From: Methanoregula sp.
GTDB taxonomy: Archaea; Halobacteriota; Methanomicrobia; Methanomicrobiales; Methanospirillaceae
Direction: 5' to 3'
DNA: 64,000 nucleotides
Assembly: GCA_026625165.1 (NCBI GenBank)
Contig: CP112999.1
Span: forward strand, 62,001-126,000
Shown here: piece after piece, positions 1-64,000 of the stretch
How the letters are laid out: every line of letters begins with the position of its first letter
How positions within the stretch are numbered: position 1 is the stretch's first letter
Notes under the pieces: model-generated
The model's input: only the letters and a program-made list of their open reading frames with translations
Told to the model about the DNA's origin: nothing
Databases searched by the model: none
Translations under genes and position numbers: made by a program

Positions 1-1227
1 CCTGAAATTCTGTGCAGGATTACCCTGCTGATCAGTTACAACTGCCGGAAAAAGATTGCTCATTGGATACTCATCACCCAATTTTTTTGCATGTTCTCTG
101 ACCAACTGAACATTGGGGAGAATGTATTTGTTATCTGTGGCAAGAAAACCGATAATTTCTTCCGGAGTTCTTTGCATGAGATTCTTAGCAAAAGTTCTAC
201 ACCTTCGAACATGATCGCTTAAATCTAAAGATTGTGAAAATTCTTTAAATTCAACCTTATTTTTAATTTGTTGATAGATTTGCCCTAATTCATCAATTTT
301 TTCCGTATCTTTTATCATTCGATAATTTTCAATTGCATCCATACAAAATGACACTGCCACAGCATATTCTTCTTTTTCAAGCCGGCGTCGCATTATTGAT
401 TCGTAAGATTCAGCTACTTTCCGTCGCCAAATTCCACTATTTTTTCCGTAATTTTTCATCTCCCAGCGTTCAGCAAGCTCATATACATTAATCGCTGCAT
501 GGAGATTATCCCTCGAAATCCAAATTCCCGCAACCTCGTCACAGAGTTTATCGAATCCTGCCAGATCTTCTTTTTCAAATATTTTTTTATCTTCCAAGGT
601 CAATGCGAAAAGTTGTGTCCGTAATGAGGGGCAGGAGCTACTTTCGGGATTGTAAGATGTCATTAATCGTTGGAATTCTGTTTTTATATCCTCTGATCGA
701 TAATTGATAACAATCGCCAAGAAATAGGCTTGTTTTAAACAATCGAGAGCTTTTAGACCGAAATGTTCTGTCGGGCAATCTCTATCTTTTTGTTCATAAA
801 TCTTTACAAGAAGAAGGTAATTTTCAATGGCGATTTGAGCATATTTCCCATGTTTTTTCGGGCTGCACCAGAGTATATGAGCATAATTCGCTTTAAGAAC
901 AGGATTTTTTACAGTATCGACACGTTCAATTAAATAGGACCATTGCTTCTCTTCGATTTTTTTTAAATCTGGATATTCAATACATTCACCTTTATCGTTG
1001 TAGGCTTCTGAGAAAGGTTTTGATTTGCCATCGGAGAACATTACAAAGAAAAAGGTTGTTTCCCATTGTGCCTTTTCAGCGTCAATTTCATTTCCTGATG
1101 TTTTTAAAGAATTCACCAACTGATTAAAAAGTTGACCGATAGTAAAGGAAATCGAATAATCCTGTGCATGTTGTTCCAAATGTTCATACAATGAAGTAAG
1201 ATCGGTAAATTCTGTCAATGGAACCAC
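1..1227 (-). CDS. Partial unrecognised protein, possibly DUF7380/DUF4209-like
   Basis: The minus strand is open from about 1227 to the window edge, giving roughly 408 residues of the N-terminal part with the C-terminus outside. A GTG at 1227 and a TTG at 1218 are the possible starts; neither has a clear ribosome binding site. The protein is soluble-looking, helical and rich in Lys, Glu and aromatic residues. A segment with LKANYAHILW followed by IAIENYLLLV resembles the N-terminal repeats of DUF7380/DUF4209 proteins, but I recall this only loosely. The gene is A+T-rich like its neighbours to 3.8 kb and unlike the core genome, which suggests transfer. Its 5' end abuts a decayed hsdS tail. Function unknown. 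Confidence 0.65.
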   Translation of the reverse strand, partial: MVPLTEFTDLTSLYEHLEQHAQDYSISFTIGQLFNQLVNSLKTSGNEIDAEKAQWETTFFFVMFSDGKSKPFSEAYNDKGECIEYPDLKKIEEKQWSYLIERVDTVKNPVLKANYAHILWCSPKKHGKYAQIAIENYLLLVKIYEQKDRDCPTEHFGLKALDCLKQAYFLAIVINYRSEDIKTEFQRLMTSYNPESSSCPSLRTQLFALTLEDKKIFEKEDLAGFDKLCDEVAGIWISRDNLHAAINVYELAERWEMKNYGKNSGIWRRKVAESYESIMRRRLEKEEYAVAVSFCMDAIENYRMIKDTEKIDELGQIYQQIKNKVEFKEFSQSLDLSDHVRRCRTFAKNLMQRTPEEIIGFLATDNKYILPNVQLVREHAKKLGDEYPMSNLFPAVVTDQQGNPAQNFR

Positions 1228-1274
1228 TACTTACCACTTCATTTTCTCTCATCATACTATCAATAGTTGCTTTT

Positions 1275-1418
1275 CCCCCGCTCGCTCTCCAGCATCAGTT
1301 CGCCCGTGTCGTAGAAGAGGTGGAGCGGATACGTGAGCAGCAGGCGGAATCGAAGAAGGAAATTGATACGCTGTTTGAGGGGCTGATGGCGGGGGTGTTT
1401 AGAGGCGATTCGATCTAA
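1275..1418 (+). pseudogene. Relic A of an hsdS 3' end
   Basis: In frame this reads QFARVVEEVERI, then KEIDTLFEGLMAGVFRGD and a stop. That is the usual C-terminal helix and tail of type I restriction specificity subunits (HsdS). The rest of HsdS is absent: upstream is only an unrelated hydrophobic stretch and then the oppositely oriented gene ending the left edge. It is best read as a relic, not a 66-residue gene. Two further copies of the same tail lie at 2326 and 3735. Confidence 0.75.
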
Positions 1419-1433
1419 AAAACGTAGAAAAAT

Positions 1434-2267
1434 TCATTTTATTAATATTCCAGCGATTGTTAAAATTAATGGAATGACGATAATCGTAATTATTGTATAA
1501 AGTGAATCACGTTTCCTTTTTTCAGATTGCCCATAATCTGGACCTGTATTTAGCTCAACACTTGGATATAAATCTGAAATTTTATCAGAAATATAGAATG
1601 CAGGCCCCATTCCCCCTAATAAAGATCCAAATATAAGAATTGGAACAATTGAAATTTTAATGAGGTTTTTTACATTATCGGATATGGTAATATTTTGGAC
1701 AGGTGTGTGGGAGAGATAAAAATAAAAATCCCAGAAAAGAGACGAAACCCCGATAAGGATAATTCCACAAATAAAACTTAATACTATTGTTATTGGAATT
1801 TTATATTCTTTAAAAACACTAGATTGTTTTTGAAAAGAATCAACTGCTTCTTTTAATGAATTAAATAGACCATTAACCTTTACTTTATCTAAACCAGCGA
1901 TATCAAAATAATTGTAGGAGCCACAATACTTTGCATGATTTAAATTCACTGAAATATCTAAATTTGATGAATTAAATTGTATTTCAAATGATGAGATTTT
2001 CTCATCATCTAAAACCGGAATTAAATCTTCAATAGTATTACAACGAATTGTGTTATGCGAATATTGTATTTTATAACGTAAAGATGGTTTTGTTGGATAG
2101 TCGGTTTCACCCTTTGATTCTTTATATTTTTTATAATCAATTTCGTAATCTTTTATAGCGTTATTATAGACTTCTTGAATGATTCTCGATATTTTCTTAA
2201 TTTCTTGGGGATTTACTATGACCCAGCAAACATCGTATCTTTTTGAAAATTTTAAAGGCATATTCAA
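1434..2267 (-). CDS. Unknown membrane protein, three C-terminal TM helices
   Basis: This 277-residue protein has a soluble N-terminal half (about residues 1-150), rich in Lys and Asn, and three predicted membrane helices at about 157-178, 202-225 and 255-276. The family is not recognised. A soluble domain joined to a short membrane anchor is common in defence effectors, but nothing here proves such a role. The gene is very A+T-rich and sits exactly between hsdS relics A and B. ATG codons at 2267 and 2261 are both usable, and no strong ribosome binding site decides between them. Confidence 0.7.
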   Translation of the reverse strand: MNMPLKFSKRYDVCWVIVNPQEIKKISRIIQEVYNNAIKDYEIDYKKYKESKGETDYPTKPSLRYKIQYSHNTIRCNTIEDLIPVLDDEKISSFEIQFNSSNLDISVNLNHAKYCGSYNYFDIAGLDKVKVNGLFNSLKEAVDSFQKQSSVFKEYKIPITIVLSFICGIILIGVSSLFWDFYFYLSHTPVQNITISDNVKNLIKISIVPILIFGSLLGGMGPAFYISDKISDLYPSVELNTGPDYGQSEKRKRDSLYTIITIIVIPLILTIAGILIK

Positions 2268-2325
2268 TCAGCATTCACTATTTTCTAATATTTAATTTGT
2301 TGATTACTACGCTATCATTAATTAA

Positions 2326-2473
2326 TCTCCCTCTCTCTTGCTCATCCGCTAGCAGCAGTTCGCTCGCGTTTTTGAGAGCGTGGAGTGGGTTCGTGGGTGG
2401 CAAGGGTATCAAGGCGGGAGATTGATACACTTTTTGATGGATTGATGGATGGGGTGTTCTCAGGAGAAATAAT
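2326..2473 (+). pseudogene. Relic B of an hsdS 3' end, frameshifted
   Basis: From 2353 one frame reads QQFARVFESVEWVR. From 2418 a second frame reads EIDTLFDGLMDGVFSGEI. Together they match the HsdS C-terminal tail of relic A. The distance between the two blocks is 62 nt against 63 nt in relic A, so a single-base deletion explains the frame change. A stop codon lies just before the first QQ. The piece is non-functional. Confidence 0.75.
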
Positions 2474-2533
2474 GAGTGTTTCCAATTAAATGAAGCAATC
2501 TATTAAGGTTAGAGAAGTATCCATCTGTAACTA

Positions 2534-3733
2534 ATGGAAAGAGCATATATCACAAATATTTCTCAAAGAATTATTCAAAATTGTAATGTCCTTGGTTTTG
2601 AACCAGACGTAGATGAAATTGAAAGAAAATTACAGTGTCTTGTAGAAGATTTTGGTGTACAACCCTCTGAAGCAGAAAAATCAGTCACGGAAGAGCTTAT
2701 TAAAAAACATAAATCTTTACCGAAAAAAGCGAAAATATTGAAAAATTTTTCTGAATATGATTTACATGAACTGGATGATCTACTAAATGTAACCAAATCT
2801 ATCGATATGGATATAAACTGGTTAATGGCAGTGGCATCATTATCTGCTCAAGAAATTGCAATTAAAAGAAAATTGTTTGAGCTAACTGGATCGTATAGTG
2901 AAGGATTGGATTTTCAAAAGACGGTTAATGCTCTGACAGGGGAACTGAAAAAAAGAAAACAGAAAGTTCCCAATATATTAATTATCATCGGGAGATCGTA
3001 CTCACCCATCAGAGCTAAAATATTGCATGACCCCAATGAATGTTTGTGTTCGAAAGAAGAAGCGGACCTTATGGTGAAAAACACGACTCTGCTTCTCAAG
3101 ACTCTTTTTAAACAAAATATACTTCAAACCGATGTCACCGCATTTTTAAAATCAGTCAATAAAGATTCAATCGAATCGAAGATTTTGGAATTTTCAAATT
3201 TTGACAGTTCCCTAAAAAAGCAAATTTTTGAGAATATTTTAGAAAAACTTTCTTTAAGTTATGAAGGTATGAGTAAGTACTCCGACCATTTTATTTTCCT
3301 TAGTCGAGCATTAACTTCTGAACTCGATATTGAGATTCAAAAAGAGTTGTTGAGAACGATTTTATTCAAAAGTCCTTTTCGAAGTAATGTGATTATTAAA
3401 GAGAGAATAATGTCGGCAATTTCTGAATTGACATATCTTGAATCGATCAGAATTGATATTCGGAACAATAAATTGATAGATTCAATCCTTCAGGAATTTG
3501 AAGATAGTAAAAGTTATGCTATTGCCGGAATCAACGCAAAAATTATCGTTGACTTCTTATCTCTATTCGATAATAACCAACTCATCAGAGTAATCGATGC
3601 ATCAATCAAGAATCGACAGATATACGAGTCTGTCAAAGCCCAAGGTTATTTGAAACAAATTATTTTATCATGTGAAGATCGAATTCCTGAAGCGAAAATA
3701 AAAAAGTTAGAGAAATTGATGGATAAAGAATAG
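2534..3733 (+). CDS. Hypothetical helical protein, 399 aa
   Basis: This is a 399-residue, highly charged, probably all-helical soluble protein without signal peptide or membrane helix. I recognise no family. Residues about 10-50 have a pattern of acidic and hydrophobic residues (DEIERKLQ, then DFGVQPSEAEKSV) faintly like the helical N-terminus of some archaeal single-strand DNA-binding proteins, but this is too weak to assign. It is A+T-rich, lies between hsdS relics B and C, and its TAG stop is followed within 2 bp by relic C. It is probably acquired cargo. Confidence 0.7.
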   Translation: MERAYITNISQRIIQNCNVLGFEPDVDEIERKLQCLVEDFGVQPSEAEKSVTEELIKKHKSLPKKAKILKNFSEYDLHELDDLLNVTKSIDMDINWLMAVASLSAQEIAIKRKLFELTGSYSEGLDFQKTVNALTGELKKRKQKVPNILIIIGRSYSPIRAKILHDPNECLCSKEEADLMVKNTTLLLKTLFKQNILQTDVTAFLKSVNKDSIESKILEFSNFDSSLKKQIFENILEKLSLSYEGMSKYSDHFIFLSRALTSELDIEIQKELLRTILFKSPFRSNVIIKERIMSAISELTYLESIRIDIRNNKLIDSILQEFEDSKSYAIAGINAKIIVDFLSLFDNNQLIRVIDASIKNRQIYESVKAQGYLKQIILSCEDRIPEAKIKKLEKLMDKE

Positions 3734-3734
3734 A

Positions 3735-3770
3735 TTTCCGCTCACCCTTCAGCAATAGTACGCCCAAGTT
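3735..3770 (+). pseudogene. Relic C of an hsdS 3' end, short fragment
   Basis: Reads FPLTLQQ, stop, YAQV, aligning codon for codon with FPPLALQHQFARV of relic A. The Gln codon CAG has become TAG. Similarity fades after about 36 bp. It starts immediately after the stop codon of the preceding gene. The match is short, so the call rests mainly on its resemblance to relics A and B. Confidence 0.5.
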
Positions 3771-3835
3771 ATTCATTTATTACTTTCACTCCTCCCACGC
3801 CCTTACCTTGATACCTTTATAATAGAAAACGGAAT

Positions 3836-4510
3836 ATGTTACACAAAGACAGGTTGTCATCTGGTATGAAAACGAAAAAACAGATCAATGCTCTCCTGTA
3901 TGCGATTGAAGAGTATCCGGATATCGGCAGGACCAAGTTGATGAAGTTTGTTTTTTTTGTTGACCTCGTCATGTATAACCGCAGGGGGGAAACGCTCCTT
4001 CAGGACGAATATGTCCGCATGCCTCACGGCCCGGTTCCTCCTTTAGCATACACACTGACCTCGTGTTCAAATGATTTCTTCAATGTAAGACAAGTCCTCG
4101 TCAGTTATCAAAACAACCGGTACCGTGAATACCGTTTCACCCCTTTGAAAAAAGCTGACATGTCGCTGTTCGATCATGAACAGAAAACTATCTTTGCCAA
4201 GGTTCTTGATCTCCTGAAGAAAAATACCGCAGTCGCGATCAGTACACTTACCCACCAGTTGGATCTGTGGAAAACAGTGGAAAACGGATACAAAATTCCT
4301 CTCGATCTCTTCAAACTGGAAGAACGGGAATTGACCGAACAGAAGGCAGAACCAGCCGTAATGAATGAAACTATGTGCGATATAGAATTTGACGATCAGA
4401 TGCAGGTTGCCGGTGTGTATGAAGTGCCGGTTACAGCTCTTTTAAGTGAGCGGTCCCTTGCAAAGGAGTGGCTCAAACCCGAGGAGGACAAAGCTTGGGA
4501 TTATTTGTAA
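3836..4510 (+). CDS. Panacea-domain (DUF4065) antitoxin with VapB-like tail
   Basis: A 224-residue protein. Residues about 10-150 form the Panacea (formerly DUF4065/SocA-like) domain, with KLMKFVFFVDL and a following MPHGPVPP segment typical of the family. Panacea proteins are antitoxins that neutralise many unrelated toxins. The last 16 residues (AKEWLKPEEDKAWDYL) are not part of Panacea: they match the toxin-binding tail of the small antitoxin at 20144-20329. The gene overlaps the downstream MazF-like toxin by 16 bp, so the two are translated together. A second ATG at 3863 (MKTKKQ) could be the real start. Expected role: neutralise the partner toxin. Confidence 0.82.
   Translation: MLHKDRLSSGMKTKKQINALLYAIEEYPDIGRTKLMKFVFFVDLVMYNRRGETLLQDEYVRMPHGPVPPLAYTLTSCSNDFFNVRQVLVSYQNNRYREYRFTPLKKADMSLFDHEQKTIFAKVLDLLKKNTAVAISTLTHQLDLWKTVENGYKIPLDLFKLEERELTEQKAEPAVMNETMCDIEFDDQMQVAGVYEVPVTALLSERSLAKEWLKPEEDKAWDYL
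4481..4487 (+). promoter_or_regulatory. Ribosome binding site of the toxin inside the antitoxin tail
   Basis: GAGGAGG lies 7 nt upstream of TTG 4495 and encodes the Glu-Glu of the antitoxin's PEED motif. The homologous pair at 20144-20173 has the same sequence and the same spacing before its ATG. This supports TTG 4495 over the upstream GTG 4468 as toxin start. Confidence 0.75.
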
Positions 4511-4833
4511 AAGGACAGGTTGTAAAAGTCCTTTTTCCCTTTTCTGATCTCAGTGGTTCCAAAAAAAGACCGGGTTTTGTTGTGGCAAACCTGCATGGGG
4601 ATGATACACTCATCTGCCAGATTACAAGCCAGAATGACGAGCATGATCCCTATGCAATTTCCTTAAACTCCTCGGATTTTGAAGACGGCAGTTTACGATA
4701 TTCGAGTTTCATCCGTCCCAGCAAACTGTTCACAGCAGATTCCACGATTATCTCCGATGTAATTGGGTATGTGAACCAGACAAAAATGGATGAAGTCGAA
4801 CAATCGATTATCCGGATTTTGCAATCGAAATAG
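4495..4833 (+). CDS. MazF/PemK-like endoribonuclease toxin
   Basis: A 112-residue protein beginning at TTG 4495 (LGLFVKGQVV). The start KGxVVxVxFPFSD, then KKRPGFVVA and the central CQITS, are the conserved blocks of the MazF/PemK fold, whose members cleave mRNA in the cytoplasm. It aligns well over its whole length with the toxin at 19827-20159, including KRPxxV, CQITS, FxxGSLR and RPxxLFTADS. It overlaps the Panacea antitoxin by 16 bp. A longer reading from GTG 4468 is possible, but the paralogue and the ribosome binding site favour 4495. Confidence 0.82.
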   Translation: MGLFVKGQVVKVLFPFSDLSGSKKRPGFVVANLHGDDTLICQITSQNDEHDPYAISLNSSDFEDGSLRYSSFIRPSKLFTADSTIISDVIGYVNQTKMDEVEQSIIRILQSK

Positions 4834-5009
4834 GATTCCGCAACACAAGACCTTCAGATTTACCCATTTTTGAACCGTACCTAGTTCTCGCCCCCAGCCC
4901 CAAAACGATCCTGATAGTTTGAATCAGTTCTTTTCGCATCGTTTTTGCTGATCAAATTGATATTACACGCTTTTTAAAAAGGGGTGGAAAAGCAGGATCT
5001 TTTAGAGAT

Positions 5010-5222
5010 CTAATTCTCAAGACAACGGATAAAATCGTCCATCGAATTGAACATCTTCCCTTTTCCGGCAGCAATATTCGCTTGGGCTTTCTTCACCCGC
5101 TTGATAAATTCCGGTTTGATCGCCGATTCGGGAGGGTAGACGTTCTCATTGAACTTCTTATTTGTTCCAGCTGCTGGCTTGTATGTCATTGCACTATTCA
5201 GATCTTGACTCGGCGTGTTCAA
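5010..5222 (-). CDS. Small putative antitoxin-like protein
   Basis: A short gene of 70 residues from ATG 5222, or 59 from ATG 5189 (MTYKPAAG), the likelier start from composition. The C-terminal part (KPEFIKRVKKAQANIAAGKGK, then FNSMDDFIRCLEN) is a charged amphipathic helix like that of small antitoxins in archaeal toxin-antitoxin loci. No toxin gene lies beside it: the next gene downstream on the minus strand is absent and hsdM is divergent. It may be an orphan. Family not recognised with certainty. Confidence 0.5.
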   Translation of the reverse strand: MNTPSQDLNSAMTYKPAAGTNKKFNENVYPPESAIKPEFIKRVKKAQANIAAGKGKMFNSMDDFIRCLEN

Positions 5223-5310
5223 TAGCCTTTTCGTCTAGGTCGTTTCTCTGCGAAAAAACCGATATCCCTTAATCCCCCAATCACCCAACTCCTGTCAGGA
5301 TAGCACAACC

Positions 5311-6819
5311 ATGCGCCTCGCCTCCGAACTCAAATCAAAGATCGACTCCCTCTGGGACAAGTTCTGGAGCGGCGGCCTCTCTAACCCGCTCCAGTCCATC
5401 GAGCAGATGTCCTATCTCATCTTTATGAACCGGCTTGAGGAGATGGATACCTTCGAGCAAAAAAAGGCACAGGCAAACAAACAATCCTACAAATCCATCT
5501 TTGAAGGGCAGGAGGATTGCCGCTGGTCCCACTGGAAACATTACCCGGCAGACAAGATGCTCGTCCATGTCCGGGACTTGGCCTTTCCCTTTATCAAGAA
5601 TATTCATGACGGGGAAAAGACGCTCTTTGCCCAGCACATGAAAGATGCCGTCTTCATGATCCCCAAACCTTCGCTCCTGCAGGAAGCCGTCGCCATCATC
5701 GATGACCTCAAGATATCGGCACAGAACCGGGACACACAGGGCGACATCTATGAATACCTGCTCTCGCAGCTCTCGACCGCAGGGAAGAACGGGCAGTTCC
5801 GTACGCCCCGGCATATCATCCGGATGATGGTTGAGCTCGTGGACCCGGACATCAATGACCGGATCTGCGATCCTGCCTGCGGTACAGCCGGGTTCCTGGT
5901 CAACTCATACGAGCACATCCTCAGGAAATACACAAGCAAAGACAAGATCGAAGAAGATCCCGAAGGAGGATATCATAACCTTCTCGGCGATAAGATCACC
6001 GACCCGAAACACTGGGACAAGCTCTGGACTGACACGTTCTATGGCTATGATTTTGATACTACCATGGTCAGGATCTCGCTGATGAACATGGTGCTCCACG
6101 GGATCAAAGCACCACGGGTCGAGCAGAAAGACACGCTTTCCAAGGGATTCAGGGAATCGGAGTGGTATACCATCGTGCTTGCCAATCCCCCGTTCAAAGG
6201 CAGCATTGACAAGAGCGATATCAACGACGCCCTCACCATCCAGACCACCAAGACCGAACTGCTCTTTGTCGAACGGATGATGCACCTCCTCCAGATTGGC
6301 GGGAAGTGCGGGGTCATCGTGCCGGATGGCGTGCTGTTCGGCAGCTCCAATGCCCATAAGAAACTCAGGCAGATCCTGCTGGAAAAGTGCCAGCTCGAAG
6401 GGATTGTTTCGATGCCATCCGGTGTGTTCAAGCCGTATGCCGGTGTCTCAACCGCAGTCCTGATCTTTACCAAAGGCGGGAACACTGATCGCGTCTGGTT
6501 CTATGACATGGATGCTGACGGGTACTCTCTGGATGACAAACGGACTTTCATTGATGGGAAAGGGGATATCCCGAATATCATCCAGCACTACCGCAACAGA
6601 AAGAAAGAGAATCCCACAGACCGGAAGGATAAATGTTTCTTTGTGCCACTCAGTGAGATCAAGGAAAACGGATACGATCTCTCCATATCCCGGTATAAGG
6701 AAATTGAGTACGAAGAAGTCCAGTACGAGAAGCCGGAAGTAATTATTCAGAAGATTGAGACGCTTGAGAACGAGATACAGAAAGGGTTGAATGATCTCAA
6801 ATCATTGATTAAAAAATAA
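5311..6819 (+). CDS. hsdM: Type I restriction-modification DNA methyltransferase subunit
   Basis: A 502-residue HsdM of normal length. The N-terminal helical domain (about 1-140) includes LWDKFWSGGL and IFMNRLEEMD. The catalytic domain has GQFRTPRHI near residue 160, the S-adenosylmethionine-binding motif DPACGTAGF at about 187-195 and the target-adenine motif NPPF at about 292-295, all intact. It should methylate N6 of adenine, but only with an HsdS subunit to supply sequence specificity. No intact hsdS or hsdR is present here. The next gene downstream is an Xre regulator, and only hsdS tail relics lie upstream. The gene therefore looks orphaned unless its partners are elsewhere. Confidence 0.93.
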   Translation: MRLASELKSKIDSLWDKFWSGGLSNPLQSIEQMSYLIFMNRLEEMDTFEQKKAQANKQSYKSIFEGQEDCRWSHWKHYPADKMLVHVRDLAFPFIKNIHDGEKTLFAQHMKDAVFMIPKPSLLQEAVAIIDDLKISAQNRDTQGDIYEYLLSQLSTAGKNGQFRTPRHIIRMMVELVDPDINDRICDPACGTAGFLVNSYEHILRKYTSKDKIEEDPEGGYHNLLGDKITDPKHWDKLWTDTFYGYDFDTTMVRISLMNMVLHGIKAPRVEQKDTLSKGFRESEWYTIVLANPPFKGSIDKSDINDALTIQTTKTELLFVERMMHLLQIGGKCGVIVPDGVLFGSSNAHKKLRQILLEKCQLEGIVSMPSGVFKPYAGVSTAVLIFTKGGNTDRVWFYDMDADGYSLDDKRTFIDGKGDIPNIIQHYRNRKKENPTDRKDKCFFVPLSEIKENGYDLSISRYKEIEYEEVQYEKPEVIIQKIETLENEIQKGLNDLKSLIKK

Positions 6820-7129
6820 TTAATTTTTCATCCGCTCAATATTGGCAGTTTCCTTAAACTGCTCATGTTAATCAAAACCGATTCACTATATTTATAAACT
6901 TCTGTCAATTATGTTGTAATCAATCATGCCATCTGAATTAACTTACCTGCATACAGACAAACACATATTCATACACATTTTCAGATGAACATGCCGACAT
7001 AGAAACAATACTGGAAAATAAATTTTTTGTGTTCTCCGACAAAATATTTTATATAGAATCAAAGGTTTACTTAAATTGTAGAAATTTCTAAATTTGTAAA
7101 CTTGGAGAGATGAGGCTCTGCGGTGCATT
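6820..7129. other. Intergenic region between hsdM and the Xre gene
   Basis: 310 bp, strongly A+T-rich, without a convincing gene. Its right end holds the promoter and palindrome described separately. A nine-codon reading frame starting at ATG 7110 ends at 7139 and could be a leader peptide, but this is not supported further. Confidence 0.5.
7047..7101 (+). promoter_or_regulatory. Promoter and imperfect operator of the Xre-ImmA gene
   Basis: TTTTATATAG at 7047-7056 is a good archaeal TATA box. It is followed by GTTTAC (7065-7070) and its inverted copy GTAAAC (7096-7101), flanking the palindrome GAAATTTC (7081-7088). The symmetry is imperfect by one to two bases. A dyad at the expected transcription start suits autoregulation by the Xre protein encoded next. 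Confidence 0.5.
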
Positions 7130-8155
7130 ATGTCAATAGGTGAACGTATCAAATCGGCCAGGATTAATGCCGGGTTATCGCAACAGGTGCTTGCCGAAAA
7201 GATGGGACTTTCCAAAATGGCGATCTCAAAATATGAGAACGGGACGGTTACTCCGAATTCAACCGCCCTTATCGGCTTGTCGGATGCTCTCAATGTCAGG
7301 GTGGAGTTCTTCTTCCGTCCGCGAGCCCCCCGGCTCTCAAAACCGGATTACCGTTGCCGGAAAGCTCTGTCGCCAAAGGACGAGACGAAAATCCTCGGCA
7401 AGACCAGCGACTGGCTTGAGCGGTACCTTACTATCGAGCAGATCACCGGCTCGGAAAAGCCACTCACCCTTCCGGATGAAGATCGCTGCCGGGTCTCTTC
7501 GTTGGATGACATCGAGGAAGTGTCGATGAACATCCGGAATGCATGGGATCTCGGCCTTGATCCTATCGAGAACCTGATGGACGTTCTGGAGCAGCATGGG
7601 ATAAAGGTCGGTGTCATTGATGCGCCGGTGAAATTCGATGCTCTCACGATGTGGTATAACAATGTGCGCCCGCTCATCATTGTCAATATGAGGTTCTCCG
7701 GAGACCGCCAGCGTCTTAGCCTTGCGCATGAACTCGGGCATTTGCTCCTGAAGCTTGAAGAAGGCATCGATTCTGAAGAAGCTGCGTTTCATTTTGCCGG
7801 TGCGTTCCTGATTCCAAAACCGATGGCGATCATGGAGCTCGGGCCGAAACGAAAGATGCTGGACTTCCGGGAACTATACGTGATCAAACATAAGTACGGG
7901 ATAAGCATGGGGGCGTTGATTTACCGCGCAAAGAACCTTCACATCATCTCAGATGCGGCAGCAAACCGGCACTGGGTCGAGATGCGGTTGCATAAATGGC
8001 ACAAAACGGAACCGGGTGCACAAATCGAACCGGAGGTCCCGACTCATCTCGAACTCCTCCTGCTCCGGGCCCTGAGTGAACACAAGATATCGGAGTCCAG
8101 GTTTAATGAATTGAGAGACGAACACACTCCGATACTTGCCGTACCATGCCAGTGA
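7130..8155 (+). CDS. Xre-HTH / ImmA-IrrE zinc peptidase regulator (antitoxin)
   Basis: A 341-residue protein. Residues about 4-60 form an Xre/Cro helix-turn-helix (IKSARINAGLSQQVLAEKMGLS region). Residues about 150-260 are an ImmA/IrrE (COG2856, M78) metallopeptidase with the zinc motif HELGH at 200-204. Such Xre-COG2856 fusions are known as antitoxins or as anti-repressors that cleave regulators. Its neighbour is a PIN-domain gene, an arrangement predicted as a toxin-antitoxin system in comparative surveys. The upstream palindrome suggests it represses its own operon. ATG 7130 is chosen because the HTH begins directly after it. Confidence 0.88.
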   Translation: MSIGERIKSARINAGLSQQVLAEKMGLSKMAISKYENGTVTPNSTALIGLSDALNVRVEFFFRPRAPRLSKPDYRCRKALSPKDETKILGKTSDWLERYLTIEQITGSEKPLTLPDEDRCRVSSLDDIEEVSMNIRNAWDLGLDPIENLMDVLEQHGIKVGVIDAPVKFDALTMWYNNVRPLIIVNMRFSGDRQRLSLAHELGHLLLKLEEGIDSEEAAFHFAGAFLIPKPMAIMELGPKRKMLDFRELYVIKHKYGISMGALIYRAKNLHIISDAAANRHWVEMRLHKWHKTEPGAQIEPEVPTHLELLLLRALSEHKISESRFNELRDEHTPILAVPCQ

Positions 8156-8162
8156 TGTAAGA

Positions 8163-8666
8163 ATGAAGAGCAGAAGGCCGTGTTGCATCGATACCAATAT
8201 CTTCTTCGATTTTATTGCAGGGGATATTTTCGATCAACTGTTTCTTCTGCCATTCAGCTTCCAGACCTCCGAGTTTATTCCCAAAGAGATTTCCGGATCA
8301 TTCTCCCGTCAACAGTTGAAGGATCTGGGAGTGAATCTTCTGATCCTTACAGATGCGGAAGTAAAAGAATTACATGCAATCAAACAACAGCACATCGAGC
8401 TCTCTATTGACGATGTCTCAGTTTTTTACCTCAGTCGGAAACATAACATCATGATCCTTTCCAGTGACGAACTATTGCGAAATCTCGCCGCTGAAAGCGG
8501 GATCGAATACCATGGTACTCTCTGGCTGCTGGAAGAACTCATTAAAAATGATCTTCTCTCGTCGCAGGAAGCAGCTGATGCATTGCGAAAGATGCTCGGA
8601 AAGAAACGCTGGCTGCCAATAGCAGAATGCGAGAAACTAATCAATATGTGGGAATCAGAAAAATAG
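8163..8666 (+). CDS. PIN-domain putative toxin RNase
   Basis: 167 residues from ATG 8163 (MKSRRPCCIDTN). An ATG at 8136 would overlap the preceding gene by 20 bp and add a tail not needed by the fold. The PIN signature is clear: an early CIDTNIFFDF strand with the first catalytic Asp, an acidic Glu in EFIPKEI, a central DDVSVFYLS and ILSSDELLRNLA near the end. PIN proteins are Mg-dependent endoribonucleases. Paired with an Xre-ImmA/IrrE gene 8 bp upstream, it is probably the toxin or effector of the couple. Confidence 0.82.
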   Translation: MKSRRPCCIDTNIFFDFIAGDIFDQLFLLPFSFQTSEFIPKEISGSFSRQQLKDLGVNLLILTDAEVKELHAIKQQHIELSIDDVSVFYLSRKHNIMILSSDELLRNLAAESGIEYHGTLWLLEELIKNDLLSSQEAADALRKMLGKKRWLPIAECEKLINMWESEK

Positions 8667-8931
8667 CTGAAACATTGTTCTGGTTGCGGTTGATGCGTCA
8701 TTGGCCCGATACAACCATTCCCATCATCCGGTTTTCCCTTTTTCCATTGGCGTAATCATCAGCATTCTCATGCGCTTGCATCCCCTGTTGGATCCACAGA
8801 AATGTCCTGTCATCCAAGGGAGATCATATTGTTTTAAAAAAGACGTTTTACTGTTTTTTGCCCTTTTTGAGAGATGAAATAAAAAATAGGATCCTGAAGG
8901 TGATTCAGGATTGTTGGATTGATGCCGTACC

Positions 8932-9408
8932 TTACCCGTTTTTCAGGGCAACGATATCTTTCACGCCCACCAGTTTCCAGACCAGCGACCGTTCCTCGTT
9001 GACGATTGCTTCCGGGGGATCACCGGGGGAATGACCAAGCGCACTCAGCACCCGCATCGAGAGTTTCCTTTTCTTTATCATTTCGAGGAAGAGTTTCCGG
9101 ACCTTCTTTTTCTGTGCGGGTGCCTGCACCTCTTCCAAAGAGCCCTGCAGGCTGACAAAGGTAAAGGATGAGAGATCCGGGGCATACTCCTCGATCTCAA
9201 CAGACACATGCGGATTGTTTTTGAAATACTCGATCTTTCTCCCATACTTGGTAGAGAGGAAATAGAGATGCGTTCCATCAAACATGTACATGAACGGGGC
9301 AATGTAGGCGTGCCCGCCTGCACAAAACGCAATTCTCGATACATTCTGGCGTTTGATCAGGGCGTCATACTCCGCTTTTGGCATTTTGGGGATTTTTACC
9401 GGGTCCAT
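8932..9408 (-). CDS. Pyridoxamine 5'-phosphate oxidase-family flavin-binding protein
   Basis: 158 residues from ATG 9408 (MDPVKIPKMPKAEYD), which follows GGTGA at a fitting distance; an ATG at 9513 would add an unrelated 35-residue leader. The split-barrel fold of the PNPOx-like family shows in RIAFCAGGHAYIAPFMY, HLYFLSTKYGRKIEYFKNNPHVSVEI and FTFVSLQGSLEEV. Members bind FMN, heme or F420, and the substrate cannot be read from sequence. It stands alone between accessory genes. Confidence 0.82.
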   Translation of the reverse strand: MDPVKIPKMPKAEYDALIKRQNVSRIAFCAGGHAYIAPFMYMFDGTHLYFLSTKYGRKIEYFKNNPHVSVEIEEYAPDLSSFTFVSLQGSLEEVQAPAQKKKVRKLFLEMIKKRKLSMRVLSALGHSPGDPPEAIVNEERSLVWKLVGVKDIVALKNG

Positions 9409-9721
9409 GATGTCACCACTATCTCCACTATCTGGTGTATCCTCTAGTAAAAACTTTCCTGACACGATCACGGGCGGGATGTGTTTTGCGGCGCTGATGA
9501 TTATTTCATACATTTTTGCGAACCAGCATACAAATCCAACATCTCTAAACTGGCTGTTGAGATTTTTCCAGTTTATGATCTACGGTCCACTGTAGTATCT
9601 TGATGACAGGAATTTATTGCCGGCGATAATCGCTCACTCGGCGTGGAATCTGGTTTTGTTGAATCCCATTGTGGTTTAGATTATCCCCAATCGCTGCCGG
9701 TGCGTTCATGAAGCAAAAAAA
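9409..9721. other. Intergenic region, nothing recognised
   Basis: About 313 bp between the flavin-binding protein gene and the CARF-HTH gene. I see no gene, repeat or RNA in it. Confidence 0.5.
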
Positions 9722-10408
9722 TTACAATCGCAGTAATTCGCCTAACTTCGTCAGCTTCACCCCGACATTCTTCCCCTTCTTCTCCTTCTCAATCAGCCCC
9801 ATCTCTTCGAAATTTTTCAAATGGTGGGAGAGCCGGCTCCGTTCCTTGGGAAATGCATCCGAGTTCTTCCTGATATCGGGTGTGAGCCGGATGACGAGGT
9901 CATCGAGTGACGTAACCCCCTCCCCAATAGCGTCAAGAATGCGCCGTTGCTCCGGCTTAATAACATTGAGCGGGAGCGGGGGCAATGCAACGATGTCTTC
10001 GATCCCGACCTCTTCATCGTCCTCATCATATTCCGGAATCGCGGTGATCATCTTCGAGCGTGTGATGCACCCGGCAATATAGGCGGCGATCGAGAACGTG
10101 CGCAAAGAGCCGCTCATGTTGAGGATCACATCGCTGCCGCCTTCCTGATCGGTGCGTATAATGTCCGTGATCTGCTGGGCAGCCCGCATGACATCCTTCT
10201 TGTCAATTTGCCTTATCCCGACATCGAAGAATACGCGAAGATCTTTTTTGAGTTCTTCCGCGATCCCGCGGGCTTTCCGCTCACCGGTTGACTGCTGTTC
10301 GCCAATCACAAGGATGATCTTATTGATAGAAAACGATTGCACGCTGCGGATGGACTCGATCAGCCGCTCTTTTGAATGTCCTACAAAGACAATTGCCGTA
10401 GTTCCCAT
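9722..10408 (-). CDS. Csa3-like CARF-domain transcription regulator with C-terminal wHTH
   Basis: 228 residues. The N-terminal part (about 1-130) is a Rossmann-like CARF domain: a first strand AIVFVG followed by a helix, then VILNMSGSLRTFSIAAY, the typical nucleotide-binding NxSGxxR motif of Csa3-type CARF proteins. Residues about 145-228 form a winged helix (KPEQRRILDAIGEG, LSHHLKNFEEMGLIEKEKKG). CARF domains bind cyclic oligoadenylates or related nucleotides, so this is probably a ligand-responsive regulator. It has no CRISPR-Cas neighbours in the window. A perfect inverted repeat lies in its divergent upstream region, and a second CARF protein is encoded at 15403-15897. Confidence 0.85.
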   Translation of the reverse strand: MGTTAIVFVGHSKERLIESIRSVQSFSINKIILVIGEQQSTGERKARGIAEELKKDLRVFFDVGIRQIDKKDVMRAAQQITDIIRTDQEGGSDVILNMSGSLRTFSIAAYIAGCITRSKMITAIPEYDEDDEEVGIEDIVALPPLPLNVIKPEQRRILDAIGEGVTSLDDLVIRLTPDIRKNSDAFPKERSRLSHHLKNFEEMGLIEKEKKGKNVGVKLTKLGELLRL

Positions 10409-10454
10409 TGGTTACACTACAATTATCAATCATAATAAAAAAGTTTGTTGGTAA

Positions 10455-10484
10455 AAAATAATTTTACACATGAAAAATTATTTT
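10455..10484. promoter_or_regulatory. Perfect 11-bp inverted repeat, candidate CARF-HTH operator
   Basis: AAAATAATTTT at 10455-10465 and its exact inverted copy AAAATTATTTT at 10474-10484 are separated by 8 bp, so the half-site centres are 19 bp apart, close to two helix turns. The site lies between the divergent CARF-HTH gene and the small plus-strand gene, where either could be repressed. Confidence 0.55.
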
Positions 10485-10575
10485 AAGTATGAGTGCTTAT
10501 TTATTTGTTACACCTGCAGCCATGGGGGTGGCTGCTAGGACCAACCTGCGGTCGGGGGGGCCGTGGGACGGACAG

Positions 10576-10938
10576 ATGAATATTCAAAATGAAGGAGTGG
10601 AGTGTTTGTCTGATTTCGAGAGTTTGCTGTTGGAAGATCCGGAGATTGAATGGGTCAAGCTCAAAGTTTTCGATGACCACAATGTCGCGGTCGGGTTGTA
10701 CCGGAGCCGGAATACAATGACAGGCCGGGTCCATGTGTCAGCCTACCGGTTCAGCACAGAAGAGTTCCTGGGCGAGGAGATGCAGCAGGCCGATGTCCTG
10801 CCCGGGACCAGACGAAGCTTTAAAAAACGGGACCTGAAGATCGCCCGCTGGTACTACAAACAGCTCTGCAAATCGTTCAAAAACGGCATCGTCGTCTGGA
10901 AAGGATCCAGTAAATCATCGCTCGGGAGATGGGACTGA
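10576..10938 (+). CDS. Small hypothetical protein at the head of a small-gene array
   Basis: 120 residues from ATG 10576 (MNIQNEGVECLSDF). The frame is open upstream to ATG 10489, but that extension is of unnatural Gly/Arg composition and lies close to the operator region. The protein is soluble, with a VKLKVFDDHNVAVGLYRSR segment and a basic C-terminus. No family recognised. It begins a run of closely spaced plus-strand genes continuing to 12672. Confidence 0.55.
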   Translation: MNIQNEGVECLSDFESLLLEDPEIEWVKLKVFDDHNVAVGLYRSRNTMTGRVHVSAYRFSTEEFLGEEMQQADVLPGTRRSFKKRDLKIARWYYKQLCKSFKNGIVVWKGSSKSSLGRWD

Positions 10939-10982
10939 TCCATCCTCCCGGTTATTCAAAAGAGAGGAGATGGGGTAAAAAA

Positions 10983-11279
10983 ATGTCAGTCAGATCGCGC
11001 TATAGCGCATCATCAAACATTAACAGGGGATTTGGAGCGAACTTAAGGAAAAACAGGGCAGTGAAATCCAAACAATCCGGAGAAGTTCAGCACAAAGAGC
11101 CGCAGAAGAGAAAAAGCATCCTGCGGCGGTTCGGTGAATATGTTGCCCGGAACCAGGCAGCACTGAGAGCTGCCGGGGAGACAACCCTGGCAGAAGACCT
11201 GTCTGATATGGGCAGGAAGATGTGTAACGGACTGGGATCTCTTGGAGAAGAAGAACTGGATAAGGTCCACGGGAGATGA
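10983..11279 (+). CDS. Small basic hypothetical protein
   Basis: 98 residues from ATG 10983 (MSVRSRYSAS), preceded by a purine-rich AGAGGAGATGGGG ribosome binding site. A start at 10929 would overlap the preceding gene and lacks one. The N-terminal half is strongly basic; the C-terminal half is a predicted amphipathic helix ending LGEEELDKVHGR. No family recognised. Part of the small-gene array. Confidence 0.55.
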   Translation: MSVRSRYSASSNINRGFGANLRKNRAVKSKQSGEVQHKEPQKRKSILRRFGEYVARNQAALRAAGETTLAEDLSDMGRKMCNGLGSLGEEELDKVHGR

Positions 11280-11399
11280 TGCCTGCTCAAGCCTGCCGGG
11301 AGTTCAAGTAAGAAATCTACGTTGTGAGTGAGTCGAAGAAATCATCGAATGGGAGATGGGACTGAACAGTCCCTCATCCCTGCAATCAGGGGGTTTGCT

Positions 11400-11477
11400 A
11401 TGGATCACGAGAGGAAGATGCCGGTAGACGGCTGGAGCAATATGTTCCCGCCGGAGGATGGCAGGTATGGCCTGTGA
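11400..11477 (+). CDS. 25-residue open frame in the small-gene array
   Basis: A tiny frame beginning MDHERKMPVDGWSNM, preceded by AGGGGG at a ribosome-binding distance and overlapping the start of the next small gene. Its reality is uncertain; the overlap and the binding site are the only support. Confidence 0.3.
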   Translation: MDHERKMPVDGWSNMFPPEDGRYGL

Positions 11478-11586
11478 GTCGCAGTTCGGGCTCGGCTTCC
11501 TGCTGGGCGTGCTGACGAGCACGGCCATTGGGGTTATCATCATGATGATGACGCAGAGGAAAGGGGATGTTTCCCGGAAACCGTAG
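11467..11586 (+). CDS. 39-residue single-pass membrane peptide
   Basis: Starts MACESQFGLGFLLG and runs through one clear hydrophobic segment (about residues 7-29), followed by a basic tail QRKGDVSRKP. GGAGG lies upstream at a plausible distance. The positive-inside rule would put the tail in the cytoplasm. It overlaps the preceding tiny frame and ends 61 bp before the next gene. Small membrane peptides beside defence or phage-like genes are common, but the role is unknown. Confidence 0.45.
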   Translation: MACESQFGLGFLLGVLTSTAIGVIIMMMTQRKGDVSRKP

Positions 11587-11647
11587 GCAGGATACGGATC
11601 CGTTCTCATGCCATGGGAACGACCTGCCCGCTGCTGCGGGAGAGGTC

Positions 11648-12094
11648 ATGGAAGTAAGGGGTGTCGAGGCACAGGAAACTCCGGCAGCGGACGGTGATAA
11701 AAAATTATCCCGGGAATGGTATTTCCGTGCAAGCGCGGGGTTCTCCTCGCTCGTCATCAACCATGAGCTTGAGCGGATCATAACGTATGCGCTGGATGTG
11801 GACACCCATGCGCATAACCTGGGGGTGCTGTGGAAGAATGAGCCATTCCCGACGGAGCGGTTCTTCCAGGAAGCTGCCCGGATTGTCGAACGGTCGGACC
11901 TGGTTGAGGAGAATGTGGTCGCGCTCAAGAACGCGGTTGTCCGCTTTGTGCGTGCGGGCCAGCCTGCCCAAGAACACGCATCCCGGCTGTCGTGCAGGAG
12001 CCACAGGTCACGGTGGCGGGTGTCGCACAGATACATGGCGCCTGCCCTTCGTGAGGGCGAGGGCCCCGGGCAGCCTGATGGAGTGGGACCATGA
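11648..12094 (+). CDS. Hypothetical protein, possible frameshift near 11955
   Basis: 148 residues from ATG 11648 (MEVRGVEAQETPA), preceded by GGGAGAGG. The central helical part (EWYFRASAGFSSLVINHELERI and on to NAVVRFVRAG) looks natural. After about 11955 this frame turns into an Arg/Ser-rich string, whereas the -1 frame reads PAVVQEPQVTVAGVAQIHG and stops at 12054. Either a -1 frameshift has occurred or one frame is chance. The annotated frame ends in a 4-bp ATGA overlap with the next gene, which argues the other way. No family recognised. Confidence 0.45.
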   Translation: MEVRGVEAQETPAADGDKKLSREWYFRASAGFSSLVINHELERIITYALDVDTHAHNLGVLWKNEPFPTERFFQEAARIVERSDLVEENVVALKNAVVRFVRAGQPAQEHASRLSCRSHRSRWRVSHRYMAPALREGEGPGQPDGVGP

Positions 12095-12450
12095 CCGGGG
12101 ACCCTGCTCCGGTGCCGGTCGCCCAAGTGCCGGCACTCATCCGGCACGATGACGAGGAGGCAGTCATCCTGATGGTGACCCGCATGATCACGCACCGGAA
12201 CCACAGGATCGCCGAACTCCTTGACCAGTTCGAAGAGGGCACCAGCCGGATGCACCGCGAGCGCATGCCCCGGAGCATCAGGAAGTCATCCGATGAACTG
12301 ATCGGGATCGCCGACCAGATCCACGGGCTTGCAGAGGACAATGGCTACGACACGCGGAAGATGATGGTCTACCTCGAACGCCGGCAGAAGCAGGGCGAGA
12401 GCGAGGAAGGGATTACCGGCCACCACGGTCAGGTGTGCTATATCCAGTAA
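12091..12450 (+). CDS. Hypothetical helical protein in the small-gene array
   Basis: 119 residues, soluble and helical, with a His/Arg-rich centre (MVTRMITHRNHRIAELLDQF) and a C-terminal YLERRQKQGE segment. GGAGTGG lies upstream of ATG 12091. It follows the preceding gene with an ATGA overlap and is followed after 15 bp by the von Willebrand fragment. No family recognised; position suggests a partner of the vWA protein. Confidence 0.55.
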   Translation: MTGDPAPVPVAQVPALIRHDDEEAVILMVTRMITHRNHRIAELLDQFEEGTSRMHRERMPRSIRKSSDELIGIADQIHGLAEDNGYDTRKMMVYLERRQKQGESEEGITGHHGQVCYIQ

Positions 12451-12465
12451 ACGGGGGGTTTTGGT

Positions 12466-12672
12466 ATGGGATCAGACAAGAAGGCAGGAGGAAAGCGGGG
12501 TGCGGAAAAACCACCGCATGAAGGCCACAGGCCTTCTGGAAAGGATGTGACCGAGATCATCTGCATCATCGACCGGAGCGGCTCGATGGAATCGATCCGC
12601 AGCGATGCAATCGGGGCATTCAATAGTTACCTTTCCCTCCCTACATCGCCATATCGCAGGGGACCCCCATGA
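12466..12672 (+). pseudogene. Truncated von Willebrand A-domain gene
   Basis: Starts at ATG 12466 after a GGGGGG ribosome binding site. Residues about 28-60 are the beginning of a vWA domain: IICIIDRSGSMESI, with the metal-binding DxSGS motif, then GAFNSYL. Homologous domains continue for another 130 or more residues, but here similarity stops near 12630. The sequence then passes into the upstream region of a truncated RNase J-like gene. The last residues (PTSPYRRGPP) are junction sequence. The gene is therefore broken by a rearrangement. Confidence 0.7.
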
Positions 12673-12998
12673 CCTCCATCACCATCCATGACGGCGCGGA
12701 ACCGATTGGCGGAAACAAGATCCACGTCGAACACAAAGGCCGGGGCGTCTTTCTGGACTTCGGCACCAACTTTTTCAAAACCTCGCAATTCTACTCCGGC
12801 TTTCTCCAGAACCGGGCCTCGCGGGGCATCAGCGATGCGCTCGCGCTCAATATCATCCCGTCGCTCAACATCTACCGCAAAGACCTCGTGCCGGCTGATG
12901 TGAACGTGGCCGGGTTCGCGGCCTGTCCGGTCGATGCGGTGCTGCTCTCGCATGCCCATGTGGATCATTTCGGGGCCAGTCGGCTGATCCAACAATAA
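12669..12998 (+). pseudogene. Truncated RNase J-like MBL gene (N-terminal 100 residues only)
   Basis: Begins MTSITIHDGAEPIGGNK, closely paralogous to the start of the full-length gene at 13869, and continues to the first metal motif HAHVDHFG before ending in ASRLIQQ and a stop. The paralogue is 515 residues long, so about 80% is missing, including the second half of the metal site and the beta-CASP domain. The roughly 38 bp upstream also resemble those upstream of 13869. The two copies differ at many positions, so the duplication is old. It cannot be an active nuclease. Confidence 0.8.
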
Positions 12999-13072
12999 AC
13001 CATCGTTTCGGACCATCGGGATCATGATTAAAAAGGATATTCACCGTATATTGATCGGAAGGAGCGGGTCAT

Positions 13073-13384
13073 GTGCATGCACTTATCAGGCGCCGGAAAA
13101 AAAAGATAGAGGCATTCTGTAAGGCATGGAACGTCAGGGAGCTCCAGGTCTTCGGCTCCGTGACAACCGATCGTTTCCGACCGGAGAGTGACATCGATAT
13201 CATCGTCGATTTTCTTCCCGGCACCCGTCATACCCTCATCCAGCTTGCAAAAATGGAAGTGGAGCTCGAACAGATCTTCGGACGGCACACCGATCTCATC
13301 ACCCGGCAGGCGGTAGAGGAGAGCAGGAACTACATCCGCAGAAAGAGCATCCTTGCATCCCTTGAGAAAGTCTATGGCGCGTGA
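13073..13384 (+). CDS. MNT-domain nucleotidyltransferase antitoxin (MntA-like)
   Basis: 103 residues from GTG 13073, with GGAAGGAG upstream. The minimal nucleotidyltransferase motif is complete: FGSVTTDRF, then SDIDIIVDF with both catalytic Asp residues. In MNT/HEPN systems this protein adds AMP to a tyrosine of its HEPN partner and so silences the RNase. The HEPN gene follows with an 11-bp overlap, as expected. Here the HEPN frame carries an early stop, so the pair may be decaying. Confidence 0.85.
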   Translation: MHALIRRRKKKIEAFCKAWNVRELQVFGSVTTDRFRPESDIDIIVDFLPGTRHTLIQLAKMEVELEQIFGRHTDLITRQAVEESRNYIRRKSILASLEKVYGA

Positions 13385-13718
13385 TGATGCGTATCTTCTC
13401 GATATTCTCTTTTAAGCACAGGATGCCCGCGAATTTATACGAGAACATACCAGGGAATCATTCGGTGCTGATCGCCAGTGCCAGTACGCGGTCATCCGCT
13501 GTCTTGAAGTGATCGGGGAAGTCTCCAAGCGGCTCTCTCCAGAGACACTCAACCGGCTCGACTCCATCGAATGGTCAGCAATGGCACGGATGCGGGACAT
13601 GCTCATCCACTCGTACGGAAAGGTGGACCTTGATGACGTCTGGAACACCGTAAATCTGGATATCCCCCGGCTTATCCGTGTCATCGGACCGGAAGTCCAA
13701 CAGAAGAATCAGAATTAA
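13374..13718 (+). pseudogene. HEPN (DUF86, HepT-like) RNase gene with in-frame stop
   Basis: The reading frame starts at ATG 13374 (MARDDAYLLDILF) and hits TAA at 13413-13415, codon 14. It then continues unbroken as AQDAREFIREH to 13718. Without the stop it would be a 114-residue DUF86 HEPN protein. The RNase motif R-x4-H followed by Tyr (RDMLIHSY) is intact near the C-terminus; the Tyr is the AMP acceptor in studied systems. Later in-frame starts would remove the first helix. Either this is a pseudogene, or readthrough or internal initiation occurs. Confidence 0.75.
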
Positions 13719-13868
13719 ACGACAGGAACCGGGGACTATCTTTTTTTTTAAAATTTTAAAAAAATATCACATCCCGGGACATATGCCTGTCAACGCTCTC
13801 ATCACAGACAACAACCCCCCCATTTTATCCTCTTTCCCGCCAACCCTCCATCATCTCAGGTGCATCCC

Positions 13869-15416
13869 ATGACCTCCATCACCATCCATGACGGCGCCGA
13901 ATCGATTGGCGGCAACAAGATCCATGTTGAGGAGAAGGGCCGGGGCGTCTTTCTGGACTTTGGCAAGAACTTTGCAAAATCCGGTGCATTCTTCTCGGAA
14001 TTTTTGAAGGAGCGACCGGGCAGGGGCCTCAACGATGCATTCTTCCTCGACCTTGTGCCAAAACTCAATATCTACCGGAAGGACCTGGGAACCACCGATC
14101 TTCCGCTCACCCGTTTTCCCTCTCCCTCCGTTGAAGCAGTACTCATCTCGCATGCCCATGTGGATCATTTCGGGAACATCGGGCTCTTAAACGAGAAAAT
14201 CCCCATCATTGCAACACCGGTCAGCCTTGCCATTATGAAAGGGATGCAGGACACCTCCCCCACGGTCGGCTCCGATACGGTCTACTTCTCAAAAAAAGTA
14301 CCCAATGATAAGAAAGGACTTCTCCTGATGACCGGTAAGGACTCTTACCGGGGCAGGAATTTTTACTGTACAGGAAAGCCGTCGGATGCCCTGCATAAAT
14401 TTCTTGCATTGCGCCCCTCAGGAGAGAAAGCGCATAAGTCTCTCGTTCCCGGGATTCTTTCCTCGTATGACCAGCTCAACCTCCCGTTTGAGGTGAGGTC
14501 GTATGAAGTGGACCACTCAATCTACGGGGCCTGTGCCTACCTCCTCACCGGGCAGAACACCATCGCATATACCGGGGATTTCCGTCTCCACGGAAAGCAT
14601 GGCGACAAGACACGGAAGTTTGTGGATGCGGCAAAGGAAGCATCCGTCCTCATCTGTGAAGGGACGACGGTGACACGGAAGAGTGCCTGCGATGCGAAAG
14701 GTCCCGTGTCCGAAGAATCGGTACGGGAAACCTGCCGGGCGGCAGCAGAGTCAGCCAAAGGGCTGGTGATTGCAGATTTCTCGCCCCGTAATTTCGAGCG
14801 GCTTGAATCATTCCTCTCGATTGCCGGAAAGACCGGGCGTGAACTCGTAGTCACGGCAAAGGATCTGTACCTGTTCCTGGCGCTCAGCTGCACTGATATG
14901 CCCTGCCCGAACGACCGGTTGAAGATCTATTATGAACTCAAGGACCGGAAGAATGCAAAATGGGAGACCGAAGTGGTGATGAAGCAGTGTCCGGACCAGT
15001 ATATCGATGGTGCGGCAATTGCAAAGAACCCGGACAAATATATCCTGTGCTTCTCGTTCTTTGATATGAAAAATCTCCTCGACATAAAACCGGATGGCGG
15101 GACCTACATCTACTCGTCGTGCGAGGCCTTCTCCGAAGAGATGGAATTTGACTTCAAACGCCTTGCAGAGTGGCTCAAATATTTCAACTTCGATGTGAAG
15201 GGCTTTGGACTGTGTGCAGAGGGAGATGCAATAACCCCGGTGTTTGATTCTGCATTCCACGCTTCGGGGCATGCATCACCGGACGATATTACCCGGGCTA
15301 TCGATACCATCGACCCGGACATCATCATCCCCGTCCACACAGAAAACCCTGCCTGGTTTGCGGAGAAGTGGGAAAAGACGCGGATCGTGCACAACGGTGA
15401 GCGTGTTGAGTTCTGA
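13869..15416 (+). CDS. RNase J-like beta-CASP metallo-beta-lactamase nuclease
   Basis: 515 residues from ATG 13869, with AGGTG upstream. The metallo-beta-lactamase core shows HxHxDH at 95-100 (HAHVDH) and YTGDFRLHG with Asp about 237. The beta-CASP region follows, with ADFSPRNFERLESF, the motif ASGHASPDD near 465 and the terminal PVHTENP with His about 490. These are the hallmarks of RNase J/CPSF-type nucleases, so a zinc-dependent RNA nuclease is expected. Homology of the middle (residues 110-200) to known RNase J is not obvious, so it is probably a divergent subgroup. It is the first gene of an overlapping operon with a CARF protein, a PIN RNase and a HAD protein. An N-terminal paralogue fragment lies at 12669. 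Confidence 0.85.
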   Translation: MTSITIHDGAESIGGNKIHVEEKGRGVFLDFGKNFAKSGAFFSEFLKERPGRGLNDAFFLDLVPKLNIYRKDLGTTDLPLTRFPSPSVEAVLISHAHVDHFGNIGLLNEKIPIIATPVSLAIMKGMQDTSPTVGSDTVYFSKKVPNDKKGLLLMTGKDSYRGRNFYCTGKPSDALHKFLALRPSGEKAHKSLVPGILSSYDQLNLPFEVRSYEVDHSIYGACAYLLTGQNTIAYTGDFRLHGKHGDKTRKFVDAAKEASVLICEGTTVTRKSACDAKGPVSEESVRETCRAAAESAKGLVIADFSPRNFERLESFLSIAGKTGRELVVTAKDLYLFLALSCTDMPCPNDRLKIYYELKDRKNAKWETEVVMKQCPDQYIDGAAIAKNPDKYILCFSFFDMKNLLDIKPDGGTYIYSSCEAFSEEMEFDFKRLAEWLKYFNFDVKGFGLCAEGDAITPVFDSAFHASGHASPDDITRAIDTIDPDIIIPVHTENPAWFAEKWEKTRIVHNGERVEF

Positions 15417-15897
15417 ATCCACCTACATCACAATGACCGGCCGGTCGGTCTGGGCCCTGCTAAACGCATACTATGCAGTGCTCCGCGAGACCGCATTCCG
15501 GCCCACGCAGATCATCATCCTGTCCGAGACCGAGCACGCGGGTCAGATTCCGGTCGTGAAGAACGGGCTTAAAATTCTTTCAGACGGGTACAAGATCAAC
15601 CCTCAAGTGGATGTGGAGCAGGTCCCGACCGGGGATTTCATCGAAGCGGGCAGGAAAATCTCCGCACGGATAAGGGCCGGTAAAGAACAGGGGAGCAGGG
15701 TTGCCATCGATATCACACCGGGCCGGAAAGCGCTGGTGGCCGGGGCGCTCATCCCGCTTGCCAGCCTTTCTGTGGATCACGTCTTCTACCTCCAGATCGC
15801 CTCCACAGACGATGCTGCAAAACCCTACATGATGATCCCGCTCGCGTCCCAGCAGCTCAAGGATCTTTGTGCCACATCCCCGCAGGTGGTACCATGA
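15403..15897 (+). CDS. Single-domain CARF protein (nucleotide-signal sensor)
   Basis: About 164 residues from GTG 15403; GTG 15397 and TTG 15406 are alternatives, all inside the 3' end of the nuclease gene. The fold is a CARF Rossmann domain and nothing else: first strand TYITMTGRS with a following helix, a second strand TQIIILSE, and the signature VAIDITPGRKALVAGA, matching the DxTxGxK ligand loop of CARF proteins. Known CARF domains bind cyclic oligoadenylates, some cleave them, and they control attached effectors. Here the probable effectors are separate polypeptides: the nuclease upstream and the PIN RNase downstream, the latter joined by a 4-bp ATGA overlap. Confidence 0.82.
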   Translation: MLSSESTYITMTGRSVWALLNAYYAVLRETAFRPTQIIILSETEHAGQIPVVKNGLKILSDGYKINPQVDVEQVPTGDFIEAGRKISARIRAGKEQGSRVAIDITPGRKALVAGALIPLASLSVDHVFYLQIASTDDAAKPYMMIPLASQQLKDLCATSPQVVP

Positions 15898-16904
15898 CAC
15901 AGGAAGAGCAGATCTTCATCCACGAACTCCCCCTGCTGCTCAATTACCTGGAATCCTCCCTGTCGGTGTCGTATCCCCTCTACGAATTCGACCTTTTTTC
16001 CGCGAGACCTGATGGCAATGTATACCTGCTTGGTGGTTTTGGGTCCCGCGAAATGTTCGAAGATGCCCGTGCATCATGTGGCACTACAGCACAGGAGATG
16101 CCGGCGTTCAATGACCTCCTGTCCTGCCTGATGAACAGCGGGATCCTTCCGTATGCCAACAGGGATGCATTTGAGGAAAAACTGCGCATGTACAACCAGC
16201 TGAAGAAAGGCGTGCGGTTCGGGCCTGATACGAATGTCTTTTACCATGGCCTGCCGCTCAATGCCGGCATCGACCCGGCAGCATTTCTGCTGGTTGATAC
16301 GGTCAAAAACGAGATTGAGTCCTCGATGAATTACAAGTACTCCCCGAAACAGATCGCCGATTTTAAGCGCACCGCACGGTACCAGAAGCAGCTGCTGGAC
16401 GAGCTGGTCAATGCCAGGACCAAGCGGGCGCGTCTGGCAGCCCACCTCGCACTCCCCCAGTTCAGAGCCATCCGGGACCGGGCCACTATGGTGCCCGCCC
16501 TGGAACCGTCATCGTCTGACAAAGAGGCAAACGATCTCATCATCGTCAGATCGCTCAAAGCATTTGAAAAGGAAAAGTTCGCCCTTCCGGTGATGCTGAC
16601 TGCTGACCGGAACCTTGCAACGCTCTGCGATGCGGAGGGCGTTGAGCATTTCCTCTTTGAGATGCCTGCTGCCATCGGAAAACCCCACTGTACTCCGGCA
16701 GCATTTACGAACCTGCTGGCAACCCTCGCGGGAGTCCTGGGGTTCATCCAGTGCAACTCGGCCGTCATCTTCGGGGAGTACCGGGGAAAAGGCGGCAGGA
16801 GTGATGAACTGAAAGTACAGTTCCTCAACGAAACGCTTATTGAACCGTTCAGGAAGGATCTCACCATATGCCGGAAGCTGCAGGCACTCAACATCGCCAT
16901 ATAA
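15894..16904 (+). CDS. PIN-domain RNase, candidate CARF-controlled effector
   Basis: 336 residues from ATG 15894, which overlaps the CARF stop codon as ATGA. Residues 1-105 are an N-terminal region I do not recognise. A PIN domain follows from about 110: RFGPDTNVFYHG with the first Asp, VDTVKNEIESS with the acidic Glu, SDKEANDLIIVRSL with a further Asp, and MLTADRNLATLC. A C-terminal helical part runs to the end. PIN domains cut RNA with Mg or Mn. A length well above simple PIN toxins suggests extra domains for partner binding. Its stop lies 37 bp inside the HAD gene. Confidence 0.82.
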   Translation: MTQEEQIFIHELPLLLNYLESSLSVSYPLYEFDLFSARPDGNVYLLGGFGSREMFEDARASCGTTAQEMPAFNDLLSCLMNSGILPYANRDAFEEKLRMYNQLKKGVRFGPDTNVFYHGLPLNAGIDPAAFLLVDTVKNEIESSMNYKYSPKQIADFKRTARYQKQLLDELVNARTKRARLAAHLALPQFRAIRDRATMVPALEPSSSDKEANDLIIVRSLKAFEKEKFALPVMLTADRNLATLCDAEGVEHFLFEMPAAIGKPHCTPAAFTNLLATLAGVLGFIQCNSAVIFGEYRGKGGRSDELKVQFLNETLIEPFRKDLTICRKLQALNIAI

Positions 16905-17557
16905 CCGCGGTCATCTTCGATATGGACAACACCCTGTTTGACTTTGTCGAAGCCAAGCTCATCTCGTGTGCGGCAGTCATTGCCTACCTGAATGTTCCCG
17001 TTGAACCCGTGGTGCTGCTCAGATATTTCCTCCGCCCGGCTCACGGGTTCGAGGACCATGAGAACATCCGGGACTTCCTCCGTGACAACGACTGCAACTC
17101 AGAGACCGCATTCGCCCGGTGCTGCGCCATTTACGATGAGGAGAAAGTCGCCGCGATCAGGCCCTACCCGCATGTTGCCGAGACGCTCTCGGCGCTCCGG
17201 TCCCGCGGGCTCAAACTGGCAGTTGTCACCGATGCCCACAACGGCAATGCGCTGAAGCGGCTGAGGAAAGCCGGGCTCGAAGAATTCTTTGATGCAATCA
17301 TCACCATGGATATGCACGGGAAGGCAAAACCCTCGCCCGAGCCGTTCCTGCTTGTCATGAAGAAACTGGGAGTGGCTGCCAGCGAGACAATGCTTGTCGG
17401 AGACAGCATCCGCAGGGACATCCTGCCGGCAAAAGCGCTGGGGATTCTCACGGTGCATGCGGTATACGGGGACCGGAACTTCCATGAGGGGGAAAGGGAT
17501 GGGGCGGATTTTGTTATTCACGGGATAAAGGATTTGATCGGAATAGTACAAGGATAA
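16868..17557 (+). CDS. HAD-superfamily hydrolase closing the CARF-PIN operon
   Basis: 229 residues. HAD motifs are complete: FDMDNTLFDF with the nucleophile and acid Asp (motif I), VVTDAHNG (motif II), the Lys in GKAKPSPEPF (motif III) and LVGDSIRRDI (motif IV). The cap is of the small helical type, as in phosphoglycolate phosphatase and nucleotidase relatives. The substrate is unknown. ATG 16868 overlaps the PIN gene by 37 bp; no later start keeps motif I intact. Being co-translated with a CARF sensor, a nucleotide-directed phosphatase is an attractive but unproven idea. Confidence 0.85.
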   Translation: MPEAAGTQHRHITAVIFDMDNTLFDFVEAKLISCAAVIAYLNVPVEPVVLLRYFLRPAHGFEDHENIRDFLRDNDCNSETAFARCCAIYDEEKVAAIRPYPHVAETLSALRSRGLKLAVVTDAHNGNALKRLRKAGLEEFFDAIITMDMHGKAKPSPEPFLLVMKKLGVAASETMLVGDSIRRDILPAKALGILTVHAVYGDRNFHEGERDGADFVIHGIKDLIGIVQG

Positions 17558-17670
17558 ATTATCATGCCGGATAAAAAGTGTTATTACCAAAGATAATTTT
17601 TTAATTTTATTATTTTTACTATTAGTAATTATAATGCCGAAAAACAGTCCCACTTCCCGTCTTCAGGAAC

Positions 17671-17868
17671 TACAGTCCGACCCGGCACCCTATCCTGCCC
17701 GTAATTAGGCCTGTTTGGTCTTTTTTCGGGGCACTATACGAACCCGGATACCCCGAACCGGCCGTAAATCTGGCGATTCGCAAATAATTATTCCTGTGTT
17801 TTGGCGAATTAGTCCTGAAAATGGCTTCCGGACAGGTCACCTTGGGAAACCTCTCCGACGGAGACGAT
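17671..17868. repeat. Direct repeat copy 1 (198 bp)
   Basis: Aligns without gaps to 18001-18198 at a constant offset of 330 bp. I count 18 mismatches, all in the first 106 bp; the last 92 bp (17777-17868) are identical. No shared reading frame is evident. Confidence 0.85.
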
Positions 17869-18000
17869 GTGATCTCTTCTCTGAGGCTCTCAGGCTCTCT
17901 CTAAGTCTCCCTAGGTGTTTCATATTGGTTGATGGGTCTGACATCCGGAACCCTATCCGGATCCCCCAAATTACAACCCCAGTATCCCCCCCTTTCGGGC

Positions 18001-18198
18001 TGTAGTCCGGCCCGGCAACCTATCCTGCCCGCATTTAGGCCCATTTGGTCTTTTTTTGGGGCACGATACCGCCCCGGATACCATGAACCGGCTGCAAATC
18101 TGGCGGTTCGCAAATAATTATTCCTGTGTTTTGGCGAATTAGTCCTGAAAATGGCTTCCGGACAGGTCACCTTGGGAAACCTCTCCGACGGAGACGAT
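18001..18198. repeat. Direct repeat copy 2 (198 bp)
   Basis: Second copy of the repeat at 17671. It ends 80 bp before the stop codon of the minus-strand gene at 18279, so it may act in that gene's 3' region. Its final 92 bp (18107-18198) equal those of copy 1. Confidence 0.85.
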
Positions 18199-18278
18199 CC
18201 GGGTCCCCCCTCCAAGGCCGATCCCTCCCGAAAAAGGGGTGTTGAAGGGGTGTTGAAAGTGCACCCGGTTGGCAGCTT

Positions 18279-18713
18279 TTACGCCGGGGCAGGTCCCGTC
18301 TCTCCTGCTCCTGCAGTCACCCCGCTCCCGGTTGTGGCAGGCGCAGGCCCCTTCTCCGGCAGGAGTACCGGGTTTCCGTCCCGGCCAATCTCCACAAGAC
18401 CGGTACTTTTTACCCGGAAGTACCGCTTTGAATTTTGTTTGGTATACACCCAGAGCTCGCAGAGGATGGATTCCGAAACGGGAAACGAGCGGAGGAGGAT
18501 GAGCCACTCCTGGCACTCCGCCTCAATCTCTTCTTTTGTGCACCGGATTTTTGTGACTCTTTTGATCCGGACAAAAACGAGGTGAACGGACGTGCGGATC
18601 ATCAGGTCGCACATGCTCTCCGTCTCAGGACAAAACCTCATGACATCTCCTCTCGCTCGTGCAACCGGAAGCGCGTTGTCCAGTGCTTTTGTCATCGGCC
18701 GTCCTCTCGTCAT
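18279..18713 (-). CDS. Hypothetical protein, second gene of a two-gene operon
   Basis: 144 residues. The middle (about 38-105) looks like a folded domain: IRTSVHLVFVRIKRVTKI, then ECQEWLILLRSFP and YFRVKSTGLVEIGRDG. The C-terminus is a Pro/Ala/Gly-rich tail of low complexity. No family recognised. Its ATG overlaps the stop of the upstream gene (18710-18955) by 4 bp, so the two are translated together. The first 35 residues could be shortened by later ATG codons. Confidence 0.55.
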   Translation of the reverse strand: MTRGRPMTKALDNALPVARARGDVMRFCPETESMCDLMIRTSVHLVFVRIKRVTKIRCTKEEIEAECQEWLILLRSFPVSESILCELWVYTKQNSKRYFRVKSTGLVEIGRDGNPVLLPEKGPAPATTGSGVTAGAGETGPAPA

Positions 18714-18955
18714 GCCTCCTCCTCCTCTTCATCCTCCTCATCAGGTGATGTCCCTGACACTTTCCGTTTCACCTTGTATCTTAGCTTCACACCCCAGCCA
18801 ATGATCTCGGTCTTGCGAACCGGAAGGTAGGGATCCAGCGGCACATGCCTCCGTGCCCATTCCAGTTCTTCATTCTCCTGTCCGTTCCCGGCCGCACCGG
18901 TGACAACCTGCCCCGGCCCGGCCATGTCTGTATCGTTCATCTCGATCGTTTCCAT
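18710..18955 (-). CDS. Small acidic-tailed hypothetical protein
   Basis: 81 residues. The middle contains PYLPVRKTEIIGWGVKLRYKVKRKV, a compact basic and aromatic segment. The end is a run of Asp and Glu (DEEDEEEEEA). No family recognised. The 4-bp overlap with the next gene shows that they form a unit; the acidic tail could bind a basic partner or mimic nucleic acid, but this is a guess. Confidence 0.55.
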   Translation of the reverse strand: METIEMNDTDMAGPGQVVTGAAGNGQENEELEWARRHVPLDPYLPVRKTEIIGWGVKLRYKVKRKVSGTSPDEEDEEEEEA

Positions 18956-19826
18956 GATTGTATCATCTGAATTTTTTTCACCCGCTGTCCCGCGACACGA
19001 AAGCGGTTACACTCCCCATCGCAAAATTTCCAGAAAAGCCGGCCGCCCGGACACGGGGCCGCGTGGAGCCGTGGCTGTTATTCCGTATTAAATCCCGTTA
19101 CGCTGGACGGGACCTGCGGTAGGTCAGCATCACGGCATCAGGGGGGCACCGTGCTCTAGAGAGCCGGCGGCCGACGTTGTATGGTAAAGATGAGCAGTTG
19201 CAGCGGTGCACGGACGCCCAAAGAAATATTCCCGTGCCCCCGGTTCAAAAGAATCTCAACAGATGGTACCATCATGGGCAGTCGAAGAGGACGTTCGCCC
19301 TCTTCTCCAGCCATGCTCTTCATCGACGGATCGAGCATGGCTCCCATCAACCCGCAGACAGACAGCATGGAAACATGGCAGAACCGGGCGATGCGGGCTG
19401 CAACCTTTGGTGCATACCCGATCTTCCGGATCCTCCTCGCCGTTCTGTTGCAGAAATCTTCGGTCATGTGTGGTAAAAGAAACAAAGATATGCGGGGTTA
19501 AATGCTCTGTGGTGGGTGCGAAAGATTTTGAAGTCATCCCGTGTCTGACAGGGCAATTGGGGTTTGAACCGGGCCCGGATATGTCAGACAACAGGCAGCC
19601 GCGATCCGGGTGCGGGAATTTTTTTAAAAAATCCGGTTTTATGGGGAGATTTGCAAGAAGTGTTGTGAGAGGTGCGGCAGTTTGATAAATTTTACAGGAA
19701 TGAGCGAGGTGTCGTTATGAGATGACAATCTGGAGGTTACAGGAGTGTTCATTAAAATGAACATATGTTCATAATTTTAAACATTGTCAGATTGAAAAAT
19801 GAAACGACCGATGATGCATTATCAGA
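18956..19826. other. Intergenic region without a confident gene
   Basis: 871 bp, G+C-rich up to about 19650, then A+T-rich. Several overlapping open frames cover 19156-19591 on both strands (for example 109 residues on the minus strand and 106 on the plus strand). None shows a family signature or a clear ribosome binding site, so no choice is made. They may be remains of a degraded gene. Confidence 0.45.
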
Positions 19827-20159
19827 TCAATCTTTGACGATTCTGATTATCCGGTCAATGACTGCATTCAATGCCGGGTCTTTCAGGTGTCCTGTACGGT
19901 ACTGGATAATCCGGCTGTCTGCGGTGAACAACCGGTTCGGCCGGACATTGCTGTCCTGCCTGAGCGATCCTTCACTGAAATCCTCTTCACCTATTGAGAT
20001 GCTGTACTGATCCATCACCTGCCGGCTGGTTATCTGGCAGAGGATCATATCATCACCTTCGAGCGGAGCAATCACAAGAGCCGGCCGTTTCTTTGCTGCG
20101 CTGAGATTTGAGAAGGGAAAGAGGACAACGACGACGTCGCCTTTTACAAATTCGCCCAT
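19827..20159 (-). CDS. MazF/PemK-like endoribonuclease toxin
   Basis: 110 residues from ATG 20159. Conserved MazF-type blocks: FVKGDVVVVLFPFSNL, KKRPALVIAP, ILCQITSR and LFTADS. It is paralogous to the toxin at 4495-4833. GAGGAGG at 20167-20173 lies 7 nt upstream and inside the antitoxin gene, which it overlaps by 16 bp. Expected to cleave mRNA when freed from the antitoxin. Confidence 0.88.
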   Translation of the reverse strand: MGEFVKGDVVVVLFPFSNLSAAKKRPALVIAPLEGDDMILCQITSRQVMDQYSISIGEEDFSEGSLRQDSNVRPNRLFTADSRIIQYRTGHLKDPALNAVIDRIIRIVKD

Positions 20160-20329
20160 GCTTCGTCCTCCTCAGGGCGCAGCCAATCTTTCTTTAAGGA
20201 GGACTCGCTTGCGTACGCGGTTTCGTTCGCGGTCTTCTTTTGTACTGACCTGATGAAGTTAAGGATCTCACGATAGCGCTGTCGTGGTACCTGGTGCAGT
20301 TCCCTGATAATCTGTTCCTCAACTTTCAT
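20144..20329 (-). CDS. Small VapB/DUF2281-like antitoxin of the MazF-like toxin
   Basis: 61 residues. The N-terminal helix (MKVEEQIIRELHQVP, then YREILNFIRSVQ) resembles DUF2281/VapB-type antitoxins. The tail LKKDWLRPEEDEAWANL corresponds to the last residues of the Panacea protein ending at 4510. It overlaps its toxin by 16 bp, and its PEED codons supply the toxin's ribosome binding site. The tail is the probable toxin-binding segment. Confidence 0.82.
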   Translation of the reverse strand: MKVEEQIIRELHQVPRQRYREILNFIRSVQKKTANETAYASESSLKKDWLRPEEDEAWANL

Positions 20330-20390
20330 AGGCGTTCACAACCCTGTGCCGGGTTATTACTCAGTCCATTATTCCGGGTACGTAATCAGG

Positions 20391-20957
20391 TTATCTGTCA
20401 GGCCTGGTGCGAGAGCGGGGTTCCCGCCACTCGAGTGCCGCATGCTGGAGCTCAACAGACGTTGTGCTTTTTTTGAGATGGGAAAGCCCACCCGCCCATG
20501 TAAGGTGGAACTTCTTCTTTAATGGTTTTTTCTTCCGCTTCGCAAGCTTGTCGATATAGTGGATCGCTTCGCTCCTGAGATCGGGCGGGAGATTGTCAAT
20601 CATGCGATGCACGCGTTCTGCGGATGTCATGAAGTTCTTCCGGGATATTTTTTCTGCGCCTGCATGAACCTGCACCGGATCGTACTTCTCATCATCGCCG
20701 GGGTCACACCATGCAAAATGCTTACAGTCCATACAGGTGCTGCGGACAGAACGCGGACAGCCGTCAGGATACGGGTCCGGCTTTTTGGAGGGATCATACT
20801 CCTTATTCTTCACCCGTTTCAAAGAGTGGTCTGGTTTAAGTTCATAGCTATACCGGCTATAACACCCTCCATAATCCATATTGAGCATACAATACCCTTC
20901 TACGGTGATGAACGACCATGTACGAACAGACGGGTACTCATCTTTGGTCTTTTGCAT
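20391..20957 (-). CDS. Cys-rich protein fused to a DUF2281-like antitoxin tail
   Basis: 188 residues. The N-terminal 80 residues are rich in Tyr and Asp and hold Cys residues in pairs (GCYSRYSYEL, then GCPRSVRSTCMDCKHFAWC), which could bind a metal. The C-terminal 60 residues (EAIHYIDKLAKRKKKPL, then WAGGLSHLKK and SVELQHAALEWR) match the end of DUF2281/VapB-type antitoxins. No toxin gene follows it; the next minus-strand gene is the separate antitoxin at 20144-20329. The fusion is unfamiliar to me. Confidence 0.6.
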   Translation of the reverse strand: MQKTKDEYPSVRTWSFITVEGYCMLNMDYGGCYSRYSYELKPDHSLKRVKNKEYDPSKKPDPYPDGCPRSVRSTCMDCKHFAWCDPGDDEKYDPVQVHAGAEKISRKNFMTSAERVHRMIDNLPPDLRSEAIHYIDKLAKRKKKPLKKKFHLTWAGGLSHLKKSTTSVELQHAALEWREPRSRTRPDR

Positions 20958-21139
20958 AGCTGCTTCGATTGTTTGTGTTTTTTTATTTCAATGGTTTTGT
21001 GGTCGGGTGGTAGTGGGCAGATTGAGAACTCTCTCAAGCCGCAACTGTAAAGGAATACTTGACAGTTCAAACCGGTATCGGATGTATGTGTCGTACCGTT
21101 ATACGATCTTCTTGTCGCTAAAAAAGAGGTTTGTAAGCC

Positions 21140-21625
21140 TTACTTCCCTTTCTTCCCTGCCGCCCTCTTCTTAGGGGCTGCCTTGTTCACCCCTTTTGTC
21201 TCGCACGGCACGCACATCTCAAGTTTCTCGTCGACTATGCGGTACGCGTTTGCGAGCACCGACGAGTTCGCGATCATGCCTGACAGAAGGATCACTTCAA
21301 GGATCTCCTCGCGGGTCGCACCCATCTTGAGTGCCGCGACCATGTGGTAGCCGGTACAGTGCGGGCACTTGAGCGCTGCGCCAACCGCCATGCTGATCAG
21401 CTCCACGTACTTGGGGTCGAGCGGGCTCGTCTGTGCAACGGTCCCCTTGTAGAGCAGGTGGGAGATGAGCACCTCGGGCCGTTCCCCCATCCGCTTGAAG
21501 ATGAGCGGGACCCGCCCGTAATCCTTCTCGATGTCCTTCATCCACTCTTCGGCAGTCGTCTCTGCCCCATGCCGGACGATCTGCGCCAGCTTCTCCTCAA
21601 ACTGAACCTTGCTTGCTTTTCCCAT
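21140..21625 (-). CDS. Carboxymuconolactone decarboxylase (AhpD-like) family protein
   Basis: 161 residues. The AhpD/CMD fold shows as SPLDPKYVELISMAVGAAL followed by CPHCTGYH, the redox CxxC with the conserved His, then ALKMGATREEILEVI. The C-terminus is a Lys/Ala-rich tail. Members act as disulfide reductases or peroxidase partners. Its ATG directly abuts the stop of mmp7, so it is the last gene of the Mcr-activation operon. A thiol or redox role there is plausible but unproven. Confidence 0.85.
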   Translation of the reverse strand: MGKASKVQFEEKLAQIVRHGAETTAEEWMKDIEKDYGRVPLIFKRMGERPEVLISHLLYKGTVAQTSPLDPKYVELISMAVGAALKCPHCTGYHMVAALKMGATREEILEVILLSGMIANSSVLANAYRIVDEKLEMCVPCETKGVNKAAPKKRAAGKKGK

Positions 21626-22564
21626 TCATACCACCACGTTCGTCTCAGAGAACGGACGGATCCTTACAAGAATATAGTCCCGCATCCGTGACGGGCTCAG
21701 GTCGGACACGTCCCCGACCGTTATCCCGTCCTCGACCCCGATGCTTTTGATCGTTTCAGCAAACGAGTCGTACGGGAGTTTCACCCGCAGCCCGCTCATC
21801 TGGACAGTCAGCGGTGTCGGGGAGGTCACGGCATGGATCTCCGGCACATGCTCCTTGATCAGGTCCATGATGCGTGCAGGGGAGACCGAGAGCGGGTCCT
21901 TTGCAATGGAAACCCGCTTCTTCTCGAGCACTCTTGTGATCTCACTGACGATCTCATCGAGCTTGGTGAGCTCCTCGGTCTCCTTTGTCCGGTGCATGAA
22001 CCTGCCCACGTTGCCGACATACCCGTCCACCGGCGGGTTGGTGATTCGCCCGAGCGCCTCCGCATCCGGCCCGCCGCAGAGCACGATCGGGACCTCAATT
22101 CCCCGGCGCAGGGCCGGCATCTTGTGCTCAATGCACTTCTCGAAGTTGCCCAGCACGTACACGGCGATGTCGTGCTCGTTTATCACATCCCGCTCCTCGT
22201 CGTTGAGCGCCGCAATCCGCTTGCCAACGCCCCGTGCAAGCCCGACCATGTTGCTCTTTGCCCCGAGCCTTCGTAAGTATTCGGCAATGTCGCAGGCAGG
22301 GTGCGGGAGGTGGTGGATCTCAAGGCTCGGGATCACAACCGCGATCTCGGTGCCCACGAGAGGCGAATCGATCACCTCGCCGCCGAGGGGTTTTGCTGCG
22401 GCCCGGAGGATATCCACGTCGTCCTTTGGCATGAAGCACAGGAGCACGACCTCGGATGCGATCACCTGTCTCTGGACAATGTATCCCCCGATATCCTCGA
22501 TCAAGTCCACGATCTCGTTGTTCCGGTAGATGCCGCCCCGGTAGGTGATGGGGACAAGCATCAT
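21626..22564 (-). CDS. mmp7: Methanogenesis marker protein 7
   Basis: 312 residues, the family's usual length, starting MMLVPITYRGGIYRNNE. Conserved stretches include ARGVGKRIAAL, VLCGGPDAEALGRI and VGRFMHRTKETEEL. Found only in methanogens and relatives. Together with McrC, Mmp3, Mmp17 and component A2 it has been reported in the complex that reductively activates methyl-coenzyme M reductase. It overlaps mmp17 upstream by 4 bp and is followed directly by the CMD gene, all in one operon. Confidence 0.92.
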   Translation of the reverse strand: MMLVPITYRGGIYRNNEIVDLIEDIGGYIVQRQVIASEVVLLCFMPKDDVDILRAAAKPLGGEVIDSPLVGTEIAVVIPSLEIHHLPHPACDIAEYLRRLGAKSNMVGLARGVGKRIAALNDEERDVINEHDIAVYVLGNFEKCIEHKMPALRRGIEVPIVLCGGPDAEALGRITNPPVDGYVGNVGRFMHRTKETEELTKLDEIVSEITRVLEKKRVSIAKDPLSVSPARIMDLIKEHVPEIHAVTSPTPLTVQMSGLRVKLPYDSFAETIKSIGVEDGITVGDVSDLSPSRMRDYILVRIRPFSETNVVV

Positions 22565-23145
22565 GGCGGCACCTCGCCCATTTTCGCAAACTTTTCCTGC
22601 ACAATCGCGTCCACGTCCGCTTCGAGCGTGTCCTCGCTTGCAACAAACCAGAACCTGTCCTTAAAAAAGCGCTCGCGCCGGACCCGGAACCCCTCGGGGG
22701 CGATGCACCTGAGCGCGTAGATCAGGTCCTTGTACACCGACTCGCTGGGGTCTGCGACGACAATGTCCTCGACCTCCCCGGGTGTGATGGAGACGTCCCG
22801 CAGGATCACCGTGAACCTGTCCGCCTGCTCGACATGGTCCTGCCCGAACCTTTCCAAAAAAATCCTGAGCATAAGGGCGAGGTATGTCTCGTTTGCAAGG
22901 ACGAGCGTGATCTTGCCTGCGAGCGGGTTGACCGCAGCAAAATCGCGGATCCGCACCAGGCTTGTGATCTTATGCAGCACGCCAACGGCGACAAAGATCG
23001 GGATGCCGGGGTCGACCCAGATGTGGAGCTTGAAGATTGCCCGGATCAGGTTATGGTCAAGCAGCACGTCGTTTGCGATCTGCTTGTAGTACTCACCCCC
23101 CAACGGTTCGGGGCATTCCACCTCGAAGTACTCAACCGTCTGCAT
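22561..23145 (-). CDS. mmp17: Methanogenesis marker protein 17
   Basis: 194 residues starting MQTVEYFEVECPEP. The pattern of this methanogen-specific family is seen in DVLLDHNLIRAIFKLHIWVDP, KITLVLANETYLALMLRI and RFTVILRDVSITPGEVEDI. It is known from the Mcr activation complex; its biochemical role is not settled. It is contiguous with mmp15 upstream and overlaps mmp7 downstream by ATGA. Confidence 0.92.
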   Translation of the reverse strand: MQTVEYFEVECPEPLGGEYYKQIANDVLLDHNLIRAIFKLHIWVDPGIPIFVAVGVLHKITSLVRIRDFAAVNPLAGKITLVLANETYLALMLRIFLERFGQDHVEQADRFTVILRDVSITPGEVEDIVVADPSESVYKDLIYALRCIAPEGFRVRRERFFKDRFWFVASEDTLEADVDAIVQEKFAKMGEVPP

Positions 23146-24384
23146 CTAACCTTCCTTGACAAACCCGCTTGCGAGCAGCGCCGAGCCCACGGCACCGATA
23201 TACTGGGAGTGGCGGGGCACCACGACCTTTACCTGCAGCAGCTCCCCCATCGCGTGCACCAGCCCCTCGATGAGAGATGTCCCGCCGACCATGATGACCG
23301 GTTCCTTGATGTCCACTTCCTGCAGCTGCTGCTCGAACACCTGTTCCGCAACGGAATGGCAGGCGGCGGCCGCGACATCCTCCCGGGTGCTGCCCGCGGC
23401 AAGGGCATTGACAAGGCTCTGGGTGCCAAAGACGATGCAGTAGCTGTTCATGGGCACGCGGTTGCCGGACCCTTTCATCGCGAGCGGGCCAAGCTCTGTG
23501 ATGTCGACACCGAGCCGTTTTGCCGTCATCTCTAAAAACCTCCCGCTTGCGCCGGCACAGATCCCGCCCATCGTAAACGACCCCGGGATGCCGTCCTGCA
23601 CGGAGATCGCCTTGTTGTCCATGCCGCCGATATCGATCACCGTTGCAGGGCCGTGCTGCCGGTCGGCTAGGTACACCGCACCCTTCGAGTTGACGGTCAG
23701 CTCCTCCTGGATAAGGTCGGCGCTGATATCCCTGCCGACGAGGAACCGGCCGTATCCCGTTGTGCCTACGGCCTCGATCTCGTCTCTTTTGACCCCTGCC
23801 TCGGCGAGCGCGTGGGCGACGACGTCCCGGGCGCTTCCTAAGACCTCTGTGGTGGGCTGCCAGCCCGTGCCGATGATCCGGTTGTCCTTCATGACCACCG
23901 CCTTTGTTGTCGATGACCCGGAATCAACGCCCAGCGTGAGCCCCTGCTGGGCTTCCCGGGCGAGCAGCGCCCTCCGGCGTGCGATTGTCGTGAGCGCCTC
24001 CATGCGGGTGAGCAGGGTCCCCGCCGTCGTCCGCTCCGTAAACGAGTAGCTGACGACCGGCAGCCGGGAATTGTTGCGGATATACCTGCGGAGCTCGTTT
24101 CTCACGATCGCCGCCTCGGCGCACCGGAAGCAGGTGGCAATGAAGATGGCGTCGGCGTCCACGCGCCCTTCGACAAGCGCTTTTGCCCGGGCAATCGCGA
24201 GCTTGAGGTCGGGGCTCCGCACCTCAAGGCCGAACTCTTCGAAGTTCTTAATGATGTCCTTTAACGCAATATCCGGGAAGAAGATCTCCCCGTTCACGGA
24301 CTTTGCCGCCTCGTTGATCTCCTGCTGGACCCCGCTGTACTCAGGGCCGCACGAGAGCTGGGCGATCCGGACCGGTGATGTCAT
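23146..24384 (-). CDS. mmp15: Methanogenesis marker protein 15, ASKHA ATPase
   Basis: 412 residues. Residues 1-145 contain a CFRC pair at 85-88. From about 152 an ASKHA (BadF/HgdC activase type) ATPase domain begins: [10 protein letters not shown] with the phosphate-binding Asp at about 154, [25 protein letters not shown] with a Cys suited to an iron-sulfur cluster, and [10 protein letters not shown] near the end. Related activases use ATP to drive low-potential electron transfer, which fits the reductive activation of Mcr Ni(I). It overlaps mmp5 upstream by 4 bp. Confidence 0.93.
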
Positions 24385-24827
24385 TTCCCGCCTCCCTGCT
24401 CAGCGAGGAACCGTTTGATCGCCGCGACGAACCGCACGCCCTCTTCCTCGGATTTGGGGTAGTTTAAGTCAAGGCGCGGGACTTTCTTTTCCCGCACAAG
24501 GTACTTGATCAGCTCGTTTGTCCGGGCGCAGCCCATGCAGCCGAATGCAAGGTCGGCTTCGCTGATGACGATCGCCGCGTCGCACGCCTCGATCATCGGG
24601 CCGTACAGCGCCATCCTGCCCCTGACCCCGCTGGGCACTTCGACGGCAGCCCACTTCAGCCCCTTCTTGGGCTCCTCCGGCGTGATCTGGAGGGGCACCG
24701 ATTCGATGCCCGCGGTCTGGATCCGTTCGCGGATGGCGGTTGCAGACGAGAGCGGGGTGTGCCCGTACCGAGCGACAAGGTCGGAGAGTATCAGGCTCGT
24801 TGCGGGATAGATGAATATCTTTGCCAT
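24381..24827 (-). CDS. mmp5: Methanogenesis marker protein 5
   Basis: 148 residues beginning [23 protein letters not shown]. Conserved [15 protein letters not shown] and [14 protein letters not shown], with a CxxC that could take part in redox or metal binding. The family occurs only in methanogens and has no known activity. It ends with a 4-bp overlap into mmp15 and is preceded by mmp6 after 6 bp. Confidence 0.92.
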
Positions 24828-24833
24828 AGTCTT

Positions 24834-25292
24834 TCAGGGCTCCTGCGCTTCGATCAGCTTTTTGAGGGTGTAGATGTCCAGTTTCTTTGACTCCGCCGTG
24901 CTCTCCGGTGCCGGGACGCCCCCCGCATCACGGGCCCGGAGTTCAAAAAGCCCGTGCGAAACATACGGCAGGACGGTGGTCTCAAACTCGATCCCGTGGA
25001 AACCCGGCCGCGCCCCGCCAAGGTTTGCGCGGCACCTGCGGGGGTCCCCCGGGACAAACCCGCGGTCCTTGGTGAAGATATGGTCCGGATCAACGGCACG
25101 CAGTTTTTCGATCAGCCTGTCAACGACATCTTCTGCCCCGTTGATCAAAAGCCCAAAACAGGTCTCCTTGATCATGGCCCCCTCCGAGATCTCATACGCA
25201 CGGATTGCCAGTTCCGCCGGTGTCAGTGTCGGCGACTCGACCAAGATATACCGGGTTACGCTCCCGGGGTTTTTGGGCACGTATTCCGTCAA
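24834..25292 (-). CDS. mmp6: Methanogenesis marker protein 6
   Basis: 152 residues. Family features: RYILVESPTLTPAELAIRAYE, KETCFGLLINGAEDVVDRL, and FVPGDPRRCRANLGGARPG with an invariant-looking Cys. Methanogen-specific and of unknown activity. It overlaps the 3' end of mmp3 by 4 bp and precedes mmp5. Confidence 0.92.
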   Translation of the reverse strand: MTEYVPKNPGSVTRYILVESPTLTPAELAIRAYEISEGAMIKETCFGLLINGAEDVVDRLIEKLRAVDPDHIFTKDRGFVPGDPRRCRANLGGARPGFHGIEFETTVLPYVSHGLFELRARDAGGVPAPESTAESKKLDIYTLKKLIEAQEP

Positions 25293-26815
25293 CGCCCGAC
25301 CTCCCTGATGTACACAGTCTCCCGCTCCTTAAAATTTTTGAGTTTTCCGGTATCGGTCACGGTCCCGATGATATTGGTCCCTTCAAACGGCTCCGAGGTC
25401 GGGCCAAACTCCCGGTTTGCCGACAGCCGCACGCCGACCATCCCCGATCCCTTCCGGGAATCGTTTGTTATCGCAAGGGCTGCGGCAGGGACTTCGCCCG
25501 CCGGCAGGTTCTCCGGTATGATCCTGGTGTCGGCCGGGATCCCCGGTTTGAAGAGGAACACATCGTCAAACTTGAAGAACAGGGGCATCATGCCGGCATC
25601 ATGGTCGGCTAGTCCAGTCAGCCTCCGGAATGTTGCGCAGCTTGCCGGTGCCGCCGCATCGTCAAGGACAATGTCCACGACCTTTGATTCCGGGGCGGTG
25701 ACGACCGTTGCCGCTTTCTCGTTGAGCACGTCCAGCGTCGTCCCCGGTTCCTGGGAGACGACGATCCGGTCAGCGCCCCGGCTGTCCGCGTGCAGGGTAA
25801 ACCCGCGGTCCCGTGCGATCTCCTCGGCCCGGGGAAGGGGAACACCGAGAAGGTCGATACGGGCCGGCCGGACGGTGACGCTCAATGTATCCCCGTCCTT
25901 TGCGAGCTTTACAAGCTCGATCCCGTGCACCACGTGCCCGACGACACTGTGCGCCGGGCTGCTCTGCACGTCGGAGCGGTAGATGTACACCCCTCCTGAA
26001 GAAGGCCCGGAGTTGCGCACCGTGACCGTCCCTTCGCGCCGCGGGTGCCGGTTCTCTGCTGGCACGTCAACTCCGGCATGCGTAGCGTCAAGGATGTGGG
26101 TGCTTGTCGCACGGCTGACGGCAAAGGTCCCACTTTCCTGAGCAAAGAGCAGGTGTTCGACGCTCCCGGCAGCTTCGGTCGTGATCTTTTCGGGGCTGTA
26201 TCCATGTGCGGTCACATCGACCCGTGTGACGACCTGCATCCCCTCTTCAGGCACAAGGTCAAAGTCCGTTGTCGTGAACGACCGGCTCGTGTCCGCCCAG
26301 CTGATCACCGGTTCGACTTTTATGATCCGGTCGCCGGTCGACCAGCGGTCAAGGACCGCCCGGCCGCTCACCACGCTCCCGATGACCCCGCCGCTCTCAT
26401 CTGCGCCGTGATCGGCAGAATGGCGGATCTTTGAAAAGACCAGGTACGAGCGCTGCGGGTCGTACCCCCCGCACCCGAGAATTACGTCCCCGCGCTCGTA
26501 CAGGGCCTGCCTGCGCTCCGGACGGATGGCGGAGGGAAACGGACCGAACGCGGCAGCGTACCGGTCCTGCCAGTGCAGAAGGAGCCGGTCTGTTATGTCC
26601 CCTGCGCCAGAAAATGCCGTCCCCTTCCCCGCGACCTCAACTGTGATCTCGCCGGCTGTGGTGCTGATCGCGAGGCTGTTTGTGGCGGCCTGCTCCTGTG
26701 CCGCGGGACGGATTACCGCAACGCAGCAACCCGGGGGTACCGCCGGTAGAATATCCTTAAGCCGGCTTTGCCCATCGACGTCCAGCCTCCTGCCGTCGAT
26801 GAGGATGGTGACCAT
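25289..26815 (-). CDS. mmp3: Methanogenesis marker protein 3
   Basis: 508 residues, full length for the family (UPF0288). It starts with a short ubiquitin-like strand pattern (MVTILIDGRRLDVDG). Later blocks include YLVFSKIRHSADHGA, a cyclophilin-like SSPAHSVVGHVVHGIELVKLA segment, and FKFDDVFLFKPGIPAD. It is part of the reported Mcr activation complex with component A2, McrC, Mmp7 and Mmp17. Nine bases separate it from atwA upstream, and its stop overlaps mmp6. Confidence 0.93.
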   Translation of the reverse strand: MVTILIDGRRLDVDGQSRLKDILPAVPPGCCVAVIRPAAQEQAATNSLAISTTAGEITVEVAGKGTAFSGAGDITDRLLLHWQDRYAAAFGPFPSAIRPERRQALYERGDVILGCGGYDPQRSYLVFSKIRHSADHGADESGGVIGSVVSGRAVLDRWSTGDRIIKVEPVISWADTSRSFTTTDFDLVPEEGMQVVTRVDVTAHGYSPEKITTEAAGSVEHLLFAQESGTFAVSRATSTHILDATHAGVDVPAENRHPRREGTVTVRNSGPSSGGVYIYRSDVQSSPAHSVVGHVVHGIELVKLAKDGDTLSVTVRPARIDLLGVPLPRAEEIARDRGFTLHADSRGADRIVVSQEPGTTLDVLNEKAATVVTAPESKVVDIVLDDAAAPASCATFRRLTGLADHDAGMMPLFFKFDDVFLFKPGIPADTRIIPENLPAGEVPAAALAITNDSRKGSGMVGVRLSANREFGPTSEPFEGTNIIGTVTDTGKLKNFKERETVYIREVGR

Positions 26816-26823
26816 GGCCCGCC

Positions 26824-28437
26824 TCAGGCAGCCGGTTTGCTCATGACCTGCCGCTCTTCTTCTGTCAGGCTTGCAAGCACCTCGGCAGTCTCGCCGATCA
26901 TGACGATCTTTCCCCCGCGCATGAGCGCAATCCGGTCGCAGATGTCGCGGACAAACTCCATGTCGTGGGACACGACGATAAAAGTCTCTTCCATCTCCTC
27001 CCGGGCGTGCATGATGGAGTGCTTGACATCGATTTTGGTGATCGGGTCCATGGTGCCGGTCGGTTCATCGAGGATGACAATGCGGGGCTCGTGGATCAGC
27101 ACCTGCGCCAGCGCGACCCGGTGGCGCTCCCCCTCGCTGAGCTGTGCGGGCATGCGGTTGAGGATCTCCATGCTTTTTTCCTCGGTAAACCCTGCCATGC
27201 GGAGCGTGACGACAGCTTTTCTCATGGCAAGCTCCTTTGGGAACTCCAGCCCGATTGCATCTGTGAGGTTATCAAGCACGTTCCGGTGCGGGAAGAGGTC
27301 GTACTCCTGGTGCAGGAGGCCGATGTACTCCTTGGCCCGCCCCCGCTCCTCGACGCCGGGTTTGGTCATGTCGACCCATTCCTCGCCGATCCGGATATTG
27401 ATCTCCCCGCTCGTGGGTTCGATGATGCCCGAGATGATGCGGGAGAGCGTGGTCTTGCCCGCCCCGCTCTTCCCGATGATCCCGAAGATCTCTTTGGTGA
27501 ACACCTCGAAATTCACCCCGTTGACCGCACGGACGACTCCCCGGTCCACGGAAATGTAGCGCTTGACCAGGTCGCGGGCAACAACCACTTTCTCGCCAAG
27601 CTGGCACTCCTCAAACGTCTCGGTGTCTTCAGCCCCTTTCATGAAGCTGTCGATCACGGCTTTCGGGGTCCCGATTGTTGTGATCTGGCCGTCGACAAGG
27701 AGGATTGCGCGGGTCGCCACGTCCTCGATGACCTTGGAGAAGTGGGAGGTGACCACCATGCCCATGTTGTTTGCCGATGCAGCAGTCTTGAGCATGTCAT
27801 GGACGAGCCGGGCGGTGTTGGGGTCAAGGGTGCCGGTGGGTTCATCGGCAAACAGCATGAACGGCTCTTTTGCGAGCTGGCGTGCGAGCACGACACGCTG
27901 CTTTTCCCCTCCCGAGAGGTCGCGGGCGATATGCATCATCCGGTGGGAGAGCTTGACCTGATCGATGAGGTCTGCGGCGCGGTTGATCTTTTTTTCTTCC
28001 GGGTATTCCACATCATCGAGTGCATGGATGACGTTCTCGATGACACGGTCGTTCCCGTAGAGGGCAAACGTGCGCTGGAACATGATCGCGGTGCGCACCA
28101 TCAGCCTGCGGCGCAGCAACTCGTCGGTCCCACCCCAGAGGTCAATGTCAACGGGCGCAAGCCTGCCGCCGCAGCGCGGGCATGGTTTTCCCCCGGCACT
28201 CCGGACGTCAATAAAATCGCAGCTGCCGCAGGCAACGACATGGTAGATGATCCTTCCGCTCGTGGGTGGTTGTTCAACTCCCCGCATCAGGTGCATGAGT
28301 ACCGTCTTACCGGCACCGCTCCTGCCGATGATGCCAAGGACTTCCCCCTCGCCTATCTCGAAATTGATGTTTTTTAACACCCTCGTGCCATTAAAATCCA
28401 TGCAGAGGTTATCGATCGTAATTAACGGAGCCCTCAT
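26824..28437 (-). CDS. atwA: Methyl-coenzyme M reductase activation component A2, double ABC ATPase
   Basis: 537 residues with two ABC ATPase modules. The first has Walker A GRSGAGKT at 38-45, a Cys-rich insertion (ACGSCDF, then PCPRCGG) typical of AtwA, signature LSGGEKQR and Walker B MLFADEPTG. The second has Walker A GKSGAGKT, signature LSEGERHR and Walker B IVILDEPTG. There are no membrane domains, so it is a soluble ABC protein. AtwA binds ATP and is needed for ATP-dependent activation of methyl-coenzyme M reductase. It heads the eight-gene operon running down to 21140. Confidence 0.96.
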   Translation of the reverse strand: MRAPLITIDNLCMDFNGTRVLKNINFEIGEGEVLGIIGRSGAGKTVLMHLMRGVEQPPTSGRIIYHVVACGSCDFIDVRSAGGKPCPRCGGRLAPVDIDLWGGTDELLRRRLMVRTAIMFQRTFALYGNDRVIENVIHALDDVEYPEEKKINRAADLIDQVKLSHRMMHIARDLSGGEKQRVVLARQLAKEPFMLFADEPTGTLDPNTARLVHDMLKTAASANNMGMVVTSHFSKVIEDVATRAILLVDGQITTIGTPKAVIDSFMKGAEDTETFEECQLGEKVVVARDLVKRYISVDRGVVRAVNGVNFEVFTKEIFGIIGKSGAGKTTLSRIISGIIEPTSGEINIRIGEEWVDMTKPGVEERGRAKEYIGLLHQEYDLFPHRNVLDNLTDAIGLEFPKELAMRKAVVTLRMAGFTEEKSMEILNRMPAQLSEGERHRVALAQVLIHEPRIVILDEPTGTMDPITKIDVKHSIMHAREEMEETFIVVSHDMEFVRDICDRIALMRGGKIVMIGETAEVLASLTEEERQVMSKPAA

Positions 28438-28529
28438 AATCCTCTCTTATACCTAATGTGGTACTGGTCACTTATTACTTTTTATATCATACACCGCGAC
28501 CGCCGCCCTGCCAAAAAATTAAATCCGGC

Positions 28530-29357
28530 TTACCGGCCCGGCGCTTCGCGTGACAGGACCTCCTGAACAATGGCGATCACCTCGTCAACATGCCTGATCA
28601 CGTGGTTGGCAGTCCTGTAGAGTTCGGCAGGCCGGTCGCCAGGCTGCTGTTCGGTAAGGATGGCGCAGTCTGCCGCCTGCATGGCACAAAGGTCGTTGAT
28701 CCCGTCCCCCACCATTACGACACGGTCGTATTCCAGTTTTAGGTCCGCGACGATCTGGGCTTTGATGGACGGTGTTGCCACGCCGTACACCCGGTCACGG
28801 GGGATGCCAAGGTGGTCTGCCATGCGCTCAAGTTTTGCCGACCGGTCACCGGACGCGATGAACGTCGGCACGCCCATCCGGTGCAGCGCGGTGACCGCCT
28901 CTTTTGCGCCAGGGAACGGGGACCCGCCGGCAGTGATTGTAAACTCAATGGCTTTCTGTGCCATATTCACGATCGCCCCGGAGTTGAGGGTAAGGATCGA
29001 TTCCCGTTTGCAGACGTGCCACACATCTTTTATGCATTCCTGCAGGTCTCTTACGAGCGCATGGGTATCGGTATAGAGCACATCGCCCACCTCTTCTGCC
29101 GTCGTGACCTTGCGCGTGCAGCTCACGCCAAACCCGATATCATTCTCGACAAGGTAGGTGGACAGGAGCGTGTCCGGCAGCGCACTGATGATCGCCTTGG
29201 AGCTGACCGGTAGGACGACCAGCACGCGGTCAGCGGACGCGAACGTAAGCGTCGTGGTCTCAACTCCGGGCAACAACTTCCCGGACCCGATATCCTTTGC
29301 AACGCGGTAGGTTGAGAGCAGGGTCCCGGCACTGTCAAAAACAACGGCGACGCTCAT
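28530..29357 (-). CDS. P-type-ATPase-like soluble HAD protein
   Basis: 275 residues. Motif I is FDSAGTLL (Asp8), in which the usual second Asp is Ala, recalling the DKTGT of P-type ATPases. TFIASGDRSAKLERMADHLGI and VVMVGDGINDLCAM, also of P-type ATPase style, follow. There are no membrane helices. It belongs to a group of soluble HAD proteins like the catalytic P-domain of metal-transport ATPases. Substrate unknown. It is divergent from the RuBisCO operon and lies 93 bp from atwA on the same strand but upstream of it. Confidence 0.85.
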   Translation of the reverse strand: MSVAVVFDSAGTLLSTYRVAKDIGSGKLLPGVETTTLTFASADRVLVVLPVSSKAIISALPDTLLSTYLVENDIGFGVSCTRKVTTAEEVGDVLYTDTHALVRDLQECIKDVWHVCKRESILTLNSGAIVNMAQKAIEFTITAGGSPFPGAKEAVTALHRMGVPTFIASGDRSAKLERMADHLGIPRDRVYGVATPSIKAQIVADLKLEYDRVVMVGDGINDLCAMQAADCAILTEQQPGDRPAELYRTANHVIRHVDEVIAIVQEVLSREAPGR

Positions 29358-29413
29358 GCTTGATCCCTCATTGATAAACTCTATGTAGTCCGGTATTCAT
29401 TGAATCTTTGAAG

Positions 29414-30379
29414 ATGATGTTGGTTACTGAAACTGCAGACAAAATAAAGCGCATGGAGATACGCGGGGCGGGGAGGATCGCACGGGCTGCGGCGCAGGCG
29501 CTGCGCGACCATGCAGTGGCGACAGGCACCCGGGACCTGGAAGCGTTCAGGAGCGAAATGCGCAGGGCTGCCGACGCCCTCGTCGCCACCCGGCCGACGG
29601 CGGTCTCCCTCCCAAACGCCGTCCATATTGTTATTGCCGGGCTGGATGGGGCAGACAGTGCGGAGGTGGCAAGGGAGAGCGTGGTCCGGCGTGCAGAAGA
29701 GTTCATCGAATCGTCCCTGCACGCGGTGGAAGAGATCGCACAGATCGGCGCCCGGCATATCAGCGACGGTGACACGATCCTCACCCACTGCAACTCCGAA
29801 GCAGCCCTTGCCTGCATCGTCACTGCGCATAAAGCGGGTAAGGATATCGGGGTGTTTGCCACGGAAGTGCGCCCACGCAACCAGGGGCTTGTTACGATCC
29901 GGACCTTGAACGATGCCGGCATAAAAACGAACTTCATAGTGGACTCTGCCGTGCGGTCGTTCATGAACGATATCGACCTCGTGATCGTCGGGGCGGACGC
30001 GGTGACCGTGAACGGGGCGGTCATCAACAAGATCGGCACCTCGCAGGTCGCACAAGCGGCGCACGAGGCGCGGGTGAACGTGGTCGTTGCAGCGGAGACC
30101 TACAAGTTTGCGCCGCGCACGATCATCGGCGAAATGATCGAGATCGAGGAGCGCCCTGCACAGGAGGTGCTCCCCGACGATATCGCCCGCACCCTCCCGC
30201 ACGTGACGGTAAGAAACCCGGGCTTTGATGTCACTCCCGCGGGATACATCGACATGATCATCACCGAGGCGGGGGCGATCCCGCCGCAGATGGCGTACGT
30301 GATCATCAGGGAATACCTTGGCTGGGGGATTGAGGAATTCCATAAGACCTTTGAGATCAATACCAGACATATGGAGTGA
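29414..30379 (+). CDS. Ribose-1,5-bisphosphate isomerase
   Basis: 321 residues from ATG 29414; ATG 29417 is equally possible. It belongs to the eIF2B-alpha-like family that includes archaeal R15P isomerase (E2b2): HCNSEAALACI, ATEVRPRNQGL, FIVDSAVRSFM with the catalytic Cys-region and Asp pattern, and VIVGADAVTVNGAVINKIGT. The enzyme converts ribose 1,5-bisphosphate to ribulose 1,5-bisphosphate in the archaeal AMP salvage route. The RuBisCO gene starts 5 bp downstream, giving substrate and next enzyme in one operon. Confidence 0.93.
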   Translation: MMLVTETADKIKRMEIRGAGRIARAAAQALRDHAVATGTRDLEAFRSEMRRAADALVATRPTAVSLPNAVHIVIAGLDGADSAEVARESVVRRAEEFIESSLHAVEEIAQIGARHISDGDTILTHCNSEAALACIVTAHKAGKDIGVFATEVRPRNQGLVTIRTLNDAGIKTNFIVDSAVRSFMNDIDLVIVGADAVTVNGAVINKIGTSQVAQAAHEARVNVVVAAETYKFAPRTIIGEMIEIEERPAQEVLPDDIARTLPHVTVRNPGFDVTPAGYIDMIITEAGAIPPQMAYVIIREYLGWGIEEFHKTFEINTRHME

Positions 30380-30383
30380 GCCC

Positions 30384-31583
30384 ATGCAGGACGTCATTGC
30401 GACCTATTATTTCAGGCCGGCAGACGGCACAACACCCGGGGCGGCGGCACAGGCGATCTGCGAGGAGCAGACGACAGGCACGTGGACCGATATCTCGACC
30501 CGGGCCGACTATGTAAAAAGGCTTGACGGGATAGTCGATTCCCTTGTCCCGCAGGGAAACGGGTACGTCGCCCGCATACGGTACCCTGCCGAAATATTTG
30601 AGCCGGGCAACATGGCGCAGTACGTCTCGGTGGTGGCAGGAAACCTCTTTGGCCTTCGCCGGCTTGAATCGGTCCGGCTCATGGACGTCGAATTACCGGA
30701 CGCGCTCGCACGGTTCAGGGGCCCGAAGTTCGGCATCACCGGTGTCCGGAGGCTGATCGGGAGCAGGGACCGGCCCCACGTGGGCACCATCATCAAACCG
30801 AAGGTCGGCCTGAGCCCGGAAGACACCGCCTCGGTCGCGTACCAGGCGGCAATCGGCGGCATTGACCTGATCAAGGACGACGAGACGCTCACCGACCAGC
30901 AGTTCTGCCCGATCGACCGCCGCCTCCCGCTGGTCATGAAGCGCCTCGAGGAGGCAAAGGACGAGACCGGGAGGGAGGTGCTGTACGCTGTAAACATCTC
31001 CACCCGGGCTGACCAGATCATCGGGCGAGCACTGCACGCGCTCGAACTGGGCGCAAACATGCTCATGGTCGATGTGTTCACAACCGGCTTTGGCGCCCTG
31101 CAGGCAATTGGCGAGGACTCAAGAATCAGGGTGCCAGTCCATGTCCACCGCACCATGCATGCAGCATTCACAAGGAACCCGGAGCATGGCATCGCGATGC
31201 GCCCGTGGGCGAGGATCATACGGATGCTGGGGGCCGACCAGCTCCACACCGGGGCTGTCGGCGGGAAGATGAGCCATGATGCGCCGGAAGTGAAAGCGAG
31301 TGTCGAAGCGCTCAGGTGCGCCTGTTATGGCATGAAGCCGGCATTCCCCGTTTCGAGCGGGGGGCTCCATCCCGGGAACGTATCACACGAGCTTGCCACG
31401 CTGGGCACGGACATCATACTGCAGGCCGGCGGGGGGATCCATGGGCACCCGGACGGGACTGCCGCCGGTGCAAAGGCGATGCAGCAGGCAGTGGACGCGT
31501 TCATGGAGCACATCAGCGTAGAAGAGTATGCAAAAGACCATTATGAACTTGAGCGGGCACTCAGGAAATGGGGCACCGGCTGA
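30384..31583 (+). CDS. rbcL: Form III ribulose bisphosphate carboxylase large chain
   Basis: 399 residues from ATG 30384 (MQDVIATYYF). Active-site features are present: GTIIKPKVGL with Lys138 and Lys140, the carbamylation loop GGIDLIKDDE with Lys164 and metal ligands Asp166/Glu167, the His-containing VHVHRTMH, and the phosphate-binding Gly loop in LQAGGGIHGHPDG. It lacks an N-terminal extension and is slightly shorter than many archaeal form III enzymes. The pathway is AMP salvage (with R15P isomerase) or, in some Methanomicrobiales, the reductive hexulose-phosphate pathway; no phosphoribulokinase is visible in this window. Confidence 0.94.
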   Translation: MQDVIATYYFRPADGTTPGAAAQAICEEQTTGTWTDISTRADYVKRLDGIVDSLVPQGNGYVARIRYPAEIFEPGNMAQYVSVVAGNLFGLRRLESVRLMDVELPDALARFRGPKFGITGVRRLIGSRDRPHVGTIIKPKVGLSPEDTASVAYQAAIGGIDLIKDDETLTDQQFCPIDRRLPLVMKRLEEAKDETGREVLYAVNISTRADQIIGRALHALELGANMLMVDVFTTGFGALQAIGEDSRIRVPVHVHRTMHAAFTRNPEHGIAMRPWARIIRMLGADQLHTGAVGGKMSHDAPEVKASVEALRCACYGMKPAFPVSSGGLHPGNVSHELATLGTDIILQAGGGIHGHPDGTAAGAKAMQQAVDAFMEHISVEEYAKDHYELERALRKWGTG

Positions 31584-31615
31584 AAGATTTAAAAAAAAAA
31601 GGTGGAGAATTTTTT

Positions 31616-32434
31616 ATGGAGATACCGTTTACAAAGATGCACGGGAATGGCAACGACTTTATCTTAATTGATGAATTTGAAAAGACGATCATACCGGATG
31701 AGATGAAAGCGCAGTTTGCCGCCAGTTACTGCGACCGCCGGTTCGGGATCGGGGCGGACGGCGTCATCTACCTCTTAAAATCACAAAAAAGCGATCTTAA
31801 GATGCGTATCCTCCAGCCCGATGAGAGCGAGGCGGAGATGTGCGGGAACGGCATCCGCTGCCTCGCAAAGTTCGCGTATGATAAAAAATACGCAAAGGAG
31901 TCCTGCACGGTAGAGACTCCTGCAGGCGGGATCGGCGTCGCAATGGGATACAAAGAGGACGAGTTCTCCGCCACCATCGCCATGCCTGCCCCGAAATTCG
32001 ACCGCAAGGACATTCCGGCAACCGGCGAGGGTGAATACAGGGAAAGAATAGGGGAGTACGAGGTCTATGCCGTCAACACCGGAGTCCCCCATGCCGTGAT
32101 CTTTGTCGGTGACGTGGAGAGCGTGGACATCGCAGCCGTCGCCCCTGCCATCCGTCGCCACGCATCGTTCCCGAACGGGGCGAACGTGAACTTTGTCCAG
32201 AAGGGCAGTGACGACACCATCACCATCCGCACGTTTGAACGGGGCGTGGAGGCAGAGACGCTTTCGTGCGGCACCGGCGCGACGGCTGCCGCTGCGGTGG
32301 CGCACAAGCTCGGGTTTGCCGGAACCACGGTACATGTCGAGACCAATGGCGGGCCGCTCACGATAACTCTTAACGGTGTCGCAAAGATGGAAGGGGCGGC
32401 AACAACGGTGTTTGCGGGTTTTATCACATTCTGA
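31616..32434 (+). CDS. dapF: Diaminopimelate epimerase
   Basis: 272 residues from ATG 31616, preceded by GGTGGAG. The two catalytic cysteines of the racemase fold are in AEMCGNGIRC (Cys76) and TLSCGTGATAAA; the first strand FTKMHGNGNDF is typical. It converts LL- to meso-diaminopimelate in lysine biosynthesis. It starts 32 bp after the RuBisCO stop codon, past a run of ten A residues, and is probably cotranscribed. The link to carbon metabolism is not obvious. Confidence 0.96.
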   Translation: MEIPFTKMHGNGNDFILIDEFEKTIIPDEMKAQFAASYCDRRFGIGADGVIYLLKSQKSDLKMRILQPDESEAEMCGNGIRCLAKFAYDKKYAKESCTVETPAGGIGVAMGYKEDEFSATIAMPAPKFDRKDIPATGEGEYRERIGEYEVYAVNTGVPHAVIFVGDVESVDIAAVAPAIRRHASFPNGANVNFVQKGSDDTITIRTFERGVEAETLSCGTGATAAAAVAHKLGFAGTTVHVETNGGPLTITLNGVAKMEGAATTVFAGFITF

Positions 32435-32439
32435 TCATT

Positions 32440-32724
32440 TTATCCCCACAACTTCTCCCGGCAAGAGGGACAACCGATCGCCCGGTGTTGATTTTTGGAA
32501 ATTGTGCAGGGTCCGTCCCCACCTTTGTAACAATAGTAATCACGATTTTTTAAAAGCAGACGCACATTAATTATAAAAACCGTGAGGAAAAGAAGAATGC
32601 TTATTGGAGTATTTTTACACCATTCTTCTGTATTTTTTTCGACCTGTGATTTGAACTGACTGTGCGAAGAGTTGAGGGTTCTCAAACGCTGGTCATAACC
32701 TTTTTTCAGGTTCAACCTTCTCAT
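32440..32724 (-). CDS. Small hypothetical protein with one TM helix
   Basis: 94 residues from ATG 32724; the frame is open up to 32850. One hydrophobic segment (PISILLFLTVFIINVRLLL) is followed by a Cys-containing tail (YYCYKGGDGPC, then GCPSCREKLWG) that could bind zinc. No family recognised. It is convergent with dapF and lies in an otherwise empty 488-bp interval. It could be a chance frame, though the CxxC tail argues for a real gene. Confidence 0.4.
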   Translation of the reverse strand: MRRLNLKKGYDQRLRTLNSSHSQFKSQVEKNTEEWCKNTPISILLFLTVFIINVRLLLKNRDYYCYKGGDGPCTISKNQHRAIGCPSCREKLWG

Positions 32725-32922
32725 GCCACTGCCTTTCTCCAGTGCCCGCAGTATTAGTAAACCATTAATACTTGACACAGCGATGAGAACGTATTTATAA
32801 ATCAGAATATCTGTCGCATATCGGGTCTGTCTGCAGCATTCCGGGAGCACGGGGAGCCGGGCAGCATCGCGGGGTCAGGACCCCAAAGACCTGGAACGAA
32901 AGTCAAACGGTCGGGGTGACTG

Positions 32923-35900
32923 GTGGCGGCAAAAAAGAAGAAGGTGCCGGTAAAGAAAGGCGCAGGTACGGAACGCCCCGAACGTCCCCCGAATAATGAG
33001 GTGGAAAAAGCGCTGCCGGAAGGTGAGGTAAACCTCCATCAGGCGCTTTCCGGATCTGAAACCGGCATGTGGGAACTGGACATTCCCACGATGAGGGGTG
33101 CAATCGATGACCGGGCTGCACAGATCCTCGGTTACCGGAAACAGGATATCGGATCTCATATTACTGATTGGAATGCATTAGCGCATCCTGACGACATTCC
33201 CCTTATTCAAAAAAGACTTTCCGATTGTCTGGAGGGGCGCACACCCCTTTTTGAATCTGAACACCGTATGCGGCATGCTTCGGGTGAATGGATCTGGGTA
33301 GCTGGCAAAGGAAGAGTAGCCCACAGACTTCGGGACGGGTCACCCGTTTCGATCAACGGGACCATGCAGAACATCACCGGACGCAAGAAAGTGGAAGAGG
33401 AGCTCAAAAAGAGCGAGGAGCGGTACCGTGATCTTGCCGACAGCATCACCGATATTTTCTTTGCAATGGATAAGGATCTGCGCTATACCTACTGGAATAA
33501 AGCATCTGAAGAGCTGACAGGGATTCCGGCGCAGGATGCAATCGGAAAAACCATCTATGAGATCTTTTCTGATACTCCGGACACCCTGCGGGCAGTGGAT
33601 GTGTATAAGGAGGTGATCCGGACTCACCAGCCGCGGAGTTTTGTAAACGAATATATTCTGGGGGGAAAGCATCTCTTTTTTGAGATTGAAGCCTACCCGT
33701 CTGCGGGTGGCATTGCTGTTTTCACCAAGAACATTTCCGGGCGCAAGCAGGCAGACGAAACGATGCAGCGCCAGGCTCAGATCATAGATCAGGTTCATGA
33801 GGCGATCATCAGCACCGACCTGAAAGGTTTCATTGTGGGGTGGAACCGGGGCGCAGAAAAGATGTTTGGATATTCTGCAGAGGAAGTGTTGGGCAAACCG
33901 GTGTCCCTTATTTATCCTAAGGATCAGCTCTTGTTTCTCACAGAAGAGATCCAGCCGCAGGTAAGAGTGAAAGGCTGGCATGAAACCGAGGCCCGGTTAC
34001 GCAGCAAATCCGAAAAAGAGTTTCCGGTCCACCTCCTGCTTGCGGTGCTCAGGGACGCCAAAGGCACGGTGGTCGGGTTCACCGGGTCTGCATTCGATAT
34101 CTCCGAACGCAAGCGGGCAGAAGCAGCACTCAAAAAAGCGGCACTCGACTGGCAGACCACTTTTGACTCAGCTCAGGACGGCATCTGCCTTTTTGACGCC
34201 GGCCAGCGGATAAAAATGTGCAACCACATGATGCTGGAGATCTTCGGTATCAAGGATGCAGGTGATATTATCGGGCGGCACTGCTGGGAAGTGGTGCATG
34301 GTACCACTGGACCGATCCCCGGCTGCCCATATGTCCGGATGAAGGTTTCGCTCCAGCGGGAGACGATGGAGCTGGAGTTCGATGGCCGCTGGTTTATTGT
34401 TGTTGTTGACCCGATTCTTGATGAGGCACGAACCCTCGTAGGTGCAGTTCACAGCATCCGCGACATCACCAAGAGAAAACAGGCAGAAGAGGCGTTGCGC
34501 GAGTCAGAAAATACTTTTGCCGCTGCATTCCGGAACAGCCCGGTTGCGTTAACGATCGTGTCCGCAGCCGATGGTACATTTGTCGATGTAAACGATACCT
34601 TTGTGAGGAACACCGGCTTTTCACTCCAGGAAATCATCGGCAAGACAGCAGAAAAGCTGGGGATTTTTGCCGATACTGCTGAACATGAGCGGATGATTGC
34701 CCTGCTCAGGAAGCAGGGTTCTGTTGATGGGATGGAGATGAAGGTCCGGATAAAAACCGGAGAGTTCCGGATCTGCCGGATTTCAACCAGTCTTATTATA
34801 AAGGGGAAAAAGCCGCATTCCCTCTCTACCATAGAAGATATCACCGATATCAAACGGGCAGAAGAGGCGCTCCTGGAATTCAATAAAAAATTACAGCAGG
34901 GGATTGAGGAAAAAACGGCAGCACTCCGCGAGAACGAACTCAGGCACCGCCTGCTGTTTGAGTCCTCACGGGACGCCATCATGACGCTGGAACCGCCGGA
35001 CTGGCGGTTCACATCAGGCAATCCCGCCGCACTTGCAATGTTTTGTGCAAAAGACGAGCCTGAATTTACCTCAGCAGCACCGTGGGATCTGTCGCCGGAA
35101 TACCAGCCGGACGGACGGCCATCAGGTGAGAAGGCAAAGGAGATGATTGAAAAGGCGGTCCGGGAGGGATCCAATTACTTCGAATGGACCCACAAACGCA
35201 TGAATGGCGGGGAGTTTCCGGCAACCGTCCTCTTAACGAGGTTTGAATGGAAGAAAAAGCAGATCCTGCAGGCAACTGTACGGGACATCACCGAACGGAA
35301 AAATTCCGAGAATAAAATCAGGGCCTCCCTTGATGAGAAAGTCCTCCTTCTCCGCGAGATCCACCACCGGGTGAAAAACAACCTCCAGATCATCATCTCC
35401 CTCTTAAACCTCCAGTCACGGTATGTCGAGGACGAGAAAATCTCCCAGGTGATCAGGGAGAGCCAGAACCGGATCAGGGCGATGGCACTCGTCCATGAAA
35501 AACTGTGCCAGTCCGAAGACATTGCGAAGATCGACCTTGACGATTATGTCAGGTATCTTGGAAACAGCCTGCTCAGGTTCTATGATATAAAAGAAAAGAG
35601 GATCGTGCTTACCACCGATATTCAAAGCATCACTCTCGATATCAATACTGCCATTGCGGTCGGTCTCATCCTCAATGAACTTATCTCCAACTCATTAAAA
35701 CACGCATTCCCCGGTGGAAGAAAAGGAGAGATCTCCGTTACGATACAGAGGCAGGACCACACCCTTACCCTGCTCTACAGGGATGACGGCGTCGGTCTCC
35801 CGGCAGATTTTGACTGGCATAATGCAAAATCACTCGGGATCCGGCTTGTCAAATCGCTCGTGGAGCAGCTGTTTGGGACAATCGTACTTGACCGGACTGC

Positions 35901-35940
35901 GGGGACGGCGTTTACTATTGTCGTAAAGGAGAAGGAATGA
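32923..35940 (+). CDS. Multi-PAS sensor histidine kinase (HisKA_2 type)
   Basis: 1005 residues from GTG 32923, with a Lys-rich start. About six PAS/PAC modules lie between residues 40 and 790, each closing with an ITGRKKVEEEL or ITKRKQAEEAL-like linker. The kinase core begins near 805: phosphoacceptor REIHHRVKNNLQ (His about 813-814), then ATPase motifs LNELISNSLKHAF (N box) and DDGVGLP (G1 box), and a final GTAFTIVV strand. No membrane helix is present, so it is a cytoplasmic sensor. No response regulator lies next to it. The signal is unknown. Confidence 0.93.
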   Translation: MAAKKKKVPVKKGAGTERPERPPNNEVEKALPEGEVNLHQALSGSETGMWELDIPTMRGAIDDRAAQILGYRKQDIGSHITDWNALAHPDDIPLIQKRLSDCLEGRTPLFESEHRMRHASGEWIWVAGKGRVAHRLRDGSPVSINGTMQNITGRKKVEEELKKSEERYRDLADSITDIFFAMDKDLRYTYWNKASEELTGIPAQDAIGKTIYEIFSDTPDTLRAVDVYKEVIRTHQPRSFVNEYILGGKHLFFEIEAYPSAGGIAVFTKNISGRKQADETMQRQAQIIDQVHEAIISTDLKGFIVGWNRGAEKMFGYSAEEVLGKPVSLIYPKDQLLFLTEEIQPQVRVKGWHETEARLRSKSEKEFPVHLLLAVLRDAKGTVVGFTGSAFDISERKRAEAALKKAALDWQTTFDSAQDGICLFDAGQRIKMCNHMMLEIFGIKDAGDIIGRHCWEVVHGTTGPIPGCPYVRMKVSLQRETMELEFDGRWFIVVVDPILDEARTLVGAVHSIRDITKRKQAEEALRESENTFAAAFRNSPVALTIVSAADGTFVDVNDTFVRNTGFSLQEIIGKTAEKLGIFADTAEHERMIALLRKQGSVDGMEMKVRIKTGEFRICRISTSLIIKGKKPHSLSTIEDITDIKRAEEALLEFNKKLQQGIEEKTAALRENELRHRLLFESSRDAIMTLEPPDWRFTSGNPAALAMFCAKDEPEFTSAAPWDLSPEYQPDGRPSGEKAKEMIEKAVREGSNYFEWTHKRMNGGEFPATVLLTRFEWKKKQILQATVRDITERKNSENKIRASLDEKVLLLREIHHRVKNNLQIIISLLNLQSRYVEDEKISQVIRESQNRIRAMALVHEKLCQSEDIAKIDLDDYVRYLGNSLLRFYDIKEKRIVLTTDIQSITLDINTAIAVGLILNELISNSLKHAFPGGRKGEISVTIQRQDHTLTLLYRDDGVGLPADFDWHNAKSLGIRLVKSLVEQLFGTIVLDRTAGTAFTIVVKEKE

Positions 35941-36367
35941 ACCGGAAATGAGCATCCGGTATCTCCATTTTATTTATTTTTCCTAGTTATTATGAGAACG
36001 GGAACGATTTTTAAAAAATAATACCCTGTTGACTTTTGTGTTTTTTGATGTGATGGGGGGGATCAGGTCTGAATATGCCCAAAAAAATGGTTTTTTAAAT
36101 TTAAAGTCGTAGAGAACTTAAGGATATGAGGGCATCGATCTATGACGACAAGGGTTGCACGTTTAAAATGCAACCGGTCTGTTTCCGGCAGGATTGATCA
36201 TTTGTTCCGGTTGAATGGAGTCAGCCGGAAAGTAACCATTCGGAGCGGAAAAAAACCGGCCCGCTTTCCTGACTTTTTTTAAATTGAACTGCAGGAATCA
36301 AAACAGCTGATACAACAGACAAATATTTTTTTATCTAATCAATCAAAAGGATTGGATTGACATTCCA
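35941..36367. other. Intergenic region with small hairpins
   Basis: 427 bp. GGTTGCA (36153-36159) and TGCAACC (36169-36175) form a perfect 7-bp stem with a 9-nt loop, followed by CCGG-flanked dyads near 36174-36222. A 23-codon frame starts at ATG 36127. Neither an RNA family nor a gene can be named. The right end is A+T-rich and probably holds the promoter of the next gene. Confidence 0.45.
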
Positions 36368-37501
36368 ATGGCAGAAAACTTCCTGGAACGGGCAGTAAAT
36401 TATCCAAATTTTTTCCGGGCACTGATTGTAGTAGTAACAATTTTAGTCATTATCCTGAATTATTACACACTCGTTGCAGATCATTCTGTGATTTTTGATC
36501 AACTGTTTTATTTTCCAATCGTGCTTGCGGCATATTATTATCCACGCCGTGGAGTATATATCGCCACCGGGTTAGCATTATTTTACCTTGCCATGGTGGT
36601 CATTATCCTCCCTGACATACCAAAACTCATCATCACCAGCATCGGGCATGCAGGTACTTTTATTCTCATGGGTTTTGTGGTTGCGTACCTGTCCCTCCGG
36701 TTTTCTCATGAAAGGGATATCCATAATCTTCTTTCAGAGATTGTTGTATCATCGAGCAGCGCGATAATCGGAAAAACACTGGACGGCATCATTACCGAAT
36801 GGAACAAAAGCGCCCAGCAGCTGTACGGATATACCGGACAGGAAGTCGTGGGAAAGTCATCCAATATCCTGATTCCTCCGGAAAGGAAAGGCGAACTCGA
36901 ATCAATCCTCGACAAGATGCGCCAGGGCAAATCCATTGACAACTTTGAAACCGAACGGATGACAAAAAATGGGGAGCGGATCCAGGTCGTCCTTTACATT
37001 TCCCCGGTCAGAAACGACGAGGGTGCGGTCATAGGTGTATCGACAATCGCGTATGATATCAGCAACAGGAAAAAACTTGAACAGTTAAGAGCCGAAGCGT
37101 GTAAGGAGGCTGAACTGGAGAGGGGGAGATTACAGACACAGCTGATACATGAGAAAGAGGAACTCCTCAAATTTTTAAAAGCAATCCAGAGCATGGACGA
37201 CAGTGTCATCCTGACTGACCATCTCGGTAATATCGATTACATGAACCTTGCCGCTGAAAAGCTGCTGGGATATCCACTTCTGGAAATCAAGGGAATGCAT
37301 ATCAGTGAATTCAAGGTCCCGGGAACAGGGTTTGCGATTGATAAAGGAGCATTTTTGTCCGATCCCTATCGTGTCTGGGTTGGAAAACTGGTCCTGAAAA
37401 ATAAGTATGGGGTCAAAATTCCCACCTCCTTAAAGAGCACCCCCGTTATGAAACGCAAAGTTCCGATATCCCGCACATTTGTGTTGCGGGAAGAACGGTG
37501 A
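36368..37501 (+). CDS. Membrane PAS sensor protein lacking its kinase domain
   Basis: 377 residues. The first 120 residues contain about four membrane helices (for example ALIVVVTILVIILNYYTLV and HAGTFILMGFVVAYLSL). A PAS domain with PAC follows (about 125-240), then a coiled-coil linker and a second PAS domain (about 275-350). The protein stops at TFVLREER with no kinase. Just downstream, 37544-37567 reads ETIFTIVVK and a stop, like the last strand of a histidine kinase. An internal deletion therefore removed the catalytic part. It may still act as a membrane sensor or may be a pseudogene. Confidence 0.75.
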   Translation: MAENFLERAVNYPNFFRALIVVVTILVIILNYYTLVADHSVIFDQLFYFPIVLAAYYYPRRGVYIATGLALFYLAMVVIILPDIPKLIITSIGHAGTFILMGFVVAYLSLRFSHERDIHNLLSEIVVSSSSAIIGKTLDGIITEWNKSAQQLYGYTGQEVVGKSSNILIPPERKGELESILDKMRQGKSIDNFETERMTKNGERIQVVLYISPVRNDEGAVIGVSTIAYDISNRKKLEQLRAEACKEAELERGRLQTQLIHEKEELLKFLKAIQSMDDSVILTDHLGNIDYMNLAAEKLLGYPLLEIKGMHISEFKVPGTGFAIDKGAFLSDPYRVWVGKLVLKNKYGVKIPTSLKSTPVMKRKVPISRTFVLREER

Positions 37502-37543
37502 GCCTTGCCGGACAGTTGGGCGGGACAACCAGGCGGCAGAGAC

Positions 37544-37567
37544 CATATTTACGATTGTCGTGAAGTA
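37544..37567 (+). pseudogene. Leftover 3' end of a histidine kinase ATPase domain
   Basis: Codes for ETIFTIVVK and a stop, matching GTAFTIVVKEKE at the end of the intact kinase at 32923-35940. It lies 42 bp after the stop of the truncated sensor gene and seems to be its lost terminus. Confidence 0.5.
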
Positions 37568-37664
37568 AAAAGAATGAGGGTATAATACTTTTGCATCCTT
37601 TCAGCAATCCGGTTCAGGCGCCCTGTACCGTAAGCAGACGATACGCTTACAAGCACCCGTGCAG

Positions 37665-40073
37665 TCACTCCTCACCCTTTTTCCGGTCGTTTATATCACG
37701 GATAATGATGAGATCCCCGGGTTTTCCGCCATAGGTAACAAGACCGGCATTTACCTCGGCATAAAACACGCTCCCGTCCTTGCGCATAAGTCTCGTCGTG
37801 TAAATTGAAGGGACAGTCTCACCGGCCATCCTCCGCTTATACAGGTCGGTTATTTCAGGGACCGCATCAGGGTGAACGAAATCGGTAAAATTCCTTCCGA
37901 GAGTTTCTTGTATCGAACCTCCCCAGAACTCCGTAATCCTGCGGTTACAGAATTTTACCACCCCATCCTGTATGACACAAACACCATCGTTTGCCCGTTC
38001 GATCAGGTTCCGGTATTTCTCCTCGCTCTCCCGCAGGCTCTCCTCAGCCTGTTTCCACTCGGTAATATCCCGCGAGATCTCAAGGACGGCGGTCGGTCTG
38101 CCGGTCTCATCTCTCAGGGCGACATTTGCCGTGCAGTCAAAGAACCGTGTCTTTCCCTGCAGATCAATCACGGTCGTCTCATGACGGTGTATCTTCCCGT
38201 CCCGGAATGCTTTGAGTGTCAGGCAGGGCGAGGGTTCGCATGGGTTCTGCCGCTGGTGAAATACCTCGTAACATTTTCTGCCAACGATATCGTTGCCAAA
38301 GCACCGTCTGGCCATATCGTTAGCCCAGATGAGGGTGAGGTTCCCGTCCATCATGGTCATGGGGTCGGTGATGGATTGCAGCATCGCATTGAGCTTTCCC
38401 TCACTCTGCCGCAGTGCCTCTTCAACCCGCTTACGGTCGGTGATGTCACGGGCGATTATTGCAATCCTTTTCACTTCACCATTCGCGCCACGTACCGGGT
38501 ATGCAACGGTATCGAACCAGATCCCGTCCCGGTGGTCCTCAAAACGGACCGCCTCCTTTGTAGTGATCACACGGGAGATCATCGAACGTCTCGCTTGTGC
38601 AACGTCTTTTGGAAGGACAGTATCTGCAAGCATACCGATCATCTCATTTTTTGGTTTCCCCAGTCGCCGGGCAGCAGTCTCATTCAGGTCAAGGATTACA
38701 CCCTGCATATCCAGCAACAACACGGAGTCCGTCGGTGCATTGATGAGCGCCCGTGCAGTCGCCTCGCTCTCGCGCAATGCAGCTTCCACCCGCCTGCGCT
38801 TTGTGACATCCCTTGCATTTATGACAAGGACCTTAACCTCGTTATTGCAAAAGACGGGGCCGACTACGGACTCATAATGCCGTTTCTCCCCATCCGGGAA
38901 AAGATATTCCGTGCTGTATTCAGCCTGTTTTCCGGTCTTTACGACCCGTTCAAAGCAGGAGACGGCTGCATCCTTAAATCCCTCCGGTATGAAATCGAGC
39001 ACCGTCTTTCCTACGATGTCTTCCTGGCCCAGGGTAATTGTCCGGTTGATAAAGAGGATCTCCCACCTGGTGTCGATCAGCAGGATCATATCCGGGGAGT
39101 TTACGGTGATCGAACGCAGCCTCTCTTCTGATTCCCGCAATGCCGCTTCGGAATGCTTCTGTTCGGTGATGTCCCGTATTGCCACCTGCACTGCAGGTCT
39201 CCCTTCAATGGATGTCCTCACACCCCTGCCCTCAACCGTCAGGCATGTCCCGTCGGCCCGGAACATCTGTAATTCCATCGCAGGCGTTCTTTCCCCCCGG
39301 ACATCTTTCTGGATACTGGTGCTGACCGCGTCCCGGAAAGCAGGATGAACGAGATCAAGTACATTTGTACCGGTGACCTCACCAAGACGCGAAAATCCAA
39401 GGAGCTGGAGGGCTGCCGGGTTCATGTACATGATCCTGCCATCGCGGTGAAGGATGACCGCATCTGGCGATATCTCTACCAGTTTGCGGTAACGGTCTTG
39501 GCTCTCCTTAAGCGAGTCTTCAGCCCGTTTCCAGTCTGTAATATCCTCTAAGAGGACCGAAACCCCCCGCTGCCCCTCCTCAAATACGGCAGGTGCGATC
39601 CGGCAGAAAAAGATCACCCCTTTTTGGGTCAGCGGCAGTTCACCCCTCCATTCCCTGCCGGCAAGGCCTGTTTTGATGTGTTTTTTTAATGAGTCAAATG
39701 TATCATCAAATACGGCAATGCAGGGGGTAAACTCGATATTTTTCCCGTAGAGTTCGTCCTGTGTGGTGTCAAGGAACCGGTACATCGGCTCGTTTGCATA
39801 GATGATCCGGAGGCTGTTGTCCAGCAGCATGATCAGCTCTGAGGAGATAGAGAGCATCGCGGAGAGGGGGATGCGCTGGGCAAGCCGGTAGATCTTTGCC
39901 ATCCCGTACTTGCGCATCTCCACCTGCCCGGATACCATGAGGTTCTCGAGATATCTCCCGGCGGTGTTCCGGTTGATATCGATCTTATTCACGATCTGGG
40001 TGATGCTCAGGCCCTTCGGGTTCTGACCCAACAGATCCTTGATCTTCGCTGTGGTCTCCCGTTTCAGAACCAT
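37665..40073 (-). CDS. HTH-PAS multi-sensor protein without kinase domain
   Basis: 802 residues. Residues about 1-70 form a winged helix (GLSITQIVNKIDINRNTAGRYLENLMVSGQVEMRK). At least six PAS/PAC domains follow, separated by linkers such as ITDWKRAEDSLKESQ and ITDRKRVEEALRQSE. The protein ends after a PAC motif (DINDRKKGEE) with no kinase or other output. The N-terminal HTH is then the likely output: a one-component regulator whose DNA binding is tuned by PAS ligands or redox state. Such proteins are common in Methanomicrobiales. It lies divergent from nothing and downstream of radB. Confidence 0.85.
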   Translation of the reverse strand: MVLKRETTAKIKDLLGQNPKGLSITQIVNKIDINRNTAGRYLENLMVSGQVEMRKYGMAKIYRLAQRIPLSAMLSISSELIMLLDNSLRIIYANEPMYRFLDTTQDELYGKNIEFTPCIAVFDDTFDSLKKHIKTGLAGREWRGELPLTQKGVIFFCRIAPAVFEEGQRGVSVLLEDITDWKRAEDSLKESQDRYRKLVEISPDAVILHRDGRIMYMNPAALQLLGFSRLGEVTGTNVLDLVHPAFRDAVSTSIQKDVRGERTPAMELQMFRADGTCLTVEGRGVRTSIEGRPAVQVAIRDITEQKHSEAALRESEERLRSITVNSPDMILLIDTRWEILFINRTITLGQEDIVGKTVLDFIPEGFKDAAVSCFERVVKTGKQAEYSTEYLFPDGEKRHYESVVGPVFCNNEVKVLVINARDVTKRRRVEAALRESEATARALINAPTDSVLLLDMQGVILDLNETAARRLGKPKNEMIGMLADTVLPKDVAQARRSMISRVITTKEAVRFEDHRDGIWFDTVAYPVRGANGEVKRIAIIARDITDRKRVEEALRQSEGKLNAMLQSITDPMTMMDGNLTLIWANDMARRCFGNDIVGRKCYEVFHQRQNPCEPSPCLTLKAFRDGKIHRHETTVIDLQGKTRFFDCTANVALRDETGRPTAVLEISRDITEWKQAEESLRESEEKYRNLIERANDGVCVIQDGVVKFCNRRITEFWGGSIQETLGRNFTDFVHPDAVPEITDLYKRRMAGETVPSIYTTRLMRKDGSVFYAEVNAGLVTYGGKPGDLIIIRDINDRKKGEE

Positions 40074-40138
40074 TGTATTGAAAATATCAATTGAACCAAG
40101 ATATAAAAGTTAAGATGTTGCCTTGCGGACGGGTATTA

Positions 40139-40819
40139 TTATGTAATAATCCTGATGCCGGACTCCGCCATCTCAAAATCAAACGAGGTGCGTGATGGAA
40201 GGGACCGGTGCTTTACCAGATGTGCCCGCCGTTCGCCCATGCCTCCCCGTTTCTCGAGACTGACGATCGCCTTTGATATGTGCCCGAGGGCAGTGCCGCC
40301 AAGGCCCAGGTACCTGTTGGTCGCTGTATCGACGTATACCTGGTTGGTGATGAGCACCGGTATGTCGTACCGCTTTGCATAGCCAAGCAGCATCAGCATC
40401 TGGCGGGTGAGCGCCTGCATCGCATCCCTGCCCCGGTCAAGCTCTGTCCGGTAAAGCGCGGTCGCCGAGTCCATCACAACGAGCCCGGTATTGTTTGCCT
40501 TAAGGACACGGTCTGCGTCGAGGATCATGGAGCCCTGCTGCACGAAATCCACGGGTTCGTAAAGGACGAGCCGTTCGGCAAGCTTCTCTGCCCCGTTCCC
40601 GGCGACCTGCCGGAAGCGCTCGACCGAAAAGCCTTCAGTATCGATCCAGACGACCGTATGCCCGGCCCGCAGGCATGCGGCAGCAGCAATCAGGCAGAGC
40701 GTGGTCTTCCCGGCTGCCGGTTCGCCCACAAACTGGGTGAGGGTTTTTTTTTCGATTCCGCCACCGAGGAGACGGTCGAGAGCCTCGTTCCCTGAACTCA
40801 CCCGCTCACTTTTCATCAT
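40139..40819 (-). CDS. radB: DNA repair and recombination protein RadB
   Basis: 226 residues from ATG 40819 (MMKSERVSSG); the frame is open to 40843. RecA-type core: Walker A GEPAAGKTT near residue 33, VVWIDTEGFSVERF, Walker B GLVVMDSATALYR, and LLITNQVY-like VLITNQVYVD. The short length without an N-terminal helix-hairpin-helix domain separates RadB from RadA. RadB assists RadA-driven homologous recombination in archaea. It overlaps larC by 14 bp, so the two are cotranslated, although no functional tie is known. Confidence 0.93.
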   Translation of the reverse strand: MMKSERVSSGNEALDRLLGGGIEKKTLTQFVGEPAAGKTTLCLIAAAACLRAGHTVVWIDTEGFSVERFRQVAGNGAEKLAERLVLYEPVDFVQQGSMILDADRVLKANNTGLVVMDSATALYRTELDRGRDAMQALTRQMLMLLGYAKRYDIPVLITNQVYVDTATNRYLGLGGTALGHISKAIVSLEKRGGMGERRAHLVKHRSLPSRTSFDFEMAESGIRIIT

Positions 40820-42008
40820 GTACCCCGCCACGGTTCCGGGCAACCTGCCACCCGGCTTCGGTTACTGCCTGCAGCACGTCCCGCACCGGGACATCCATCT
40901 CTGCTGCCCATGCACGCGCAGGTTCAAACTCCGGTTTGAGGGTATAGATCCTGCGCCGGATCCACCCGCACTTGACCGGCATCTTCCGGTGCTGCTCATC
41001 AAAAGTAACATCTACTTCCATCGTTGTCCGGTCTGCGATGAACCGGTGGACCGCAGGGGTGCACCGGATGCCCAGCGTACCCAGTTCGCGGGCCAGAAGT
41101 TCAGAGAGCGCTACGCTCGTCTCCGGTGTGCAGATCACGCGGACGAGATACCCGGGCCGGCCTTTCTTCATGATGCAGGGCACCGCGCTTGCATCCTTCG
41201 CTCCCGCATCCATAAACCGGGTGATGGCTTGAGCGATCACTTCCCCGCTCACATCGTCCACGTTTGTTTCCAGGACATCGACAGAGTCCCCGCTCATCGC
41301 CGGCACCGTGGTCCCGGCGATCATTGCCCGCAGCACATTGGGGGTGCCCGGGGTGTCCCGGCTCCCGGCGCCATAGCCCACCGAGAGAATTTTGTACGGG
41401 CCGATGTCAGGCTCCTGCAGGGTCATAAATTCTGCAAGCAGTGCAGCTCCCGTGGGGGTGCAGAGCTCGCCCTCCTCCTCCCCTGCTTCCGCGGAAATAC
41501 CTGTCCCTGCAAGGATGTTTAACGTCGCGGGTGCCGGGACCGGGTATGTTCCATGTGCACCTTTGACAGTTCCCCGGCCCAGAGTGACAGGGAGGACTGC
41601 AACACCGCCAACGCCCAGCGAGTGAAGGGCAGTGCATGCACCGACAACATCCGCGACTGCATCGTCCGCCCCGACCTCGTGGAAGTGCGCATGTTTCCCG
41701 TGCACCCTCTCCTCTGCCGCCCCGATCCGGGCAAAGACCCGGTGCGCCATCGCGAGCGCTTCCGGTGGTACATCTGCCTGATCACACCGTGCCAGCACCT
41801 CAGTAAGAGTCCGGCTGGTTCTGGCCGCACGGGTTTTCACGGAGATCCCCCGTACCCCGCACCGGGTGACCGTGCTGATTTTTGGCGCTGCTACAACGGA
41901 CTTCATCGCCCGGACGACAAGGTCGCGGTCGGCCCCGCAGCCGAGCAGGGCGCCGGTGACCATGTCCCCTGCTGCGCCATGGAAGGGATCAAGGATGAGG
42001 ATTCGCAT
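40806..42008 (-). CDS. larC: Nickel-pincer cofactor biosynthesis protein LarC
   Basis: 400 residues. Hallmarks of LarC (COG1641, formerly UPF0272): DPFHGAAGDM at 7-16, HFHEVGADDAVADVVG with the conserved His and Glu, and ETNVDDVSGEVIA in the C-terminal half. LarC inserts nickel into the pincer cofactor, using CTP, in lactate racemase and related enzymes. Many methanogens carry it without a known racemase. It is divergent from the CDC48 gene, with 46 bp between the starts, and is followed by radB with overlap. Confidence 0.92.
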   Translation of the reverse strand: MRILILDPFHGAAGDMVTGALLGCGADRDLVVRAMKSVVAAPKISTVTRCGVRGISVKTRAARTSRTLTEVLARCDQADVPPEALAMAHRVFARIGAAEERVHGKHAHFHEVGADDAVADVVGACTALHSLGVGGVAVLPVTLGRGTVKGAHGTYPVPAPATLNILAGTGISAEAGEEEGELCTPTGAALLAEFMTLQEPDIGPYKILSVGYGAGSRDTPGTPNVLRAMIAGTTVPAMSGDSVDVLETNVDDVSGEVIAQAITRFMDAGAKDASAVPCIMKKGRPGYLVRVICTPETSVALSELLARELGTLGIRCTPAVHRFIADRTTMEVDVTFDEQHRKMPVKCGWIRRRIYTLKPEFEPARAWAAEMDVPVRDVLQAVTEAGWQVARNRGGVHDEK

Positions 42009-42022
42009 ACCGTTACAGTACC

Positions 42023-42029
42023 TATAAAT
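42023..42029 (+). promoter_or_regulatory. TATA box of the CDC48-family ATPase gene
   Basis: TATAAAT is centred about 29 bp before ATG 42055. Archaeal transcription starts some 25 bp after the box centre, so the mRNA would begin within a few bases of this ATG and be leaderless or nearly so. This supports ATG 42055 over ATG 42040. Confidence 0.55.
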
Positions 42030-42054
42030 CCCTCCGTATATGACCTTTAAGGTA

Positions 42055-44472
42055 ATGGCTGAAGTTCAACTGAGGGTGGATTCTGCGTATCCCGGCGACC
42101 AGGGGGGCGGGAAGGCGCGGCTCGATCCCGAGACGATGCTGCTTTTAAAAATATCTCCCGGGGATCTGGTGGTAATAGAGGGGAAACGCCGCACGGTGGC
42201 AAAGGTCTGGCGTGCGCTTGTGGAGGACTGGAACCAGCGCAAGATCCGGATTGATAATTTTACGCGGATGAACGCCGGCGTGAGCATCGGGGACACGGTC
42301 AAGGTCTCGACCATGTCTGAAGAGATCGAGGCAAAAAGGGTTGTCCTTGCGCCTCCCGAGGACCTGCCCAAGAAGATACCGATAGCAAATAACCCCCACG
42401 TCATGAACGGGCTGATCGATTTCCCGGTGACGATCAACGACTCGGTGCCGATCATGCTGGGGCTCCCCTTCGTCCAGCCCCAAATCGTCGCGTTCAAGGT
42501 TGTTGTCATCGAGCCTGAAGAGGCAGTGATCATCACCAAGAACACGAGCGTCGAGTTCTCGGACAAGCCCGCTGCCGGCTTTGAGGGGCTCAAACGTTTC
42601 TCGTACGAGGACATCGGCGGGTTGAAAGACGAGCTCCAGCGCCTGCGCGAGACAATCGAGCTGCCGCTGCGCCACCCCGAGCTCTTCCAGAAGCTGGGCA
42701 TTGAGCCGCCCAAGGGGGTGCTCCTCTATGGCCCGCCGGGGACCGGCAAGACGCTGATCGCAAAGGCGGTGGCAAGCGAGAGCGGGGCGCACTTCATCTC
42801 GATTGCAGGCCCGGAGGTCATATCGAAATACTATGGCGAGAGCGAACAGCGCCTGCGGGAGGTCTTTGAGGAGGCGCGGGAGAACGCACCCTCGATCATC
42901 TTCATCGATGAGCTGGACTCGATTGCCCCCCGGCGCGAGGAAGTGACCGGCGAAGTCGAGCGGCGTGTTGTCGCCCAGCTGCTCACCATGATGGACGGCC
43001 TTGAGGAGCGCGGGCAGGTGGTCGTGATCGGCGCGACGAACCGTGTCGATGCGATCGATGCGGCACTCCGCCGCCCCGGCCGGTTCGACCGGGAGATCGA
43101 GATTGGCGTCCCTGCGGAGCCGGACAGGGTTGATATCTTAAAGATCCACACCCGGGGCATGCCGCTTGCCGAAGATGTCAGTCTTGACGTGCTCGCCCAG
43201 CAGACGCACGGGTTCGTGGGTGCCGACCTTGCTGCGCTCGCCAGAGAGGCAGCGATCCGCGCCCTGCGCAGGTACCTGCCCTCACTAGACCTTGACGCCA
43301 AGGAGATCCCGCAGGAAATCCTAGACACCCTCAAAGTCCTCGCAGCAGATTTCCGCAGCGCACAGCGCGATGTCGGCCCGAGCGCGATGCGCGAGGTGAT
43401 GCTCGAAGTATCCCATGTAAAGTGGGAGCATGTCGGCGGCCTGGAATCGGCAAAGACGGAGGTGCGCGAGGCGATCGAACTCCCGCTCACGCACCACCAG
43501 AAGTTCGAAGACTTAGGCATAGAACCTCCCCGGGGGGTGCTTCTCTACGGCCCGCCGGGGACCGGCAAGACGCTGATCGCAAAGGCGGTGGCAAGCGAGA
43601 GCGGCGCGAACTTCATCCCGATACGTGGGCCGCAGCTCCTCTCCAAGTGGGTCGGCGAGAGCGAACGGGCGGTCCGCGAGGTCTTCAAGAAGGCACGGCA
43701 GGTCGCCCCCTCAATTGTGTTCTTTGACGAGATCGATGCGCTTGCCCCTTCCCGCGGATCTTCGAGCGACTCGCACGTGATCGACAACGTGCTCAACCAG
43801 ATCCTGACCGACATGGACGGGCTCGTCGAGCTCAAGGACGTCGTGGTGATGGGCGCAACGAACCGGCCGGACATTGTTGACCCGGCGCTCCTGCGGGCAG
43901 GAAGGTTCGACAGGCTCGTGTATATCGGCGAGCCAACACTTGACGACCGGAAAAAGATCATCGCGATCCACACCCGGCTCATGCCGCTGGAAGGCTCGGC
44001 TCTTGAAAAACTTGTCCAGCTGACCGAAGGTTATAATGACGACGCACTCGGCGAGCTTGTCGAAACATGGGGCAAGGACCGTAAAGTGACCGCAGAGGAC
44101 CTGAGCTCCGGCATTGCACAGAAATCCGGCGAGGTGCCCGGGCTCCCCAAAGGCGAACGCCGGCGCAGGATCGTCGAGATGATGGCCGAAAAATCACTAG
44201 TGCTCACCGACAAAAAACGCGACACGTTTGTGGCAAAGCTTGCAGGAGAGACCGAGGGATTTGTGGGCTCCGACCTTGAAGCGTTCTGCAGGGAAGCGGG
44301 GATGTTTGCACTCCGCGAGGAATCGGTGACGGTCACCTTCAAGCATTTTGAAGAGGCGCAGAAGAAAGTCCATCCCACGATGAACCCGAACCTGCGGGAC
44401 TATTACGCGAGGATCCAGCAGCACTTCAAGGGCGGTCTCCCAAAGCAGGTGCAGCCCCCGGAATACCAGTAA
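42055..44472 (+). CDS. CDC48/VCP-like AAA ATPase
   Basis: 805 residues from ATG 42055 (MAEVQLRVD). The N-domain (about 1-185) has the double-psi barrel pattern LKISPGDLVVIEGKRRTVAKV. Two AAA modules follow: Walker A GPPGTGKT near 226 and 499, Walker B IIFIDELD and IVFFDEID, with second-region RPGRFDR and RAGRFDR arginine fingers. Archaeal CDC48 unfolds substrates and works with the proteasome. The second module lacks the usual short linker to a C-terminal hydrophobic-Tyr-X motif; the end is PPEYQ, and an insertion near 655-710 separates parts of the second lid. A probable leaderless promoter lies upstream. Confidence 0.95.
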   Translation: MAEVQLRVDSAYPGDQGGGKARLDPETMLLLKISPGDLVVIEGKRRTVAKVWRALVEDWNQRKIRIDNFTRMNAGVSIGDTVKVSTMSEEIEAKRVVLAPPEDLPKKIPIANNPHVMNGLIDFPVTINDSVPIMLGLPFVQPQIVAFKVVVIEPEEAVIITKNTSVEFSDKPAAGFEGLKRFSYEDIGGLKDELQRLRETIELPLRHPELFQKLGIEPPKGVLLYGPPGTGKTLIAKAVASESGAHFISIAGPEVISKYYGESEQRLREVFEEARENAPSIIFIDELDSIAPRREEVTGEVERRVVAQLLTMMDGLEERGQVVVIGATNRVDAIDAALRRPGRFDREIEIGVPAEPDRVDILKIHTRGMPLAEDVSLDVLAQQTHGFVGADLAALAREAAIRALRRYLPSLDLDAKEIPQEILDTLKVLAADFRSAQRDVGPSAMREVMLEVSHVKWEHVGGLESAKTEVREAIELPLTHHQKFEDLGIEPPRGVLLYGPPGTGKTLIAKAVASESGANFIPIRGPQLLSKWVGESERAVREVFKKARQVAPSIVFFDEIDALAPSRGSSSDSHVIDNVLNQILTDMDGLVELKDVVVMGATNRPDIVDPALLRAGRFDRLVYIGEPTLDDRKKIIAIHTRLMPLEGSALEKLVQLTEGYNDDALGELVETWGKDRKVTAEDLSSGIAQKSGEVPGLPKGERRRRIVEMMAEKSLVLTDKKRDTFVAKLAGETEGFVGSDLEAFCREAGMFALREESVTVTFKHFEEAQKKVHPTMNPNLRDYYARIQQHFKGGLPKQVQPPEYQ

Positions 44473-44495
44473 CACTTTTTTTAGGGTTTTTGCAT

Positions 44496-45302
44496 TCACC
44501 CGCCTGCCAGCACCAGCACCCCGACCAGCACCATGACGCCGGCAAAAATGAGCTGAAGTTTTTGGGGCTCGCAGGCATGGGCGCACCGGACACCGAGCCG
44601 GGCGGGCGGGATGGTGGTTGCAGCAAGGACGGCCCACGTGAACAGGTCAACGTACCCAAGGGAATACGGGGGCAGGCCGGTGACAGGCAGGCCGTTGATA
44701 ATATACGCGGTCACTGCTCCTGCCGAGGAGAAGATCAGGCAGGCAGAGGAGGTGCCGACGGCAGAGTGCACCGGGTAGCCAAGGAGGATGACCAGCACCG
44801 GCACCAGCAGGATCCCCCCGCCGATCCCGGCAAGGCCGGAGACAATCCCGACCAGCAGGCCGAGAAGAAGGAAGATGCCGGCCGATCCCCGCTTCTCGCA
44901 GGACGTGCAGCTCCGGATATGCCATGCCATCCGTACGGCCATCGCGATCACGAGCAGGGCAAAGACCGTGCGCAATACGTTACCCGGCAGGTGCGCCGCA
45001 AGGGTGCCGCCCAGAAATCCTCCGGCAACCGCCCCGATGCCCAGAGGGACTGCCGCCTTCCAGTCAACAGCCCCATGCCTGTGGTGGCCGGCTGCCCCGC
45101 TGACCATGGTTGGGAGCATGACCGCAAGGGATGTCCCGAACGCAAGCCGGGTTGCAAGCGTATTGTCGATCCCCGCTGCAGAATAGAGCCAGTACTGGAC
45201 CGGCGTCATCAAAAAACCACCGCCAACACCAAAGAGGCCGGACGCGAAGCCGGTCGCGATACCGGTCATCCCAAGTATGAGCGTTGAAACCAGCGGGTCC
45301 AT
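44496..45302 (-). CDS. TauE/SafE-family sulfite/organosulfonate exporter
   Basis: 268 residues from ATG 45302 (MDPLVSTLILGMTG). Eight or so membrane helices. The family's repeated motif occurs twice: GFASGLFGVGGGFLMTPV near the N-terminus and GIVSGLAGIGGGILLVPV in the second half. The cytoplasmic loop contains HHRHGAVDWK. TauE/SafE proteins move sulfite, sulfonates or similar anions; the true substrate is unknown. In a methanogen, coenzyme M or sulfite handling is conceivable. It is convergent with the CDC48 gene. Confidence 0.92.
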   Translation of the reverse strand: MDPLVSTLILGMTGIATGFASGLFGVGGGFLMTPVQYWLYSAAGIDNTLATRLAFGTSLAVMLPTMVSGAAGHHRHGAVDWKAAVPLGIGAVAGGFLGGTLAAHLPGNVLRTVFALLVIAMAVRMAWHIRSCTSCEKRGSAGIFLLLGLLVGIVSGLAGIGGGILLVPVLVILLGYPVHSAVGTSSACLIFSSAGAVTAYIINGLPVTGLPPYSLGYVDLFTWAVLAATTIPPARLGVRCAHACEPQKLQLIFAGVMVLVGVLVLAGG

Positions 45303-45492
45303 TGTAGAGCCTGTTGAGGATTGTTTGTGTACCAGTATTCTTACCCGGCGGGTATATGATTGGTGGGAAAGCGTGGGGGGCACCCTGCAAAGCACATCAC
45401 CGGTATATAAAAACGATTATGCCGGAAAGGATGCTCCCCTGCAGGTTCCTCCAGCAGGTACAGTCCCCGGAATACCCAATTTCTCTCTCGTT

Positions 45493-46545
45493 CTAGTTCA
45501 TTGTCCACTGGTTATAAGCATGGTTCAGTAATGGTACGAATTCCTCTGTCGCCTTCATGTTACCGGCACTGGTCGGGTGGTCATCATCTCCCGCCTGTGC
45601 ATACGCAGAGGTGTCCTTGTATGTTCCAACGATATGCTGGATCTGCCCGTTCCACCACCGGTGATGGTTTCCGGTCGCTTTACCGGCATCGTTAACATCG
45701 CGGTTTCCCCCGTTGCTTGTCAGTACATTGTAAAAGTCAAAGACCGCGACGTTTTTGTACGGGTAGCCTCTCAGCCAGTCATTGACAAGCCAGTTATTGA
45801 ATGCCCGGGCATTCGCGGCGTTTGCCGGATCGCTCACCGGCGGTGCCGTGATGACAACAAAGAGGGTATCCTGGTGAGCCCCGAAATATTCGAGCAGGTC
45901 ATTATAGATCCCTTTTGCATTTGCCACGGTATGGAACTCCGAACCGCTGCCCTCGCTTTTCAGCGGGTTCGCGCCGATGGCTGGAACCGGATCGCCGGGG
46001 CTGCCCTGCAGGTTGGAGTTGGGGAAGCAGGACTTGAACATCACGATCCTGTTCTTCCCGCCGGGATCATTTTCCAGTCGCGAATAGCCGGAATTCTGCC
46101 CGGATTCTGTAAAGAGCTTATCAGTTATGGCAGCGGCATTCGGCCCGCGGAACCAAGTATACCAGTGTCCGATGTCGGTATAGTCACCGATTGGCCCGTT
46201 GCCGTACCCGTCGTCAAGGCCCCAGTTGTAATTCGTATCGCTGACAAAGTAGTTGTTATCCCGTAGCGCGATCCCCAGCCCCCCGTTATCGTCAGAGAGC
46301 CAGTTCTCTCCCGAAGAATGGTGGATAAAGATGAGCTTGACCGGTTTTGATGGCGGCACCAGACCTCCCGTTTTTGGGTTTGCCTGTTGCGTTACCAAAG
46401 GTGCATCCCCCGGATTTACCGTAGTCTGGGCCGGGGCCCGACTGTCTTCTGAACCAGGGGCTTTTTGCGTACATAGGGCGCACAGGCACATCCCGACAAG
46501 CAGGAGGGCAATCAGCACCGAAGCAATGGTTCTTACCTGACTCAT
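45493..46545 (-). CDS. Secreted SGNH-hydrolase-like protein
   Basis: 350 residues. An N-terminal signal sequence (IASVLIALLLVGMCLCALC) ends in Cys residues that could be lipidated. A Ser/Pro-rich linker (about 25-65) follows, then the domain: IFIHHSSGENWL, VVITAPPVSDPANAANARAFNNWL, and DDDHPTSAGN, in which Asp and His fit the last block of SGNH hydrolases. The usual GDS motif is not obvious. It probably acts outside the cell on carbohydrate esters or a similar substrate. It stands as a single gene. Confidence 0.75.
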   Translation of the reverse strand: MSQVRTIASVLIALLLVGMCLCALCTQKAPGSEDSRAPAQTTVNPGDAPLVTQQANPKTGGLVPPSKPVKLIFIHHSSGENWLSDDNGGLGIALRDNNYFVSDTNYNWGLDDGYGNGPIGDYTDIGHWYTWFRGPNAAAITDKLFTESGQNSGYSRLENDPGGKNRIVMFKSCFPNSNLQGSPGDPVPAIGANPLKSEGSGSEFHTVANAKGIYNDLLEYFGAHQDTLFVVITAPPVSDPANAANARAFNNWLVNDWLRGYPYKNVAVFDFYNVLTSNGGNRDVNDAGKATGNHHRWWNGQIQHIVGTYKDTSAYAQAGDDDHPTSAGNMKATEEFVPLLNHAYNQWTMN

Positions 46546-46879
46546 TTCCGATCACATTTCCCTTTTGTGAAATACCCTGCTTCCTGATATGTACTTTTCT
46601 CTATATGCCTGTTTTTGCCTGAAAGTAAAACAAAAATTCTGCCGCTGCCGTGCCCTGAGTAACCGGCAATCAACCCCTAAATACAACAACCCCTCTCCTT
46701 TGTCCAGCATAACCTGCATGGTGCCCCCATGGCTGGCAACTATTGCGCCGCACACTGCGGGAAACTCACTGCAGGCGCGGCGCATGAGTATATCAGGGGA
46801 TTATTCTGCGACAAAACAGGCAAAATCGGCACAAACCTTTTAAAGAGCCTGTAAAATATATTAGCCGGTACAACCTGAT
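46546..46879. other. Divergent intergenic region with TATA box
   Basis: 334 bp between two divergent genes. AAAATATATT at 46853-46862 is a TATA box about 23 bp before ATG 46880 and points to a leaderless transcript. The remaining sequence shows open frames on both strands without family features. Confidence 0.5.
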
Positions 46880-47500
46880 ATGGCAACTGCAACAAAAATC
46901 GAAGACATCTCTATAGGCGCAAAACCCAAGAAGCGGTCGACCGGCATCGTGGGGCTCAACCTCCTGCTGGACGGCGGGTACCCTGCCGGCTCGATCGTTA
47001 TGATGTACGGGACGGCGCTGTCGGGTGTTGATATTGCTGCCAAGCAGTTCTGGCAGGTGGAAGGCGAAGAAGGTACGTACCTGATGAATGACGGGGAGAT
47101 TGAAACCGGTATGATCGATGCGACCGAGCTTCACCCTGAAATGTATCTCCCCCAGATGGCCGGGGGGCGGATCGTGATTGACTCCCTCTCCACGATCGTC
47201 ATAAAGTACGGCATTGACGGGGCGTTGAAGTTCCTCCACCTTGCCAGAGAAGAAATGCGCAAACGTGGTGCAAACCTTGTCTTCATCGTCTACACCGGGA
47301 TCCACACTCCGGTAGAGATGACACGCCTGATGCGTGCGGCAGACATCGTGATGGAGCTTGGGACAGAGACCAGCCAGAACGAGATCCAGCGGTTCCTTGC
47401 CGTCCAGAAGATCAGGGACTCGGCAGCCCCCTCACGCATGTTGCCGTTCATCATCACCGACAGGGGCATCGAGGCATCGACCACCTCAAGGGTCGTATAA
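46880..47500 (+). CDS. KaiC/RecA-like protein with degenerate P-loop
   Basis: 206 residues. The order of elements is that of archaeal KaiC-like proteins: RSTGIVGLNLLLDGGYPAGSIVMMYG, GTYLMNDGEIETGMI, RIVIDSLSTIVIKYG as Walker B and EMTRLMRAADIVMEL. The Walker A position reads YGTALSGVDIA, with no Gly-Lys-Ser/Thr, so ATP binding is doubtful. It is shorter than usual and may be a regulatory or structural relative. A TATA box lies just upstream. Convergent with the methionine synthase gene. Confidence 0.85.
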   Translation: MATATKIEDISIGAKPKKRSTGIVGLNLLLDGGYPAGSIVMMYGTALSGVDIAAKQFWQVEGEEGTYLMNDGEIETGMIDATELHPEMYLPQMAGGRIVIDSLSTIVIKYGIDGALKFLHLAREEMRKRGANLVFIVYTGIHTPVEMTRLMRAADIVMELGTETSQNEIQRFLAVQKIRDSAAPSRMLPFIITDRGIEASTTSRVV

Positions 47501-47521
47501 AAAAAACTTTTTTTATTTTTT
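47501..47521. terminator. A/T-run terminator between convergent genes
   Basis: An A run followed by long T runs fills the gap between the convergent stop codons at 47500 and 47522. T-tracts of this kind end transcription in archaea, here probably in both directions. Confidence 0.6.
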
Positions 47522-48427
47522 TTACAATGCGAGACGGACTTCCTTTGCGGCCTCGCACATGTTCCTTAACTTCGCAAACGCCGCGTTACGGCTACGCATC
47601 CGCATCCCGCAGTCCGGGTCAATAAGCATCGTCCTTGGCCCGAAGATTGCAACGCCGCTCTCGATCCGCCGTTTGATCTCGGCGACGCTCTCCACCGTGT
47701 CCGTTGTCGAGTCCACGCACCCGTACCCGATCATCCGGCCGCCAAGGTCCCTCCGTGACATCAGGTCGAGGTTTGCCGGGTTCTTTGAGAATTCAAAGTC
47801 AAAGACATGCACGTTGAACTTCAGGATCTCATCGAGCACGTTCCCGAGGTTGCCACAGACATGCATGCAGACCGGCACCCGCACGGACTTTGTGATCAGG
47901 CCTATCGCGTCCTTTGCAACGTTAAGGTCGGCAATGCCGGTTGAGAGGATGGGCTCGTCAACCTGCAGGAGCGTGATCCCTGCCGCTTCCAGTGCCTGGG
48001 CTTCAGGGATAAGCGCAGCGGCAAGGTCTGCTGCCAGCTCCTCCTTGTTCCGGTACATAGGGGTGCTGATGTGCAGCCCGTATGCGAGCGTTGACGGGCC
48101 GGTAATGATCCCCTTCACCCGCGGGGCTTTGCTGCAGGCGTATTTCGTATCCGCAACGGTTATTAAAACGGCTGCCGGCTGGACCTTGCCGACGACCTCC
48201 TGGCCTTTGATCCCGGGGATCTTGCCGGAGAACGCCCCGATCATGTCGCCCCGGACCTGCCCATCGGAGATGATATCGATGCCTGCCCTGACCTGGTCGG
48301 CAACCGCAGTCTCGACGGCGGAATGGAGCGGATCAAACAGGCTCGTCAAGCCGCCGGTTTTAACCACAGGATAACTGCCCACGACCGTTGTCGCCAGCAC
48401 CTTGTTGATAAAGTAGTCCTTTGCCAT
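47522..48427 (-). CDS. Archaeal methionine synthase (MetE C-terminal type)
   Basis: 301 residues from ATG 48427 (MAKDYFINKVLATTVVGSYP). It corresponds to the catalytic C-terminal half of cobalamin-independent MetE. The zinc ligands are visible as CMHVCGNL and the late Cys of DPDCGMRMRS. Such short archaeal enzymes take the methyl group from a methyl-corrinoid protein or methylcobalamin and pass it to homocysteine. aspS lies 61 bp upstream on the same strand, so they are probably cotranscribed. Confidence 0.9.
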   Translation of the reverse strand: MAKDYFINKVLATTVVGSYPVVKTGGLTSLFDPLHSAVETAVADQVRAGIDIISDGQVRGDMIGAFSGKIPGIKGQEVVGKVQPAAVLITVADTKYACSKAPRVKGIITGPSTLAYGLHISTPMYRNKEELAADLAAALIPEAQALEAAGITLLQVDEPILSTGIADLNVAKDAIGLITKSVRVPVCMHVCGNLGNVLDEILKFNVHVFDFEFSKNPANLDLMSRRDLGGRMIGYGCVDSTTDTVESVAEIKRRIESGVAIFGPRTMLIDPDCGMRMRSRNAAFAKLRNMCEAAKEVRLAL

Positions 48428-48488
48428 ATGGATTCCAGGAGTTGTTCCGGTAGATCCGGGTTGACCCGCTCGGTAAAATAGTATGTGG

Positions 48489-49781
48489 TCAGGGGACGAG
48501 CCGGTGCATGTCACGCGGGAAGAGCACGGCCTCCCGCACGTTTGACAACCCGAGCATGGTCATGACGAGCCGCTCGGCGCCAAGCCCCCAGCCCGCATGA
48601 GGGGGCATCCCGTACCGGAACGGGCGCAGGTAAAACCCGAAGCTCTCGGGGTTGAGCCCCTTCTTTTTGATCTGCTGCACGAGCAGGTCATGCCGGTGGA
48701 CACGCTCTGCACCGCTCGCGAGCTCCATCCTCGGGTGCATCAGGTCAAACGCCATGCATACCGAAGGGTCATGCTCGTACGGCATCGCGTAATACGGGCG
48801 GATCGCTGTCGGCCAGTCCACGATAAAGTAATGGCCCCCCATCTCCGCACCGATTGCCCGCTCCGCGGCAGAGCTGATGTCGTCGCCATACTTAATCGGC
48901 TCCTCGATCTTTTTCTGTGCGATCTCAATCGCCTCCGGATACGGGAGCCGGGGGAACGGGGCACGTGGTACCGTAAAATCTGCAATCTCAAGGTTTGCAA
49001 GCTGGTCGGCGCAGGCATCCTTCACGTGCCGGTAGGTGTACACGATCAGGTCTTCGAGGATGCACATCACTTCGTTGTGGTCGGCAAACGAGACCTCGAT
49101 ATCGATACTCGTCGCCTCGTTGAGGTGCTTTGTTGTGTTGTGCTCCTCGGCGCGGAAGATCGGCCCGATCTCAAAAACCTTCTCAAACCCCGCCGCCATC
49201 ATCATCTGCTTGTAGAGCTGCGGGCTCTGGTTTAAAAACGCCTCCTTGTCAAAGTAGGCGATCGGGAATAGTTCCGTCCCTCCCTCGGTAGCGGCGGCGA
49301 CTATTTTGGGAGTCGTGATGCCGATGAACCCGTTTGCGATCAAAAATTCCTGGATTGCATGGAGGGCAGCGCTGCGGACCTGGAATACGGCTGTAACCCT
49401 CGGCCGCCGTGCGTCAAGGAACCGGGAATCAAGACGGGTATCGAGATCCGCGGGCACCTTCTCCACCACGTCAAGCGGCATCGGGCTCTCACTCATATTG
49501 ATGATCTCGAAGGTATCGGGGACGAGCTCGCGCCCGCCCGGTGCCTTGTCGATTGCCCTGACGGTTCCGGTAACCCGGACCACCGATTCCCGGGAGACAG
49601 CCTTTGCAGCGGCAAGCACCGCTTCGCCTGCCTTCTTCTTTACGATGGTTACCTGGATGATGCCGGTCCGGTCGCGAATTAAAAAGAACGCAAGGCCACC
49701 GAGGTCGCGCACTTCATGCACCCACCCGATGACCTCCGCGGTGCCGGTCGTGGGTGTAACTGACTGTATCGGTATCCGCAT
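48489..49781 (-). CDS. aspS: Aspartate-tRNA(Asp/Asn) ligase
   Basis: 430 residues from ATG 49781 ([13 protein letters not shown]). N-terminal OB-fold anticodon-binding domain ([25 protein letters not shown]). Class II core: [16 protein letters not shown] (motif 1 region), [20 protein letters not shown] (motif 2) and [15 protein letters not shown] (motif 3). It is the archaeal short type without a GAD insertion. Whether it discriminates Asp from Asn tRNA was not decided here. Followed by the methionine synthase gene. Confidence 0.95.
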
Positions 49782-49837
49782 TGAAATCCTTATAATGATG
49801 GGGCACCGCAGATAATGGATTTTTGGGAGTGCACCAC

Positions 49838-49845
49838 TTTTAAAT
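49838..49845 (+). promoter_or_regulatory. TATA box of the 177-residue anchored protein gene
   Basis: TTTAAATA centred about 29 bp before ATG 49871. The spacing implies transcription starting at or a few bases before the start codon, hence a leaderless mRNA. It lies in the 89-bp gap between divergent genes. Confidence 0.5.
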
Positions 49846-49870
49846 ATCACCGCTCCCTCTGTACGATGTG

Positions 49871-50404
49871 ATGAACGAGAACGAGGTGATCCCCACTAAA
49901 AAAGAACCATCCTCCGGAACAGGAGGGGGCGGCGGGATGAGCCGCAGTGCAAAGGTATCCATAGCATTAATTTCAGTCCTGATCGTAATCCTCGTGACAG
50001 CCTTTTTTTCGATCACTGTAGCAACGACTGGCCCGACCGGTGGAGCAGCGTTCCCCTATACGACAATGTACGCGGTCTCCTTCCCGGAAGGCCAGCAGAT
50101 GGTAATCGGGAGTACGCACATCGTTGTACTATCTTTCGAAAACGAGATGGTTGCTGATGTCGACGGAGTCCGTGAAAAACTAGCTGTAGGAGAGGACAGG
50201 ACGTTTGCCCCCCGTCATGCCCGCGTCACGGTGCTTGGAATACCGTTGCTTGATACCGATTTCCAGATCCTGATGAAGTATAAAGGGGTCAGGGACAACC
50301 GGGCGTACTTTGATCTTGCCGTAAAGACGGAAAAGCAGGTCCCCGAATACCTGCTCAAACGGTTGCTTCCAGCAGAAATGGATGCCCGGCCGATGCAGCA
50401 GTAA
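49871..50404 (+). CDS. Membrane-anchored protein of unknown function
   Basis: 177 residues from ATG 49871. A short Gly-rich cytoplasmic head (about 1-25) is followed by one membrane helix (KVSIALISVLIVILVTAFFSI). An extracytoplasmic domain of about 120 residues has a beta-rich pattern. No family recognised. Orientation with the domain outside is expected from the Lys/Arg before the helix. Divergent from aspS. Confidence 0.75.
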   Translation: MNENEVIPTKKEPSSGTGGGGGMSRSAKVSIALISVLIVILVTAFFSITVATTGPTGGAAFPYTTMYAVSFPEGQQMVIGSTHIVVLSFENEMVADVDGVREKLAVGEDRTFAPRHARVTVLGIPLLDTDFQILMKYKGVRDNRAYFDLAVKTEKQVPEYLLKRLLPAEMDARPMQQ

Positions 50405-50534
50405 TTAACCCTCCCTTGTTTTTTAAAAAATACGCTGCTGATAGTGTGAATCCTTCGGAATAACCGGGAAATAAAAAGTGAAACCATTTCTGGTTTTAAA
50501 CCGGTGGTTTCAGGAGCGTTTTAAAAATCAATGA

Positions 50535-51440
50535 TTAACCGGCTCTGTAGAATTCCTCAATACGAATAAGAACTGAAATTGTTAACATCATTCTTGAGAG
50601 GTTATAGAGGATCACTTTAATTTTGATCTCCTTGATCTGGAGTCTGTATTTTCGAGCCTTGAGGGCTTCTCCGAACTTTCTTTTCAGGACGGAGAATACC
50701 GTTTCGACCTTATTTCTCTGATGATACTTATCTTCATCGAATGACTGAGCGATTCGTCTTCGGTAATACCCGGAGATTCGTTTCCGTTTTCTGTTTCTGA
50801 CCGGGATAAGGGAACAGGAGTTGAGGGAGTCCCGGATCAATTCATGGATCTCTTCAGAGTCGTATCCTTTGTCCATGACATAGAGGTCGGATTGTCTGGT
50901 TCTGTGAGTTTGTTTCAGGAGTTTTTCAGCGTGAGGGATATCATGGACCGGGTGCTGGGAGATCTTCAGACCGGTGATAATCTGACGATCAGTATCAACG
51001 GAGATCGAGGTTTTCAGGAACCGTTTTCTGGTCTTACCGGTTCTCCACGAATAATAATGGCTGGCATAGGAGCTGGTGAACCCGGATGAATCGATAGCAG
51101 TACAAGGGATCCTCTCGCCCCAGTCGTAGAACATTTTCATGAGCCGGTTAAGTAACCGGGTGAAAGTGAATGATCGGATCCGTTGACAGAACTTCTGGAT
51201 AGTCGTGAAATGAGGTACTTCATCGAGGTGAATCTTCTCTCTGAGAGAATCCATGATCTCAGTTAGTTCGATCGTGTCCCGGTAATCTTCAGACAGATAT
51301 TCTTTCAGGAGAAGGAGAATGAGTAACTGGTGTTGGGTATAGGTTTTTCTTGAGAACTTGGAAGAGAAAAGAGGAATTCTTGAATCTTTGATCAATCCGG
51401 ATGATATTTCAACAAACCTGATATACCGGTTTGCTGACAC
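50535..51440 (-). CDS. IS5-family transposase
   Basis: 301 residues from GTG 51440. DDE-type (DDE_Tnp_1) transposase: [20 protein letters not shown] carries the first Asp, [16 protein letters not shown] the second, and [21 protein letters not shown] the Glu with its basic helix. An N-terminal helical region resembles DUF772-like heads. The C-terminal codons (EFYRAG) run through the terminal inverted repeat and the stop codon falls in the flanking target duplication. GGAGA, 7 nt upstream of GTG, lies inside a hairpin stem. The gene looks intact and may be active. Confidence 0.92.
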
Positions 51441-51549
51441 TATATCGTCTCCTTACAGGTTGATTGCATAACAAGGTAAGGAGACACCGTACCTTAGCTC
51501 TTTCGGTCGTCGGTACAACTCTGTTTTAGATCAGGTTTTCTACAGAGCC
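50541..51549 (-). mobile_element. Complete IS5-type insertion sequence, 1009 bp
   Basis: Terminal inverted repeats GGCTCTGTAGAA (from 50541) and TTCTACAGAGCC (to 51549; the last 12 bp) enclose one transposase gene. The flanks are identical direct repeats GATTAACC at 50533-50540 and 51550-51557, an 8-bp target duplication. The size, GGC ends and 8-bp duplication fit the ISH1 group of the IS5 family. The intact duplication indicates that the element inserted here and has not recombined since. Confidence 0.88.
51447..51485 (-). promoter_or_regulatory. Hairpin covering the transposase ribosome binding site
   Basis: GTCTCCTTAC (51447-51456) and GTAAGGAGAC (51476-51485) are perfect 10-bp inverted copies around a 19-nt loop. 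On the transposase mRNA the stem would contain the GGAGA that precedes GTG 51440, so transcripts entering from outside the element would be poorly translated. Confidence 0.6.
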
Positions 51550-51738
51550 GATTAACCATGAGAGCCCCGCAGAGCCCGGTTCCTTGACCGGATGGTCTGG
51601 CTCTGGGAGGATATGAGGGACGCGACCCCAAAATACCATAGCTGGCGGGTTTTTCCGGATGCTTGACATGGCGATGAGAATTTTCAGACACCTGACATCG
51701 CCGGTTCTCAGTTTATTCTTAATGGTGATGCCTATACT

Positions 51739-52125
51739 TCAAACAATATTTTCGTCCAGGATCTTTCTCCGGCGTATCGTAAAGAGTATTATTGATAAAC
51801 TGATGAAGAAAAGGAAAAAAGTAAACCGGCAAATAATTGCCTGGGATACCGGTACCCCTTGAGGAGAGAAGAAAAAACCGCCAATCAGAAAAAGCAGGGT
51901 TACGACACAGACCGTAGGAATTGCATAGTACCTGCTTGACCAGTAAGACAGGATAAGGGGAATGAAATACAGAAGCCAGACCGGTTCTCCCAGAGGAGTT
52001 ATGGTATCCATCAGATAGACTGCAAGGAGGACCAGTGCGACCACAATCACAATACCAAGATCCGAGGCAAGGGAACTGAGTACCTGGGTCACCTGGGATT
52101 GGTTACGATGTTTTGCAGGTGACAT
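51739..52125 (-). pseudogene. Truncated membrane sensor (N-terminal TM domain only)
   Basis: 128 residues from ATG 52125 (MSPAKHRNQSQVTQ). Four membrane helices (LGIVIVVALVLLAVYLM, WLLYFIPLILSYWS, AIPTVCVVTLLFLIGGFFF, FTFFLFFISLSIILFTI) form a module used as the N-terminus of PAS sensor kinases in these archaea, like that at 36368. The frame stops right after the last helix (RRRKILDENIV) with no PAS or kinase domain. The complete IS lies 190 bp further on. It looks like the stub of a larger gene. Confidence 0.6.
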
Positions 52126-52316
52126 ATAATACTCCGTCCGTAGCGGGAACTGGCATTTTCTGGGTATAATAACGTATTTTGGGGGTGTTGAAAATCCTTG
52201 TGATCTTCCTTTTTGCAACTCCGGCCCGGTTGTGACGATGCGACCCCGTGCAGGATATCAAATTTCGTCAAGTGTTAAAGAACAAAGGGTTCCTGAAAAG
52301 AAAAAAGGGAGATTTT

Positions 52317-54437
52317 TCAGATCATCGGCATGGGCACGTCCCGGTAATCCGGCCCGCCCGGCAGCTCGATGGTCTTGATCGTGGTGTTGATGTCTGCAAG
52401 ATCGGTGGCTACAATCTTTGCGGATGAGATGGTGTACAGGTTGCTCCCGATATAGAGCGAGCGTTTCACCTCGTTTGCCGAGCTGCCGTACCAGTAATAC
52501 CCGGAGCTGCCCGACCCGTGTTCGACAGTGCCGCGGAGCACAAATCCCGAAGCAGGGTCGACCCCGAAGACGTACGCCCCGTACCAGATGCGCTGCTGGT
52601 TGTCGTAATAACCGGGTTTCTGGACGACCGGTGTCATCGTTACCTGGCGGATCGGGAGGACGAGCAGGTTCTTTTCTTTGTCAAACAGGAACGCCTTGTG
52701 GTCGTACAGTGCTGCCGAATCGGTCCCCGATTCACCGATCTCGACTTTGCCGACCTGTTTCGGGTGCTCGACATCGCTCACGTCAAAGAGGGCGAGCTTG
52801 ACCCCGCGGGTGGAGACGCCGCCCCAGTCATTGGTCGCGGTCTCCTTGCCGACCCCGATGATGTGGGTACTGTCGTACGGGTGCAGGTAATCGGAGTAGC
52901 CCGGGATCTTGAGCTTGCCGAGGATCTTCGGGTGAGCCGGTGATGACAGGTCGATCACAAAGAACGGGTCGATCCGCTTGAACGTCACCATGTAGAGCCG
53001 GTCGCCGATGAACCTGGTTGAATAGATCTTCTCCTGCTCGGCGATGTGGGTGAGCGAGCCAATCGTCTTCATGCTGCCGTCAAGGACAAAGACGTTGTTG
53101 TACTCGTACTGTCCCCGGGTTGTCACAACATTCGAGGTTGTTGCGACCCGGAGGTTGCCGTTATACTCGTCCATCGCAAACTGGTTCTTTAAGTAACCGG
53201 ACACCTCGCCATTGGCCACGTACGCGATGTTCCCATTGCCGATCGCGATCTTGTGGATCACGGTTGTAGTCTGGTCATACTCCCGTTTCCGGATCGCCTC
53301 CTGCTCACCACTCTTCATCGCGGCAATGACCTCCTGCTTTTCGGCCTCGCCCAGTCTGTTGAACTCCTCGTACAGGATTGGGGCGGAGTCTGAAAAGCCG
53401 GATGAGACGCTGACCTTTTGGTCTGCAACCGCGATCTGCGGCCCGTCCGTATATGTCCGGTATACCGGGTGCCATTTCTGGTAGCTGACGTACATCGCGC
53501 CCTGTGAAACGTACAATATGTTGCCCGACCCGATCAAAAACGTCTTTGCATCTTTTTCTGCACCGGAGGTCGCGTCGATCGCGGTCACCGTCGAGAAGAC
53601 GTAATTGTACTCCGGGTTGTTAAAGTAATAGACATCCGGCTCGATGACGACCTTGCCACTCTCGCGGACCGAAGGCACAATAATATCATCATACGAATAC
53701 ACGCTCTCGCGGGTGAGCATGTACACGATCCCCTTAATCATGCGGGCGTCCACATAATCGCCGTCGATTGTGTACTCTTTGATGACAGCCGGGTTCTTCC
53801 GGTCCGAGATATCGTAGACAGTTGTATACGTGACCGGGCTCGCACGGTAGTACGGCGGCATCATCGCGACTTTTTCCATGCCCACGGTACTCCCGCTCAC
53901 GGTCCGGGAGGGTATATCGGAATTGCCTGTCGAGAAGAGCACGAGCCGGTCGCCGGTGATAAAGATCTCTTTTACTGTATCTGCAATCTCTGTCTTGGAG
54001 ATTACTTTCGCGCCCTGCGCAGGGTATGCGTCAACGATGGCAAGGGTGTTTCCCGATATGATGTAGATGTACCTGCCGTCGTTTTTTATAAAGTCCGGCT
54101 CATCCACTCCGGCGACCTGCACATTTGTTGTCGAGTAATCGGTTGTCCCGTACGTCCCGCTGAAATCAGCAGAGCTCTTCGCCGCATCCTGTGTTGCCAT
54201 CATGGGTGCTGCCACCGTCCCCTCGGCAAAACGGACCGACCCGTCCGTTACCCCGTACCCGTACTCCTGCACTTTCTGGGTGTTCTCTTTTATGTACTGT
54301 TTAATCTCGTCAGTGGAGCCAAACTTCTTTATCTCCCCTGCCGGTGCCATCGTTGTCGTGCCCATGCAGCCGCAGGCAAGGAGTGCGGACAGGAGCACGA
54401 GCGTGAGCCCCAGCCAGAGGATCGTGTGTCGCGCCAT
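52317..54437 (-). CDS. Secreted beta-propeller lipoprotein
   Basis: 706 residues. Signal peptide with a lipobox-like end (LSALLACGC), so probably lipid-anchored outside the cell. After a spacer, NVQVAGVDEPDFIKNDGRYIYIISG begins the repeated propeller domain known as the secreted C-terminal beta-propeller family (COG4880-like). Repeats show as YIYIISGNTLAIVD, DRLYMVTFKRIDPFFVIDLSSP and LYTISSAKIVATDLADI. Function unknown; surface binding is likely. A monocistronic gene with a short upstream region. Confidence 0.88.
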   Translation of the reverse strand: MARHTILWLGLTLVLLSALLACGCMGTTTMAPAGEIKKFGSTDEIKQYIKENTQKVQEYGYGVTDGSVRFAEGTVAAPMMATQDAAKSSADFSGTYGTTDYSTTNVQVAGVDEPDFIKNDGRYIYIISGNTLAIVDAYPAQGAKVISKTEIADTVKEIFITGDRLVLFSTGNSDIPSRTVSGSTVGMEKVAMMPPYYRASPVTYTTVYDISDRKNPAVIKEYTIDGDYVDARMIKGIVYMLTRESVYSYDDIIVPSVRESGKVVIEPDVYYFNNPEYNYVFSTVTAIDATSGAEKDAKTFLIGSGNILYVSQGAMYVSYQKWHPVYRTYTDGPQIAVADQKVSVSSGFSDSAPILYEEFNRLGEAEKQEVIAAMKSGEQEAIRKREYDQTTTVIHKIAIGNGNIAYVANGEVSGYLKNQFAMDEYNGNLRVATTSNVVTTRGQYEYNNVFVLDGSMKTIGSLTHIAEQEKIYSTRFIGDRLYMVTFKRIDPFFVIDLSSPAHPKILGKLKIPGYSDYLHPYDSTHIIGVGKETATNDWGGVSTRGVKLALFDVSDVEHPKQVGKVEIGESGTDSAALYDHKAFLFDKEKNLLVLPIRQVTMTPVVQKPGYYDNQQRIWYGAYVFGVDPASGFVLRGTVEHGSGSSGYYWYGSSANEVKRSLYIGSNLYTISSAKIVATDLADINTTIKTIELPGGPDYRDVPMPMI

Positions 54438-54632
54438 AATGTATCACGCAGGCTATTGTAGAGAAAAGGTCATTAATCTGGCGTTGACTGCGAATATATT
54501 CGAAGTAATGGAGTACATTGGCGCCGATAAGACATCGCCCGGTTCAATTGCCAGGCGCTTTTTAAAAAAACAGGCTGGTAAAAAAGTTGAAAACGATGAG
54601 GTTTTCGCCCGGACTGCCGGGCAAATGGCATG

Positions 54633-55208
54633 TCAGGGTGCCGGAACTGTCTCCTGTGCCTTGTGTGCGGTAAATGAGACGACAATGGCTGAAAGCCCCC
54701 CTATAACTGCAAACCCGCCTGCCACAAAGGGCAGAAGGGCAACGGTGATGAACGGGTTGATGAGCAGGATTATGCCAAAGATCAGGCTGAGGATGCCCAG
54801 CACACCGTTTCCGGCATCTTTTCTCGCAAATGCCTGGAAGAGGTGGGCCGCTCCGATGAAACACGCCCAGAACCCGATAAAGATGACAAAGAACGAGAGG
54901 ACAAAGAGCGTCGAGAAATACGGGTACATGAGGATGAGGATACCGGCAATGATGTTGATGATGGCAAGAAAGATCTTCCAGCCCCATTCGTTCCTGTCCA
55001 CAAAGACACTGCCAATCGCAAAGAACCCTCCGACAAGCCAGTACGCTCCCATGAACGTGACAAGGATGACGGTCGTAATCACAGGTGTCGTAAGGAACAA
55101 AATTCCGATGACAAGCGAAAGGATTCCCCACAGCAGCACCAGCCACCAGGGGAATATGCAGGCTTCACCCAGCACCATCGCTTCAGGACTCTTTGTTTCT
55201 TCTGTCAT
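54633..55208 (-). CDS. HdeD-like (DUF308) membrane protein
   Basis: 191 residues with six membrane helices in three similar pairs: WWLVLLWGILSLVIGILFL, GAYWLVGGFFAIGSVF, IFLAIINIIAGILILMYP, FVIFIGFWACFIGAAHL, GVLGILSLIFGIILLINP and GGFAVIGGLSAIVVS. This triple helix-pair repeat is the DUF308/HdeD pattern. HdeD relates to acid resistance in enterobacteria; the archaeal role is unknown. It stands alone. Confidence 0.88.
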   Translation of the reverse strand: MTEETKSPEAMVLGEACIFPWWLVLLWGILSLVIGILFLTTPVITTVILVTFMGAYWLVGGFFAIGSVFVDRNEWGWKIFLAIINIIAGILILMYPYFSTLFVLSFFVIFIGFWACFIGAAHLFQAFARKDAGNGVLGILSLIFGIILLINPFITVALLPFVAGGFAVIGGLSAIVVSFTAHKAQETVPAP

Positions 55209-55602
55209 GGTGTTACCAGATCATGGATTGGATTTGTGCTAATTATAATTTTGGCTCTGTAGAAATGCTTAGAAATCCCGGCTCTTAACGCTCCGGGGGT
55301 GTTTGCCGTTCACGCAGGGAAGGGCAAACTGGAGAAGATATCCATCAGGATATCTTCGATTTGGCCCCCGCCGCTGCCGCATCCCCCACAATGCGATATC
55401 ACTGGAACAAGTTAGGGCAATATGGATAATAGAAACGAGGTTTTCTAATGATTCATAATTTTCTATTATTCTAAAATCTGCAGAAATGTGTTTGGAATAC
55501 AAATATCATAACCGGTCCAGACTGCCCGCCGCAAATCTCCTTTTAAAAATAAAAAAGAAACTCCATCATCAGGATGTTCCCCATGCTCAGGCACATCCCC
55601 CC
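55209..55602. other. Intergenic region with a possible IS end
   Basis: 394 bp. GGCTCTGTAGAA at 55253-55264 equals the terminal repeat of the complete IS at 50541. No matching opposite end was found. A 77-residue minus-strand frame (55269-55502) lies next to it; its end (GKHPRSVKSRDF, stop, AFLQSQ) would read into the repeat as in the intact transposase, so this may be a remnant of another element. Not certain. Confidence 0.4.
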
Positions 55603-56736
55603 TCACTGCTTTTCCGTCGCTTTTGTCAGCTTCTCCACATTGCTTTTTGTAAAGAACCCGTCAAAATCCCCGTACCGCTGGATGTACTCGGTGACAAGCA
55701 TCGTGTGCGGGGATGGCACGGAAAAGATCTGCCGGAGCCCATCATCCGGGGAACCGACAAGGTCGAGCAGGAATCCAAGCCCGTCAGCCTTTAATGCATC
55801 TACGGTTTTTACGATCATTTCAGTGCGAAACGCGATATGGTGCACACGGGTGCCGTAGTTGAGGATGAACTTCTCCGTGGGCCCCGCAGCAGCATTCCCG
55901 GTATCCGGTTCGATCCCGGAAGTAAAGACCATCGCAAAGTCATCAGGCTCTCTCCGGGCCACACTCGTTATGGAGTTGAGCGACTTTACGTACACCGCAA
56001 AATCGTAGTGGTAATTTGTCAGCAACAGGAATTCGAGTATTGCAGCGTTGCGCTCCAGCGCCCTGACCCGTGTCGCCGCATGGTCGAGTTTCCCGATGCC
56101 ATTTAAGTATTTCATTGGAGGTTTTACCGGCAACATGGTATCGGTCACGCCCTGTACCGGCCGGAACGAGTGCCGGTCATTGTGCCACTCGACAAACCCC
56201 AGCGAGTTGCCTGTGAAGCGCGAGGGGGCCGTCTGGATGAACAGCCCGTCACTGAGCCGGGCCGGTTCCTGCGTCAGGAACCGTATGCCCCGTTCCCGCT
56301 GGATCTTTACGTAACTGGAAATATCTGTAGTTGTAAACACAAAGGTTTCAAGCCGTGTATTCCGGTGTTTTTTGGCGGCCGGTGCTGTATTGAACGGGGA
56401 GAACGGGTTTGCCCCCTGTGTGCGGTTATGGAGGATGACCGATGCTGACCCCCCCCGTGACAGCTTACAGGTGCGTGCAAACCGGTCTCTGTACATCTCC
56501 GTGCACTCATGCCCGGTATACCGGAGGATCTCTTCTGCTGCCCCAAGGAACGTGTGGTGTTCGGTACTGATAATTACAGAATCCAGGCCGCCGACAAGCC
56601 CTTCAAGCCCGGCATCCTTTCGCGAGTCGATGATGAGCGGCGCCTGCTCCAGGATCTCCATCTCCTGCCGGGCAGAGCCGTCGCCTTCCGATTGTGCCGT
56701 CAATTTCAGACCCTCACGTACAGCATAATGCTGCAC
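55603..56736 (-). CDS. 4-hydroxyphenylpyruvate dioxygenase-like VOC protein
   Basis: 377 residues with two VOC modules. The N-terminal one has GGLDSVIISTEHHTFLGAAEEIL; the C-terminal, catalytic one has KLDHAATRV, VHHIAFRT and LVTEYIQRYGDF, which supply the His, His and Glu iron ligands of HPPD. The order, size and spacing agree with HPPD and its relatives. Classical HPPD needs O2, which is odd for a strict anaerobe, so the substrate or reaction may differ, or the enzyme detoxifies O2. It is divergent from the membrane protein gene at 56820. Confidence 0.85.
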   Translation of the reverse strand: MQHYAVREGLKLTAQSEGDGSARQEMEILEQAPLIIDSRKDAGLEGLVGGLDSVIISTEHHTFLGAAEEILRYTGHECTEMYRDRFARTCKLSRGGSASVILHNRTQGANPFSPFNTAPAAKKHRNTRLETFVFTTTDISSYVKIQRERGIRFLTQEPARLSDGLFIQTAPSRFTGNSLGFVEWHNDRHSFRPVQGVTDTMLPVKPPMKYLNGIGKLDHAATRVRALERNAAILEFLLLTNYHYDFAVYVKSLNSITSVARREPDDFAMVFTSGIEPDTGNAAAGPTEKFILNYGTRVHHIAFRTEMIVKTVDALKADGLGFLLDLVGSPDDGLRQIFSVPSPHTMLVTEYIQRYGDFDGFFTKSNVEKLTKATEKQ

Positions 56737-56819
56737 TGCAGTAATAATGCTAATGCCAATACCGGCATCAGGGATAAACCATAATTATAAAACCGTATAA
56801 TATGGGATAAGGTGCATGT

Positions 56820-57404
56820 ATGAAACTCGAGCAAAAACCAACCTATACGTTCCTCATCCTGCTTATTGCGCTTATCCTCATCAACACGGTGCTCGCCCGT
56901 TTTGCCATCCTTGCCGTCCCGTTCGGGAATGTATCCGGAGTTTCCAACCTGTATTTCGCGGTTGCGGTCATGATCCTGTTTACCCTGTGGTTCGGGGGCT
57001 ATGGAGCAGTTGCCGCGTACGCAGGTACATTCATCGGTGCCGGTGTTCTCTCGGGCATGCCACCTGCGGTCATCTGGTACTGGTCGCTTGCAGGGCTCTG
57101 GCAGGTGCTGATCCCGCTCGTCGCCCTGCGGATGCTCGATGTTGACATAAGCCTTGGCAGACGCCGCGATATAATGATCTTTGTTATCTTCGGCATCATT
57201 GTCAACAATGCTTTCGGGGCGCTCTGGGGCGCAGTTACGCTCTCGCTTGGCAACGAGATCGCGTGGACCCAGGTCTCACCTGTATTTTTTGCATGGTTTA
57301 TCGGGAACGTCATCGTAACTACGCTGATTGTACCGCTCGCGCTCCGGTATGTGACTCCCAAAATCGAAAGATCAAAGGTCTTTGTGCGGAATTACTGGTA
57401 CTGA
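56820..57404 (+). CDS. MASE1-like or transporter-like membrane protein
   Basis: 194 residues with about five to six membrane helices (for example YTFLILLIALILINTVLARF, VAVMILFTLWFGGYGAVAAYAG and IMIFVIFGIIVNNAFGALWGAV). The pattern resembles MASE1-type sensor membrane domains and small ECF-like transport components, but no attached signalling domain is present. ATG 56820 is preceded by a short A+T-rich stretch (TATAATATGG) that may be its promoter. Function unknown. Confidence 0.7.
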   Translation: MKLEQKPTYTFLILLIALILINTVLARFAILAVPFGNVSGVSNLYFAVAVMILFTLWFGGYGAVAAYAGTFIGAGVLSGMPPAVIWYWSLAGLWQVLIPLVALRMLDVDISLGRRRDIMIFVIFGIIVNNAFGALWGAVTLSLGNEIAWTQVSPVFFAWFIGNVIVTTLIVPLALRYVTPKIERSKVFVRNYWY

Positions 57405-57439
57405 TAAGACAAAACTCCCGCCCCCCCTCTTTTTAAAAA

Positions 57440-58087
57440 TTATTTTTCCGTTGACTGGCTGCCGGAGTGACCGATCATGCCGATGACAACAAATAACACC
57501 GGGATGAGCAGGTAGCATATCATCGAATTCGATGGTGAAAAAAACGAGACACAAATGCCAAGCATTGCGACAAACGGCATTACCATCCCCCGGCGTATTC
57601 CGTTAGCTGCATCAATGGTGCTGATCTCAGCAGACGTGATTTTTGGGTGGTGTACCAGATAGTACCACTGGCAGAGAAAAAGAGTCCCGATGATGAGCAT
57701 GTTGAAGTGAAACAGGTCAACTGCGATCGGCACGTTCGAATAATCCCCGCTCAGATTTGTGGTAAACGGCATGAGCACGATAAATGCAAGTATGAGCAGG
57801 TTCAGCCGGACCAGCAACGGATCTATCGTGCGCACAAAATGGAACTGCCGGTGGTGCAGGAGCCAGAACGAGGCAAGGATAAAGAAGGCGATAAAAAACG
57901 AGAAGAATTCCGTATGCATCCCGATAACGCGGGCGGGGAGCTCTGTCGCTGCCTGTTCTTTTGTCAGGATTGGAACAGTAAGGCCGACGACAAGCAGCGT
58001 CATCGCAAATGCAAAGATGCCGTCAACCAGCGCTTCCACGCGGTTCTTCGATATCTGGTAATCCCTTTCAGGTTCCTGCCCGCTCAT
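57440..58087 (-). CDS. TMEM175-family (DUF1211) potassium channel-like protein
   Basis: 215 residues with six membrane helices. The first helix carries the family motif, here RVEALVDGIFAFAMTLLVV, in which the usual Phe-Ser-Asp is changed to Leu-Val-Asp. LLHHRQFHFVRTIDP follows in the third helix region. Prokaryotic TMEM175 proteins form tetrameric potassium channels without the classical selectivity filter. The altered motif may alter gating. It is convergent with the gene at 56820. Confidence 0.85.
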   Translation of the reverse strand: MSGQEPERDYQISKNRVEALVDGIFAFAMTLLVVGLTVPILTKEQAATELPARVIGMHTEFFSFFIAFFILASFWLLHHRQFHFVRTIDPLLVRLNLLILAFIVLMPFTTNLSGDYSNVPIAVDLFHFNMLIIGTLFLCQWYYLVHHPKITSAEISTIDAANGIRRGMVMPFVAMLGICVSFFSPSNSMICYLLIPVLFVVIGMIGHSGSQSTEK

Positions 58088-58229
58088 GAAAACCTGTCCA
58101 TCCTGCAGATAATCGCCATACAGTCACTTATGAAAAATGGGAACAGGCAGCTTTTATGTGTTTGCAGCTGCTGCGCTATCGTGCATCTTTATCCATCCCC
58201 CCTGCACACAATCTCATGGTGGCACTGAT

Positions 58230-58895
58230 ATGAAGATCCTTGGAATCAACGGGAGCCCGAAAGGCGAAAAGAGCCAGACGCGCCGGCTTGTGATGGCTGT
58301 CCTTGAAGGGGCGCGTAAGATGGGTGCAGACGTGACATTTGTCGATATCTGCAGCCTTGAGATCAGGTATTGCACCGCGTGCGGTACCTGTTATACGAAT
58401 GGCGAATGTATCCATGACGATGATTTCCCGGCACTCCTTGAGAAGATGCTCGATGCGGACGGCATCGTGCTGGGCTCACCCAACTACATCAACTCGGTCA
58501 CTGCCCAGCTCAAGACGATGTTCGACCGGATGGCGGACTCGATCCACTGCCAGTATTTCACCGGGAAGTACGGGTGCGCTGTATCGACGGCAGGAGGGTC
58601 CATGGCAGAAGAGGTTGCAGATTACATGAACGCAGCGCTGCTCCACCTCGGTGCGACCACCGTCGGCAGGGTTGGAGTGAACCTGATGGGCAACCCGGAG
58701 GCGATAGTACCTGCGGAGAAGAAAGCAAAGGAGCTGGGGCAAAAACTTGCCGACGCGATCAAGACGGGCTGGAAAGACCCTGCACAAGCCCGGATGCAGG
58801 CTGAACAGAGGGAGTATTTCAAACGCCTTGTTGCCTTCAACAAGGACCTCTGGACGCACGAGTACGACCACTGGAAGACGATGGGCTGGCTGTAA
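58230..58895 (+). CDS. Iron-sulfur flavoprotein (NADPH-dependent FMN reductase-like)
   Basis: 221 residues from ATG 58230 (MKILGINGSPKGEKSQTRRL); the frame is open to 58137. Flavodoxin-like FMN site at GSPKGEKSQT, then GIVLGSPNYINSVTAQLKTMFDR. The compact Cys motif CTACGTCYTNGEC holds a [4Fe-4S] cluster, as in the Isf family of methanogens. Isf proteins accept electrons from ferredoxin and can reduce O2 or H2O2. A His/Tyr-rich tail ends the protein. Single gene. Confidence 0.92.
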   Translation: MKILGINGSPKGEKSQTRRLVMAVLEGARKMGADVTFVDICSLEIRYCTACGTCYTNGECIHDDDFPALLEKMLDADGIVLGSPNYINSVTAQLKTMFDRMADSIHCQYFTGKYGCAVSTAGGSMAEEVADYMNAALLHLGATTVGRVGVNLMGNPEAIVPAEKKAKELGQKLADAIKTGWKDPAQARMQAEQREYFKRLVAFNKDLWTHEYDHWKTMGWL

Positions 58896-58903
58896 GGACC
58901 CGG

Positions 58904-60154
58904 TCAGTCCTTTTTACTGGTGGGACCGGAGTTTTCCCCATCTCCCGATGAGAGCAATCTGATCCGGTAACCCGCCTGTTCCAGTGCACGGGAGAGTGAA
59001 CCGATGTGCCCTTTTCCCCGTGTTTCTATCTCGATTGTAACCCTCACCTCGTGCACAGGAAGATCATATGCCCCCTGCTCATGGTGGATATGGAGGATAT
59101 TCCCCTGCTCCTGTGCCACCGCTGCAAGGAACCGGGCAAGGGCACCCGGCTGGTCATCGAGCACCACCGAGCACCGCATAATCCTGCCGCGACGGATGAG
59201 CGCGTGATGGATGGTCCGCTCCAGGTGCGGGCTGTCGATGTTGCCCCCGCTGATGACAAGGACGACGGTGCTTTCGGCTTTGACCGGCACCGAACCGCTC
59301 AGCAGGGCAGCAAGCGGTATGGCGCCCGCACCCTCTGCGACCACTTTCTTGCGCTCAATGAGCCAGAGCATAGCATCTGCGATAGCGTCCTCACCGGCAA
59401 TTACGATCTTCTCTACGAGGTTGCGGATGACCGGGAGAGTGAGCGTGCCGGTCTGCGCGACCCGGATCCCGTCAGCAAGTGACGGCCGGGTAGGAATACA
59501 GGTGGGATTGGCCGAGCGGAGCGCGTCATATGCCGACGGGCATCCCTCTGCCTGGACCCCGATGATACGGGCAGCCGGGCGCTGCGCCCTGACCGCGGTT
59601 GCGATCCCGGCGATTAACCCGCCTCCGCCGACCGGGACAATGATCATATCAGTTTCGGGGAGGTCGTCAAGGATCTCAATCCCGATCGTTCCCTGCCCGG
59701 CAATGACCTCCTCATCATCATAGGGGTGGATAAACAGCATGCCCTGCAGGGAGAGTTTTTTTGCGTGCCCGACACTCTCCTCAAGGGTCTGGCCATGGAT
59801 GATGACCTTTGCGCCATACCCCCGTGTAGCCTCCTGTTTTGCAAGGGATGCCCATTCCGGCATGACGATGGTTGCCGCAATACCGGCACGGTGCGCCGCC
59901 ACCGCCACCCCCTGCGCATGGTTACCCGCAGATGCCGCGACAACACCATGGGTTACTGAAGTTTTAAGGTTGCAGAGAATTTTGTTTGTCGCCCCTCGGA
60001 CTTTAAACGATCCCGCCTTCTGGAGTGTCTCGAGCTTCAGGTACACGCGGGCGCCGGTCATCTCCGAGAATGTGGGTGAAAAAACCAACGGGGTCCTTAT
60101 GATATGGTCTGCGATCCTTGCATGTGCATCCCTGATTGCTCCGGGCGTGATCAT
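58904..60154 (-). CDS. ilvA: Threonine ammonia-lyase (threonine dehydratase)
   Basis: 416 residues from ATG 60154 (MITPGAIRDAHARI); ATG 60181 is an alternative. PLP lysine in KAGSFKVRGATNKI, the phosphate-binding VPVGGGGLIAG, and SAGNHAQG. The last 80 residues form an ACT-like regulatory domain (RCSVVLDDQPGALARFLAAV). It deaminates threonine to 2-oxobutanoate for isoleucine synthesis or catabolism. The single ACT domain suggests allosteric control. A single gene between the flavoprotein and the HEAT-repeat protein. Confidence 0.92.
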   Translation of the reverse strand: MITPGAIRDAHARIADHIIRTPLVFSPTFSEMTGARVYLKLETLQKAGSFKVRGATNKILCNLKTSVTHGVVAASAGNHAQGVAVAAHRAGIAATIVMPEWASLAKQEATRGYGAKVIIHGQTLEESVGHAKKLSLQGMLFIHPYDDEEVIAGQGTIGIEILDDLPETDMIIVPVGGGGLIAGIATAVRAQRPAARIIGVQAEGCPSAYDALRSANPTCIPTRPSLADGIRVAQTGTLTLPVIRNLVEKIVIAGEDAIADAMLWLIERKKVVAEGAGAIPLAALLSGSVPVKAESTVVLVISGGNIDSPHLERTIHHALIRRGRIMRCSVVLDDQPGALARFLAAVAQEQGNILHIHHEQGAYDLPVHEVRVTIEIETRGKGHIGSLSRALEQAGYRIRLLSSGDGENSGPTSKKD

Positions 60155-60286
60155 CAATGAGTTCCATGCCTGCAAAGGCAAAAACGTTGCGGCTCAGGCT
60201 GCAGGGTCTGGCGGGCAATCACCTGTTTGTTAACAGAAATTTTTTTAAAAAAAGATAATTCTTTGATATTTTACCGGATGTTGTTA

Positions 60287-61474
60287 TTACGCAGCGCCCC
60301 TCTTTTTGATCATTTCGAGCGCTTCGAACGCTTCCCTGCGGACTGCCATATTCTCATCGGTAAGCAGGGCGGTTAAGTGATCGACTGCTTTTGTATCCCC
60401 GATTTCGCCGAGCAGGAGTGCCGCCCGCTTGCGGACATCACTCTGGTTGTCCTTGAGGACCATGATGAGCGGGGTTGTTGCGGGCTGGCCGATCATCCAG
60501 AGTGCTTCCATTGCGCCGGTCCTGACCATAAGGTCGCCCTCGCGGAAGACCTGCATGAGGGGGGCGATTGTCGGCACACCGATCGCTGCAAGAGATTTGA
60601 CGACCTCGGTGCGGACAGCCCGGTCCGGGTCGTTGAGTGTCTCTATGATGACCGGGACTGCTTTTGTGTTCCCGATCTGCCCCAGCACCTCGGCCGCTCC
60701 TTTCCGTATGCCAGCGTTTGCATCTCCCATCGCCCGTATGAGGGGCTCCACCGATGGCTCCCCGATTGTGACGAGCGCAAGGGCAGCTCTCCGCTGGACA
60801 TCCTCGTTCTGGTCGATAAGGGCCCGGATAAGCGGCTCTATTGACAGGTCGCCAAGAGCGCAGAGCGTTGCCATCGCTGCCATCCGGACTGGCTCTTTTG
60901 AATCGTTGAGGCTTTCAATCAGGGGGCCTACCGACTGTGCATTCCCGATCCTCCCGAGTGCGATTGCCGCATCCCTGCGGACACCGGCGTCCTGGTCTTT
61001 GAGTGCCTCAATAAGCGGGGATACTGCACGTCCATCACCCATATTGCCGAGAGCCTGTACTGCGCCGCGACGGATGAGGGGGTGTGGGTATTTGGTCGCC
61101 GCAACAAGGGGGCCGAATGAAGGTTCGCCAATGAGCAGAAGCGCACGGATTGTCTCCTGCCTGACATCATCAGCAGGTTCGGTCAATGCCTGGATAAGGG
61201 GATCGAGTGCCGGTGCACCGATTTTGCCAAGAGTGTCAGCAGAACCACGCCGGATAATCCAGTACTCGTCTTTTAACCCGCGGATAAGAGGTTCGATGAA
61301 CGGTTCTCCCAGATCCCCGACAGATCGTACTGCATTCCAGCGGGTGTCGAGGTCGCCTTCCGTGAGTGCTTTGAGGAAGGTCTCGTAACGCTCCTTCTGG
61401 CTGCGCAGCCTCTCCTCTTCCTCTTCACGCTTCCCTGACCTGAAAAGATTCAGGAATTTTTTTATAATTGCCAT
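60287..61474 (-). CDS. HEAT-repeat (PBS-lyase type) scaffold protein
   Basis: 395 residues from ATG 61474 (MAIIKKFLNLF), preceded by GGAGG at the right distance. After a basic/acidic head (RSGKREEEEERLRSQKE) come about eleven repeats of 31 residues, such as VRRDAAIALGRIGNAQSVGPLIESLND and VRKRAALLLGEIGDTKAVDHL. This is the E-Z type HEAT repeat found in phycobilisome lyases and many archaeal proteins. It acts as a protein-binding scaffold; partners are unknown. Confidence 0.92.
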   Translation of the reverse strand: MAIIKKFLNLFRSGKREEEEERLRSQKERYETFLKALTEGDLDTRWNAVRSVGDLGEPFIEPLIRGLKDEYWIIRRGSADTLGKIGAPALDPLIQALTEPADDVRQETIRALLLIGEPSFGPLVAATKYPHPLIRRGAVQALGNMGDGRAVSPLIEALKDQDAGVRRDAAIALGRIGNAQSVGPLIESLNDSKEPVRMAAMATLCALGDLSIEPLIRALIDQNEDVQRRAALALVTIGEPSVEPLIRAMGDANAGIRKGAAEVLGQIGNTKAVPVIIETLNDPDRAVRTEVVKSLAAIGVPTIAPLMQVFREGDLMVRTGAMEALWMIGQPATTPLIMVLKDNQSDVRKRAALLLGEIGDTKAVDHLTALLTDENMAVRREAFEALEMIKKRGAA

Positions 61475-61700
61475 AGAGATCCTCCGATATTCCTGTACCG
61501 ATAGTTTGTATAAAATCATTCAAATAGGTATCGGGTACCTGTGCAGAATTTATTTCACCCATGGGATGATTTAATCGGACTTTTCACCAATCCGTCATGT
61601 TTCCTGCTTATTTTTCACAAAATGCGGTGAAACGATACCTTAAGCCGGGCAGATAGATTACACCGGTCAAGAGGTATGAAAAAAAGAACGCAAAAATGGA

Positions 61701-62642
61701 TCAGGATGCAAAACTTGACCCAAGCGTAAACTGTACATTGCTTGTTGCTGTCCGGGGGATATCATTTACAGTCATTGTGTAGTACCCTGCGGGCATGGAA
61801 GAATCAAATGTGTAGGTATAACTCCAGGTCTTGTCAGCCGTTACTGAAGGGGAACTTATTTCCACGCCAGAGGAAAACCGATCAGGGCCCGCCAGTATCA
61901 ATAACACCGTTTTTGCGCCGGTGGTGCACCTGCCGGAAAATGTTATCGTATCCCCTTTTGAAGCAAAAAACCTGTTCGCAGAAATGGTCACTTCCCCTCC
62001 CCCGGTAACCGAAAACTCAACCCGGCCTGAAGACACTTTTTCGGGATCATCAACCACCATGGTATACGAGCCCGACTGGACAGAATAACCCGGGTTCCAC
62101 TTATAGCTCCACGAACCGACAGCGTTGGTTTTCGGCTGGTCAAGGAGGACCCCCTTTGCATAATACCCGGGTCCATACAGCGTTAAGAGAACATTGCTGC
62201 CGGCGGGGCCAGTACCTGAAAAGGAAATTGAGTCGCCGATAACCATTGCCTCTCTGTTTGCAGTGATAGTAACCCCGGCCTGTAACGGCGGCCGGGGCGT
62301 CTGTTGGGAAATATCAGAGGGGGTTTCAATGTTCTGCTGTGCAGCTGGCTTTAACAGGGCATTAAACTGGTAGATCCCTGAAGATACCGCAACATCAGTT
62401 GACCAGCTCTGGTATCCTTTTAACCGGAGTTCGATATTATACATTCCCGGGTTCAGGTCCGGAATCGTGCATGGGGTACTTCCACGGAACTGGTTGTCCA
62501 GGTACACTTCGGCACCCGAAGGTTTTGATGTGAGATTTAGGGTGCCTTTTCCTGAATTTTGGTCTGATGATATGCAGCCCGACAATACAACGCAAAAAAA
62601 TATGACGATAAGGACAATCAGAAGATGATTTTTAAATCTCAT
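61701..62642 (-). CDS. PEGA-domain lipoprotein
   Basis: 313 residues from ATG 62642 (MRFKNHLLIV). Signal peptide with lipobox LSGC. A PEGA domain (about 33-95: GTLNLTSKPSGAEVYLDNQFRG and GMYNIELRLKGYQSW) and two immunoglobulin-like repeats with the same order (GDSISFSGTGPAGSNVLLTLYGPG and GDTITFSGRCTTGAKTVLLILAGPD) follow. Surface-attached; probably binds or structures the envelope. Common in Methanomicrobiales. Confidence 0.88.
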   Translation of the reverse strand: MRFKNHLLIVLIVIFFCVVLSGCISSDQNSGKGTLNLTSKPSGAEVYLDNQFRGSTPCTIPDLNPGMYNIELRLKGYQSWSTDVAVSSGIYQFNALLKPAAQQNIETPSDISQQTPRPPLQAGVTITANREAMVIGDSISFSGTGPAGSNVLLTLYGPGYYAKGVLLDQPKTNAVGSWSYKWNPGYSVQSGSYTMVVDDPEKVSSGRVEFSVTGGGEVTISANRFFASKGDTITFSGRCTTGAKTVLLILAGPDRFSSGVEISSPSVTADKTWSYTYTFDSSMPAGYYTMTVNDIPRTATSNVQFTLGSSFAS

Positions 62643-62709
62643 GTTTCCCACGATAACCGTTATTGCGCAGGATTATATAGGTTTCCAAAACCGGTGGGGG
62701 GCAGGGAGA

Positions 62710-63609
62710 TCATGCTCCGGCAAGCCGGAGAATTTCCCGTGCAAGGGCGATGCTTTTCTCCTCACCGGTCATCAGCGTGTCGAACCTTACAGAGCCCTCC
62801 ACATATACCGGGTCCAGGGTATCCTGGATAAAAACGTCAGCCAGGTCTTTGTAGCAGGAGAACGTGCCCTGCGATGACGGTTCAAGACCACGTGCCTGCA
62901 TCAGTGCCGCTGCCGGGCCGCTCACGGGAGCATTTCCGATAAACGGGCTGACCGCGATCACGTATTTGTCCCGTAGTCCCGGACAAATCCCCTCGCACTC
63001 TAATATTGGCAGGATGCTTGTGATCGGATTGCTCGGGCCGATGACAACAGTATCGCTTGCCTCAATGGCAGCGAGCACTTCTTCGGTGGCAACCGGCGGT
63101 TCTGTATAGCTTCGCACAACCTCGCGGATCTCAAGCGCACCTTTTGCACGGACCCAGTACTCCTGGAAATGGACCAGCCCGATATCCGTCCGTACCTGGG
63201 TTGTCACATCACTATCGGTCATAGGGAGCACGTTTTCCCGCACACCCAACCGGTCACAAAGCACCCTGGTGGCGTTTGTCAGCCGCATCCCGTTCCTGAG
63301 CATCTCCCCGCGTGCGATATGCACGGCACGGTCATTGTCCCCGATCCTGATGAATTCGTCAATACCGAGGTGCTGTATTTCATTATGCGTTGTAAATGAA
63401 TCGTTCCGGATACCCCACCATGTGTCGGTATTCAGGATTCCGGCAAAGAGGTACATGACCGTGTCTAGATCCGGTGAGATGTGGTTGCCGGAGATCCAGA
63501 TATCCTCGGCAGTATTCACGACAACCGAAATCTCGTGACGGTCGATCACCCGCTGCATGCCGCGGAGCAGCTTGGGTGTCCCCGTGCCGCCCGACAGAAA
63601 CGTGATCAT
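62710..63609 (-). CDS. cofD: 2-phospho-L-lactate transferase (F420 biosynthesis)
   Basis: 299 residues from ATG 63609 ([18 protein letters not shown]). CofD signatures: the GGTGTPKLL loop, [22 protein letters not shown], and [15 protein letters not shown] with the phosphate-binding residues. It joins the lactyl phosphate unit to the deazaflavin FO to make F420-0, the hydride carrier of methanogenesis. Divergent from the HD-domain gene. Confidence 0.96.
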
Positions 63610-63657
63610 CACTCAATAGTTTTATCCCATGTATATGAAGATTCTTTTAGTGATTCC

Positions 63658-64000
63658 TTGAAGATCATAAAAGACCCGGTCCATGGGTATATCGAACTGG
63701 ATGATTTTGCCCGCGAGCTCCTTGACTCACCGGCGCTGCAGCGTTTGCGGTACATCCGCCAGCTGGGTTTTTCCTACCTGGTATATCCCGGCGCAAACCA
63801 TACCCGGTTTGAACATTCGCTGGGGACGATGTACCTTTCCGATATTGCCGCACAAAAGTTCGGGCTCCCGGATGCTGAACGGATGCTTGTTGCGGCTGCC
63901 GCCCTCCTTCATGATATCGGGCATGGCCCTTTCTCCCATGCCAGCGAACCCCTGCTGGAGGAATACCTGCACCGGACCCATGATGAAATCGGATTGTATG
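63658..64000 (+). CDS. HD-domain phosphohydrolase, 5' part
   Basis: The frame is open from TTG 63658 (LKIIKDPVHGYIELDD) to the window end, 114 residues seen. HD motifs: RFEHSLGTMYLS (first His) and AALLHDIGHGPFSH (His-Asp). The start KDPVHGYIEL is typical of dNTPase/SAMHD1-like HD proteins. No ATG is in frame nearby and no ribosome binding site is present. TATAT at 63631-63636 lies about 25 bp upstream, so a leaderless TTG start is likely. The C-terminus lies outside. Confidence 0.88.
   Translation, partial: MKIIKDPVHGYIELDDFARELLDSPALQRLRYIRQLGFSYLVYPGANHTRFEHSLGTMYLSDIAAQKFGLPDAERMLVAAAALLHDIGHGPFSHASEPLLEEYLHRTHDEIGLY

Follow-up and report, generated by a model that had tools for sequence, protein, structure and literature searches.

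A C-terminal tail shared by a Panacea antitoxin and small antitoxins of one MazF subfamily, a candidate toxin-neutralizing element

Two overlapping antitoxin–MazF pairs in an archaeal genome

The window, the whole stretch of 64,000 nucleotides of Methanoregula sp. DNA analyzed here (contig CP112999.1, positions 62,001 to 126,000), carries near its start a two-gene locus (3836–4833) in which an antitoxin gene, panA, overlaps a PemK/MazF gene. The panA ORF (3836–4510, + strand) encodes 224 residues, and an in-frame ATG at 3866 (MKTKKQIN...) is an alternative start used by most homologues. Its Panacea domain (Pfam SocA_Panacea, PF13274, E 8e-14; residues 35–146, 3938–4273, + strand) scores 52.9 bits against a curated cut-off of 25.7, which, together with the overlapping toxin gene, places the product among the Panacea antitoxins. 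Behind the domain lie a diverged linker, predicted to be disordered (residues 163–203, 4322–4444, + strand), and a C-terminal tail, SERSLAKEWLKPEEDKAWDYL (residues 204–224, 4445–4507, + strand), which we propose as the MazF-binding and neutralizing element from its conservation and its presence on unrelated antitoxins. The toxin gene encodes 112 residues (4495–4833, + strand; Pfam PF02452, E 1.7e-9) and, with its start corrected to TTG 4495, overlaps panA by 16 nt. An AlphaFold model of PanA is mostly folded at high confidence over about residues 8–160 and falls mostly below 50 pLDDT over residues 163–224; since the model was built from only 11 sequences, ‘disordered’ here means ‘not predicted to fold alone’. 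Neither a PDB search with PanA nor a Foldseek search with its model gave a significant match.

A second pair lies on the reverse strand. Its antitoxin (20144–20329, − strand) has 61 residues, consisting of a DUF2281-like helix and a tail, SESSLKKDWLRPEEDEAWANL (20147–20209, − strand), and its gene overlaps by 16 nt that of a 110-residue MazF/PemK-family toxin (19827–20159, − strand; Pfam E 6e-9). The DUF2281 assignment is a likeness below the Pfam cut-off of 26.5 bits, both for the protein itself (15.2 bits, E 0.033) and for its relatives (24.2–25.0 bits). The original prediction had called this antitoxin ‘VapB-like’, a misleading label because the partner is a MazF rather than a PIN/VapC toxin.

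Both toxins exceed the cut-off of the PemK_toxin profile (38.3 and 36.5 bits against 23.1). The model of the PanA-linked toxin (pLDDT 86) has MazF structures as its top Foldseek matches (E ~1e-7, TM ~0.8), including M. tuberculosis MazF-mt3 and the B. subtilis MazE–MazF complex, and a profile search with the toxin also matches the MazEF complex of K. pneumoniae (7bye, E 0.003). Arg25 and Thr44 of the toxin align with the catalytic Arg28 and Thr51 of K. pneumoniae MazF (7bye; PMC8086154); in the toxin alignment (A5), Thr44 is invariant and Arg25 is kept in at least 90% of sequences. Thus, the PanA-linked toxin is a MazF by Pfam profile, fold, and conserved catalytic Arg and Thr, and RNase activity is predicted. 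A weak match to SifA (E 0.009–0.04) was taken as chance because the toxin has the MazF fold. The two window toxins had been described as paralogues; they do belong to one subfamily, being 53% identical, but they are not recent duplicates, because each has closer relatives in other genomes.

The panA pair adjoins hsdM, a type I methylase gene (5311–6819), and no hsdR-sized ORF was seen over the window’s initial 14 kb. A tie to type I restriction was considered and dropped, as an HsdM search gave no match near the copies of the pair in three other genomes (G164, G499, and G490). An overlapping pair at 7130–8666 in the same cluster, an HTH–ImmA/IrrE-type protein (PADLOC RmrA, E 8e-53) and an apparent PIN-like protein, is likely another toxin–antitoxin pair.

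Conservation and distribution of the shared tail

The C-termini of the two window antitoxins share 14 of 21 residues, or 12 of 17 once the last four are dropped. We compared all C-terminal 21-mers of the window’s 309 ORFs of at least 60 residues; among the resulting 47,586 pairs, PanA and the 61-residue antitoxin reach a BLOSUM62 score of 78, and the runner-up scores 28. The likeness reported originally is therefore real and was, if anything, understated: the 12 residues first matched are too few, since the match extends both upstream and downstream to 21 in all. When five orthologous PanAs are compared pairwise, identity averages 0.585 in the Panacea domain, drops to 0.26 in the linker (residues 173–201), and rises to 0.77 over residues 202–224 and 0.83 over residues 204–218, which lie upstream of the toxin overlap. 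The last tail residues (W..L) overlap the toxin start and are therefore not independent evidence of conservation at the protein level. Across 55 loci, Trp212, Leu208, and Glu216/217 are invariant and Ser204/Glu205 nearly so, and the codons at invariant tail residues differ synonymously, as expected under protein-level selection.

The tail is widespread on antitoxins of other kinds. A PanA scan of a collection of 84,980 species, each represented by a single genome, picked up the tail by itself in small antitoxins of Deltaproteobacteria, Clostridia, Bacteroidetes, Elusimicrobia, Lokiarchaeota, and candidate phyla; almost every one is encoded immediately 5′ of a MazF gene, with an identical or almost identical overlap. 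A toxin profile search over 199 genomes of the window’s order added many more tail loci. In intact loci the tail always precedes one MazF subfamily, here called MazF-A, and it is present in 55 of 55 MazF-A loci examined with an intact antitoxin. Its carriers fall into at least four N-terminal types, of which those of the small antitoxins have Pfam support just below the cut-offs: DUF2281-like helices, which are the most common; AbrB/MazE-like domains (L009, L012, L060, L061, L070, L074, L089, and L103); AF2212-like domains (L007, L076, L082, L084, and L085, with L082 typed through its similarity to L007 only); and Panacea domains (the window, L002, L040, L064, and L083). In addition, a ribbon-helix-helix (RHH) antitoxin encoded on a Thermococcus plasmid bears a diverged version of the tail, AEDWDRPEDEWW. 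The AF2212-type version of the module also occurs on one viral contig (L082); the toxin gave no match in phage records.

Among Panacea proteins, the tail follows the toxin. We tabulated 42 distinct Panacea ORFs found by searching 393 genomes from the phylum and 199 from the order; the tail is present in all five paired with MazF-A and in none of the 37 with other partners. The contrast is clearest inside a single Panacea lineage. L040, with a Panacea core 70% identical to that of the window, has a MazF-A partner and the tail, and seven ORFs paired with a divergent PemK toxin lack it, their cores being 44–48% identical to the window’s. Three of these (L024–L026) pair with a PemK toxin of at best 21% identity over 43 residues and end in another conserved stretch, exemplified by EDTVPDEMLSLQFETM in relatives. 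Together with L113–L121, they form a sister Panacea group in Methanomicrobiales, whose own conserved tail (EDTVPDEMLSLQFETM) is possibly the neutralizing element for the divergent PemK toxin. The five Panacea–tail cases all come from one archaeal family and may represent one acquisition.

Several further observations concern relatives and remnants of these loci. Panacea proteins of 330–380 residues (L041, L047, L048, L141, and similar ones) have a C-terminal extension of ~180 residues, and several are followed by a ‘FHDSN..GYYF’ protein, a candidate for a further type of toxin within the same Panacea lineage. At L016 (G000:C1:291295-294600), the best-scoring PemK toxin of its genome lies 3′ of a 194-residue protein that has neither a Pfam match nor the tail and shows a vague likeness to a diverged Panacea domain (a GPYSPDL stretch). 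In the Methanomicrobiales MAG locus L002 (the same locus as L088, G490), the Panacea–tail antitoxin is intact and MazF is frameshifted near its start, which may reflect decay of the toxin or an error in assembly. Decayed copies with only the PanA linker and tail left, as ORFs of 48–61 residues, occur at L142 and L143 (G164) and L145 (G482); at L142 a truncated toxin also survives beside the remnant, and the G482 copy adjoins an hsdM 88% identical to the window’s.

A proposed neutralization mechanism, its alternatives, and its origin

These comparisons suggest a division of labor within PanA. The tail is common to at least four other kinds of antitoxin that guard the same kind of toxin, which suggests that it, and not the Panacea domain, silences the toxin; its predicted disorder and its conservation behind a diverged linker likewise support a role as the toxin-binding element. 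That role, already put forward in the original prediction, is well supported by comparison, in that the tail tracks the subfamily of the toxin regardless of the N-terminal domain. Tails of MazF-binding antitoxins are typically disordered before binding (PMC11394972; PMC9585320), and in K. pneumoniae MazEF the toxin is contacted by the long C-terminal portion of MazE, which displaces the β1–β2 linker of MazF and fills part of the RNA-binding site (PMC8086154). By analogy with MazE tails, the PanA tail peptide would fold onto the MazF dimer and block its RNA-binding site, so that the MazF-type RNase would be kept inactive by the disordered C-terminal peptide of about residues 204–224. The Panacea domain would then not be the main neutralizer and could serve as a scaffold, dimerizer, or sensor that controls the tail. 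We infer from these sequence comparisons that the tail binds and neutralizes MazF and that Panacea acts as scaffold or sensor; the panA pair is thus probably a type II module whose tail inhibits MazF under Panacea control and whose tail–toxin cassette has been swapped among N-terminal domains. Such a cassette would have been joined to DUF2281-like, AbrB/MazE, AF2212-like, RHH, and Panacea domains.

The tail DNA has a second role that bears on how its conservation is read. In both window loci a GAGGAGG motif in the tail codons lies 7 nt before the toxin start codon, at 4481–4487 (+ strand) ahead of the TTG, where it is the probable toxin Shine–Dalgarno (SD) site, and, as an SD-like site, at 20167–20173 (− strand) ahead of the ATG. 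Of 48 distinct loci, 41 have an SD-like core, and the final Trp codon of the tail includes the TG of the toxin start codon, which falls within the conserved A-W codons. Hence, E-E-D and A-W are constrained at the nucleic-acid level in addition to the protein level, and part of the conservation and co-travel of the tail could reflect physical linkage. At the extreme, the tail would be kept mainly as initiation DNA for the toxin (SD, start codon, and toxin N-terminus), linked to it and devoid of antitoxin function. We regard this as very improbable: the most conserved upstream residues (S-E..L..D-W) lie outside the SD and start, Trp212 is invariant in 55 of 55 loci, the varied N-terminal domains all join the tail in one reading frame, and the seven loci that lack the SD core still keep the acidic run EED with the codons GAAGAAGAT. 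Since EED persists without the SD and S-E..L..D-W sits outside the initiation region, protein-level selection is the better account.

Neutralization could also reside in the folded part of PanA. Some Panacea domains neutralize directly, for example in a Bartonella pair (Ernits et al. 2023, PMC10440598), and two PanA pairs whose toxins were predicted to be MazF-like have been validated (Kurata et al. 2022, PMC8832971). A folded Panacea surface would then inhibit MazF, and the tail would be a relic or an accessory contributing affinity, a degradation signal, or a dimer contact. This is improbable for PanA, as the same MazF subfamily has the tail on antitoxins without Panacea, close Panacea relatives with other toxins lack it, and the tail is more conserved than the Panacea domain. 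Somewhat less improbable, though still unlikely, is a bipartite arrangement in which the toxin is contacted by the tail as well as by Panacea and neutralization requires the two together. Peptides of MazE-mt3 alone are weak inhibitors of MazF-mt3 compared with the full-length antitoxin (PMC11394972), and an isolated Phd-C element required a stabilizing tag (PMC10440598); nevertheless, MazF-A is also served by tails on at least four other types of N-terminal domain, and therefore no Panacea-specific contact can be general. ‘Linear neutralization’ through a MazF-binding element is consequently our best reading of the PanA tail: it is a discrete element that goes with the type of toxin and that also occurs on antitoxins lacking Panacea.

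Recombination appears to have created the combinations of tail and N-terminal domain. Because the tail codons contain the SD site and start of the toxin gene, tail and toxin are physically one cassette, and exchange of the N-terminal part would be easy. The antitoxin and toxin genes are out of frame with each other except in the frameshifted L002, where MazF is brought into the antitoxin’s frame behind its stop. Somewhat short of an even chance, in our judgment, is the more specific scenario that a single upstream recombination suffices to place the compact tail–SD–start–MazF cassette under a new controller, here a Panacea domain that would act as a sensor (e.g., of phage) and not as a neutralizer, the same lineage driving other toxins through other C-terminal extensions. 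The donor is another matter. The suggestion that the tail was swapped in from a DUF2281-like antitoxin finds no support here: at least four N-terminal types carry it, and forcing the Panacea-linked toxins together with the window’s DUF2281-linked ones costs 28 log-likelihood units (AU p 0.048). In the toxin tree, the Panacea-linked sequences sit close to those linked to AF2212 and do not join the large group linked to DUF2281, though support is modest; neither a single Panacea origin (p 0.17) nor a union of Panacea-linked toxins with same-family AF2212-linked ones (p 0.21) is rejected. The groups for these AU tests were partly picked after the tree was seen, and with about 109 alignment columns the donor of the Panacea tail cannot be named.

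Relation to known toxin–antitoxin systems

The original prediction took Panacea to neutralize toxins through its own domain. That mode is known, but it is only half of the picture because Ernits et al. 2023 showed that Panacea can either neutralize directly or be accessory to Phd-C, PAD1, or ZBD elements, termed ‘linear neutralization’; a proposal that Panacea senses a trigger is found there too (PMC10440598). Whether Panacea is a neutralizer or only a sensor is an open question in the field, for which the loci described here offer a natural swap experiment: close Panacea relatives keep the core and change C-terminal extension and toxin together, and because antitoxins with and without Panacea share a short, defined tail within one toxin subfamily, the question can be tested directly. 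The gene overlap also provides a simple explanation for the joint movement of MazF tails and toxins between antitoxin scaffolds.

The pair resembles MazEF, PemIK, and Kis–Kid systems (E. coli; B. subtilis, 4me7; K. pneumoniae, 7bye) in its MazF fold with catalytic Arg and Thr, in having the antitoxin gene first, and in an antitoxin whose N-terminal domain is followed by a C-terminal stretch that is predicted to be disordered and would bind the toxin. It differs in that the N-terminal domain is Panacea rather than AbrB, and in a tail sequence without detectable relation to that of E. coli MazE. A resemblance of the tail to the MazE C-terminus (DWGEPKDKEVW) was examined with a profile of 40 tails and rejected as homology, as 3180 of the 5000 shuffled sequences score at least as high as MazE itself; the tail’s Pro and acidic run E-E-D are missing from six MazE relatives. 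Similarly, a PDB search with the tail profile matched no solved structure, yielding a chance match only (E 1.3).

DUF2281-type antitoxins, whose reported partners are PIN/VapC toxins (PMC12654330, PMC4963859), share with the 61-residue antitoxin a weak DUF2281-like N-terminal helix, whereas its partner is a MazF and its tail is MazF-specific. PemK has been listed among the partners of Panacea, and two pairs with MazF-like toxins have been validated (Kurata et al. 2022, PMC8832971). These pairs, from P. moraviensis and B. ruminantium, are alike in combining a Panacea antitoxin with a MazF-like RNase and in neutralizing in E. coli; their toxins differ in having no NCBI CDD hit (PMC8832971). No description of a MazF-specific tail on a Panacea protein was found in the main texts of the mostly open-access papers searched. 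The closest parallels are the PanA Phd-C/Doc, PAD1/toxSAS, and MqsA-ZBD/MqsR pairs, which likewise join a Panacea core to an element that also occurs on non-Panacea antitoxins of the same toxin type (Ernits et al. 2023); relative to the PanAs described in the sections consulted, the window’s PanA is distinguished by a C-terminal MazF peptide of ~21 residues whose DNA doubles as the ribosome-binding site and start of the toxin gene (PMC10440598).

Follow-up and report, generated by a model that had tools for sequence, protein, structure and literature searches.

The CARF-HTH gene and the genes that face it

The window, meaning the whole 64-kb stretch analysed here (62001-126000 of a complete 2.17-Mb chromosome), carries on its minus strand a gene for a Csa3-like CARF-HTH protein, termed the regulator below. 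The genes that face it (10606-17557) all lie on the plus strand, strung out across 7 kb, and the row is interrupted. The features are as follows:

9722..10408, minus strand: CARF-HTH regulator (Csa3-like, CARF3 clade), 228 aa, from Pfam/NCBIfam/PADLOC, AlphaFold2 and Foldseek
10431..10443, minus strand: predicted TATA region of the CARF-HTH gene, TTTTTTATTATG; TATA called by eye, 20/20 identity with Methanoregula locus L004 in block -40 to -21
10454..10488, no strand: conserved element with the perfect inverted repeat, from alignment of relatives, shuffles and a blind profile test
10471..10487, plus strand: right arm as presumed BRE/TATA of the facing transcript, TGAAAAATTATTTTAAG; called by eye from where it lies with respect to the facing genes, both here and in L046
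10606..10938, plus strand: first small gene on the facing side, no family; uncertain start, either TTG 10606 (behind AAGGAG) or ATG 10576
10983..11279, plus strand: second facing small gene, no family
11567..12094, plus strand: possible smallA counterpart, in the same order (weak: hhalign E 0.0015, probability 17%)
12091..12450, plus strand: smallB counterpart (hhalign E 5e-7; BLASTP 3e-6)
13743..13764, no strand: A/T-only perfect palindrome before the hydrolase gene, with a T-run (possible terminator) and an A/T stretch (possible promoter)
13869..15416, plus strand: beta-CASP metallo-beta-lactamase-fold hydrolase (MBL), RNase J-like; Lactamase_B_2, Lactamase_B and RMMBL above cut-off
15406..15897, plus strand: CARF protein (CARF_m1), start uncertain; PADLOC PDLC01971, E 2e-50
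15894..16904, plus strand: PIN-domain protein, other half of a CARF_m1 CARF-PIN; PDLC01973, E 1.1e-11; Pfam PIN_4 0.0037, below cut-off
16868..17557, plus strand: HAD-family hydrolase, overlapping the PIN gene; HAD_2, 111.5 bits

The regulator combines a CARF domain (HFX_2341_N, 51.7 bits) with a winged helix (DUF6293_C, 31.4 bits), both above cut-off, as is HTH_5, and the PADLOC CARF3 clade model PDLC01862 covers residues 1-226 (E 6.8e-98); the Csa3 models fall below their cut-offs (Csa3_N 24.2 against 27; TIGR01884 52.5 bits against 60.2). A sequence-only search of solved structures did not return Csa3, but a fold search did: the best solved Foldseek matches of an AlphaFold2 model (two input sequences only, pLDDT 82.5) are the Csa3 structures 6wxq, 2wte and 6w11 (E about 1e-9, with and without cA4). 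The large rmsd of this match probably comes from domain orientation, so it speaks for the two domains and not for a precise dimer. These matches bear out the sequence-only reading of a Csa3-like CARF domain with NMSGSLR (residues 97-103) followed by a C-terminal winged helix, in which ERSR..HH is invariant across 19 homologs. The closest named relative lies in a Methanoregula MAG, and no relative was found among the viral contigs searched.

The general CARF motif (D/N)-x-(S/T)-x3-(R/K) (PMC8844856) is present as N97, S99 and R103. Motif 1 of cA4 binding in Csa3, phi-G-F-(N/D)-x-polar-F (PMC8844856), is missing; in a register set by eye on the common glycine, the regulator reads V-G-H-S-K-E-R. 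For motif 2 (small-x-G-phi-R) it reads S-G-S-L-R, with the arginine kept and the glycine replaced by serine. The predicted pocket therefore retains the general CARF arginine and is without the adenine-stacking residues of Csa3. In the CARF-HTH proteins of four loci (L044, L053, L054, L056) the motif-2 arginine is lost: H or Q stands in place of the CARF-motif arginine, which hints that the ligand site has changed or disappeared in these lineages.

Among the facing genes, smallB of the relatives' operon (described below) has a clear counterpart and smallA a weak one. No homolog of the first small gene (10606..10938) lies near other CARF-HTH genes, and a PHROGs search of the small genes gave nothing convincing. 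The row is broken up by a fragment of the 5' part of a hydrolase gene (12669-12998), whose protein is 63% identical to the intact copy at 13869, and by an MNT nucleotidyltransferase and HepT-like pair of toxin-antitoxin type (13073-13718) before the hydrolase gene. Adjoining the hydrolase fragment is a short VWA-like fragment (12466-12672, no Pfam match); the two fragments are traces of rearrangement. The T-run near 13742-13750 may mark a transcription end. The intact hydrolase scores below the cut-off of the RNase J model, and the CARF_m1 CARF-PIN model PDLC01973 is matched in two ORFs, 15244-15897 (E 1e-18) and 15867-16904 (E 1.1e-11). Elsewhere in the window, 5311-8666 is defence-like: a type I restriction methylase-like ORF is followed by an HTH and IrrE-peptidase ORF that scores as PADLOC RmrA and a PIN-like ORF.

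The inverted repeat and its relatives

Between the regulator and the facing genes lies the 11-bp perfect inverted repeat already noticed in the sequence-only reading (10455-10484): its arms, AAAATAATTTT (10455-10465) and AAAATTATTTT (10474-10484), are complementary at 11/11 positions and lie 19 bp apart, start to start. Both are pure A/T and each is nearly palindromic, so that the repeat is equally a direct repeat. Dinucleotide shuffles reach 11 paired positions in 0.3% (whole intergenic region) to 0.75% (AT-rich part) of cases, and only one other perfect repeat with an arm of at least 11 and a spacer of at most 20 occurs in the window, the palindrome at 13743-13764. The 2.17-Mb genome holds a single copy of the site at up to three mismatches; its rarity alone proves nothing, given that a backward control pattern occurs twice per strand. 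Alignment with L004 shows good conservation over positions -100 to -1 of the regulator gene and drops to background level farther upstream; L004 retains the repeat sequence but not its symmetry (7/11 pairs, same register). Conservation of the perfect symmetry was considered and rejected: it is perfect only in the window, and L043, L045, L064, L048 and L050 do no better than shuffles.

What recurs is an element of about 35 bp, aligned upstream of regulator homologs in nine loci from eight genomes and four genera (L034, L043, L045, L046, L047, L048, L050, L064 and the window). A scan upstream of all homologs finds half-site pairs 18-20 bp apart in L034, L046, L047, L064, L048 and L050, at about 155-200 bp ahead of the regulator. 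The element lies 76 bp before the regulator start codon in the window against about 155-180 bp in most relatives, and 64 bp before smallA in L046; as aligned, its position follows the facing genes and not the regulator start codon. A weaker, inverted copy sits at the regulator's own promoter in L034, L045, L046, L047, L064 and possibly L050. A blind DNA profile made from relatives only (seven loci of genera g9 and g14) scores 12.7 bits in L004 and 10.7 bits in the window, and 5.3 bits at the best unrelated place in 784 kb; a reversed-sequence control, scored with the full nine-locus profile and not the blind one, reaches 5.5 bits at best. The test works in one direction only, because a profile from the window and L043 finds the relatives' sites weakly (best 7.3 bits, L064). 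Since, in addition, the alignment offsets had been set by hand prior to the blind test, we regard conservation of the element across genera as well supported but short of proven.

It could be argued that the repeat is just the core promoter of the facing operon with an A/T-rich flank, its palindromic look accidental and the regulator acting elsewhere. One arm may be just a TATA box, and its partner no more than A/T-rich sequence: the right arm suits a BRE/TATA position, and the composition of the arms and the restriction of perfect symmetry to the window fit this as well. We nevertheless find it doubtful, because the conserved length (about 35 bp with both arms and a spacing of 18-20) exceeds BRE plus TATA, because conservation of the upstream arm goes with the facing genes and not with the regulator start codon, and because the profile has no other match in 784 kb despite the many promoters there.

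A site for control in trans had been proposed near 13760-13868; this found no support, the best half-site match there having 3 mismatches of 11. The idea of one circuit has good comparative support, but with a putative local, divergent regulator rather than one acting in trans: the 2.17-Mb genome has no second full site, and none lies before 13860.

The facing operon in relatives and its distribution

In relatives, the regulator is faced by a contiguous operon, and the element lies at that operon's promoter. In L045 and L046, smallA, smallB, ARPP-1, a protein X, the hydrolase, CARF, PIN and HAD follow each other on a single strand, several neighbours overlapping slightly, and L047 has the same order as far as the contig end. 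ARPP-1 through HAD are present without smallA/B in L050; ARPP-1 and the hydrolase adjoin the regulator in L048 (genome G153), where CARF-PIN-HAD is on a separate contig, and in L004 other genes lie between regulator and hydrolase. HAD is the last operon gene after CARF-PIN in loci of families f1, f2 and f4, and is tail-to-tail with CARF-HTH in f3 genomes, which are without CARF-PIN; each of seven genomes holds a clear best match to the window HAD (E at most 5e-48), and the runner-up reaches 4e-33 in g25 genomes but no better than 7e-6 in the remaining ones. Relatives in f3 and f6 carry the regulator with neither element nor CARF-PIN.

Cas genes are remote from the regulator, as had been proposed: for the families searched genome-wide (cas1 and Cas10), the two cas1 genes are some 506 and 588 kb distant, and the Cas10 palm domain is absent from the window genome at E<=10. 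Across the order, the regulator is found in 32/232 genomes (some as fragments), the PIN gene in 59/232 and Cas10 in 21/232, and 27 of the 32 regulator genomes are without Cas10. Neither the regulator (Fisher p=0.18, 232 genomes) nor the PIN gene (p=1.0) is associated with Cas10. For the expected co-occurrence of regulator and CARF-PIN the outcome is mixed: it is not seen order-wide (6/32 regulator genomes, p=0.39) but is strong within family f1 (6/10 vs 3/98, p=8e-6), where genus g9 drives it (p=0.20 without g9); the tests take no account of phylogeny, and many of the genomes are incomplete. Almost every genome carries the PIN gene in two genera poor in Cas10, g27 (34/35 genomes, G053-G087) and g31 (12/12, G092-G103), with Cas10 in two genomes of each; there the gene resembles a core function more than a patchily distributed defence gene. 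In G153 a type I-E cas operon (cas3, cse1, cse2, cas7, cas5, cas6e, cas1; L048 2216-10566) directly follows the CARF-HTH gene, and G154 (matching part of L050) has a similar arrangement, judged by clustering of its proteins.

A candidate circuit and its closest known systems

Taken together, we lean towards a reading in which the Csa3-type regulator controls the facing genes through the conserved two-arm element, the ancestral operon being broken up in the window genome. A dimeric, ligand-sensing regulator would act on the divergent genes via the A/T-rich element in the common intergenic region; with one arm overlapping the presumed BRE/TATA of the facing promoter, its binding could block, or help to place, TBP/TFB, and a ligand in the CARF pocket would alter this effect. 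The overlap slightly favours repression or autoregulation. The ancestral operon would have encoded the two small proteins, ARPP-1, protein X, the beta-CASP hydrolase, the second CARF protein, the PIN nuclease and the HAD hydrolase; because it carries a CARF-PIN nuclease, one signal could both set its expression and act on that nuclease. In the window genome, the hydrolase-CARF-PIN-HAD part may have its own promoter. The sequence-only reading had joined the regulator, the small genes and the CARF-PIN locus in one circuit: the trans route is not supported, but since the element in relatives is at the promoter of the operon with the second sensor and nucleases, the two CARF sensors probably belong to one circuit.

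More speculatively, this could be a CRISPR-independent methanogen module, in which the CARF transcription factor and the CARF-PIN nuclease of the facing operon read one oligonucleotide or RNA-end signal made by a non-Cas10 enzyme; we put this forward as a tentative idea. That CARF proteins also occur away from CRISPR loci has been on record since 2014 (PMC4012209), though their signal and targets are mostly obscure; that survey is the only literature we found on CARF proteins in these methanogens or apart from CRISPR, and an earlier description of the gene order is possible. In the present case a single regulator can be matched with a candidate operator and a target operon, in genomes most of which have no Cas10; what CARF domains sense when there is no type III CRISPR can thereby be tested directly, with a single protein and a 60-bp DNA.

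An unlikely variant of the preferred reading is that damaged RNA, not cyclic oligoadenylate, serves as the signal, the PIN, beta-CASP and HAD operon processing RNA ends. The CARF regulator RtcR does have tRNA halves ending in 2',3'-cyclic phosphate as ligand (PMC7790460), and nearly all genomes of two genera with little Cas10 have CARF-PIN-HAD, a distribution unlike that of a patchy defence gene, but the RtcR CARF is divergent, its architecture differs, and no ligase or cyclase gene is seen in the operon. Least probable is a standard Csa3 that responds to cA4 made by type III CRISPR and regulates cas genes, its neighbourhood being incidental: the retained N97, S99 and R103, and the regulator's position in G153/G154, in line with the cas operon and about 100 bp upstream, would suit this, but Cas10 is missing here and from most regulator genomes, motif 1 and the motif-2 glycine are lost, and no element matches the profile before cas3 in L048/L050 (G153/G154). 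For the same lack of Cas10 and of motif 1, the earlier suggestion of Csa3-type control by cA4 is weak.

The closest solved proteins are Csa3 and Csa3a of Sulfolobales (2wte, 6w11, 6wxq), in which, as in the window regulator, a CARF domain precedes a winged helix. Sulfolobus Csa3a, an activator, is encoded beside the operon that it targets, on the opposite strand, and binds an imperfect inverted repeat next to the BRE/TATA (PMC4333418); the regulator here likewise stands on the opposite strand to the facing genes, with an inverted repeat beside a presumed BRE/TATA, a likeness read from sequence. In vitro, S. solfataricus Csa3a bound the palindrome no better than control DNA (PMC8699464), so that the shared layout is no proof of binding here. 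Unlike Csa3, the regulator scores below the Csa3 model cut-off and is without cA4 motif 1; unlike Csa3 of Sulfolobales, it has no cas1 within 500 kb and no Cas10 in its genome, and its nearly pure A/T element differs from both TCCC-N8-GGGA (PMC8699464) and the S. islandicus site. RtcR of the bacterial RNA repair operon is, as proposed here, a CARF sensor that regulates an adjoining RNA-processing operon without CRISPR (PMC7790460); with its AAA+ domain it is an activator of the bacterial enhancer type, unlike the window regulator, and the two are likened by layout, not by sequence. Finally, the window's two CARF proteins closely match the PADLOC models CARF3 and CARF_m1 CARF-PIN (E 6.8e-98 and 2e-50), so the protein families are already catalogued; compared with CARF_m1 CARF-PIN, the CARF and PIN parts are here separate, overlapping genes, in an operon with a beta-CASP hydrolase and a HAD hydrolase, facing a CARF-HTH gene.
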